From Lytechinus variegatus (lineage: Eukaryota > Echinodermata > Echinoidea > Temnopleuroida > Toxopneustidae), in the NCBI RefSeq assembly GCF_018143015.1, contig NC_054751.1, positions 17,159,292-17,223,291 on the forward strand: a stretch of DNA of 64,000 nt. Direction: 5' to 3'. Under the pieces are notes generated by a model. The model saw only the letters and a list, made by a program, of their open reading frames with translations, made no database searches and had not been told where the DNA came from. Both the position numbers and the translations under genes were made by a program. Numbering within the stretch: the stretch's first letter is position 1; every line of letters starts with the position of its first letter. Of this stretch, positions 1 through 64,000 are shown in pieces.

Positions 1-5
1 CTTAC

Positions 6-3000
6 ATAGACTTGAGCGGTAGGTACTGCAGTCTTTGACTGGACTGTAGCTTGGAGCTGTTCTAACCTAGCTCCTAACTGGGCCTCTAACATCTCCACCT
101 GCTGTGCACAGCTGATCACATCATTCTGCAAATTGGCAACACAAAGTGGAAAAAAATACAATTCGATGTATAATGGTTTTATTTAAATAAAATATACAAT
201 TAAATATAATGTATTTAGATGTACTTTCAAGAAGAAATGGGTTGAATATTTAATATACAAGTAATGTATTCAGGTGCTTTTTGAAGAAGGGTTGCTAGGA
301 GGTATAGGTGCCTGTTTCATAAACTTGTTATATTAACAAATTTGCAATAACATTTAAAAGCTACGGAAATCCTTAAAGTTGATTGGTAAATTTACTGATA
401 GTACTGATAGAAAATTTGTTATAGACAGTTTTAATTTATTACTTTAACAAGTCTTTATGAAACGGGATCAAGATCACCTATCTATCAATCCCAGACCTGT
501 CAACCTCTGGGAATGAAAAACTGTATTCTGTGATAATAAAAAAAGTATTTTTCCCCCAAAAAGGGTATTTCATAATAAAATGCTTGGCGCACTCGCTCAT
601 CGCGGCGCTCAAACTGCATGCAAGCTAAAATGCGCACTGCTCTTGCAGATAGAAAAAAAAAACATTGAAACATGTGGATATTTTTATCCTGATTTAATAA
701 AATGATTGAAAAAAAAGTTACCTGAAATTACATTAATCTAATAACCATATTTGTGTACATTTTATGAAATGGAGACATAGAGATGATTTTTCTCAATAAA
801 TTACAATTTTGTAAAAAAAGAAATAAAAAAAAAACGTATTTTTTTAAGAAAAAAAGTACTGCCGTATTTTGATTGCAAAAACGTACTAAATATGCCTAAA
901 ACGTACTGGTTGGCAGGTCTGCAATCCATATTTTTCTCATAAGAGTTGCATGCTGGCCGACTATAGTCAACAAGGACAAAAAAAATCAATCCTGTATAAA
1001 GGAAACGAGGGTAGCATTTCAAGGAACAAATATTGTTACTGACCAACTGTTATAAGCTACTAAAATCCTTGCATCTGATTGGCTTGGAACTAGTAAGTCG
1101 GTGAAAATCACTATTTACTATTTGTTTCTTGAACACTCCAAAGATCTATATGCACATTGCAAGTATCATATACGATACAATGTTAAAATTGATGTGTGCA
1201 CAATAGAATAGCTCATCTGCACGCAGCTTAACCCTTTGAACCCTGAATTAACAGGGATAGTCGTGACCCTCACCCTGCATTATATTAAGATTATCGGCAA
1301 AATGAAGGTGTCATGGAAACATATTTATTGGAATAATTTGCTAAATGAATATGTTAAATTGCAGCATGCATTTACTTGTTTAATACATATGTAATTAATC
1401 CTTTGAATAATATGTTTAGCTAATATTTTTTAAAATCTTGGCACATAAAAAAAATAAGAAGAAAAAAATCTCTTGAAATTCGTATCATTGCAAATATTAA
1501 GAAGCTTTGCTCTACTCAAGTTAAAACTTAACGTTATCGTAGCTTTCATAGTTATATTTGTTTTTAGGCGACTGGTAAAAGAAACTACAAGCATGCAATT
1601 GCGCAATTGCCGAGATCACATTTTTTGGTACCACAGCGGCAGTTTTTCCAAGAAAGTCCAGTTAGCAGATTGCTTATTATGACTCCAAAACTTTATTAAT
1701 TTCAACGGGATTCATCCCACACCTGTAGGTATGTTTTTTTAGTATTTACTTAAAGTTCTAGGACAAAATATGTGATAAATGGTTATTTTATTAGGCTTTT
1801 TATGACACGTATCAGGTTACAACAAATCCGTTTATTTCAATGTAAAATGTATCGTACGTTGATATTGTAAAGTTAGAGCCGTAGAGGTTCACGCAGTGGA
1901 CATTGAAAGTGAAAGTGATTTGTTTCAAACTTTTGGGCTGAAAAGAGTAGTGATGAAAGCCAAAGATTATTATTAACTTGAGCTAAATATTTGAAGGTTC
2001 AAACATTTAGAAATGAGTTTATATGCATTCATTACTGGAAAAAGGGAACTATATTTTTGGTTGAGCTTCCATAGTGAAAGCTTCACGCACAATGTCCACC
2101 GCGGAGTGATATTCTTCCTTGAAATTTAGTGGTCAAATTGGTCATTTTTTATCTTAACAGTTTATCAGCCAAACCATATTGTTTTAAAGATGCATCTTTA
2201 GCATGTAAACATATGCAAGTTTTAAATATACTAAATTTGCAGTTTGGAAGTAGGTGGAGTATTGTTAGCAATACATTTAAAAGTGGTATAAGAGAAATTG
2301 AGTATTAGTGTTTCTAACATAATTTCATTGCATTCACTCTATTTGGAGAAGCTTAAAGAGAAAAATATGAAATGTTCACAAAAATAAGAATGAAAATGAA
2401 ACTTATTGTTATTTACAACAAAGTAAATGGATTTATTGAGCATACATGCTTACACAGTTAATACTCCACAAGAGTAACTCAGTGTAACACTTCACAGGAG
2501 CATTTTTTCTTATGAATGCTTTCTTGTTTTGTTTACTTATTACAGGGTTAATCAACTCAGTTGTTGAATGGTGCTTGAAAGTGAAACTACAAGATATTAA
2601 AGACGGCAACATGAATCTCATTATACGCCTGTTCTATATAAGGTCTCTTCATTGCAACAACGAGAATTTGAGATGTGGAAGTATGGTGATTGAGTGACTG
2701 AGTCCATAACAGAAGGAATACACAAAATTTTAAATAAATGATTTCCTATTCTAATGATTGGAGCCCAGGCATGTCAGCAACATCTTACTACCTGGTAGAC
2801 CCTAATCGAGCTGGCCAGGCTGATGTTGTTTAGCTTCCCGTACTAATGATAATCTAATTTTTTTTCTCAAAATCACTGCTTTGACGAAAGTAAAATTAAA
2901 CAATAGCTGACGCATAGTCCGTATACGACTCGCCTTGGATTATTGCATGAGCCTTCTTGGTAGGGTAGTATATGCTGGTAATATTTTATGTTAAAAACCT

Positions 3001-6000
3001 TATAAATGAAAGTCAACCGTCAACAAAATTATAAACTGAAGTTATTGACTGAATATGACTACATTTTAAAGGTCTGCTGATATCTTGTTTTTCAAATCAC
3101 ATGACTTGAAGCCAGTATTCCGGCTTTTTGGTTTCAAAGGGTTAAATAGAAATAAAAGAGAACACTACCTTGATTCTGTTTGGCAGGAATTATTAACATG
3201 TTTTAGCATTTTCCTACAAACCTTAGACCTATTTTCAAGACTTTGTATTTCATATTAATTCAAAGAGGGCAGGGGATCATCATTGACAACAAAGTATATT
3301 TTGAATTATATTGATCCCTTTGAAATCTCCTTCACACAACGTTCAGTACTTTGAATCTCTCCTAGATGTGGATTATTACACTAACGGTTCTCTGTAGTTG
3401 AAATTGGTTAAAAGTTATCAAACATCTTAACGGCCCATTGTGATAAAAGCAGCATTACCTGTAAAATTCAAGAAGATCAAATTCAAGTCCCAAAATATGC
3501 ATTTCTGTTTGATTTTATGAGTTGTGTCTAATTGCATCACTTAAAGCATAATAATAATAATATAGGGTAATAATATTGCGCACATATCCACCTTGTTAGG
3601 TGCTCAAGGCGCTCCTATATTACCTGGCACCAGAGGCACCAGAAGATAGATTAATGAAGTTATGAGCTCACCAGGATAATCCTCAGGAAGGCTTCGTGTT
3701 GCCTGACGTTGATAAGAGCATCTCGCAACGCCTGTATGGATGGACCTTCACTCACTTCTCCACTCATCATACGCTCAATCAGTGCTGTCAATAACAGAAA
3801 ATTCGAATTCATCTTTTAAACCGTCAAATACACAAGTTATCGCACTCAAGAGATTGGAGTTAAAAATCTTCTGATCTCAAACAGTACGAAATGCTTTGTA
3901 TATTTTCATAAGAGAAACTGTCCTGACAAACCACAACTTTATAAAATAAAAAAAAAGCATTTTGTACAGCTAATCATTTAGTTTGGTCATGGATCCATAT
4001 TATGTTATTCATTCAACTAACTTACCTATACTCATACAAAAATTAATCTTAATAAATGACAATTGAATTGTGAAAACATAATTCTGATATATATTCAGTG
4101 AGATAATCCTAGTCTAATCTTACACAGAGGTCACTCTTGATCACCACAAAACCCTGAAAAGTTGGGAACCCAATAACAATTATTTAATATAATAACCCAA
4201 CAAGAAACTAACCTGTACATGTTTTGGAAATGTGACTTTTAAAAACATCCAACTCATTGTCACAAACAAGAAATTGGGATTAAACTCTTGTTATCAGTAG
4301 TACCAAAAGCTTGGAAAACATGACTCCAAGCCATATTCTGTGATAGAATCATGTAACCAAATCTTACAGTTGACTCTTTACCATTACAAAAGCTTGAAAA
4401 CTTGGAAAATACTGAAAATTACCTGTATATTTAAATGCAGTGCCACACGCTCTCTGGATGGCTGTGTCCACATTCTGAGTTGTAGCAGGAACAGCCTCAT
4501 TTAAAATAGCTGGCACTGAAGGAAAGAACACACAAAGTGTGAACAATGAACTAATGGATTATGTTAGCTACATCATCAATCTTCTAAATGGATAAATATA
4601 CTGAAGAAAATATGACTGAATAAATGAAAAATTAATTCATACATCATGGGATAAATGAACAAACATATAAAAATGGAACAGATAAAGAACAATATGAACA
4701 AATTTACATACCCCCCATGTCTTGTTTTAATATCTCACTAATTATTAATAAGCCAGTTCGTAGTTCCTTTCTGCGCATGATCAAAAGATTCTACGCATGA
4801 TCAGAGGAAGGTCATTTGTACTAAAGTGACATTGTATTTTAAAATCTAATGAGATAAGCACCAACTTTGATGTCTTGATTATTCATATATTCTTTTGAAT
4901 AGTGGTATTCATTTACATCCGCAAAATACAACAATGCGTCCACTAACGACTGGTATTTCACAGTTTGCCAAGTACATTGTGAAACACACTATGATATGCA
5001 TTCTAAGTAGGAATGCAACAAATACCTTTATGAAGTGTTCACTGGTGTGCTATTCTAGTCACCTGGTCTATTCAATTTCTTCATCCTGCTATGTAAGGTA
5101 AGCTTACGTAATATCTTGCTTTGAAATCTGCCTATCATAATGAAAAGAAATGAAAGGTCATTTGACCAAAATTGTCCAGAAGCAACTGCGAACTGGTTTA
5201 TTACAAATATTGTTTAATACCATGCCATCATTAATTGCAAATAATATCTACGAAAAGCTATTTCCTTCGGATTACGGTTCTCATAAGGTTAGATGTTTCA
5301 GAAACTTACGATCATCAATGCCTTCTCCTCCTTTGCCACATTCTTTGTTGAAGAGACGAATACCGGTCACAATGTGAGTCAGCTCAATTAATTGACGTTC
5401 TTTATCACGTTTCACGAGGGACATGAACGTTCCAAGCTCTGTCTGTGGGAACACACTCTGTAGAGCAGCTGTTAATGTAGAAGATATACAACTAAGATAT
5501 ACATCCTACTGGAGAAACCGAAGATCTTAACCCAGGTTTTAAGACACAATTCGCTTAACTATATTCTGTTTGTATCGTTTTAATTTTGTTGTCCTTTGTT
5601 TTTTTTCTTTTGTATGTGTTTAAATGTAGCAGGGCCCTCTGGGAGAACAGTGTATGTCACTGATGAGGCTACCCTGGATAAATAAGACTTTATAATAATA
5701 ATTATATAATAATGATATTATTTGATAATCTTTATCACATTTCACAAGGGGTATATCTGTGAGAACACACTTTAGAGAATAAAGCTGTGCATGGAGAAAA
5801 AAAAAACCAAAGTTAATATTGAATTATCCTTGCACTGGCTTCAGCTTGTTCAAGATTTTTTAAAATCAATTAATATTAAATTGATGTTAGTATGGAATTT
5901 TTCTTTCAATATCACGTATCAGGAAATAAAAAAAATATTAATCGTCAAATCGTAGATGTGGCAACAAGTTAGGAAATTTAAAATCATTGCTTTCTAAATA

Positions 6001-8941
6001 AAATACACCATTTAAGAACAACTTCCAACATTTAAACAATTTCATATAATGTCTTGGTATCTGTGGTAGGTATGAGGAATTACTGATGAAAATTCAAGAT
6101 AAATCCTGAAAATAAATCTTGTGCTTAAAAAAGGAACCAGGAAGGGGGGGGTATAATGTAATTACCAGTTGCCTCTCTGACCACAGCTATATCTGTTGGA
6201 GATCCAAGACCAGATCGAAGAAGAACAGCAGAGACTATCTTTCTGTACAGACTCTCTAGTTCATCTCTGGTCCTGGCCCTGCTATCCGTGATCTCTCGGA
6301 TGACAGGCGTCAGTCTCTGTTCCAAGACCCGGCGATGCTCCTCCAGAAAGTCACCTAATTAGATAATACCATTCCTCTTTTATATAGTGCTCACCACATC
6401 GGAAAGACCTCTCTGAGCAAAATCTAGATACTGCATATGTGTGTTATCAATCCAATCATCAGAATCTAGCTTCCCCACATATTATATCAAGGATTGCATA
6501 AATTCAAAGATAAGGACAATATGGAGAATTATGTGTTTTATCAATCCAGTCATCAGTATCTAGCTTGCCCACATATTGTATCAAGGATTGTACAAATTCA
6601 AAGATAAGGACATGCTTTAAATATGGAAAATTATTGACAAAAATATGATTGAAATGGTCAACATTTTTTAACATAGTTGTACAAGTAAAAATGTCACTCA
6701 ATCTATACATCCCATCCAATACTCAATCTGACTTTTACCAATACACAACAGATTACATGAAATAAGTAATGGGGTATTAGTTTCAGTTTTAAATAGAGAA
6801 TTTATCAAATGAACATTAAAAAGTAGGAAGAGCTTCATCTAAATCATGTTTACTGGTAATACTAATAGGTATTTAAAATCTTTTTCCAAAGCTATCATTA
6901 TCACTCATCTCATTGTTTTATATTACACACTTTTCTCATCTCTCAATTTGTTAAGTTATTTTTTAATCAAAGTAAAGTTCTGATTTCAAAAAGTATGTTA
7001 ACTCTGAAAAATCAAATTAGATGGTAAATTAGGTTACAAGTATACGTTTGAATCAGAAGAAGAGAACATTTAAAAGTGTTGAACATTAATCAGTCATCAA
7101 GAGAATTATCTGAAAGGTATTAAACATATTTAAAGAATTTACCTCATACTCTATGAGGATGTTGCAGGAAACTGATAAGGTGAACATAAAATGTCAACTC
7201 CAAATTTACAATTAGAAAACACAATTTTTCAACTATGAAAATATATTTTCTGTTGCAAGAAATAGATCAGTATTTAACTGAAATCTAACCATCAATTGCA
7301 ATGCTTCTGATTGATCAATAGACCTAACAATGACTTGAAATAAATTGCATCTAATTTAGAGCTGGGGCCTGTTGCAAGAGAGTTACCATTATGATAACTT
7401 TGCCATTGAATGGTAACATCCCTGAAATCCTTGATTCTGATTGGTTGATTAAAGGGATGGTCCAGGCTGAAAAAATGAATAGTTTAATAAGTAGAGTAGA
7501 ATTCACTGAGCAAAATGCCGAAAATTTCATCAAAATCGGATAACAAATAAAGTTATTGAATTTCAAAGTTTAGCAATATTTTGTGAAAAAAGTCGTCATG
7601 AATATTCATTAGGTGGGCTGATGATGTCACATCTCCACTTGTTCTTTTGTATTTTATTATATGAAATTAGGTTCATTCAAATTTTTCCTCCAAGAACTAG
7701 AAAAACTGGATTGACATCAGATTTAGTGCATTGAATATTTATTGCTGCAACTTATTTCATTATAAGGGAGACAAATTATTCACACAAATAGGAAATAATA
7801 AAAATTATGATTTTATGTAATAACATAATAAAACAGAAAGTGGAGATGTGACATCATCAGCCCAACTAATGAATATTCATGATGACTGTTTTCACAAAAT
7901 ATTGCTTAACTTTAAAATTCAATAACTTTATTATTTGTTATCCGATTTTGATGAAATTTTCGGCAATTTGCTCAGTGAATTCTACTCTATGTATTAAGAT
8001 ATTAATATTTTCAGCCCAGACCATCCCTTTAACATTGTAACAATGGTAGTTACCATTGGATGACACAGTTACTATGATATCAAATTTAAGGCTATGGGGC
8101 CCTTCGTCTTACTTCTTGAGGTGTAGTTCATATCAAAGTAGACTTGCATCTTAACTGTATCCAGAGCAGATGACCGGGAATCTAGAAGTCTATCAACACA
8201 GATCTAATAGGGAAAAAAGAGAAAAGTGAGGAATCATATCATCATCTTATAAAACAGCGATAACTTAATGGGCAAGGATGGATACACTATTGTACAAACA
8301 AAAAAATGGCCTATAAAATGGGATTGTATCCACCGGTAGTCTCGCTCTGCTATGCAGGCGAGACAAAAATGATCTGGGATATTCAATTGATCCACAAAAT
8401 AAACAATAGACTGACAACTCCCAACCTCCCCCATCTAGCCATACAAAAATGAAAATGTAAAAATATATTCTAAACAATATTCCCCCAACACCCATTGAAA
8501 ATCGACATAAACAACCTCCTTGTGGATTATGTGTAATGGAGACAGTCTGTTATTTGAATGGGATTTGCATCTCTCAATTAGTGAAAGGATCATGTGAACG
8601 AAGGTGAATAAACAATTTTTTTTTTTTGGGGGGGTACTTATCAAACCCATGTGATGAGAAATGTGATTACTTTTAAAGATAAAATACACCTGCACCCTTT
8701 ATCGTTATCTTCTACGAACATTTCTGCTCCTGTCTCATACTGTACATACCTTTATCAGCCGCTGGACATCATCTTTAGTAAGCGTACGGTCGACATTGAA
8801 TTCATTGGATGGGTCTAAGACTACTGCCTTGACCATGAAAGCTACCAAGGTTTCTGAGACGGCTTGCCCTTTGCTTGCACATTCCTGGGCAATCTCTCGG
8901 ATGATATTCTTGATGACACTCTCTGCCTGAGCTCTTGACAT
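6..8941 (-). CDS. CFAP206: Cilia- and flagella-associated protein 206, N-terminal half (7 exons, cut by window edge)
   Basis: Coding exons in transcript order are 8941-8750, 8203-8113, 6354-6166, 5468-5310, 4515-4423, 3784-3672 and 125-6. All have GT-AG borders and the phases join without a break to give 319 codons. The 3' end continues past position 1; the family is about 600 residues long. The start ATG at 8941 opens MSRAQAESVIKNIIREI, which matches the vertebrate CFAP206 N-terminus as I remember it. Further matching stretches are VAFMVKAVVLDPSN (exon 1), MQVYFDMNYTSR (exon 2), LLRSGLGSPTDI (exon 3), LQSVFPQTELGTF and GKGGEGIDD (exon 4) and EAVPATTQNVD (exon 5). In ciliates the protein docks radial spoke 2 and an inner-arm dynein on axonemal doublets, so an axonemal role is expected. 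No frameshift or stop was seen. The last intron (126-3671) is 3.5 kb. Confidence 0.94.
126..3671 (-). other. Large CFAP206 intron; AT-rich, mostly featureless
   Basis: This 3.5-kb intron separates the sixth and seventh visible exons. Apart from one MITE at 310-465 and a partial relative around 1040-1130, I see only AT-rich unique-looking sequence. ORFs here are short and show no coding character. Confidence 0.7.
310..465. mobile_element. Short MITE with GTTTCATAAA-type ends
   Basis: The left end reads CCTGTTTCATAAACTTGTTA and the right end is its near inverse, TAACAAG then TTTATGAAACGGG. It is about 155 bp with no coding capacity. Relatives with GTTTCAT-type ends occur at 22838-22993 and 42931-43087. 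The copy lies in the last visible CFAP206 intron. Confidence 0.6.
5626..5715 (+). repeat. Candidate retroelement 3' tail
   Basis: A short segment running from GCAGGGCCCTCTGGGAGA to TGGATAAATAAGACT is followed by an ATA/AAT-rich tail. This looks like the 3' end of a SINE or LINE-type element sitting in a CFAP206 intron. A similar ATA-rich repeat junction lies near 3541-3660. The call rests on general appearance only. Confidence 0.25.
7449..8032. mobile_element. TTAA-flanked MITE, about 580 bp
   Basis: The element starts TTAAAGGGATGGTCCAGGC and ends with the inverse, GACCATCCCTTTAA, so TTAA is at both ends. Inverted arms of over 150 bp share the internal stretches AAAATTTCATCAAAATCGG and GATGATGTCACATCTCCACTT in inverse orientation. 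TTAA target sites are typical of Kolobok or piggyBac-type elements. It seems to sit inside another short repeat whose left part (7364-7448) begins GGGCCTGTTGCAAGAG. It lies within CFAP206 intron 2. Confidence 0.7.
8331..8370. repeat. Fragment of a dispersed repeat with a GTCTCGC/GCGAGAC hairpin
   Basis: GTCTCGC and GCGAGAC form a 7-bp stem around CTCTGCTATGCAG-like sequence. The same terminal motif, in weaker form, closes the long dispersed repeat at 23560-24100, so this is probably a remnant of that family. Confidence 0.35.
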
Positions 8942-8968
8942 GATGGTACTTTGATTTTACTGCTGGCT

Positions 8969-9090
8969 GAAATTTCAGAAAGAAACAACAGGATGCAACT
9001 TTTCGTTAAATTTAAGAAATCAATAAAATACTCTGGCAACAAAGTACAGGATTAGCCTTTGGTTTTCTTTGAACAATGAGGCAACTTACA
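8969..9090 (-). other. Possible 5'-UTR intron of the CFAP206 gene
   Basis: On the minus strand, a pyrimidine-rich stretch ending TTTCAG lies about 25 bases before the CFAP206 start codon. A good donor (AGT|GTAAGT) lies near 9089. Together they suggest a non-coding first exon upstream of 9090 and a short intron. This rests on splice-site appearance alone. The transcription start would then be within about 9090-9250, and no clear TATA box was seen. Confidence 0.35.
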
Positions 9091-9249
9091 CTTTTTGGAG
9101 ACAGACTATTCACCGAGCTATCAAAACAAATATTGCCGTTTTATCTACTGACAGATATTCATTTGAAAAATCAAATGGTGAGAGTCTATATTTATAATGA
9201 ATTTCAGGCATTTCATGTAATGGAGTAAAAATGCAGCCATTGTTATCAA

Positions 9250-12200
9250 AATCCTAAATCATGTGCAAAGTGAATGGGCGGGCAGACATGGGGCACCGCA
9301 CCGGTTCACTGCAACCCCGTTCTGTAGACTGCCCGGTATATATTTAGTTCTAAAGACCCCATATTTTACCCTTGTGGTCAGTTCCTTAGGCCCCATTTCA
9401 GAGTTTCACGAGGCACATCCCCATCAATATAATTTGTGTGCCCGTCCCCCCCCCCCCCCCCGGGACTGCGACCACCCTGCCTCTATGGGTAATCTACATG
9501 TACATGTAGATCTATAGGTTTACAATACACAACACAATTCTTAAAAATATCACTTTTGTAACCCCAAATATCGACTTACAAGTATTTCTCATTAGTAACT
9601 TATTCGCAATAGTGCTCAAAATATTAATTTAAAAAATTTTTATAGGCCCTCTGTTGGTGGAAATTACAATTGCAAGAAAATTGTCATTCAACAATATCTA
9701 TTTTCAATCTATTATAAATAATTAAAAGAATTCATTTACTTCAGAGCCAAGTTATACATGTATGAATAGTTGAATCTTGTATGGTAAGGGGTCCTAAAGC
9801 TTTGCAGTTCTTAAAGCTACGCAACAGTCACTGTACATGCAATTTAAATGGCAAAATGCACACTCTCTGTGTGGCACTGTGACTACTGTGTGAACGATTC
9901 CTCTTTAAAATTTCATACACTGTATTTTCCTATGATAATATGAAAATATTTTATAAATTGAGGCATAGGAAATACTACTTTTTTGCATGATAAATCAAGT
10001 GCATAGCTTTAGAACCAAGTACATCAGGCAGCTAAATCAAGACGTCTTCGGAAAAAACAGCAGAGTTTTCGTTTTAGCAAGTTTTGTGATATTTTTTTCT
10101 TGGTTAATGATCTTTTACCACAAATTAGAGTAAGACAATCAGTTCAGATATCAAAATTGATATAGTTTTTATCACTTGTAAACAAAGTGCATAGCTTTAG
10201 CCAGGTCACCCATCATACTGGAAATTGACAGAGTAATGGCCATGAACAAGAGAAAATAAGCCAATATTAATAAGCCAAATTGAATTGGCATTGCCAACCT
10301 TAATTTCCCCACGACTCGGAGACGGAGTCCTAACAACAGATAACAAGTTTATACCATAACCTGTCCTTGTTCATTGAATGAGTGGGGGAACATGATTTTA
10401 GCTGAAAATGACTGGCTGGATTTTTTGCCCCCCCCCAAAAAAAAAAAGGCCAGGCAAGAAAATTCATTCTCAGTCTCACTCTCAGATTCTGGCATGCAGA
10501 GAATGAGACTGAGAAGCAAAGAAAACAGAAGAAAGAAAAAAGAAAAGAAAAAAAGAAAAGAGAAGACAAAAAGAAAAGAAAAAATAAAATGAAAAAGAAA
10601 AGAAAAAAGAGAAAAAAAGACAAAGAAAATAACAGAAAAGAAAAGGAAAAAAAAAAAAGAATTAGAGAGAGAAGGAAAAAAGGAATGGAAAAAAATATAT
10701 AATAAGCTACTGAAAATGAACAAAAGCTGTGGGAAAAATAGTCAATCCTGACTGGTTGCCAACCAAGGAAAGAAGAGAGATCATCTACTTTTCTACTCTT
10801 CGGAATGTACGCATGGCCTGGTAAAGAACGATATTAATTGAAAATGTGTGAAATCGTAAATAAATTCATGTTCTATGTTAAGCCAGATTCTTAGCAGAGC
10901 TACCAAGTCTCAGTCTGACGCATTATGCGTGAGACTCAAGCATTTTGGACTCTTGTTCATCCCTCAAATCTCTGTCTCATGGCCACGCACAGCCTATTCC
11001 CATATACATTTGTACACAATGTCTGTGATCTCACTCAGATTCACAGAAAATCTAACGCATAGCTGATATTTGAACTTGGCATCTCTGTCTTAGACTTAGG
11101 TGGGCAAACATGGCATGCATGGAAATTGGCATCGAGGACGGGGACCAGCCCAGGGCATACAATATTTACCAACAAGAAAGAGTACGTATGGGACTAAGCA
11201 GAACGTAACATGCAAATTAAAATGGAATTTTCCATGGATGCTACCTTACTTACCAGAATATGAATAGAGATCTCTCATGAAATCATTCGAGATCTACATA
11301 TATTACTCAAAATTCATTTCGGAAAACTTTTGAATTTGATGTAAACTGATAAATAAGACAGATGTTTATGCGTCGTCCGGCAGATTTGTGTAAGATCGAT
11401 GGCATGGAAACAGAACGGTAGAGGGCGTCGAATATATGATCTTGTGTTAAAAAAAAAAAAAAAATCCCCAAATCAACAGCATGCAACAGCAAAATCCCGG
11501 GGAGCAAATTCAGACTTCACTTTTGCCCGACTTTTGCTCAGCAGAGCTCGGCCCCAGAGGATTTACAAGAGAGAGATGTGTGTAAAAAAAAGTAGGCCAT
11601 AAAGATGACACCTTCTATGTTAGGCCCATAGAGATATTTAGGCCTCATATGAATTAAATCATTTTCATTCTCAATTCTCCTATTAGCACTCGTATCAATT
11701 AGATCAGGATAATTATTAAGGTGATATTGTTATCATTAATTTTCTTCATTTATATCAACATCATCATCATCACCCAGCATCCCCGGGTCGGCATCATCAT
11801 CACCATATTCATCATCAGCAACGGATTCAGCGGCAGCAACATCGCCACCATTGCCACCCCCGCTGCCACCACAACCACTGGCTCCACCACCGCCTTCATC
11901 ATTACCGTGACACCAATCTCCGGCACCAATCATTGGTGTCGTTTTGGAATAACTTTGGATTAACAAGAAATAATAATTTAAATCCGGGAATAACTATATC
12001 GTACAAAGGAGGTACGGATATACAGGGAGGGGTGATCGATCGGCCGCTAATTTTTATTCAAGTTATGAAAAAGAGAGGGAATAAGGAGGACGAGGATCGC
12101 GGAAAGGGGAGAAAAGAAAAGGAAAAGTATCGAACAAGATAGCATGTTTATTGTTTGAAAGTTAATCATGCATATTTCAATGTATGTTTTATTCTATCAC

Positions 12201-13590
12201 GTACGCAGAGATATTGGAGGATTTTAGATTTTCATTTTGAAATGGTCATTCGGGACTCTCACGAAATTTTGTTACAGACGCTATGTTGTGCCTCCTCATT
12301 TATTTTTCATTATATTTATCAATTATTGTGCTCATTACTTCACTTATTTCCATAAATCTATATTTGGGATATTATGACATTTAGCTCTTTCCCTCTTTTT
12401 CTGACATGCAAAGAAAATAACCAAAGTAATTGGCCCAAGTATATAAGACTAAGCAAATTTAATATTGGACGAATGCATATGACCAAAGAAATCATATACA
12501 CGAACTGGTAAGAAGACAGAAAATGTTAGACTACATTGAATTCATGGACCAAGCAGAGGGGTATCACGTGGGGGCGACACCTGTTAAAAAAGTTTTAAAA
12601 AAGAAAAGAAAAGAGGAAACAACTGTACATGAAATAAGTAAAGAGAAGACCCCATTAAAAGGGGAAGTTGGAAAGTTATACACATTTTTTTATTCGCGAA
12701 ACAACATGCTCCTAAATAGAATTATCTTGGCAATCAGGATAACAATTATTACCAAACAAATATATATGTAATTTTTTTTACCTTAATGGTAGTCAGACAA
12801 ATTGTGTAATGGGCACAAACTTATCACAATTAAGCTAACGTTATTTATTGTTTCAATTGGCTTAAGTATGTATAAACCTATTGATGGGCAAAGGTAACAC
12901 ATTGAGAGGTAGGACTAATGATAATTATTCCTCTTTATTATCTTAATTAACTCTTGGTCACTGTACAAAGATCAACTAATAATCTACCTGGCAATGAAAC
13001 CCATGTTTGTCAAGTTTGGGTGTACCAGGGGTGTAACTGTGCCCCCATCAAGAAGTCTCAGCCCATTTCTGTCAATGATTACCTATGCAAGAGATACATT
13101 TATGTAATGTGGGTATGGAACATGAATGGAGGATTTGATGATGAATAATAAATTAAGATTTTTTAATAATTAATGAAGCATTAACAAACTAAATGGGATA
13201 GATATTGAGATAAATGAAAAAGAAATATTTGAGCCAATACCAATTATCAAGAAATAGATGAATGAATAAAAGTTCATGAATTGATCAGATAAAAAAAAGG
13301 AAAATAAACAAATAATATAAGATATGCCTATACTCTAGATAAAAATAAGGTATTGAAATAAACAGATAAACAGAGGAAATGAAATGTTTTTTATATGAAT
13401 AATTGAATCAATAAATACCTAAATTAATAATTAATTAGAAGAATAAATCATTGAATAGATATGATTATATAGATGAATAGAAAGAAAGGAAATGATATAT
13501 TGATAAACTTATTTTTCAATCGATCAACTAATTATAGATAAATGAAAAAAAATAAAGGATTTCAATTTAAGGAGAGCAACCAACTCCACC
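9250..13590. other. Intergenic stretch between CFAP206 and the protease gene
   Basis: I see no convincing gene in these 4.3 kb. They hold a poly-C run near 9446, a purine-rich tract (10500-10690), an A-rich run near 11450, and an ATC-rich trinucleotide region (11750-11900). ORFs at 11721-11966 and 12523-12771 are short. The first comes from the trinucleotide repeats on both strands. The second encodes a lysine-rich peptide I do not recognise. Confidence 0.6.
10500..10690 (+). repeat. Purine-only A/G tract
   Basis: Nearly 190 bases are almost only A and G (repeated AAAAGAAAAG-like units) after a poly-C/poly-A junction at 10428-10447. Long polypurine tracts can form triplex DNA. The phenylalanine-rich ORFs on the minus strand and the lysine-rich ORF on the plus strand are products of this tract, not genes. 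Confidence 0.85.
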
Positions 13591-13699
13591 CCGTTGATAC
13601 GTTCTATTTTACGAACAGTTCCGCCCTTTTTAGAACAAGTCTTTGCTCATAACCGGGTTTAATTATGGAGCAAATCCCTTAGTAAATAATAAGGGTTCA

Positions 13700-13814
13700 T
13701 CAAGCAAGTGATAAGAGACGAAAAACCAAAGTTCCATAAAGACTGCATACCAAAGATCGCAGAGTTACAATTCTCTTTGATCACAATACTCCGTAATTTG
13801 GATCTCATCTGCAG
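13700..13814 (+). other. Possible non-coding first exon of the S8 protease gene
   Basis: A strong donor (CTGCAG|GTAAGA) ends at 13814. A matching acceptor (TTTTATAG|GATTAAACT) lies ten bases before the protease start codon at 15163. A 5'-UTR exon ending at 13814 joined to 15153 would explain both. The exon start is not visible; a weak CATAAAG box lies near 13735. Transcript data would decide. Confidence 0.35.
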
Positions 13815-14009
13815 GTAAGATGATCATATTATTTATTCCTATCATCAAATCGAGTTCTATATCATTTTTCTCAAATATTCATGACATTTTGTCACAGTGC
13901 TTTATGCAATAACCATAGTTATCAACATCTGTATCCTACATGCAACTCTTAAAAGATGATTCTTATTAGCGATGTTCATTAGAAATCACAATCGCCCATT
14001 TTGCTATTA

Positions 14010-14045
14010 TGGCTAGATATATTACTACTGCTGCTACTGCTACTG

Positions 14046-14095
<50 letters not shown>

Positions 14096-14163
14096 GCTGC
14101 TGCTACTATACTACTACTACTATTACTACTACCACCACCACCACCACCACCACCACCACCAGG
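14010..14163 (+). repeat. Trinucleotide microsatellite (ACT/GCT then ACC)
   Basis: About 25 ACT/GCT units are followed by roughly ten ACC units and then a poly-C stretch. It sits in the presumed 5'-UTR intron of the protease gene. The threonine- and proline-rich ORF over it is an artefact of the repeat. Confidence 0.95.
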
Positions 14164-14627
14164 GGTAGTGGAACCGGGGAGGGGGCAAGTCCTCCCTCCG
14201 CCCCCCCCCCCCGGTCAGCTGGGCGCAACTGTTATTCTAGTCATATTTGACTATTTTCTAGTCATATTTTACTAGAACAGAGTTATTTCTGACTAGAATA
14301 TATGTCAGAAATGTGACTATCAGTGATTGCCATATCAGTTGCTCCCAGCTGACTACTGCATGGTCTAGTCAATTTGATTTGTTTTAAGATGACTCTGTTC
14401 CTGGTTGAATCAAACGCCTAGAATGTTTAGTTTTCTGGTTAGAATATCACAAATTTTTAGATCGTGCTTCGCGCTCGCAGTAATTCTTCAGTTAGATTCA
14501 CATCCTGTTTTCATGTTTTAAAAAACTACTTGGAATGTTTACTTTTCATGTTTTATTACATGAAGTTTCCAAAGGTTTGAGCTCGTGATTCGCGCTCGCA
14601 ATATCTCCCAAGGATGATCCTTTGACA

Positions 14628-14957
14628 GTAATTAGGTCCATAATTGACCAAAAAGCGAGTTTTACAACTTCAAATTTGAATATTTTTTCCAAACCGCTCA
14701 CTCACCCCCCCCCCTAAAAAAACCTAAATATATATCTTATCACTCAGAAATTGCTTCAAGAAAAAAAAATTGCTCAACTTTATTATTACAAAACACACAA
14801 CTTCTTCACACAGATGATGATATCATGCCTTCATGGTGAAAATATCCGTTTGCACCAAAATGCACTTTTTGCAGTTTTGGCGTATAAGTGCCTTTTTTGC
14901 TTTGCTCCCCCCCAAAAAAAAAATATATATATTACGTTCCGCCGCCCCAGACTACTA
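14628..14957 (-). repeat. Dispersed repeat ending in CCGCCGCCCC (inverse of the 42.3-kb copy)
   Basis: This segment shares TTTTTGGTC/GACCAAAAAGCGAG, the AAACGGATAT/ATATCCGTTTGCACC stretch and the terminal GGGGCGGCGGAGCG-type end with 42298-42640, in the opposite orientation. It includes poly-C runs at 14705 and 14908. It is a non-coding mobile-element remnant of unknown class. Confidence 0.55.
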
Positions 14958-15162
14958 CTACTACTACTGCAGAAAAGTGATTAAGGTAGAATGAAAAGAA
15001 GAACTAGAAGGAGAAGAAGGAGGAGGAGGAGGAAGAGAAATAAGAAACAATTGGAAGAAATAAATTCCAACCTCAAGTTTGAGGTAAAACAAACAACGTT
15101 TACTATACAAAGTGTTCATTAAAAAAAATGATCTTATATTTTTTCTTTTATAGGATTAAACT

Positions 15163-22034
<6,872 letters not shown>

Positions 22035-22177
22035 ATAATCATTTGTAAAACACTTTATCAATGTTAGGAACGATTTTACATAAACAATTGATGAAAATGC
22101 CATTGAATATTTGTACTACAACTAACAACAACAGTGATATTCATTATTGATGATAGTGATAAAACATGTAATGCTGG

Positions 22178-22395
22178 TAATGATGATGACGACGATGACA
22201 ATGATGATGATGAATAGACGGATCCGGCTTAAAAGAACAAGTTCAATTGAAAATGTTTTTCCACCAACAAGTGGGAATGAATGAATAAAAATGACGATGA
22301 TGGTGATGACGATGACGATGATGATGATTATGATGACTATTAGGGTTTTTATAACTGTCATCATTGTTTCTATTGTTTTATCATCATCACCATTG
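22178..22395 (+). repeat. GAT/ATC-rich imperfect trinucleotide repeats
   Basis: GATGAT-type units on the plus strand, interrupted by a short unique stretch (22215-22290), occupy the probable 3' UTR and flank of the protease gene. The isoleucine-rich ORF on the minus strand comes from these repeats. Confidence 0.85.
22284..22289 (+). other. Candidate polyadenylation signal (AATAAA) of the S8 protease gene
   Basis: AATAAA lies about 250 bases after the stop codon at 22034, and another AATAAA lies at 22412-22417. Either could end the transcript. Confidence 0.5.
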
Positions 22396-22837
22396 GAATA
22401 ATATAGCATACAATAAAATACTGTTTTATGAAATACTGAATGATTATGTTTATTATGTACACGAATCGTTTAATAATACTGTACTTTTATCAGTTTATTT
22501 ACATTTGCTTTAAAGATGCATGGCACGACACATTGATGCTTTTCATTAAACTATCTCAACATTATTAGACTGAAAAAATACATAGTTTCAGAGGGTTTTT
22601 TAATGTGATGTTCGCATGATATAAACATGATAGATATATCTTGCATGATTTTGGTGAAAGAGTAAAGAAATTGAATTGTACAATCTTATGTAGACTGAAT
22701 AGAAATTAATTTAGATTTTGACTGATACACGTACATAATCCAACTAATAAATCGATGTTTACAGTTCATAAACAAGGTTTGATAACCCAAAGGTTTATCT
22801 CGCAAGCTACTCCAAACAATTAACTAACCCGGGGGGG

Positions 22838-22993
22838 GGGGGCGTTTCATTCAGGGACTTGTCGGATATCTTAATTGACAAAGTATTTTTTTATCTGACA
22901 GTTATATAGAAACTGTCCTTTTCAACCAATCAAAACTAAGGAAAGTTGTCAGATCGGTAAACTTGTCAGACGGAAAATATTGGTGAAACGCTC
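22838..22993. mobile_element. MITE with GCGTTTCAT / ATGAAACGC-type ends
   Basis: After a poly-G run, the left end reads GGCGTTTCATTCAGGGACTTGTC. The right end is GACGGAAAATATTGGTGAAACGC. Internally it has CAACCAATCAAAACTAAGGAAAG, shared in order with the copy at 42931-43087. It is about 155 bp and non-coding. Confidence 0.65.
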
Positions 22994-23559
22994 TCGAGAT
23001 TTGATTCAAAATGAAAAATATTCTTTGCATTTTTTTCTAATGAATGACATGTCAAACGGCTAATAGACTAATAGACAGGGCTAAAGCAAACGAAGACAGC
23101 AACATACCTGGAAATCAAATAATGTAAAATATCATGCAATTTAAAACTATGATTAGGGGCGGGGTCACGGGGAGTTACTTTAAATCTCATAGATCGGTCG
23201 GGACTCAGAGTTCATGTAGTAAACGCGATTTATAAAACGGATACTTTTTTTTTTACTTTGCTTTTACTTCGAACACTAGCGATGTTTCTATCAATGAATT
23301 TTGCAGATTATGTGCATATATCTGGATTATACATTGCTTATTCTTCCGATGAAAGCAACCGCCCCAAAAAAGTGGTGGGGCTATTAATGAATGGTTTCCG
23401 TGACAATTATTCATGATGAACAACAAGTGGAGCGCCTCTGGCAGTCTTACCTGCATTACGCAATTCAATATAGCTGCAGCAGTGCTGACTTTAAAAACTA
23501 CTATAAAATAATTATTCACAAAAACATCATTCATTATAATACTACGTTCGTTGATCCTA

Positions 23560-24100
23560 AATGACATTCGACCTTGTACATGTGACCTAAGACTTGTCAG
23601 TGATACTTGATTACTCCTATGTCTTTATTTAATAAACTATATAAACTTTCAAAGTTAGGACAGCAATTTAACAATTACCCCCAAAATGGCCACAGTTCAT
23701 AGACCTTAAATAACCTTTGAGCTTAGTCATATGACCTGAAGCTCAGGTAGAATATTTAGTGATATCTGATTACCCTTATGGCCAAGTTTCATGAACTAGG
23801 TCCATATACTTTCTAAGTTATGATTACAATTCAAAAAATTAACCTTAGTTTAAGATTTCGATTTTGATTCCCCAACATGGTCTAAGTTTATTGACCTTAA
23901 ATGACTTTTGACCTTGGTCATGTGCCCTTAAACTTTGGCAAGGTGTTCAGTAATCCTTGGTTTACCCTATGTAAGTTTCATGAACTCGGTCCATACTGTC
24001 ATTTCAAAAACTTAACCTTAGGTTCAGATTTGATGTTGACGCCGCCGCCGCCGTCGGAAAAGCGGCGCCCATAGTCTCACTCTGGATGCAGGTGAGAAAA
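23560..24100. repeat. Dispersed repeat built from 'TGACCTTGGTCATGTGACCT' units
   Basis: About three imperfect units of roughly 180 bp carry TTGACC..TCATGTGACCT, GTGATACTTGATTACCC, GGCCAAGTTTCATGAACT and AACTTTCTAAGTTATGA. The block ends in a GC-rich GCCGCCGCCGTC / GCGGCGCC hairpin and GTCTCACTCT..CAGGTGAGA. Related units occur at 26165-26560. It lies just downstream of the methyltransferase gene and seems non-coding. Confidence 0.7.
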
Positions 24101-24200
24101 AAATCGAAGGTATTCAAGATATTTGAGTTTTTGAATGTCACTTTCAAAGCCTAGTAAAATAAAAAAATCTTCTGTCGAATCCGACATTTCCTCTAATTCA

Positions 24201-27200
24201 TCAGGATTTTATCATAACCATGGAGTCCCAGTCTCGCTGGTATCCCCCTGAGCTTTTCTCATCCTCTTTGTCGCTTTGATTCAATCTCCTCAAGAAAGCA
24301 ATGACATCCTTCTTCAGTTCTTCGGGTGCCGATTGGCGGAAATTCCTCACGTGGGTTATGAAATCGAGCATCCGGCCTCCCTGGACAGAGGAGGCGTCAA
24401 AACACTGCGAGATATCGGAGGGCCATGATTGGTGGTGGAAAGTATAGGGCGTGTCGGATTGGGCGTAAATCTGTCGTAGATGGGCGGAGCAGAGGTTGGT
24501 TGCGGGGCTTCCTTCACATAACTTCGGATGTCGATCCCACACGCGATAGATGCCAGCTTCTTCTGCAAGTGTACGATAGTACAAACATGCCGAAATACGA
24601 TAATGGCATATCTGATTCGATAGTGATGATGGTGATGATGATGCCAGTGAGGATGATGATGACGATGTGCCAATAATGATGATAAAGGTGATGATGATAA
24701 TGATGACGGTGACAACAATGATGAAGGTGATGATGATGATGATAATGATGACGGTGACGATGAAAGTGATGATGATGATGATGATGATGATGACGGTAGT
24801 GATGATGATAATGATGGAGGTGATGTTGGTGACAGATGGTTGCGCTTGCAGCGGAACGATAGTGATATATACTACAAAAACATCTTAAACAGAAACAAGA
24901 GAACAGAAACCACTACAAATCTATGCCAACCGTCAATTCCATGCAACTGACCATTAATGGTACAACAATTACTATCAACCTGCTGCGTATTTAACCAAAA
25001 TTAAAGGGTTCAAATATTGCATGCGTATTGGGTAAAATTTGACCTTTTTAAAATGAAATAAATATTCATAAAGTGAATTTGTCAATCGTTTTCCTTTCAT
25101 TTTATATCTTAATCTCATCTTTTTTTTTCTTTCACTGCCCCGAGCTCCTCATCTACGCGTCAGTGACTTCGCCTATACTTCTACTCCACATCTGAAAATA
25201 TGAATAAAATTCTACTCTATCTACGACTGACAATGACCGGTGTTAAGGATTAAACGATATTAAAATCCTAACAGAAGTAATGAGTTAAACCACACTTTTA
25301 ATAGCCATTGAAATATTGAATAAGATTAACCTGGTTTTACTACACTCATTTCTTAGTGATAAAGTGCATTATTCAATATAGTTACGGGACAATCAATAAA
25401 TTCAATATTTTGAATGTAATTGATTATAATTTCTGACCTGAGAGAAGTATAACAAGAAGAGCTCCTTGCTTGACCAGTCTGTCCCTCAGATAGGTATGTG
25501 CTTGCTGTAGGTCATTGACATAGTACAGTGAATGAATGGCGTGGATGAGATGAAACCGCTCTTTATCCGCACCCGTCGATTTCGCTTTCTCTTCCTCCAA
25601 CTTCTGAAACTCGTCGAAGGTTTTGTTGTGCCATTCGAACTCGACACCGTCGAACTTCGGTCGGCTGTCATTGATGAGGGATTTGAATTCCTCCAGTGGT
25701 TCGTTGGCGGGTTCGACGACCGTGTAATGGATGCGGGGGTACCTTGCCACTAGCTGTTCTAGCATGCAGCTATCGACTTTTCCTGAAGAGATCAACGTAT
25801 TATTGGCAATTTCAGTACAAAGCCAAAAAAACCTTTACATGGGGGGGGGGGGCAAGACGCATAAATAATTAAAACAAAACTCAAAACCGAGGGAGCAAAG
25901 CGATAGTGCTTGTCTTGTGGGCAATTTAGCATTTTAAAAAGTGAAATTGAATGAATTCGTGCACAATTTTGTGGATTTATTTTTCAATAAAAAATGTAAG
26001 TTTTAAATAAAGTGCAGCCTTTTTTGTACTTCTGAAGTTTGTTTTTTAGGTTGAGTTTTTGTTACCTTTCGCGCAATTTCTAAGAACTGAGAGGGCGGTT
26101 AGACTTAAAATAGCAAACAATTAATAGCAATATAAATAGATTATCCATCTTAAGGATACAATTATTAATTACATTGCGAAAGTTCATTAACCTTGGTTAT
26201 GTGACCTAAAACTTGCACAGGATGTTCAGTGATACTTGATTATGTCCAAGTTTTATGAACTAGACCAACAAACTTTCAAAGTTATGGTGGTAATTCAACA
26301 AATATCCCCAACTTGGTCAAAGTTCATTGACCCTAAATGACCTTTGATCTTGGTCATGTGACTTGAAACTGAGAAAGGATATTTAGTAATAAACCCTTAT
26401 GGCCAAGTTTCATGAACCAGATCCATACACTTTCTAAGTTATGAAGACATTTGAAAACCTTAACATCAGGTTAAAGTTTCGATATTGACTCCCCCAACAT
26501 TGTCTAAGTTCATTGACCCTAAATGACCTTTGACTTTGGTCATGTGACCTAAACATGCTAAACAAGGAAAGCAATTCTTTTCCAGATTATGAAAATGCAT
26601 CTCTTAACAAGTATTTAGCTTGTGAAACCCTACAAGTATTGAATATATATCCCTTTTTTCAGCATTTTAAACATCGTTTTGACACACTTATAACGTTACA
26701 TAGGCCTATATACGTAACGTACCTGCCCACTCTGTCCCCTTTTACGGGTGGTCGCTACTGGTATCCACTAATCAATGGAAGTGGGCCCCCCGGGCGGCCT
26801 CTCGAGCTCTAGGAGGAGTCAAATATGGCTTTGGAAAGTCGTCCTCAATCGGATAAATCGCTGTTACCATAGTAGCAACCAGAATTTTGCACACGAAACG
26901 CATATTGAATGTTTCCGTCGCAGATGCGAAACGAAAAAAAAATCTCATGTCACACAATTTGCATTGCAGGACTGAGTTTTACGACCATGATGACGGGCCC
27001 AAAAAGTCCCTTCCAAAGTCAACTACCGTTGTAAATAAGCGTCCGCGTCCTCAAACGAAAGGTCGGGATTATCTACATGATGTGGGTCACAACTACAAGA
27101 AAGTACTACGTTTTATATCGTTTAACCCCGTTACTAACTACTATACTGATATAAGACAAATGGGGGGCATTACAGTTACATGAACTCGTTCTACCTTATC

Positions 27201-30200
27201 ATTATGTTTGTTCACTGGTTCATTCAGAACATTGATTGAACTAGACCAAAACTTCGGTCTCTGCTCTGTTGGTTGTTCAGCTGAACTCCGTTGGCTTGAC
27301 TCACCAAATACAGAGACCGAAGTTCTAGCGCGATCTGTACAGGGGACTCAATGGCCATATGTTTATGTACTTAAAGGTTAAGTCCACCTCAGAAAGATGT
27401 TGATTTGAATCAATAGAGAAAAATCAGACAAGAACAATGCTGAAAATTTCATCAAAATTGGATGTAAAATAAGAAAGTTATGACATTTCAAAGTTTCGCT
27501 TATTTTTAACAAAATACTGATATGAACGAGCCAGCTACATCCAAATGAGAGAGTTGATGATGTCACTCACTCACTAATTTTTTTGTTTTTTATTGTTTGA
27601 GTTATACAATATTTAAATTTTTACGAATTTGACGATTAGGACCTCCTTGCCTGAAGCACAAAATGTTAAAATTATGGGATTCCACGTGTTCAGGGAGGAA
27701 TGAAACTTCATTTCACATGACAATGACGAGAAAATAAAAATATTTCATATTTGATATAATAAAATACATAAGAAATAGTGAGTGAGTGATGTCATCAGTT
27801 CCTCATTTGCATACCGACCGAGATGTGCATATAACTGTTTTGTAAAATGAAGCGAAACTTTAAAATGCCATAACTTTTTTAATTTACCTCCGATTTTGAT
27901 GAAATTTTCAGTATTATGCTTGTTGGATTTTTCTCTTTTTATTCAAATCAAGTTATTGTTGGGGTGGACTTGTCCTTTAAGATCGGATAAAATGGGGAAG
28001 TGAATTTGCGCGACAGCCGAGGTAAGTCACTGTTTTTTTGTTCCTTTTAACTTCATTTTTCTCCGTTTTTTTGGCAATTAATGCCAAGAGGGAATATAAA
28101 TTTGCATTTTGGTCGCGTTAATTTTCAAAATTTTTATTAATTAAAGACAGAAATTGAAGAGCCCCGACGGGAGGATTTTGCATTGCAAGTCCCCTAATGG
28201 TGGCTGCATGATAGCGAGCCGTATCTCTGTCAATTACTATTAGTCCAGTCAATCTAGCCAGAATAGGGGGGTGACCCGCCACTAATTGCAACACTTGATT
28301 TTCCACTGCAATGCTTTCCAGGAAGGTCCCCTTAACAACATACTAAAAGTCCCCAAAAATCCAAGCAGTGGAAATTTATGAAATTTGCATATTATGCAAA
28401 TAAGCCATAAAAATTTGAAAAATAAGGAAAATAGTCCAAAAATTACAAATTAAGTGTCCAAAACAATTTAATTTGAGCGAAAAGTAATGATAAATAACTG
28501 TATTCAATGTTTTTATTCAAAAGCGCCAGCGAATCTACCTAATTTGCATATTATGCAAATAAGCATCCTTATATGGAAAAAATGTTAAGATATTGTGATT
28601 GTTCTCATATAGACTGCTTGAAAACATTTCATTTATGTAGACATTTTTGCTACTATCACTAAGCATGAGAATTCATCACAATGCCTGAAAATTAATTTGC
28701 ATATTATGCAAATTAGCCATTAAAAATAGAAAATAAGGAAAATAACACAAATATAAATTAAATAAATTAAATGTCAAAAGCAAGCAATTTTAACAAAATT
28801 TCACGATGAATAAATAAGTACAATGTTTTTATTTCAAAAAGCTAGCCAATCTGCCTCATTTGCATATTATGCAAATAAGTATCCATATATGGAAAATGTC
28901 AAGAAATTTTGATTTTCTCACATTGACTGTTGTTCAAATCAATATGCTGCTATCACTAACCATGCATATTTATCATAATATAATTTGTATTTAAGGTAAA
29001 ATACTGGAAATGTGTTCTTCACGTCCTAAAGCCATGTTGTTAGTCTGACAAGATGATGGGATTGGCAAGAATAAAGCACAGTATTTGAAATTGGTGAGTA
29101 GTTTGTTAGAGCTGACGTCCGTTTCTTATATGGATGGGAACGACAGAAGGAAGGCCAAGAAAAGCAAACTTATGGCAGGTGAGATCTGATGAGTAGTCTC
29201 ATTAAGAAGTGTAGCAGAGATTCCATCTGGCCTAGTAGCTTCATGCAGGTTGTTTTCTATAACAATTTCTTCAGTAGTTTGGGCTACACCCGCTTGACTA
29301 AAAAATATGTTTCCTGGCCATGTCTGGGTCAGAACAGGGTTCCAGGACTTGCAGAGCAGCGTCATCATCATCATGATCAGTGGTAAATACTAATACTAAA
29401 AACCAGTTGTCTTCCAATGTAGTCATAGCATGATATTAAGGGCTTTCAACATGTTACAGCCTAGATCATTGCCAATCCGGTCAACAAATGGTGACCATTC
29501 TATGGTCCTAGTGTAGCAATTCTGAGCTTCACTTTACTGATGCTTTAGTAGCTCAACATGCGCAAGCCTTCCTATAAAACTCTTCTTCTGACACAACTTA
29601 TGTCCAGCGTCTAATTGAGGCATCTTGCGTCGGAAGAAGACATGGGTAATGGTTTGGTTCTTGTCAAAGTCCTCTTGATTAACATTCAATCTCCTATGCT
29701 CGACTGGTCGGATTTCAGTACAGAGAGTTGTATGACTGTCCAAAGTACATGTGCATGACACTATGAATGTCAGCATTCCTCCAGACTAACATCCTCAGTC
29801 GTACCATAATTTCTGACAGGTTTATTCCTCTGTATACTCACAGTATACCAATGAGTAACACAAAGTGGCAAACAAATCCTGGAATGGGTACACACTGTTT
29901 AATCATTGTTGGATGGTATTTGATGGGGATGTTAAGGGTGTTCCGTTATGTTGTGTCCTCAATAATCTGGTTTAGTCCTTCATCCGTTAACGTCTGCTTG
30001 GTTGTTCATTGTCTCACTGAAGAATTTCCATTTGCCATAAATATCAGGAAATTGATATTATTTGCATACGATTTGCTTAGAAACTATAGCTACAATATTT
30101 GGAGATAGTTGCCATTCTTAGGACATTCATCAAAGAGGAAAGAACAGAATATGGATGCTTCATCCTGAAGCAGCAACTGGATTCAACAAGAACGTCTAAT

Positions 30201-33200
30201 CATGATTCCTGTATCTGGGAATGATGTCTATATACACTTTAAGCCTTTACCATGACTTTATGAATGGCTTTCATGTTGCTCGTATGGGCAAATGCTCATT
30301 GGTACTCTTATAAACCATGCCCAGAGATCTCGTGATTCAAGCAAGTACTCATATTCACCACCAAGACAAGTGGTGTGCTACAAGGACCAAATATTCGAAG
30401 CTAACGAGATTTTATTTGTACTGGGTGTGACATCTTGTGCTGATCACTTGACAATCAAGGAGCATGCTAGCGTGGACTATACTAGCAAGAAAAGCAAAGA
30501 CTCTACCAAGTCAAGGAGAGAGCAAGACTTGGATAGAAATATGAAGCATTCAAACAGTGAGACCCATGTAGAACTGACTCATTGCACAATATGAGTGGGG
30601 TATCTGCTCCGGTAGTAACTGCTCATGAAAAAAAGTCGATATCAACCAAGCAAGGTCATCAAGGTTACACATAATCTACGTGGAATTTTAGAGGAAAATA
30701 TCACAAGTTTACTTGATTATTTATAACATGACGGATGCTTATTTGCATAACATGTACATTCCACTTCAGATATAGATCCACAGAGGGGAGACCTTTGAAG
30801 GACCTTTCAAAGACCAAAAATTGGCAAGGTCTTAATTTATACAGCAATCTCCAAGATCACTGAAATTTGTCATTTCTGTTGTGGAATGGCTCAGAAAGAC
30901 CCCTCAAAGAACTCTGAAAGACACCTGTCCTATAGAGATCTTTCAATGGTCTTTCAGAGATGTTTATGCATCAAGTGATCTTTCAAAATTCTTTCCATAG
31001 ACTTTGCCTGGTCTTTCATTTATCTTTCGATGATATTTCAATGATCTCTCATGAGTCTTACAGTAATCTCCGTAAAAATCTTGAGAGACTGCCGAAAGAT
31101 CATAGAAAGACTAATAAGAACTTTGAAAGTTCATTGAAAGACCACTGAAAAATCATCAAAAAATAATTTTACTGTAAGACCACTGAAAGACTGTTTTGAA
31201 CCGTTTCAAAAAGTTTTGGGACTCACGAGGAACATAAAGACAATTGAAAGATCTATCAGGAATCGTGAAAGACATCAGAGATCTTTGAAAGTTCGTTGAA
31301 AGACCCTTGAAAGATCAAGCAAGTTTTATCGTCTTACAGCAGTCTTTCAGAGGTCTTGTTCTCTGTTGAATTGGGGATTTGGGGTTTAACTGTTTGTGTG
31401 AGAAAATTAAAAATTTCTGGGTTTTTTTCATACAAGGATGCTCATAATTATATATGCAAATGATGTAGATTTATTTACGTTTTTTATTTGAAGAATTATC
31501 AAATTTGTAAAGATTACCATGAGCTTCCGTTCAATTTATATTGTTTTCCGCACTTGATTTCCAATTTTTTGATTATTTTCCTCATTTGCAAATTATTATG
31601 GCTAATTTGCATAAAATGCAAATTTTGTGATTTTCCTATGATTTCTATTTAATGACTTTTCATATGGTATTACTTTCCTGTAAGGCATTTCCATATTCCA
31701 ATTTCAGTAGATAATCTACTTGCAATTTATGAGGAATGTATCACCAGTGTGTTTTCTTGAATATTTATCACATGTTAGATACTTATTTGCATAATATGCA
31801 AATGACACTACAGACACTAAGCTTAATATTAATGTATTCAACGTCCTTAGTGATAGAAGCATAGTAATTTCAACATTATTGAAATTTTCAAGCAGTCAAT
31901 GAGAGAAAAATCACAATATCTTGACATTTTTTCCATATATGGATGCTTATTTGCATATTATGCAAATGAGGTAGATTTGTCTGCATTTTTGATTAAAAAC
32001 ATTGATTAAAATTATTTATCATGAATTTCCTCTCAAATAAAATTGTTTTGGACACTTAATTTCTAATTTTTGGACTATTTTCCTTATTTTTCTAACTTTT
32101 TATGGCTAATTTGCATAATATGCAAATTTCATATATTTCCACACCTTGGATTTTTTGGGACTTTCAGTATGTTGTTCAGGGGACCTTCCTGGAAAGCATT
32201 GCAGTGGAATATCAAGTGTTGCAATTAGTGGTTGGTCAAACCCTATATTGACTGGACTATATGTGTACGAGGAGAATTTTATTTTAAAAAATGTTTAAAA
32301 AAAACTCCTCGAAACAGACGGCTGCCAGCTGTCTATGATTGAATGCACTTATAAATACACAGATAATAACACCATGAGTGGGTCCAAGATACATATATTT
32401 TTTCACGAGTCGAGCTGTCGAAGCGAGTTCGATGAGACTGGTAGTTTTAAATAACAACCCTATTCTGGTTAAACATTATTTACGGAGGTCAGGCCTATTA
32501 TACATTCCGAGTTTTGTGACAATGCACTCCAATTAAGCATATCGTCTTCTTTTAAAACTTTTTTCCATATTGCTAGCGAGCTTTTGTTGGTCAGAAAATA
32601 CTAATTTTCTCTACATACACTTGAACAATATTGATTTACTATGACTTACAGGAAAATATTGCTCTTTAGTCAATTTATAATCTATAATCGTGTAACCTAT
32701 TTCTGGGTACCCGGGGGGGGGGGTACCCAGCTCTACCCTGCCGCATGCCGACGAGAAATCAAAGTTCATCCATAGAGCTATTTTGGTTCATCCACTCCAT
32801 TATTCAGTAGGCCTATTCAGTCTATAAAAAATGTCGAGTGGATCGAGTACAGTACAGTACGCTGTACTGTAGTGAATATTCATTCTGTATAACAAGTCAA
32901 ATAGAGCAAATTAAGGGAATTAAAAGAACAAATATATCACTTAAAACTCAAGTATGATTGAATCACAATGGGCTCAGCATTATATACATTATTTCATGTG
33001 AGCCTGTAATGTAGAAATTATAAGAGTTTAATTCAACGAACCGTCACCGCTCCCCACAGCAAGCACCCGTAGAGTTCCATCACTCGGAAACTTGGATATG
33101 AAATGGGTGACAACCTGCTCCTCAAAAACAATCCTGGCCCAGTCCTTGTAAATGTCCACTTTGAGCCCAGAGAACTCGGCATAGGCCTGGTATGCCTTTA

Positions 33201-33276
33201 GGTAGTCATCAAGGTCATCAACCAGCTTTGGAAGATTTTCGAAGCACGAATCCGGGACACAATTCTCCGCCATCAT
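24201..33276 (-). CDS. Histamine N-methyltransferase-like SAM-dependent methyltransferase
   Basis: Three exons, 33276-33042, 25782-25438 and 24562-24201, join in phase to give 313 residues. The family is about 290-300. The donor of exon 1 (G|GTTCGT) is weak, but the join restores a typical methyltransferase motif I: VLAVGSGDG plus KVDS. VVEPA at residues 100-104 supplies the acidic residue that usually binds the SAM ribose. HLIHAIHSLYYVND and ALLVILLSG fit later Rossmann strands. The C-terminus has DISQCF and the LDFITHVRNF region, which resemble HNMT. Known HNMT methylates the imidazole nitrogen of histamine in the cytosol; the substrate here is inferred. There is no signal peptide. Intron 1 (25783-33041) is full of repeats, including fold-back element FB1. 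The start is MetMet at 33276/33273. Confidence 0.85.
24620..24825 (+). repeat. GATGAT-type trinucleotide repeat
   Basis: Imperfect GAT repeats with GGTGAC interruptions lie in intron 2 of the methyltransferase gene. The methionine-rich plus-strand ORF over this region is a repeat artefact. Confidence 0.92.
26165..26560. repeat. Dispersed repeat, second block of 'TGACCTTGGTCATGTGACCT' units
   Basis: About two units related to those at 23560-24100 sit in intron 1 of the methyltransferase gene. They share GACCTTTGA.CTTGGTCATGTGACCT, GGCCAAGTTTCATGAACC and CACTTTCTAAGTTATGAAG. They flank exons 2-3 on the other side from the first block. Confidence 0.65.
27371..27980. mobile_element. TTAA-flanked MITE, about 610 bp, family copy 1
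   Basis: It starts TTAAAGGTTAAGTCCACCTC and ends GGGTGGACTTGTCCTTTAA. Inverted arms share TTGATTTGAATCAATAGAG-like and AAATTTCATCAAAAT stretches. The centre carries GATGATGTCACTCACTCAC and, in inverse, GTGAGTGATGTCATCA. A close copy lies at 41225-41826 and a partial one at 61870-62075. It is non-coding and TTAA target use is typical. Confidence 0.8.
29126..29374 (-). pseudogene. Reverse-transcriptase relic of a non-LTR retrotransposon
   Basis: The minus-strand reading contains EEIVIENNLHEATRPDGIS followed by ATLLNETTHQISPAISLLF. This fits the RT segment that in CR1/jockey-type LINEs reads roughly K(A/S)xGPDGIP..LLKE....I.P.L..LF. The frame ends soon after and no other RT motifs could be placed with confidence. 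It is a truncated, dead fragment inside FB1. Confidence 0.55.
30780..31340. repeat. TCTTTCA / TGAAAGA mirror-like inverted repeat region
   Basis: The first half is dense in TCTTTCA-type words (for example GATCTTTCAATGGTCTTTCA). The second half is dense in the inverse (TTGAAAGACC, GAAAGATC). The two halves can pair into a long imperfect stem. It sits between the LINE relic and the right arm of FB1. Confidence 0.6.
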
Positions 33277-34397
33277 TTTGGTTTGACAACAGAATGCCCA
33301 CAGAACAATACAAACTGGTATACTAGTAGTTGTCTTTTAAAACGGTACACGACAAAGTTGTGCGGAAGTACTGCGAAATTCAGGGAGCTGCAGATCTAGG
33401 TAAAGAGGTCACACCGACACCAGTGAAAATTGATCCTGGAAAGTTATAATGGTGAATGAAGGGGTGGGGGTGAGATGACCCAAAGGTGCATGGACCTGGG
33501 AAGCGGGGGTGCTCGGGGGTGCTGGATGAAGCAACCCCAGGATTTTCCCTTGGGTTGCTGCGTGTATTATTTTCCATAGGCATTACCCCTGGAATTCTGG
33601 TTTGTGTGTCACATAGCTAGAGAAATGTGTGGAAAATGATCATCTTGTGTTGAAACCCTTTTTTTTTGCTTATCACATTTCTTGGCACCAAAAGCTGGGT
33701 GCCCGATTTTAAGACTTATTTTGTCTTCTTTGGCTCCCCCCACAATAATTGTATTATTTTCTAATAGCTCGGTTCACTTTCCTTTCCTTTTCAAATGTTT
33801 GTCTCCTATTTTGCACACATTGTGTCATGTTTTTATATTATTGTGGAAATACATAATTTGATTTGATTCAGGGGCGGATCCAGCTTTCGCCAATAGGGGG
33901 GGGGGGGGCGAAAAATATGTTCATCAACATTTTTCTCGATTGGCCGCTATAATCTGATTTTGTTTTATTATTATATCATTATATATCACACTTGTGTGAA
34001 AGCGTTTGTAGTTCACGCCCGAAGTGTGTACAAAACACGTGCGCGGGTTAGAATGGACTTTGGACCTTGTCCTCTACACAAGTCATGTTCTCCAATTGAC
34101 TTAGTCCACCTCCTGGACTGTTGTTATTTTGTACGACACGACTACCAAACACCCAGCACACTACAACCCCATAACAGTACACGCATACACACACCCTGAA
34201 TAGTCATATGATTTTTTTTTCGGGGAAAGTGAATCAGTGGGTATAGTAAGGTGAATCACTGGGGGTAAGTGAATCAGTGGAGGGTGCGGGCCCGGGCGTG
34301 TGTGTGTTGCCCAATCAGTAAAAATCGTCCAGGACGTGGACTACCATTGACTTTGCGTGGGTCCCCGGTATTCGATCTTCGTTTTCCAAACCCGTTA
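33277..34397. other. Upstream flank of the methyltransferase gene; no gene seen
   Basis: This is 1.1 kb between the start codon of the methyltransferase-like gene and element FB2. It should contain that gene's promoter, but no TATA box or CpG-rich core stands out. A repeat remnant with GGGGCGGATCCAGC and a poly-G run lies near 33871-33912. Confidence 0.5.
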
Positions 34398-35567
34398 TAG
34401 TCCAGGATAGGCCCCATAGAAACTTGACCAAACCTTGTTTTTTATATATACAATATTTTTTGATGGTTTCTTGTCAATTCGAGGGTGCTGATTACGAATC
34501 TGGATGATGCCACTCGTGTAACCTTGAGCATTTTCTGCAAATTGGCAAAATCCAATATGGCCGCCAAAATATGCAAATTACCCATGAAAATCCTAAAATT
34601 GTCCGCACATTGGCTATGGAATGCATGAAAGCGTGTGGCAGGAGTAAAATACACTCTGAAAGAATAATTGTTGACAAAATATTTATTTTCCTGATATTCG
34701 AAATGGCCGCCATAGTCCATTGTATACTCTATTATGTACAATATATATAAATAGGGAAAACCAATTTTCACAAAAATGAGCACTAAACCGCAAAAAATTG
34801 CGATGTATGAACGAAGTAATATATGCAAATCATCATTACTAACGAGATATATCATTTATTATGTCATAAATGGGAACATTTCTGTATTTGGTATCTAAAA
34901 TGGCAGCCACTGGCCCAAACAGTATTGCGTACAATGGCAATGGGGGCCAAAAAATTCACAAGAGTGATCACTAAAATGCATATTATTAAGATTACACGAG
35001 TGGAATACTGACTAAAAACATAACTGTTAACGAAATATATCATTAATATGCCATGTTTTGTGATGAATGTTGTATTTTGATATTCAAAATGGCTGCCAAA
35101 GGCCCTAAAAGTATTATGCACACAATGAGAAAGAGTGGCAAAGAAATCACAAGAGTGATCACTAAAATGCATATAAATGTGATAAATTAATGAGATACTG
35201 TTTAAAAACATATTTTCTAACGAAATATATCATTCAGGTTTAAAGTGTGTGTTAAATACTGTAGTTTTACTTTCAAAATGGCCGCCAGAGACATTAACAG
35301 TATTATGCACAATGCAAAGTGGGAAACCAATATTCACAGGAGTGAGCACCATAAATGCAGGTATTAGTGATCTATGAGTAAAATATTGTCTGAAAGCATA
35401 ATTTCTATTAAGCAGTTAAGAGATATCATTTATTCTGCCAGTTAGGTGATAAATACTGTTATTGGAAAGTCAAAATGGCCGCTACAGGCCCTTACGATAT
35501 TATGCACAATGTGAATGGGAACAAATTATTTCAGCAGAATTTGGCTTTGCTTGGCCAGATGGTGCCA

Positions 35568-35800
35568 GGTAAAAATGGCAGAGGTAATAATCAATGATAA
35601 TGGCAGAGGTAAAAATGGCAGAGGTAAAAATGGCAGAGGTAATAATGGCAGAGGTAAAAAATGGCAGAGGTAAAAATGGCAGAGGTAAAAATGGCAGAGG
35701 TAAGAACAGCAGATATAAAAAGAGCAGAGGCATAAATGACAAGAGGTAAAAATGGAAGACGTGACAATAGCAGAGGTAAAAGTGGCCGAGGTACACTATT
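35568..35800 (+). repeat. 15-bp minisatellite, unit GGTAAAAATGGCAGA (left, in FB2)
   Basis: About 12-15 imperfect copies of GGTAAAAATGGCAGA stand just inside the left FB2 arm. The same unit in inverse orientation lies inside the right arm (37080-37206) and again outside FB2 at 41886-42153. ORFs of Ser-Ala-Ile-Phe-Thr type come from these repeats. Confidence 0.9.
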
Positions 35801-37079
35801 AGAAAAAACAGTAGATTCTACAGAAGAAAAATAAAAAACAGGTTTTACAGAAAAAAAAACAAATAATTTTGAAGATTATAATAACAGGATGGTTTTCCAC
35901 AATTTTTCTTCAATTTTACAGAACAGATATGTTTTAAAAAAGGGGAAAACAGTTTTATTACAATAAATTTGTAAGGGTACATGCACAAAATACCAATTTT
36001 CTGTAAGTTTACACAGTGCAGTAAGATTACAGGTGTTCTCCAAACTCTGTTGCAGGATTATTTTTTATTTTTAAGTATAAATTTTTTCACAGTGTAAAAA
36101 ATGGCGGAGTTGAAAATGTCAAAGGTAAAGATGGTATAAGCAAAAATGAAAGAGATATGGAATGATGGTTTGTTAAAAAGCCGAGAAGAAAAAAGTTTTC
36201 ACTCTAAAATCAAAGGGGATTTGGTTAAGGGGGAAAATGACTTAAAAAATTATTTCAACTAAGTGAAGTTCTTTTGACTCAGAAAAAGAATTACAGCAAA
36301 AATAATAACAATCAGATAATAAACAATGTTTTTTTAGCATACCAAGCTAATTACCAAGAGGGTGCTGCTTATGGTGTACAAAATACCCAACAGCACTTCC
36401 GCTTCCAAGGGTTATGACCATCAAGCCGTCTATATCATATTGGATACAATGGTAAAGAAGGTTCAGGGTCTTTTTTATGCAAAGAATCTGAACCAGACGG
36501 TCCCCCTCGATCGACCCCAAATTGGTTTACCAGTCAAGATTATTATTGATTTTCATAATCAGTTACATATTCAGTGCCAAATCTGGGAACGCATGCTTGT
36601 TGTCATTAAAATATTTAAAAAGAATAGTACAGACGACATTACAAATAAGGACATAATATTCAACCACAATCATTCGTGACAATTTCAAGGTCTAAGCTTT
36701 TCCCCGCCATGTTCTTTTCCCACCCTAACCCTCTCTGTTTCTCCACCTCTCTTATGTCTACTCTTCCTCCTTTTTGTAATGGTAAACCTGGCAAAACTTT
36801 AGACATAAAAAAACAGCTAGACAAAAAGTAATGTTATAAAATGATGAATGAGAATAGTGCAGTTTCATTTTGCTCCTGATGAATTGAATGAAAAAATATT
36901 TGTCGTTTGATTTCTGTTTAAAAAGCCTTCACGGTACACCTCCAACGAATTCGTAAATAGCATTGTTAGGCCGATAAAGACATGATCCTAACCGTGACAT
37001 GCACTTCTAATTTAATCTATGTACATGCGGGGGCTTTTTGACAATTCATTGCATCGGGGTTTGAGGCTGGCCATATTTT

Positions 37080-37206
37080 ACCTAGAGCTGTCATTTTTAC
37101 CTCTCCCATTATGACCTCTGCCATTTTACCTCTGCCATTATTACCTCTGCCATTTTTACCTCTGCCAATTTTACCTCTGCCATTATTACCTCTGCCATTT
37201 TTACAA
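37080..37206 (-). repeat. 15-bp minisatellite, inverse orientation (right, in FB2)
   Basis: About eight copies of CCATTTTTACCTCTG are the inverse of the block at 35568-35800. An extra arm-type unit (37207-37325) stands between this block and the right arm, so the interior is not fully symmetrical. Confidence 0.9.
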
Positions 37207-38566
37207 ATAATGTTCACAAAAAGGGCATATGGCAGCCATTTTGAATGTTGAAATACAGTATTTATCACCTAAATTACATAAGAGATGATATATTTTGTTA
37301 TAAATCGTGCAGACGATATTTCACTCCATACATCACCATTTGGCCAAGCAAAGCCAAATTCTGTTGAAATAATTTGTTCCCATTCACATTGTGCATAATA
37401 TCATAAGGGCCTGTATCGGCCATTTTGACTTTCCAATAACAGTATTCATCACCTAACTGGCAGAATAAATGATATCTCTTAATATAAATTATGCTTTCGG
37501 ACAATATTCTACTCATAGATCACTAATACTTGCATTTATGGTGCTCATATTGGTTTCCCACTTTGCATTGTGCATAATACTGTTAATGTCTATGGCGGCC
37601 ATTTTGAAAGTAAAACTACAGTATTTAACACAAACTTTAAACCTGAATGATATATTTCGTTAGAAACGTTAGAAAATATGTTTTTAAACAGTATCTCATT
37701 AATTTATCACATATATATGCATTTTAGTGATCACTCTTGTGATTTCTTTGCCACTCTTTCTCATTGTGTGCATAATACTTTTAGGGCCTTTGGCAGCCAT
37801 TTTGAATATCAAAATACAACATTCATCACAAAACATGGCATATTAATGATATATTTCGTTAACAGTTATGTTTTTAGTCAGTATTCCACTCGTGTAATCT
37901 TAATAATATGCATTTTAGTGATCACTCTTGTGAATTTTTTGGCCCCCATTGCCATTGTACGCAATACTGTTTGGGCCAGTGGCGACCATTTTAGATATCA
38001 AAATACAGAAATCTTCCCATTTATGATATAATGAATGATATATCTCGTTAGTAATAATGATTTGCATATAAATTATCACTTTGTTCATACATCGCGATTT
38101 TTTGCGGTTTAGTGCTCACTTTTGCGAAAGCTAGTTTTCCCTCTTTATATTGTACATAATACAGTATACAATGGACTTTGGCGGCCATTTTGAATATGAG
38201 GAAAATAAATATTTTGTCAAAAGTTAATTTTTCAGAGAGTATCTCACTCCTGCCACACAATTTCATGCATTTCGTAGCAAATGTGCGGACAATTTTAGGA
38301 TTTTTATGGGTAATTTGCATATTTTGGCGGCCATATTGGATTTTGCCAATTTGCGGAAAATGCTCAAGGTTACACGAGTGGCATCATTCAGATTCGTAAT
38401 CAGCACCCTCGAATTGACAAGAAACCATTAAAAAACATTGTATATATAAAAAAACAAGGTTACGCCTCTTCTATCCTGGACTATTACGAGGCTGTAAATT
38501 GCACATCATGGGTATAATACCTCCCCAATACGGGAATACCTCTTTCTCACTTTTCTTTCTGTTTTT

Positions 38567-39991
38567 AGCTCATCCGGCCCGAAGGGCAAGATGATGCCGT
38601 GGCGTGGCGTCCGTCCACAATTTCAAAATGCTTTACTTCGCCATTTCAAGTCCGATTTCAATTCTGTTTGCTTTGTATGATAGCACTAGGTGGGGCATTC
38701 AAAACAACTACACAGAATTTTGAAATTCATTAAATATGCTAATTTATGCGCATTTTTCAAAATTCACAAAAAATGCTACTTCTTCATTTGTTGACCGATT
38801 TTGATTTTTTTGCTTCCATCTGGTAGAACTTCATGAGGTACACCAAACTTCTACACAGAATTTTGAAATTTTGAGCAGAACAATTTTATGCTAATTTATG
38901 CGAAATTAATTTATGCATATTTTTAAAAAATCACATAAAATGCTTCTTCTTCTTTATTTGTTGACTGATTTTGATTTTTTTGCTTCCATCTGGTAGAGCT
39001 TCATGAGTTTCACCAATCTTGTACGCAGAATTTTGAAATTTTGACTAGAACAATTTTTATGCTAATTTATTTGAAATTAATTTATTCATATTTTTAAAAT
39101 TGCACATAAAATGCTTTTTCTTCTTCGATTGTTGACCAATTTTTTACTTTTCTTCTTCTTCCATCTTGTAGAACTTTATGAGGTTCACCAAACTTCGACA
39201 CAGATTTTTGAAATTTTCAGTAGAAAATTACTTATGCGAAATTTATTCAGAAATAACAGAAAATGCCTCTTCTTCTTTATTTGTTGACAGATTTGATATT
39301 TTTTCTTCCATCCGGTAGAACTTCATGAGGCCCACCACACTTCTACACAGAATTTTGAAAATTTTCAGTAGTTAATTATTTATGCTGATTTATGCGAAAT
39401 GTATTCATAAATCACAGAAAATTCCTCTTTTTCTTTATTTGTTGACAGATTTTGATTTTTTCTTCTTCCATCTGGTAGAGCTGCATGAGGTTCACCAAAC
39501 TTGTACACAAAATTTTGTCTGGAAAATTATTCATTCTAATTTATGTAAAATTTATTCATAAATCACAAAAAAAATGGTTTTTTCTTCATTTGTTGATCAA
39601 TTTCAGTTTTGTTTGCTTTTTACAATAGCTCGAGGTGGTGATACAAGATTTAAACATAGAATTTTGAAACTCATTGAATCTGCTATTTATTCATATATTT
39701 TCAAAACTCACAAAAATTGCTTACTTATTTGTTGAGTTTGGTTATTTTGATCCATCTGAGAGCTACATTAGGTTCACCAAGGTTCTACACAGAAACTTTG
39801 ACTAGATAATAATTAATACTTAATTCATATGAAATTTATTCATAGATCACAAAGAAAATTCATTCTATGTCATTTCTTCATTAATTTCAATTCTATGTCC
39901 TCATTTTATGTCACCAATATAATTCACTACAGTGTCAACTGGGCTGAAATTAAAATTGTGTTAAATTGTGTTGCGAGATGCCGGATGAGCT
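38567..39991. mobile_element. Element with AGCTCATCCGGC ends and ~160-bp internal tandem repeats
   Basis: The left end AGCTCATCCGGC (38567) is matched by GCCGGATGAGCT (39980-39991). Inside are about six imperfect units of 150-177 bp with the landmark CTTCATGAGGT.CACCAAACTTCTACACAGAATTTTGAAA near 38826, 39001, 39178, 39327 and 39487, and AT-rich spacers containing CTAATTTATGCG. No coding capacity. The class is unknown, and no clear target duplication was seen. Confidence 0.7.
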
Positions 39992-41224
39992 CCACATCAT
40001 TGATGTGCTAGTTCGTAGTTACTATTAAGATAAAGAGTACACTTTTTTCTGCAGGTTGTCAAAAAATGGGGGGCGGGGCCGGCTCGGCCCCCTCCTGTGA
40101 TTTGACTTTCATTTTGTAGTGAAACCTTTTTTGCTTGTCAAATTTACATAGGCTGATCCAGGGGCCGAGCAAAAAAGGGGGGCATTTCAAAAAAAGGAAA
40201 AAACAGGTGAGGGGACGACTTGGAAAATAAAATGAAAAACCTTTCATGTCACTATACAAAGTTTTCGCTCGCGCTTCGCGTTCGCTTCGCATGTTTGATG
40301 AGATGGGCCTACATGAGATGCTTCCTCAAAAGGCTGATATGGAGCTTAAAATATCAAGTTTTGAAGTGAATATACAAAACATATTTCAGCTCCGACATCG
40401 AGCTTTTATTATTTTGTTTGATTTATAAATTTATTTTCAAAAAATGCTTTGTATAATGTCCATTTTATTGTCTCAGTATCAACATTTTCAGCTCGTGCTG
40501 CGCTTGCGTTATTTGATTTTTCAGGTACCTATCCTAGTCGATAAAGTTCTCAAAATTTTCAGGTTTGCTTGTCAAAACATATCAGCCAACGCGCCCGCAT
40601 TTTGATTGGTGAGTAATATTTACCTCAATAATTTCATCTATAACAAACTAATTAAAACACCCTTTCCATAACATCGCGATTTGTTAAAAATATATTCACC
40701 CATGCATCCTATTCATAATTACAAAATTGCTTAAAGTGTCCAGTTTTCAGGAATTAATATCAACAAATTTCGAGCTGTCGTTAGGTTTATTAGGTTTCGG
40801 ATGCAAGCCCCCCCCCCCCCTCCCATTTTCATGATGCAGAAGGCGACGCTAAACAAAAACAAAAAAATGGAAAGAAGAAGAAAGTGAGAGAACAGGAGAA
40901 GCAATATAAATGAGAAAAAAAATTAACGTAAGATAAAGTAGAAAATATTTCGAAAACCTGTGCCACCAACCAAAACTTACAATGTGTCCCGCTTAATTCT
41001 AACATTGATGCTGGAGTTGTCCGGGGGTAATTGTCCGGTGATAGTTGTCCGGGGGTAGTTTTCCTAGAACCGGAAAAAACTGATCGCAAATGACATCCCC
41101 ATCAACATGTACAATTTTAGTAACTTTCCCTAAAACCCTCACCAATATCATTTTAATAAACTTTATGTCAGTGTGAATTTCCCCTGTAATGAATTAAGTA
41201 CAATATTTGGGTTCCAAAGTGTTC
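39992..41224. other. Intergenic stretch, no gene seen
   Basis: This 1.2 kb holds repeat-like G-rich pieces (GGGGGGCGGGGCCGGC near 40069; AAAAAAGGGGGGCATTTC near 40173), a poly-C run at 40808 and TTGTCCGGGGGTA direct repeats near 41017-41060. No ORF has coding character. Confidence 0.55.
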
Positions 41225-41826
41225 TTTAGGTCAAGTCCACCTCAGAAAAATGTTGATTTGAATCAATAGAGGAAAATCAGACAAGCATGCACAATGCTGA
41301 AAATTTCATAAAAATCGGATGTAAAATAAGAAAGTTATGACATTTCAAAGTTTAGCTTATTTTAACAAAATAATTATATGAACGAGCCTGTTACATCCAA
41401 ATGGGAGAGTTGATGACGTCACTCACTCACTATTTCTTTTGTTTTTTATTGTTTGAATTGTACAATATTTTAATTTTTACGAATTTGATAACAAGGACCT
41501 CCTTGCCTGAAGTACAAAATGTTAAAATAATGGAATTCCACGTGTTCAGGGAGGAATGAAACTTTATTTCACATGACAATGACGAGAAAATCAAAATATT
41601 TTCATATAATAAAATACAAAATAAATAGAGAGTGATGTCATTAGTTCCCTCATTTGCATACCGACCGAGATGTGCATATCACTGTTTTGTGAAATGAAGC
41701 GAAACTTTAAAATGTCATAACTTTCTTATTTTACATCCGATTTTGATGAAATTTTCAGTGTTATGCTTGTTGAAATTTTCTCTTTTTATTCAAATCAAAT
41801 TTTGTTGGGGTGGACTTGTCCTTTAA
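41225..41826. mobile_element. TTAA-type MITE, family copy 2
   Basis: It matches 27371-27980 almost throughout, from AGTCCACCTCAGAAA to GGGTGGACTTGTCCTTTAA, with the same central GATGACGTCACTCACTCAC. The left target site has decayed to TTTA. Confidence 0.8.
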
Positions 41827-41885
41827 ATTAGAATATTAGAAGAGCGATTTGACATGAGAAGGTCGTGCATGTAAGTCCATTTTGA

Positions 41886-42153
41886 GCTCTGCCATTATTA
41901 CCGCTGCTATTTATTCCTTTGCCATTTTTACCCCTGCCATTGTTACCTTTGTCATTTTTACCCCTGCCATTTTTACCTCTGCAAGTTTTACCTTTGCCAT
42001 TTTTACCTCTGCTATTTTTACCTCTGCCACTTTTACCTCTGCCATTTTACTCTGCCATTTTTACCTATGCCTATTTTACTTTTGCCATTTTTCCCTTAGC
42101 CATTTTTACCTCTGACATTTTCACCTCTGCAATTTTTGCCTCTGCCATTTTTA
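41886..42153 (-). repeat. 15-bp minisatellite outside FB2 (unit CCATTTTTACCTCTG)
   Basis: About 17 imperfect copies show the same unit as the FB2 blocks, starting 60 bases after a MITE. Variation is mostly in the TACC(T/C)(C/T)TG part. It may be a remnant of another FB2-type element. Confidence 0.9.
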
Positions 42154-42297
42154 CACCGAGCCCTAGACACTAAGTATAAATCTTAACCACACGCACACAT
42201 GTTTCATCCTAGATTTTTTTTCTCTTTCTCCATCAATCTCTTTCTGACAATTTCTGAAAGGTATTGTTTCATTCAATAACAATAAACATAAGACAGG

Positions 42298-42640
42298 GGC
42301 GGCGGAGCGCATTTTCATTTAAGGGAGGGGGGGGGGGGCAAAGCCAAAAAGGACACTTATGTCGAAATTTGCATTTTGGTGCAAACGGATATGCCGTACA
42401 TATTATCATCTGCGTGAAGTAGTTGTATGCTTTGTAGTAATTAAGTTAACCAAGGCCTTTTGAAGTGATTTCTGATGGATAAGATATACATTTAGGGCTT
42501 ATATAGAGCGGTCGGTTTGGAAAAAATTATCTGAAGTTGTAAAACTCGCTTTTTGGTCAATTTTGGCGCTAATGTTAAAACGGCATCCTTGCGAGCATGG
42601 GCGGTGGAGCAGACGATTAACCTTGGTTCATGGGGGGGGG
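42298..42640 (+). repeat. Dispersed GGGGCGGCGGAGCG repeat
   Basis: It opens with GGGGCGGCGGAGCGCATTTT and a poly-G run, and carries TTTGGTGCAAACGGATATGC and AAAACTCGCTTTTTGGTC. These are shared in inverse order with 14628-14957. A second, similar G-rich word (GGGCGGTGGAGCAGACGATT) is at 42600. It is non-coding. Confidence 0.55.
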
Positions 42641-42697
42641 GGGAGGAGCTAAGTTGCGCCTCCCCCGTTTGCAAACACGAAAGATCATCCTTTACTC

Positions 42698-43095
42698 TAG
42701 TCCAGTTTGGACCTTGTTGTTTGGAAGTGCCCTTTCCTCAAAGCTAACACAGAGGGCACATGTCTCCCAATCTCTAATCAGCGCCAAACCACTCATCTTC
42801 CCTCCCCACCCTCCCCTTCCCTGGTGGGGAGGGAAGATGAGTGGTTTGGCGCTGATTAGAGATTGGGAGACATGTGCCCTCTATGTTAGCTTTGAGGAAA
42901 GGGCACTTCCAAACAACAAGGTCCAAACTGGGGAGCGTTTCATGAAATTACTTGTCAGACGTTTTATCCGACAAGTCCCATTTTATCCGACAGTTACCAT
43001 AGTAACATTGCCCATCAGCCAATCAAAATCAAGGAAAGATGTCAGATCTGACAACTTGTCGGACAAAAATGTTGATGAAACGCTCCCCTGGACTA
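42698..43095. mobile_element. Small fold-back element FB3 with 113-bp arms and 9-bp target duplication
   Basis: The left arm (42698-42810) and right arm (42823-42930 plus 43091-43095) are inverse copies, with one mismatch found by eye and a 12-base loop. The right arm is split by a MITE. The ends are TAGTCCAG and CTGGACTA, the same terminus as FB1 and FB2. The 9-bp word CCTTTACTC flanks both sides (42689-42697 and 43096-43104). It has no coding capacity. Confidence 0.85.
42931..43087. mobile_element. MITE nested in FB3
   Basis: The ends GGGAGCGTTTCAT and ATGAAACGCTCCC are exact inverses. CTG flanks both sides as a 3-bp duplication, and removing the element restores the FB3 arm. At 157 bp it is related to 22838-22993 through TTGTC.GAC and CCAATCAAAA.CAAGGAAAG words. 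Confidence 0.88.
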
Positions 43096-43120
43096 CCTTT
43101 ACTCTGCCGTACGTGTTTGC

Positions 43121-43657
43121 CCGGGGGGGGGGGGGCACTCGACCAAAAAAGTGGTAGGGGTGTGCCGCGGGCGAGACAAAAAACGGGGGCCTTGGAGCGG
43201 GCTTATTGTAAAAAGGAGGGTCCTCGGAACGGGCTTCGGAACTACAATTTTGTGAAAACGGGGGTCCTTGGAACGGATCGCCAGTGTGTGAGTACGTGCG
43301 TATGCACCCCTATGGAATGGGTATGCGTGCATGATGCAGCTAGTGCGGCCTCCGCCGGGTGCGCTCGCCCAGAGACGATGGTCGGACAGCGCTCGGCGGC
43401 CGCTTTTCACCAAAATTGCAGCAGATCAATGCGGCCGGAACGGCGTAACGAAAAATATGCGAAGCTTTGGAGCGGATTTCTTTCTTCTTTTTTCTCGATA
43501 AGAACAAAATGCTATGCCTTGGAGCGGCTTTCTTTGTTTTTTTTCTCAATAAGACAAAAATGCTATGCCTTGGAACGGAAATTTGGGTGTAAAAATGGGG
43601 GTCCCCTCCGCGGCACATACCCACTATGCATTATATACTGAGTGCCCCCCCCCCGGG
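43121..43657. mobile_element. Non-autonomous element with CCGGGGGG ends and 9-bp target duplication
   Basis: CGTGTTTGC occurs exactly at 43112-43120 and again at 43658-43666. Between them lies a sequence starting CCGGGGG..GGCACTC and ending GAGTGCCCCCC..CCGGG, with GTGCCGCGG / CCGCGGCAC further in. The interior repeats GG(A/C)CCTTGGA.CGGG words. A 9-bp duplication is common in Mutator-like elements, but no transposase is present. The 175- and 200-codon ORFs here are not genes. Confidence 0.82.
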
Positions 43658-43667
43658 CGTGTTTGCG

Positions 43668-44392
43668 AGAGGTTCCATGACAATCGCTCCGCCAACATTA
43701 CATCGAGCGAAGTACGTACCGGTTCCACTCCACTTTACGACCGATACACTACACCTATACCCGAACTTCAAGACGGTGAACTCGATCGGACATTCCGAGT
43801 GACAAGATGGGATGGAAATGTTATTTATTGTAAAAATTATAGAAAAAAGTATAACGAGAAAAAAATAGCTTAATTTCTTACTCTTCACCCGTATAATTTC
43901 ACTCCGTGTCCATCTTCCGGTTATCCTCAAAATTTGTGATTTTGAGCCAGTATCTATTTCCTCCACGTATTTTTCACGGCCAATTTGAAAACATCGCCTG
44001 CGATCGGTCATTTAATACAGTAGGTCCATTGCAACACGATGTGAACAAAAGCTTTGCATGCGGAAGTTCACCCTGGTTCTTCTCACGGAATGTGGTTCAT
44101 TCATCTACGCGTACATGATCAGGGCATGGCATTGTTATGCAAATTACTCATGCGCGCATGAGTTTTCGCGGTCGCATCACTGCCAGCCGAGAACGAATGT
44201 GGAGCTGCCGCTTTTCAATGTGACTAAGCGGACCGACGTGCATGATGAATTCGATGGCATGCATGGATGAGACAAGTCTAGAGCAATGAGTATTTGTGAA
44301 TTACAAAGACGAGCATTATTAGACTGGATGGGCAAGCAAGGCCGATAAACGTGTAGCACCCGTATGGCAAGCCGTATTGATATATATTGTGA
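43668..44392. other. Relatively CpG-rich, unique-looking stretch
   Basis: CpG is more frequent here than in the surroundings (for example CGCTCCGCC, CGAGCGAAGTACG, CGATCGGACATTCCG). No known repeat was recognised. Short ORFs exist on both strands, none recognisable. It could be a promoter or first-exon region, but nothing proves this. Confidence 0.35.
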
Positions 44393-45530
44393 TTTTGTGA
44401 TATCACGAATTTGAATTACTGATATCACTAATTCGATTTAGTGATATCACTAATTCGATTTAGTGATATCACCAAATCGATTTAGTGATATCACCAAATC
44501 GAATTAGTGATATCACTAATTCCCATATGTTTTTCACACAAATCCCTTTTTTGATATCAAGAAATAGAATTCGTGATATCACTAAATCGAATTAGTGATA
44601 TCACTCAATCGAATTAGTGATATCACAAATTCGAATTTGTGATATCACTAAATGAATTTGTGATATCAAAAATTCGAATTAGTGATATCAGGAATTGAAT
44701 TTGTGATATCACGAATTCTATTTCGTGATATCAAAAAAGGGGTTTGTGTAGTAAATGAATAGAAATTAGTGATATCACTAATTCGAATTTGTGATATCAC
44801 AAAATGAATTTGTGATATCACTAAATCGAATTAGTGATATCACTAAATCGAATTAGTGATATCACTAAATCGAATTAGTGATATCACTAATTCGATTTAG
44901 TGATATCACTAAATCGATTTAGTGATATCACCAAATCGAATTAGTGATATCACTAATTCCCATATGTTTTTCACACAAATCCCTTTTTTGATATCAAGAA
45001 ATAGAATTCGTGATATCACTAAATCGAATTAGTGATATCACTCAATCGAATTAGTGATATCACAAATTCGAATTTGTGATATCACTAAATGAATTTGTGA
45101 TATCAAAAATTCGAATTAGTGATATCAGGAATTGAATTTGTGATATCACGAATTCTATTTCGTGATATCAAAAAAGGGGTTTGTGTAGTAAATGAATAGA
45201 AATTAGTGATATCACTAATTCGAATTTGTGATATCACAAAATGAATTTGTGATATCACTAAATCGAATTAGTGATATCACTAAATCGAATTAGTGATATC
45301 ACTAAATCGAATTAGTGATATCACTAAATCGAATTAGTGATATCACTAAATCGAATATGTGATATCACTAATTCCAATTTTTGATATCACAAATTCATTT
45401 AGTGATATCACTAATACGATTTTGTGATATCATTAATTCGACTTAGTGATATCACTAATTCGAATTAGTGATATCACTAATTTGATTTAGTGATATCACT
45501 AATTCGAATTAGTGATATCACAAAATGACA
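44393..45530. repeat. Palindromic GATATC satellite with 437-bp higher-order repeat
   Basis: About 45-50 units of roughly 22 bp, centred on TGATATCA, are joined by AATTCGAATT-like or AAATCGAATT-like linkers, so almost every unit is itself a palindrome. A larger block recurs at 437-bp distance (CATATGTTTTTCACAC at 44524 and 44961; GGGGTTTGTGTAGTAAATG at 44739 and 45176). Each block has an inverse pair of its own (CACAAATCCCTTTTTTGATATC versus GATATCAAAAAAGGGGTTTGTG). It is non-coding. Confidence 0.95.
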
Positions 45531-45570
45531 AAAGAAATTTAGCACTCATGTTGTGAAAGATATCGCTTTG

Positions 45571-45866
45571 ATTTCGAGCTTTACCTCAGTGCTAGAATTC
45601 ACGTGGTATTTTGAGCTTTACTTTAGTGCTAGAATTCACGTGGTATTTTGAGCTTTACTTTAGTGCTAGAATTCACGTGGTATTTTGAGCTTTACTTTAG
45701 TGCTAGAATTCACGTAGTATTTTGAGCTTTACTTTAGTGCTAGAATTCACGTGGTATTTTGAGCTTTACTTTAGTGCTAGAATTCACGTGGTATTTTGAG
45801 CTTTACTTTAGTGCTAGAATTCACGTGGTATTTTGAGCTTTACTTTAGTGCTCAAATTCAGCTCTG
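45571..45866 (+). repeat. 37-bp minisatellite carrying an E-box in each unit
   Basis: Seven full units and one decayed unit of exactly 37 bp begin at 45571, 45608, 45645, 45682, 45719, 45756, 45793 and 45830. Each contains GAGCTTTACTTTAGTGCTAG and AATTCACGTGGT (E-box CACGTG). Unit 4 has CACGTA instead, and the first and last units differ more, as expected at array edges. Confidence 0.95.
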
Positions 45867-46003
45867 TTTCTATCGCTAGTTTAGCGTTTTAATTCACTTG
45901 GTATTTATTACATTGATGCAAAATATAACCTGTGATCTAAATCTTTACATTAGTGCAATAATTCAGTTCTGATTTTTTTTTTGCACTTTATTCGTTTAAT
46001 TCG

Positions 46004-46046
46004 ATTGGCAACATATCAAGAATGAAATTAAGGATATGTTGCCAAT
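46004..46046. repeat. Hairpin 1: ATTGGCAACATATC stem
   Basis: A perfect 14-bp stem (46004-46017 with 46033-46046) encloses a 15-base loop. The same stem sequence recurs in hairpin 2 about 200 bp on. Confidence 0.85.
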
Positions 46047-46207
46047 TTCTATGTAAGCATTCAGTATTCTCTTTTGACGTATGATATTTTGGGGTTTGTT
46101 TTTTTTTATTACAAAAAATGAACAACTTATACTTTATTTGCATTTTTATGGTTGAAATTTAGTTTTGAGTGGCACATTAGACAAAAAAATGAACGCTAAT
46201 TGTGCAA

Positions 46208-46254
46208 AAATTGGCAACATATCAGTAATTCATTTCGTGATATGTTGCCAATTT
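46208..46254. repeat. Hairpin 2: AAATTGGCAACATATCA stem
   Basis: A perfect 17-bp stem (46208-46224 with 46238-46254) encloses a 13-base loop. It shares 14 stem positions with hairpin 1, while the loops differ, so the stem is what has been kept or copied. Confidence 0.85.
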
Positions 46255-46340
46255 GTTGTTTTTAAATATTATTATTATTTTTTCGACATCGCGTCTACTA
46301 CACACTCTCGCTAAACTACACTCACGTTGCCACAATCTTC

Positions 46341-46865
46341 ATGTGCCAATCCATCATTAATTATCTCTTCATGTTTTATGGACAATTCCTAAATGTCAAT
46401 GATGATGTGGTACCAGACAGCGTACTCTCAAGAATGAGTAGAACTCTGCGAGAAGTGGAAACACTGATTTTGAACGATGAACGTGTATTGGCGAAGGTAA
46501 AGTTGGACGCAGTGAAAGTAAACCTCGAAAGAGTAGCCGCTGGTCTCGCTGTCGAAATGCATGGTTATCTCAAAGAATGTGTTAACAAATTGTTGGATAT
46601 CTGCCAGCGCGAGGAAGGGGATGAACATGATGTTGATGATGACCATGATGAGGCAAGTAGTAACGGTAGTGCTCGTACAAGACGTAGCAGCAGTACTTTT
46701 GAGATTGAGGAAGATGGTAGGCCTAGATCTAGTCCTAGATCTACTTTGTCTTCGACTTCTGCTCATCAAGACAGAGCCGGAGCTGGAGGCGGAGTCAGGA
46801 ATGCTAGGGCCAGTGGCAGAGTTAGTGCAGCATCCACTAAGTTCAAGTTCAAATCCTCGTTTTAG
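46341..46865 (+). CDS. Unassigned ORF, 174 codons, possible exon or transposon-derived gene
   Basis: I do not recognise this protein. The first half is predicted to be helical (SRMSRTLREVETLI, LAKVKLDAVKVNLERVAAG). The second half is acidic (EGDEHDVDDDHDEAS) and then serine/arginine-rich with low complexity (ARTRRSSST). Composition and codon choice look more protein-like than the neighbouring ORFs. The start at 46341 is only the first ATG. A donor-like GATG|GTAGGC near 46714 and AACAG|GTAGGC near 46886 leave room for splicing. It follows directly on the satellite and hairpin cluster, so it may belong to a mobile element. Confidence 0.35.
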   Translation: MCQSIINYLFMFYGQFLNVNDDVVPDSVLSRMSRTLREVETLILNDERVLAKVKLDAVKVNLERVAAGLAVEMHGYLKECVNKLLDICQREEGDEHDVDDDHDEASSNGSARTRRSSSTFEIEEDGRPRSSPRSTLSSTSAHQDRAGAGGGVRNARASGRVSAASTKFKFKSSF

Positions 46866-47920
46866 TGCACCAAGAGTGAAAACAGGTAGGCTTACTACGA
46901 TAAATTAGACCAAAATGGGGTGCTAATCATGCACTTTCTTATCCAGCCTGTCCATTTGTTTACACACGAACGAACGTTTTAAGAACGAGGCATAGATCTA
47001 GGCCTACAGATACACTCAATCAAATGCATAGGCCTAGACCTGGCTACAACACCCACTGCACTGACAGGATAAGAAAGTGCATGAACTTACTTTGTAAGTT
47101 TAGATTTACAATAATAATTACCGGTACTTTAAAAAAAAACTGACTTGGATTTCTTATTCGTTGAATACGCTACCCGAGATAGCCAATCAGCGAGCGTATC
47201 GTTCGCATCAATGAACCCTGTCTATGGCATATTCAGGAATCGAAAGTGCGGATTAGCGCATCGGCATGACTAATTCACTTCAAAGCATGTCAAGCAAGCG
47301 AATTTTCATTTTCACGTGTACCCACCTAGGGCATCGATGTTGGCGCAATCGAAATGGTGGTCTAGCGCCCCCTAGTGACCACTATTGCCTCACTGCGGTT
47401 ATGGGTAAATCTATTATTCTTTTCCATATATTTGCTTAGGCATGTGTATTCAATAATTGAAATGAAAGTATTATTCGGATTTTTTGTCCCGTCAGACGTC
47501 AGTTGATAATTTATTTGTTACTTGGGTGTAGCATATATATATATATATGTGTGTGTGTATGTGTATATATTAATTATGATCCGCCAATTTTATTACAACG
47601 GGGTCTCTTTATTTAATTATGTAGCTAATGTTAGCCTCATTTTCATCTCTTTCTATTATTGGGAAAGAATTGGCTCATTGGGCTTGCTTTTAGCTTTCTG
47701 GCTCAACATAACAATCAGCAGTGCATTTCCTCAGGACTTCATGAAAGCAAAACAAAATGCAACCCCCGTGTGGTAACCCTACAGGTATATAATTATCATT
47801 TACAACCATTTCGATTTTCTAAGAGGATGTTGAAGTGAAATGACTGGCATTTGCCTATACATTTAATTATCCCGATTGCACAAATGTCACACTTTCTTCC
47901 AACGCATACTTACGGTAGGC
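46866..47920. other. Gene-poor stretch with a small inverted repeat and a TA/TG microsatellite
   Basis: TGCACTTTCTTATCC at 46930 pairs with GGATAAGAAAGTGCA at 47071-47085, leaving about 125 bases between them, which may be a small MITE. A TATATA/TGTGTG run lies at 47530-47570. The 84-codon plus ORF at 47522 is mostly that repeat. Nothing else was recognised. Confidence 0.5.
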
Positions 47921-47924
47921 CTCG

Positions 47925-48960
47925 GGGGCGGCGGAGCGAAATTGAAAGGGGGGGGGTATAGCGTGGGGGAAAAGGGCACTATCTTAAACCTGGCCGTATG
48001 CAGAAATATTTTGCTGGGGGCAGCACGCATAAACTTTTTGGAAAAAAATTGAAAGTGAGGGAGCGAAACGAGCAAGCTAATCATTAAGACACTTTTGCAT
48101 TTTGTGAGGTGAAATTGGTGGATTTTGTGCATACTTTTGGTGAACTTTGGTGAAATGTGAGTTTTCAAAAAAAATTAGAGAGTAACTGCCCCCTCCCCCT
48201 GCTGTATACGGCCATACAGTATTTTCATTCATTATTCACTTGCAGAAGGAAGCAGAACGGCGCTAACTAAAGAAACCGGGCACTTAAGGAGTGGGGTTTT
48301 TTCTCAGGATTATCTAATATGTAGAACAGGCACCTATCAGAAGGCAAAGGGGTGCTCATTAACACATAAAACGGGTCCTTTATCAGCTGAAAGTGGTACA
48401 GAACACGTTCGTGGGGGCACTTTTCTTAGGTATAATGAAAGGGACACTGATACGAGAAAGGACACCTATAAGAAGATAAAAGAGCACTTGCTAACGCATA
48501 AAACGGATCCTTCTCAGGTGAAAGGGGCACAGGAATAGTACGTAAGGGCCCACGTAAGGGGCCCTTTCTTGGGTAAAAGGGGAGGCTGATTTGAGAAAAG
48601 GCACTAACAAGAAGGCAAGGGAGCACTTGCTCAGACATAACACGGGTCCTTAAAAGGTGAAAGGGGCACAGAACGCGTTCGTGAGGAGGAATTTTTCACT
48701 ATATGGCACTTGCACGCATAAAACAGGTCCTTCTCCAGTGAAAAGGGCACGAACACTCCGTGAGGGGGCACTTTGGACTCTGAATTGGCAGTTATACGAG
48801 GAAGGGCATTTGGTAACCACCCAAACGGGTCCTCTTCCGATGAAAGAGGCACGTATTCGTGGAGGGGCATTTGTTCTTGCTTAAAAAGGGCACTTTTTCA
48901 GTGCTTCAAAAAGTGGGGGAGGGGGCACCCCAGAATCGCCACCCCTGGTAGGCCTGCTCT
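47925..48960. repeat. G-rich dispersed element with imperfect tandem units
   Basis: It opens GGGGGCGGCGGAGCG, like the repeat at 42298, then carries several imperfect units with the landmarks CATAAAACGGGTCCTT (near 48366, 48498, 48636, 48717) and GAAAGGGGCACAGAA.GCGTTCGTG. It ends near GGGGGCACCCCAGAATCGCC. Overlapping ORFs on both strands are by-products. Confidence 0.65.
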
Positions 48961-50740
48961 AACGTTTATCGAGGCACCTTTTCACGCCGTTCAAAAATAA
49001 ACCCAGGACTGTACATAGAGAAATCATTGCAGATGTACGATTGGGGTACATTTTCAACTTCCTTTGATTCACACGAGTCAGGGCGATGGAAGAGACCATG
49101 TTTGTTGTACTTTCCTGAAGCCTTTCTCTACCTTTTATACCAATGAACTGTAACCCCCGTCTAGCACATGTTGAATATGACCCAATATTGAAAAACAAGA
49201 TATTCCCTCCCTTTTTGTCCTTTCAAGGATACGCCACGCAATTTACAGGTACATTACCTTTGCTGACGCGCTAAAGGAAAAGGGTACAGAAGAAAGGTAG
49301 AAAGAAGACGGTTCAAAGAGTGACGATCTTTCGTTAAGGTATTTCTCTTATGTCTGTAGAAAAATATGTTCCTCCGCAATTTGTCAACAATACACGTGTT
49401 TTCTGTCTAATTTCCCCAGCGGATTTAGATAACGTGGGTGTCGTAAAGACCATCATGTTTACATCAAGGCGATTTGAGATTTGAGACTCGTCTGATTTGA
49501 TGATTTGTTGATGAGAAGCACCACTTTGGATCGAGATTTACGCAACTTGTTATTTGAATTCAGAAAATGAAACATTGATGTAATAAAAGGTACGATGAGG
49601 GAGTAGTGAATATACATACAATACATGGGCACTATCCCGTATATTGTTCAAATTATTAATCTGAAACATTTTTAAGTAATCGTATGGTATTGTTCAAATG
49701 TCCCTATTGGGAGGTTTTATATTGATATCTAATCTCATTAAAAAAATAGAATTATATATTTGTAAATTACAAAGTGATAACAATTTTAGGGCATATAGAA
49801 CCAAAAATGAGCCATGAAAACGCAAAATTTGTAATATTTTTATTTCTGTTAGAATTCTATTTTCCAATAAAGAATTATCTCGCTCAAACGATTTGGTTTT
49901 ATTACGTCACCAAATACCAAATCTACGGATAAACCTAATATTGCTTTTGCATATTTTGTGAACTGTTATAAGTAGATGAAAGACAGTGCGGTGATGAGAG
50001 TCTAGCTGCGCCTGAGCTACCTCAATGATAAATCCTTGGAGAGTGGGGGCGTGGATAGGGGATAGCATTGCACCCCTGGACGTCTGGTAGGTATCAACCT
50101 GTTAAAGACATGCAGGAATTTGAGGTAATACTTTGATGTTACCGAGTGAGCTTGAACTTGGATACCATTGATTCTACGTAGGCTGTTGAACTTGGCATTG
50201 TATTCCAAGTGATTGATAAGTGGTTGAAAGGACACATCTATCCATGTTTTATTTCCCCTTTTATGCACTTATATAATGCAATGCGAGATATAGGGCCTAC
50301 ACATATTCCTTCCTATACTTATATTTTTGTTCTTATCCTAACATACTCAATCCAGTTCTCGTTCTAAATGTCTTCCTCATCCTCCTCCTAATTCCCATTC
50401 TTCATCCCTTTATTTTTCGTCCCATTATCGTCCTCATTCTCATTAGAAATCACGTACCCTTTCTCGTTCTCATTTGAAGTCGTCATCCTCACTTTCGTTC
50501 TCATTCTGTAAATCTCGTCATCATTCTTCATAATTCTTATTATCGTTCTCATTCTCATCCTAACTATCATCCTCAATGTTGCCCTTATTTCATAGACTAT
50601 CCGATGCTCATTCTTAATTTCACTCTCACCATTTTCGGCTTACCAAGAATTATATGGAAGGTTCATTGAGTATTAATTTTAAACTTCTTTCTCTCTTATT
50701 CTCTCATAAACTACACAAAGCACTGTAAGCCATCATAATC
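48961..50740. other. Intergenic stretch; one unassigned minus-strand ORF
   Basis: This AT-rich sequence has no recognised repeat. A minus-strand ORF at 50017-50268 (start MHKRGNKTWIDVSF) has slight protein-like composition, but I cannot assign it. A CAT/TTC-rich imperfect repeat lies at 50360-50560. Confidence 0.45.
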
Positions 50741-50748
50741 AAACAATT

Positions 50749-53372
50749 TTTATTATTTTTTGTATATACAAGCATAACTTGTATACCATTTTTTATTCAT
50801 TTTGGAACAATATCTCCATCAAACATTCACATGAGAACGTTGACGAAATCGTTTCCTCTCTTCTCAAATATAGACATCACAATGGAATGTCAAAAATAAC
50901 TTAGCAATAAATAGTACTTTTGTTGATCATAGATTCATAAATAATATCTTGAGACATCCATCCATTCAGTATTACTCTTACAGTACTAACATAATAAATT
51001 ATATTCGACAGAAACATTCAAAAACAGTTCGCATTTTATGAAATACGCATTTTGTACAAGTATAAAATCCATGAGACGACACACACAATGCTTTTACAAT
51101 CACTTCATATTGTTGACAATATGATACAAAATAAATCGCTCAAATTTTAAGTCACATTGTAAACTTATCGTCATAAATATAAAATATAGAATAGTCATAT
51201 ATTTTCTTTTGTTTATAAAACATACCACTGTGTACAGACAACAGTTTCATCTCAAGAGCGCGCGCGCGCGCACACACACACACACACACAGAACTCACAC
51301 ATCCTCACACACCCACGCACATGAACATAAAATTTGTTGTACAATTGACAGAAATGAGATTTGATTAGCGTAAAGTGGCACATCATGAAGTAAAACTGAA
51401 TTGTACAGGCTTTAGATATCTATCGCAATGTAAAAACAATTATTTTAAACTTCCCAAGAACTATTTAAAACTTTCGGATTTTGAGAGGAAAATTTGTAAC
51501 GGTACTACATATTCAATAATAACCTAAAATATTGATTCGTTCAATCATGTCTGATCATCGTTGTTTTGTTCCGAATAACCTCACTCGCAAACCGAATACT
51601 TTGTTTCATGAAAACATTATTGAATACTAGCTGAAACATTGCTTGAAAAGTGAGTTTTCTGAAAGAACCATGGACGTGCAACCTCTTCTTTGTCACTGGA
51701 TCACACTAGTAATATCTACAGCAAAATGTAACTAATCAAGCTATTTCATTTCATCGAAAAAATAATAAGAATTCATTATCATAACCTTAGCCAAACTCAT
51801 TTTTTTTAATTGCAGGAAAATTTGGCACACGTAAAATGACATTTGAACTTTTGACATTTTCCCCATGGAACTTTTGAGTGGCGGACAAAACAAAAAATTT
51901 CCCACCCTTAATGACTTCAATCGGCAATATATCACCTGCCCTTTATGAAGTAAATCCACACAAATATAACTTTTCATGTTTTGGAATATATACTAGGGCA
52001 CTATTTGGAAAGTGCATAGATAAATTAGAAAATTATATAAATATACAGATCATGTATTGACAGCAGTAACTAGGTATATCCGTTAATGATGCGCTCTTTT
52101 CTAAAATAAAACGTCTTGATTGGAACCACATTTCGATAGACATGAAAAAAAATAGAATAAGAGATAGATTTATCGCGGGCCCGCCCGCTTTCTCACACAT
52201 GAAATATAACGTCTGTCCAATTTCAAGGGCTTGTTGAAGAGTTTAACAAGGCCTCGAGTAGAAATACACATCAATGCAATATGGTACACAAAATGTCTTT
52301 CCTGAAATGAAACAAATGATTTCACTTCGAATTCAATTTGACATCCAGAAGTAGAACTTTGACGAAACTTAAAGCAAATCATACGATGTTGAATTTAAAT
52401 CGGCTCCCTCTCGTTACAGTTTACTTCCTATGAATACTATTTAAGAGTTTCTTTGGTATTTTACAATGAGAATCCTGTCATAAGAGCGAACTAAAAAAAT
52501 GTTTTAAGGCAAGATGCGACGATAGCTCCATTAACATTGCTAAAAATTATCATAACACGAGAAGTTACAACAGGTGACAGCTTTCCATCACCCCCCCCCC
52601 CCCCTCCCCTGTTCACCCGCTCCATTTTAGTCCACTTATCATATTTTGAGTTGTATAATTGCTAAGGTTTTAAGAAAAAAGTGGTGTTTAATAAATAACG
52701 TACATAATTGATATCAATACAAATAAATAAAATCAAGGTGTCATATTGAATACCAAACTATGTCTACAATACACAATGTTCATACATTCTATTAAAATCC
52801 TATGAAATTGGGATGCTTTCTTTCTTTGAATAGTTTAAACGTGAACAGTCGAAGTAGCGACATACCACATGGCATTGTCCCGAAATTATCAGCACACCGC
52901 ATATATTATTGCAATACTCCCTCTACGATCTACGAAAGGATGGCTCTCAAAGTATTACGAGAGCGTTTGTGCTTCAGAAAGTCTTACACGGCTAAACCTA
53001 CCCCAAAAGATGCTACATATGAAATTTGATCCCATTTTTTTTTACTTCAAGCTATTGAAGTACAACATTAACCTAAATATCGCACAGATTTGTACTATAA
53101 TCGTTCTACTTAGCACCTTTTTCTTTAGCATTTTCACATTTTCCTTGAAACATGAGCAAACAATAACGTATACTTCGGTGAATACACCATACAAAACTCT
53201 GAAAACAGTTTCACAACAGTTGGCCCACAGAATACCTTCGACGTGGAAAACCGATAAATAGAAAGAGCCATGAAGGCGAGGACACTTTAAAATTGTGAAA
53301 GTTTGTTTGATAAATTATTTTTAAATACTATTTCAATGAATATATATAAATAAATAAATCCGGGGCCTAGTT
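50749..53372 (-). other. Probable long 3' UTR of the helical-cytokine-like gene, with AU-rich elements
   Basis: On the minus strand the sequence after the stop codon contains ATTTATTTATTTATATATA within 35 bases (53341-53359). It also has further TTATTTATT nonamers at 52722-52730 and 52690-52698, and scattered ATTTA words to about 50930. An AATAAA on the minus strand (50749-50754) could end the transcript. AU-rich elements of this kind mark unstable mRNAs such as those for cytokines and early-response genes. The UTR extent is inferred. The plus-strand ORFs here (52802-53261) are not convincing. Confidence 0.45.
51257..51290. repeat. (GC)n(AC)n dinucleotide microsatellite
   Basis: A GCGCGCGCGCGC run passes directly into an ACACACACAC run. 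It lies in the presumed 3' UTR of the cytokine-like gene. Confidence 0.95.
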
Positions 53373-56300
53373 TTACCTCTCGGCCCGTCTCCCAGACGTA
53401 AGTTCTGATCTGTGAACAAGCTCGGACGCGACTTCTGCTCTATGCTGACTTTCATGTAGTTTAACATCGGCGTATAAAACGTCATTGGTGTATTTGAAAA
53501 TTTCAAATAGCACACATAGATCTCTTACGTTCCTGAAGTTTTCATTGAGCTCTGTATGGAATGTAAGCGTGCTCTGGACAGGTGTTCGGTTTTCTCCTCT
53601 GAAACCCTCCCGAACGATCTGTGATTACCAAAGAGAATAGATGAAAAGAATGTAGGATTATACAGTGTACCATAGCTTGAAGGTTCATGTTCAATGTATC
53701 TTTACCGAATTAACTGTCACAAAACATATATTTTCGAACATTTAGCATCCTACTTTGTGTTGTCCTCGTTACCAATATGACAAGTACAAACTGAGTATTA
53801 ATGTTCATTACTTATCCGATTTTATGCTTAATTGTTAACTTTTTACTCATTCTTTTCAATTGGCATACGATTATTCTGTCTGTTTTGTTTACTCCTCATG
53901 CCCCTTTTGTCAAAGCATGGATGTACTCATACCAGTTAACAATTCTGTGGTAAAAGTTTGAGATGGTAAAAGTTGTATCCAACTTTCAAGTACTTACAAT
54001 GGCATTGAGTCTGTTTAACGTCACTTCGATGTGGTCTCGAATGTGATAGAATGTTGAGCTATCGCCATCAATGTGAAGGAAATCATCTGCACCAATGTAC
54101 AAGGCTTCGTCCGAGATGAGGTAATCCATGGCCTGGTAGTATATCCCAAGATTTGCTCTGTGTGTTTCAAGGAGGTCTTCTTCCGTAAGCCCTTGCCTTG
54201 TTCTTGTCTCTTCAAGATCCTGGATAGTTGGGAGTCCACCAAGAACGAATGTACGGGGGTTGATGTCTGCATCGGTACCAAATCTCTGTCTCCTCTGTAG
54301 GATTGAGAAAGAAAGAATGAAGAAGAGTGTTCAGTAAGAAGGGACGGAGCTTCTTGATGGAATTTTTACTTAAAAAGAAAGGAATAAGCTTTTATGTTTG
54401 CAAGTTGCCTGACTTTTCTTTTTGAGATAGTTTATCGATGGGATTTTCATGTGCTCATCTATTAAGATAATATTGTTACTGATCTAAACGTGAGAGATAC
54501 CTGACCGTGTCTTGTTTTTTTCAGCCACGTGGGAGCCCACAAAGCACCATGCGGTACCTTCCGAACATTTCGAACTTTCTATTGCATTGTTCAGAGGTAT
54601 AAATCGCCAATTATAGTACGTTAGCAACGTTATAAACTTGTTATTCAAAAGAATCATCCTTTCCTGGGTCAATCCGAACATTGTGTTTATTGAATACCTA
54701 TAGTTATCCCTGATCCATGACTAGATAACTGTGGTATGCTATTGTCACTATTGTCAACATTACCTTTCGCTTAATTGCTTCTTTATCAACGCGGCTCTGC
54801 CGAGGGTTTTACGTCCCTTTGTCAGAAAATTCTTACACGTGAAATCGATGATTTGTCTAGCCTGATCCTTATTTCCCATTCTCTACCACAGCAATAATTT
54901 TCTATAACTTCAAATGGCAAGGATATCTATTTCATTGTAACAATCTAGTTTTACAACGTTGGTGGCTCGAACTATTGCGCAATAAAGGTTACTTCTTGCA
55001 AATACCCCAGACCTCGTCTCGTCGGGACACTTGACAACGTACATGTCATAATATTGTACAAATTACAGGACAAAATATACGTCACTAAGAGACCTTTCTT
55101 TTAAAAATGATTTCTAACATCAGTCTACTTTTACAAACATATCGGAGGTAAATTGAATGTTTTCACTGTGCCCACCGTGTTTTACGTGACCAGGCAACGA
55201 ATTACAAAGTCCGATAAACTAACACCATTTTGAATAAACTTCCGCCTGGCCAATAGAACATAGTTATGGAGAAAAAAATGCGTGGTACTATTTTCTTTAT
55301 ATGGTGCACTTCTTATTTACAAAAGACTCGTAGTAGCTCTCCGGGGCTCGGTTTGATGAAAGAACAAATACCAAAGTGGTTTCGAAACAGTTAATTTAGG
55401 AGTGGAATGTGCCGTGTCATTAAATCATTATGCGATCATGCCAGTAGATCAAGCGATTTGTGCATTTGCAACCTTTGACAATAAACTTTGTAGTGTCAAA
55501 TTGAACCAGGGGAAATGGTCCTCTTTCGAGTATTATTCATCCCTTTAAAATAAAAAAAAACGTGTGTTCATTCATTAAATGGGCGAGATGACAGTCGCAT
55601 AAGACTCAATATCGGAAGTAGTCGTTGTCGGGTTGGTCGCGGACCAATGGGCCATGAAGAACAGAGTCGAATACGAGCCAACCCTCTCTCCCTAATGAGT
55701 ATTTGACAATGTCCGATTAGATCCATGCATGCAATAATACGGCTATCATCCATCTAATAATTATGGGCACTGGATGGAAGGTAGAGGATCACTACAGAGC
55801 AGTTCGTTTATAAATATGACTACACCCACGAGTTGTTTGCTGAAAATTTGACGTCATTGCTCATTGACTTTTTTCTCTCCCTAAAGCTTTTGAGTACCAC
55901 TGCCGACCTACACATGGATTTTTGGAGCGGATATACCGTTGATGAGATTGGCTTTTTAACACGTACATTACCCCGGTCATTATTGCTACACCTAATGGAT
56001 TTACTGTTAGAAAAGATGCACAAATTGATAATAGCAAACATACGACGAGGAATTTCAGGCACTTCTTTCTAATTCTATAAGTCAGACATATGAAATTTTA
56101 CTCGTTTGATGTTTTCCATTATCCTCAGTTGTTCTTTGTTTATATTGAGCTCACCTGTTACCACCAATGGGCTCCGTAAATGCATATTATTTAACGAAGC
56201 CAACTCCCAATTATCCCCTTGACATTTTAACTTAAACGGACAAAGAGAGCGCAACTGTGCAAGGGCGCTAGATGAATTGACGAATTCATTAGTACATCAG

Positions 56301-57779
56301 TTAAGCGGCACATCCGAAAATTTAAATACCACTCTACCTGCTTATTTAGGGAGTGATTAAGGATTAAGTGCTACTCTATGTGCACATGATGTAATTTTGG
56401 CGCACATGTACTGCGATATCAAGAGACGATGATGTAATTATTGTAACCATAATTGCAGAGTAACTTATGTCATCATACATGTTATGTAACTGTTACGTAA
56501 CAAATGAAATTATCCACAGTTCTCTACAAGAATCCCGGGTAAAGGTAAAGTAAACAGTAAATTCAGACCTATTGACATGATAGAATGTAATTCTTGTTCA
56601 TTAAATACTTACAAAGCCATTATAAACATTTCTTGAGTGCTTAGCCAGCTCTGATGTGGCGTCTGATAAGTACTCGTGGAGTTGCAATAGTGAATTTGCT
56701 GGTGTTTCAATGTACTCCAAAGGTGCTCTCGTTGGGGCTCCTAACGTTGTGTATGAGCGGCCCAGCAGTGTTAGAGCAAGGTAAACTGTAAGAAATAATA
56801 ATAATATATTAATATCGGAGAATGTAAATAGACCACTCATAAAATTAACCACATTTATAATACTATTTTTTATAGAAAGGAATGTGCACAGTTAATAGGT
56901 TAGGGAGAACAAAAAGAGCACGTGGACTGGTAACAACAGAGATCGATGCCGTTGGAATGTTTATTCACACGCTTCTCTTGGCCCTTATCCAATGTTTTGT
57001 AAAAGCTGCCCATGTGTGTGCGAGCAACGCCATCACACGTAATTGAAATAGATATTGTCCATGTAACTTGATTGGTTTACTTATGTTCTCCGAGGTCAGG
57101 ATTAATTGGAAGCGAGTCGGGGAAAGGGGAACAAATTCAGAAAGGTTAATATGGGCATTTTATTAAGAGGCGTCCCGGGCCGCGAGTAGATGGGTAACGC
57201 GGCCCCCTCCAAACGGCCGAGACTCCTTGTGGTTCATAATCTGCATACAAAGCAGACTCCACTCAAGAACATCTCCAGTGGTGTGAACTTTGTGAAATTT
57301 TCACTCCCAGAGTGCCAGGTTTATTTTTAGCACTTAAACACAGATTTTCATCGATGAAAGATCTTTTTAAGCTTAATCCTCAAAAAGTGCTGAACAAACG
57401 TGAAATATCATAAATTTCATTTTTGGTAAAATACATACAAAAATATTCACAATGATGATGCAATGAGATGGGGATGTTTGTGCTTAATAATGATGAATAT
57501 CAAGAAAGTAATAGCAAGACTCCTCTAATAGCATGCGAAGACGTGTTGGAACCTGTTGCTGCCATGGTATAGTGATGGAGAACGCATCACCATTTCCTGG
57601 TGGAGATAGAGTCGATGACCTCTATGTAATACAATGCATCAAAAGTATCTGATTTTTCAATAGAGCTGAGCTGAAAACGCAAAGGAATCATTAATTAGCA
57701 TTTTATGTAAAAATTGTCAAAAAGTGAACATACCTCTTGATATCGCCAGAACAAATGGATTCGAAGATAAATTCGCCAT
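53373..57779 (-). CDS. Candidate secreted class I four-helix cytokine (IL-6/CNTF/CLCF1-like)
   Basis: Exons 57779-57734, 56785-56613, 54294-53998 and 53618-53373 join in frame to give 253 residues. All borders are GT-AG and the intron phases are 1, 0, 0. The N-terminus (FVLAISR then VYLALTLLG) is hydrophobic and likely a signal sequence. By eye I place helix A at about 46-72, a long AB loop with DINPR and GGLPTIQDLEE (83-102), helix B 110-140, helix C 152-176, a CD loop to 197 and helix D 198-228 (NVRDLCVLFEIFKYTNDVL). This order, the NP..LP..DLE loop, the helix-B pattern NLGIYYQAMDYL and the single Cys207 recall CNTF/CLCF1. Intron phases and a 3' AU-rich element agree. The gene model is firm; the family is inferred from pattern, not a search. 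Another helical secreted protein remains possible. Confidence 0.8.
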
Positions 57780-57892
57780 CTTCAATAAAGTGTAAGTCAA
57801 TGAATGTATTCGCAATGTATCCAAGGTAGGTTAAAAATAAAGTGAAAGTTCCAGTATGACTGCTTAAAATCGCTTCTCTTCAATAAAGATGT

Positions 57893-57903
57893 TATATATA
57901 TAT
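57893..57903 (-). promoter_or_regulatory. TATA-like box upstream of the cytokine-like gene
   Basis: TATATATATA lies about 115 bases before the start codon on the minus strand. A start site 25-30 bases on would give an 85-base 5' UTR without an intron. TA runs are common by chance in this AT-rich DNA, so this is only a candidate. Confidence 0.35.
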
Positions 57904-58077
57904 CTATATGTAATATCTTTCGTTGGCTACCTCCAAACTGGTGTTTTTACCTGTTTGCTTCTAAGCTGTGATTTGTATTGGAGTGCTGCTTGCCATTGCC
58001 TTTTATTGATGGCGAGCAATAAAGGGGTGGAGCTAATTCTCACTATGAACGGGTACGACCGATCACCGACGGAACGA

Positions 58078-58085
58078 TGACGTCA
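58078..58085. promoter_or_regulatory. Full CRE palindrome TGACGTCA
   Basis: This perfect CREB/ATF consensus lies about 300 bp upstream of the cytokine-like start codon. Its position fits a proximal regulatory site, but an 8-bp match alone is weak evidence. Confidence 0.3.
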
Positions 58086-61000
58086 TAAAACTATCCACCA
58101 TTCAGAGAGGCTCAAGTCGGAAATGAATATGCATGACCGTTCGCACGTGTCGGTCTTCTGTGTGCGAACGTTGACAGTAGTTTATTTTATCGTTATGTAT
58201 ACACAACGGTGTGTTTTCATGTAGCTACGCGTTTGGAGACTGCTTCTGGCGGACGACGTTCGCGAACAGCCCGAGAGTACTTCACAAAGTGGCTTGGTCT
58301 GTGACTGTCGACGTAAAAGTTGGACTTGTAAAAAGCACAGGAAAATGAGTGGATATCCTCGTTTTTTTACATTTTGTTTCGTCTGAGAGGTGTCGAGTTC
58401 TCGGATTTCCGAATTTCTCCGTTATCTAAACAGAACAATATGATCATCATTAATGAAAACAGACTCAAAGAAAGGAATGGAGAGAGGAAGATAGAGACAA
58501 CAGACAGGTAGCAGACAGCGGGCTACTTTTTAATGCCGATTAGCGGTGATATCTCTGATTTCTATTTTACCCCCGCATTTCGTCTTCCATTTTTGGACCC
58601 AGCAATGATCTGGTATCACGTATCATTATTGACTGAAGAAAGCGAAGAAGACTGGAGAAAAAGCAAAAGAAGCAAATGAATCTCGTGGATGAAGCCACAT
58701 GCCTGCGTGGGCGAGTGACGGTGAAAATAGGACAGTTGTGTCGACGTCTGCCAGCAAAATTAGGAAAAAAAGTCATCCCTGTGTCAAAACCATATCGTTC
58801 ATGTTCGGACTTCGATTTTTCGTAGCTTTGCGACATTTCGATGTTGTAAGTTTTTTGTTTAATCTTAATTTTAACGCCTCGTGATAGTTTGTACCCGTTA
58901 CCGAAAAAAATTTATTAACCTCCTAATTGATTTTTTTGCGTGACCTGGGCGAACAAAACTTTCTTACATAAATTATAACGAATGGGACCGGTACCTGTTG
59001 CTTGTTCTTAACTTCTTTTCTAAGCTTTTAATATTTGAAAGGTTCGTTCATTATACATCTTATATGGTTTAGCTTACTTAATTTTAGGCTTTTTCTTTAT
59101 TTTTTTCAAATCTGAAATTAAATGTAATTCGTGTCGTTGCGCTGACAATCTGTTGGAGGTATTTTAACATTATTTACAGACATGAAGTCTCTCTTGTAAA
59201 GGAATAACGTTTCATTATTGAATTACATCGAATCTGAGCTTTGTTATACCTTTTTTTTATATATCCTTGCCTGTCTCATAGTATGCCTTGCTCAGTTCTT
59301 ACATGTTTGTGTAAATCTGATTCTGAATACTTTGTAAAAAAAAAAGGCGTACTGAATGCTTGTTGTTCTCAGGCGTTTGATTTATATAAAAAAGTTTTGT
59401 TTTCAAATAGCAATTCTCTTCTATCAAAAGAAAATATTCATTTATTCATCTGACTGTAGTTTTCCAATGCACTTTGTATATGTATGTATGGGGGTTGGCT
59501 GGAGAGGTATGTGCTTTTAGAGCGCAAATGACCTTGTGTATATCACATGCAAAGGATATCCTATCGAGGATACGTTACACTGAGCATGTCGGGGTTAATA
59601 CGGGGTCAGCCAAGAGACGAACATCGCTGGTATGCTAACTGCTTTGTAATGACATCCCACACACAAAAAGTGTAGCTGGCGGCTCCGCCATTGTGTCAAC
59701 GTAAAAGACTAATTTTTTGTTATTTCAATGTTTTTAAAAACATTAGTACCTGTATTACAAAGTGGGGTATATCATTAGAAGTACTCTCTAATTTCTGAAT
59801 CCATGGCAATAACACGAGAGACCAATCGCAAATAGACTGTGATTTAAAATTTTCAATCTAATTTTAAGTTTATAAATCTTGTTCCCAATCTATTTTTTTA
59901 ATTGGTGCCCAGCCACAGTTTAACATTTTTTTTCTTTTTTTTGTAGCCGGTAAATTGTTCGAATGATTATTTTGAAATTGGGCTACTGTCATCATGCATT
60001 ACTCGTATGTCTGTCATTATTATTGGAATGATATTCACTGAAAGCACAAAGTATAATACACTGCATCCGCGAGATTAGTCAATTAATTTGAGCAATGTAT
60101 TTTTAAGAGATAGCAAAATTCTAGAAATTTAGAAAATCAATTTTCATCTTAACTACTTTGGGGACTTAAAAAATGCATGAATTATTTTTGATAGAAAAAT
60201 TAATATCACAGCACATCGTATTTTATACTCCATAACATTTGTATTCATATATGTATTCATTGATGGTGATTTTTATTTTAATTGAAAGAAACAAAGAATT
60301 AGTACACATTTTCTCAAGTTATATTCTTAAATCAGTGATTTTTCACACTTCTGCGGAGGGGGGGGGGGCTCATTCTGCGTTAGTCTAGCTAGATCTGGAC
60401 GTACATGTAGTTATTTGTTTGGAATCCCCTACGTCAGACCTCTCTCCTTTTCACCTTCTCCTGCTTAAAAAAAGGTCTGATGTATTGTATTGGTGTGTGA
60501 CAGTTGGATTTTCCAAACAATTACTAACGACCAGATCTAGACTAGTATACGTATGAACTTAATTCCCTAATGTTTGTAACGGAATTCCCCGTTGACTGTA
60601 TTAAAGCAACAGATTAGTAGTATATTTCATTTACTGTATTCAATTTGTGAGTAGAGAGAAGCGAAGATATAACGAAAAGCCAATAATAATACTCTCAAGA
60701 CTGGGGAGCCTTCTTCAAATAAGCATAAATCGTACTCAAAATTGATTAAGTGACAGAAATTGAAACTTGATACAGTCATTAATTTGGTCGGATGAAGCTG
60801 TATAGGTAACTTGGTTAGCACCGTCTGTCTAGTCATCAATCTTTTTACGGGTGTGTTATTTTTTTACTTCGTTGATGTAATATAAATTATGTATGTTTTC
60901 TTTGCGAATGATTCATTGGTGATTTTGAATTAAACTTTGCAATAAAATCTGCTGCAAAGTATATTCATGCAATATATCATAAAATCAATTGCTGTTGATG

Positions 61001-62520
61001 CACTCAACATAACAGAGAGTTTGGTTTTTCAAAGTATCTGTAAAAAGTTTAACTAGAACTATTTGTATGAATTCTAGTCTGTCTATATAGGGGGTTTAAT
61101 ATTCGTTATAGTGATTACAACTTATTAATCATTCATACGTACAAGAAATGTTTTTTTTTTATATTTCAGAGACATTTTTCATACTAAAAAAATATTTTAT
61201 TGTGAAATACAGATACTAAATAATTGTCATTCATTAGGACTCTAATTGTTAATTGATTTGAAGTCATTTTAGGACTGTTTACCTTGTTTTTAAATGCTGG
61301 CAATTCGTAATAAGAATTACCATGCTCTATCTTAATATTCCATCTGATTTTTTAATTGAACCGAAATTTCGAATATATACTCCTAAAACATTTCGCTGCA
61401 GGTTTTCAACTTTCAATAAACAAATCATCTCATATGACATTTCTGTTTATCCAGTTAGTCACGGATGGACCTACAATAAAGGTCCATGGTATCATTTCAT
61501 ACGTGTTCCATTTGTGTATAGGAGGGGTGTGAATATTCCCTATGAATCTCACGAAATGGGGGAGATCACATCAGCAAAAATCATTATCTCTGATATAAAA
61601 TCAAAATGTGATATTTTGAATTTTCCCTTAATTTCTCAAAAGAGATATATACACAACACGTTCACGTGCAAATTAATGGTGTCATGAACTCACTAATAAG
61701 TATTCTTATTACAACATTTTTACTTTTTCCTCATTGTAATGTGCAACAAAATTTGATTCCTCTCTGAACATGACTGTGGTTCATTGCTGTACCTTATATT
61801 ATTTTGATTTAATAAAGAGTTTGTTTCCTAATTGTCAGTTCCGCAAAAAAATAGCAAAAATATAATTTACACGATAAAATACAACAGAAATAGGGAGAGT
61901 GTGACATCATCAACCCTGCTCATTTGCAAATCACTGGGGTGTGCTTAACTGATTTGTGACTAAGGGAAATCTCAAAAAAAGCGTGGGTAAAAGAATTCCT
62001 TTTTTACATTCATTTTTTATTGAATTTTCAGCGTTATTTCACGTTCTTCAATTTTTTGGGTGGACTTCCTTTTAAAGAATTCCTTTAAAAATTCGGCAAT
62101 AATCTCAAATACACGTATTCATGACTTACGAATTTTCTTATTTTGTATTTGAAACACTGCCATCTGTTTGAGTTCTCAATTAGTATGTTAAATATGTCAT
62201 CTGAACTTTCCCACTGAGATAAAAAAATATTTGCATCTGATTTTACGAGTTAAATCTGTTCTAATTTGTAATCATTATTAATGTTTTATATTTGTTAATG
62301 CGTCGGTGGACGTTATGTATGCAATCATGAATAAAGTTCTTTTACTTTTATAATCACAGTTTGAAATTGTTTGATTTCAATGTTTCACTGAATAAAATAA
62401 TCTAAACTTAGCTGAAAATCTAAGAATTTAAATGGTAATCTTTTCAAAATGGAAGAATCTGTTGATTGGATGGGTTGATGAGTGGTTTGATCGCCTAATC
62501 AATTCAATGATTGTTGATCT
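58086..62520. other. Gene-poor stretch; possible divergent promoter at its left end
   Basis: 58100-58330 is richer in CpG (CGACGTTCGCGAACAGCCCGAG) and could be a promoter or untranslated exon of a plus-strand gene lying to the right, but I cannot follow any coding exons. A poly-G run lies at 60358. The 121-codon plus ORF at 61322-61687 is non-repetitive but AT-rich and unrecognised; I do not call it a gene. Confidence 0.4.
61870..62075. mobile_element. Truncated TTAA-type MITE
   Basis: GTGACATCATCAACCCTGCTCATTTGCA, TTGAATTTTCAGCGTTATTTC and the end GGGTGGACTTCCTTTTAA match the right part of the MITE at 27371-27980. The left half is missing or decayed. Confidence 0.6.
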
Positions 62521-62667
62521 GGGGCTCGTTGCAGAAAGAGTTGCAATCAAACGCAACTCTAAAAATCATGCGCAACTTGATTTTCAACCAATCAAAAGCG
62601 CGCATTTTTGACTTGTGATTGATTTTTTGACTTGCGTTTAAACGCAACTCTTTCTGCAACGGTCCCC
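62521..62667. mobile_element. MITE with GTTGCAGAAAGAGTTGC ends
   Basis: The left end GGGGCTCGTTGCAGAAAGAG pairs with the right end CTCTTTCTGCAACGGTCCC. AAACGCAACTC is repeated inverted inside, with the central CAACCAATCAAAAG word also found in the 22838 and 42931 MITEs. It is about 147 bp and non-coding. Confidence 0.8.
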
Positions 62668-62859
62668 TGATGTGTTTCAAAGTTGATCAATTGAATTGTT
62701 TGTTTGATGACTGAGTGGTTTGATTGATTTTTTAAAAATTATATTTTGCTACTGAATTGGTTGATCAATTGAATTGTTGATTTTGAACTCTCATGTTTGA
62801 TTGCATTGATTGATCAACTGATTGTTTATCAACATGATGGTATGTTATTAATTGTTTGC

Positions 62860-63640
62860 TGATTGCTTGTTGATTGATTGATTGATTTGTTGATTGATTG
62901 ATTGATTGTTGAATTGATTGCGTATCGATTGTTGATTTGATAGCTTATTGATTGGTTGTTGGTTTGACCGATTGATTGTTGATTTGATATCTTATTGATT
63001 GGCCGAATGATTGATTGATTGTTTATTTGATGGTAAATTAATTGGCCGACTGATTGCTGATTAGATACTGTAATGATTGGGCGATTGATTTGATAGCGTA
63101 TTGATTGGCTGATTGTTTGATTGTTGATTTTATAGTGTATTGATTGGCCAATTGATTGTTGATATGATAGTGGATTGATTGGCCGATTGATTGTTGATTT
63201 GATAGTGGATTGATTGTTGATTTGATAGTGGATTGATTGGCCGATTGATTGCTTGTTGATTGGCCGATTGATTGTTGATTTGATAGTGAATTGATTGGCC
63301 GATTGATTGATTTTTTATTTGATGGTGGAATGTTTAAATGACAGATTGATTGCTTGTTGATTTGATAGTGGATTAATTGGCCGATTGATTGCTTGTTGAT
63401 TTGATAGCGTATTGATTGGCCGATTGATGTTGATTTGACAGTGGATTGATTGGCTGATTGATTGCTTGTTGATCTGATAGTAGATTGATTGGCCGATTGA
63501 TTGATTGTTGATAGCGTATTGACTGTTGATTTCGGTTCCCATGTTTTAATGTATTGATCAAAATTGATTGATTGATTGGTTGATTGAATGAATGATTGTT
63601 TGATTAACAATTCTTGTTTGATGTATTGATTGATTGAACG
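62860..63640. repeat. TTGATTGATTGGCC minisatellite
   Basis: About 20 or more imperfect units of roughly 28-40 bp combine GATTGATTGGCCGATTGATT and GTTGATTTGATAGTG. The pattern fades out on both sides, into ATTGATCAATTGATT-like sequence from 62480 and on to the window end. The 190-codon minus-strand ORF rich in Asn, Gln and Ser is an artefact of the array. Confidence 0.92.
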
Positions 63641-64000
63641 ATTGATGCTTTTATAGCTTATGTTTCACTGTTCTGAGTGATCAATTGATTGAATAATTGT
63701 TGACTTGATATGTATATATTTTAGTTTATTTTGGCCAATAGTATATGATTAATCAAATGATTGAATAATTTCTGATCATTTGATATTTATGTTTATGTTT
63801 TACTAATTTAATTGATCAATAAAAATGATTATTGATTCTGTAGCAGTATAGCTTGTGTTCTACTGGCTTGATTGATCAATCGATTGACGATTGTTATATC
63901 TTGTTATACATTTTTATTGGTGATTTATCAATTCATTGAATTATTATAGCTTCTTATACAGTTAATGTAAGATATTATTGGATGATCGGGTGAACGAATT

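Follow-up and report, generated by a model that had tools for sequence, protein, structure and literature searches.

A candidate helical cytokine gene of IL-6/CNTF/CLCF1-like layout in a sea urchin

Do sea urchins make a ligand of the IL-6 type? In its accessible part, PMC13203501 reports an IL6R-like receptor in the sea urchin Strongylocentrotus purpuratus, places the origin of IL6R-like receptor, JAK and STAT in older animals, and gives IL-6-family ligands only in vertebrates; the available text of PMC8226699 likewise gives none in invertebrates. Two class I receptors are described in Ciona in the accessible part of PMC1963337. For the sea star Asterias forbesi, an 'IL-6-like' molecule was claimed by Beck and Habicht (1996), whose work is cited in the available portions of PMC9465101 and PMC8226699; there, its similarity to IL-6 is put under the BLASTp threshold. 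The present case resembles it in that an IL-6-like molecule is claimed for an echinoderm. Among the titles and abstract openings consulted, there was no report of an IL-6-type cytokine at the sequence level in an echinoderm.

The window analysed here is the whole stretch of 64,000 nucleotides, and an earlier note on it had proposed a candidate class I helical cytokine gene at 53373-57779, with a layout that fits the IL-6/CNTF/CLCF1 group. We consider the likeliest reading, probable though unproven, to be that this gene encodes a secreted, fast-evolving four-helix class I cytokine-like ligand with an IL-6/CNTF/CLCF1-like layout. That it is a true homologue of the group in an echinoderm, and that it is the ligand still missing for the gp130/IL6R-like receptor of echinoderms, is a more tentative proposal, with chances somewhat short of even. 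If it is a true homologue, then the ligand-receptor pair and its intron layout would date to the deuterostome ancestor and not to the vertebrates. A sea urchin candidate ligand in hand as sequence would make the origin of gp130-type signalling experimentally testable in sea urchins. As stated in its accessible part, the survey of PMC13203501 accepted BLAST matches with E no higher than 1e-5 and an identity of 30% or more, and the candidate gene would not pass these thresholds.

The gene, its product and its relatives

The gene has four coding exons, and its coding sequence of 762 nt gives a product of 253 residues:

57779-57734, minus strand: exon 1 (46 nt), with the start codon, the leader as far as residue 15 and the first base of codon 16, and a GT donor.
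56785-56613, minus strand: exon 2 (173 nt), with the hydrophobic stretch of the leader, the greater part of predicted helix A, an AG acceptor and a GT donor.
54294-53998, minus strand: exon 3 (297 nt), with the end of helix A, the AB loop, helix B, the BC loop and most of helix C, an AG acceptor and a GT donor.
53618-53373, minus strand: exon 4 (246 nt with the stop codon), with the CD loop carrying the sequon N182, helix D carrying C207, the tail, and an AG acceptor.

The three introns (948, 2318 and 379 nt, of phases 1, 0 and 0) all run from GT to AG, and the spliced product is letter for letter the database protein P0001, "uncharacterized protein LOC135156145" of the sea urchin Lytechinus pictus. 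The exon joins proposed in the earlier note are therefore the same as those of an independent annotation, and its model of four in-phase exons encoding 253 residues is borne out. A tblastn search of the window found no paralogue, the best match outside the gene's own exons having E 0.44.

Beside the identical protein, two relatives were found; they are 240 and 246 residues long and keep the entire frame. One (P0002) is 85% identical to the candidate and lies on a transcript-sized contig of 1,421 nt, probably a spliced transcript, because this length cannot hold introns of the sizes given above. The other (P0003), from the diadematoid sea urchin Diadema setosum, is 52% identical. A profile search again returned only these three proteins among 4813 word-sharing candidates. 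Both searches reach only proteins that have short exact words in common with the query, and within that reach the named relatives are all sea urchins (echinoids). A protein search with a vertebrate query gave 381 proteins, and among the 120 matches listed the named ones inspected are mammals.

The N-terminus has the appearance of a plausible secretion leader, with a hydrophobic peak (VYLALTLLG) and small residues at -3 and -1 before A32. The leader, residues 1-31 (57779-57734 and 56785-56739), is identical at 19 of 31 positions between Lytechinus and Diadema, as against 104 of 222 in the rest of the protein; such conservation is unusual for a signal peptide. The N-glycosylation sequon N182, in the CD loop, is kept in all three proteins. 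So is C207 in helix D, the only cysteine of the candidate, in agreement with the single cysteine counted in the earlier note.

AlphaFold was run twice, each time from a different starting sequence (Lytechinus and Diadema), and gave models of low confidence (pLDDT 40.2 and 41.4; pTM 0.27 and 0.39). The Lytechinus model has a leader helix followed by helices at 48-78, 111-132, 153-175 and 191-252, and the Diadema model has helices at 50-80, 113-136, 150-178, 190-199, 203-225 and 227-245. The main elements are placed as follows:

56613-56690, minus strand: helix A, residues 48-73, continuing to about residue 78 in exon 3; predicted in both models.
54184-54279, minus strand: AB loop, residues 79-110, holding DINPR....GLP within an FG..DINPR....GLP stretch that resembles CLCF1 and CT-1.
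54100-54183, minus strand: helix B region, residues 111-138 (NLGIYYQAMDYL); 21 of 28 residues identical between Lytechinus and Diadema.
53998-54057, minus strand: helix C, residues 153-172, continuing to about residue 175 in exon 4; predicted in both models.
53460-53537, minus strand: helix D, residues 200-225 (FRNVRDLCVLFEIFKYTNDVLYADVK); predicted in both models.

In their secondary structure, both models have four long helices with a long crossover loop between A and B, and the helix order described in the earlier note reappears in these predictions, at pLDDT 40 and 41. Values as low as these mean that the models do not prove a four-helix bundle. The fold search that the earlier note had suggested as a check allowed no fold call: Foldseek with the two weak models gave best E values of 1.0 and 0.35, which are within noise, with unrelated proteins in the top rows, and no cytokine was among the best 50 rows of either Foldseek or VIA-align for the first of the models. 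Helices A, C and D are weakly amphipathic, their moments being equalled by 248, 91 and 269 of 3000 shuffles, respectively. Helix B is not amphipathic by this measure (2435 of 3000 shuffles reach its moment).

The bundle topology, the secretion, the receptor and the signalling are all inferred. The leader would be cleaved after about residue 31 and the protein, carrying its glycan, exported from the cell; the ligand may then bring together class I receptor chains of the gp130/IL6R-like type, and their pairing would lead to JAK-STAT signalling.

Sequence comparison with known cytokines

Pfam searches, another check named in the earlier note, matched no family at E 10 with any of the three proteins, and NCBIfam gave none at E 10. 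The lack of any match to the IL-6, LIF, CNTF and PRF models bars filing the proteins under these families; it is not a Pfam match that defines the cytokine fold. Searches of the PDB gave noise, and their best matches were rejected (prenyltransferases at E 0.33 with the single sequence; RNA polymerase at E 1.5 with the profile).

The proposed relation to CNTF, CLCF1, CT-1 and LIF likewise failed to appear when profiles were compared with hhalign. Against the mammalian family profiles of these four cytokines the urchin profile gave P 0.098-0.58, with 0.10-0.64 for the reversed profile, and the result against single human sequences was also null. In the controls, CNTF found CLCF1 at P 2.8e-5 and CT-1 at 4e-6, and LIF, as a single sequence, gave 0.0017 against CT-1, 0.056 against CNTF and 0.42 against CLCF1. 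Since LIF in the form of one sequence also misses CLCF1, a null result from a urchin profile of three rows is weak evidence.

A rival explanation is a secreted protein, all-helical and specific to echinoids, that has no cytokine ancestry (for example from the coelomic fluid, the egg coat or the matrix), its four helices and similar introns being coincidental. The absence of a family match and of distant relatives in Pfam and in the word-limited searches, the null hhalign comparison and the unusually conserved leader all speak for this explanation, which we regard as unlikely but as the best of the alternatives.

Returning to the cytokine-like ligand, BLASTP of P0001 against human CLCF1 gives E 3.3, with the AB-loop stretch as its first segment. 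By eye and in MAFFT alignments, the parts that match CLCF1 best are the AB loop (FG..DINPR....GLP against PFNEPDFNPPRLGAETLP in CLCF1) and helix D. An FxxK motif marks the LIFR-binding subgroup (LIF, OSM, CT-1, CNTF and CLCF1), and its letters are present in human CLCF1, CNTF and CT-1 and in LIF. It is absent from the start of helix D in the urchins, where Lytechinus has F200-R-N-V203 and Diadema F-R-N-I, and the status of a CNTF/CLCF1 orthologue is therefore not supported. We file the protein as a candidate that would work like a class I cytokine, and not as an orthologue of CNTF or CLCF1. What stands of the group assignment proposed in the earlier note is the gene, the predicted helices and the cytokine-like layout; the Pfam and hhalign results and the missing FxxK count against it.

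Alignments were also scored against shuffles in which the hydrophobic/polar/Pro-Gly pattern of each segment was fixed and residues were permuted within classes, the segments being the helix limits of the weak Lytechinus model. A semi-global version gave nothing clear (z 1.6 for CNTF, 0.4 for CT-1, -0.1 for CLCF1 and -1.1 for LIF); we think that it is uninformative, since free ends favour trivial overlaps. The global version was adopted after this result had been seen. With family profiles, the global score was reached by 17 of 1000 shuffles for CLCF1, 27 for CNTF, 19 for CT-1 and 54 for LIF. When the four families were taken jointly at four gap settings, 0-2 of 2000 shuffles reached the mean z, with 109-226 of 2000 for reversed targets; because the reversed CT-1 family alone scores z 2.8-4.0, this count is not used as a significance, and a ranking against decoys is used in its place.

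In that ranking, the global z was 2.4 for CLCF1, 2.2 for CNTF, 2.0 for IL-11, 1.7 for LIF and 1.6 for CT-1, and OSM (0.8), IL-6 (0.5) and G-CSF (0.0) did not stand out. The null set comprised 47 comparisons, namely 16 unrelated helical decoys forward and reversed and 15 reversed cytokines. None of the 16 forward decoys reached 2.0, and five of all 47 null comparisons did, with a maximum of 3.6 for reversed CT-1. The eight IL-6-family targets rank above the null comparisons with p 0.005, a value from an imperfect null and targets that are not independent. This ranking, drawn from sequence, is suggestive and not proof, and it goes against a protein of no cytokine ancestry. EPO, at 2.4, also stands out, level with CLCF1. 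The tie with EPO, the conserved leader and the missing profile signal all tell against the cytokine reading.

Intron layout and likeness to known systems

The strongest independent evidence is the intron layout, of which the earlier note had made no use; positions and phases tend to favour the class I / IL-6 group. A leader intron that splits a codon, followed by phase-0 introns of which one lies at the end of helix A, is a feature of genes of the long-chain class I / IL-6 group. The urchin gene has all of this: a phase-1 intron in the leader and two phase-0 introns where helices A and C end, that of helix A at NVYNGF|RRQRFG.

Mammalian CLCF1 variants place an intron between LAGTY and LNYLG: one variant retains it, and six others, which begin within it, read ..Q|LNYLG. 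This Q is consistent with a CAG acceptor in frame, so that the intron is most likely of phase 0. One CNTF fragment similarly reads ..Q|VKHQG, at a site that follows LTALTESY in human CNTF. Judged from protein letters and not from DNA, CLCF1 and CNTF therefore most likely both have a phase-0 intron directly after helix A. Directly before DSWGMLAC, most CLCF1 variants have G and two have R, and this variation, again in protein letters, suggests that the leader intron splits a codon.

In global alignments blind to introns, the helix-A introns of CLCF1 and CT-1 fall 3 codons away from that of the urchin gene at all four gap settings; the distance is 0 or 3 codons for LIF and 8 for CNTF, with CT-1 and LIF introns at the positions where we take them to be. 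Given that two introns placed at random in about 200 codons have a chance of about 7% of lying within 3 codons of one site, the agreement is modest evidence. It argues against coincidence in a non-cytokine echinoid protein, at least for CLCF1, CT-1 and LIF, CNTF being 8 codons off; the order of phases (1 in the leader, then 0) would, taken alone, be weak evidence and would still suit such a protein.

With vertebrate CLCF1, CNTF and cardiotrophin-1, the candidate shares four predicted helices in similar order and an intron where helix A ends, which in the vertebrate genes is most likely of phase 0; with CLCF1 it also shares a leader intron, which splits a codon in the urchin gene and seems to do so in CLCF1. 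The AB-loop stretches are alike (DFNPPRLGAETLP against DINPRTFVLGGLP), as are those of helix D (WLLKELQTW and KVLQELSQW against CVLFEIFKY in the urchin). It differs from these cytokines in having neither a significant profile score nor FxxK, and in an extra phase-0 intron after helix C; we know of no intron there in the CLCF1, CNTF or CT-1 genes. The cysteine of human CNTF is near the start, unlike that of the urchin protein in helix D, and CNTF has no leader, whereas the urchin candidate has a putative one.

The gene of IL-6, a five-exon long-chain class I cytokine, has an intron after helix C, as does the urchin gene. It is unlike the urchin case in having one intron more and giving no alignment signal (z 0.5 above), and the urchin protein, with one cysteine, has no internal disulfide. 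Exon 2 carries leader and helix A in both, as the accessible part of PMC7284502 describes for IL-6. Drosophila Unpaired is a further parallel, as a non-vertebrate ligand reported with a gp130-like receptor, JAK and STAT in the available text of PMC8226699.

It is worth adding that exon layout was earlier used, in work on interferon-lambda, to support helical cytokines that fail on sequence (PMC2654155, accessible part). According to the same portion of PMC2654155, IL-10-family genes have five exons and no split codons, as do IL3 and IL21 of class I, and the first intron of IFNL2/3 (class II) is of phase 1; because of these exceptions, intron phase is no clean mark of class. The class II layout of five exons and no split codon is not that of the urchin gene, which has four coding exons and a first intron of phase 1.

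This bears on whether the protein is a helical cytokine-like ligand of some other branch, be it class I of the erythropoietin/growth-hormone kind, class II (IL-10/interferon) or a ligand like Upd that arose independently. We judge this improbable: urchin intron 1 splits a codon, as IL-10-family genes do not, IFNL2/3 being an exception, and growth hormone (z 0.6), prolactin (-0.6), IFNA2 (0.2) and IL-10 (0.3) gave no signal in the global alignments. That exons of different genes, or of no gene, were mis-joined is barely credible, with nothing to favour it beyond the by-eye construction of the model, and with an identical database protein and two whole-frame relatives, one on a transcript-sized contig, against it.

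Other features of the window

A scan of the window against Rfam at gathering scores gave no match. Features seen elsewhere in the window are:

19962-20348, plus strand: a subtilase exon (Pfam Peptidase_S8, E 7.4e-10), PCSK9/proteinase-K-like by eye.
25427-25834 and 33031-33336, both minus strand: methyltransferase-like reading frames, the first with a weak Methyltransf_12 match and the second with none; by eye we take them to resemble histamine N-methyltransferase.
34867-35229, minus strand, and 37651-38028, plus strand: near-identical translated stretches on opposite strands.
44397-45528: a 22-base unit repeated in tandem about 52 times, within a larger period of 437 bases.
45571-45860: 7.8 copies of a 37-base unit with 97% match, following the 22-base array.
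62860-63646: a degenerate TGAT-rich tandem array.

Oppositely oriented arrays of a 15-base unit lie between the two near-identical stretches, and the pair is perhaps the inverted repeat of a mobile element. The TGAT-rich array opens long repetitive reading frames on the minus strand.
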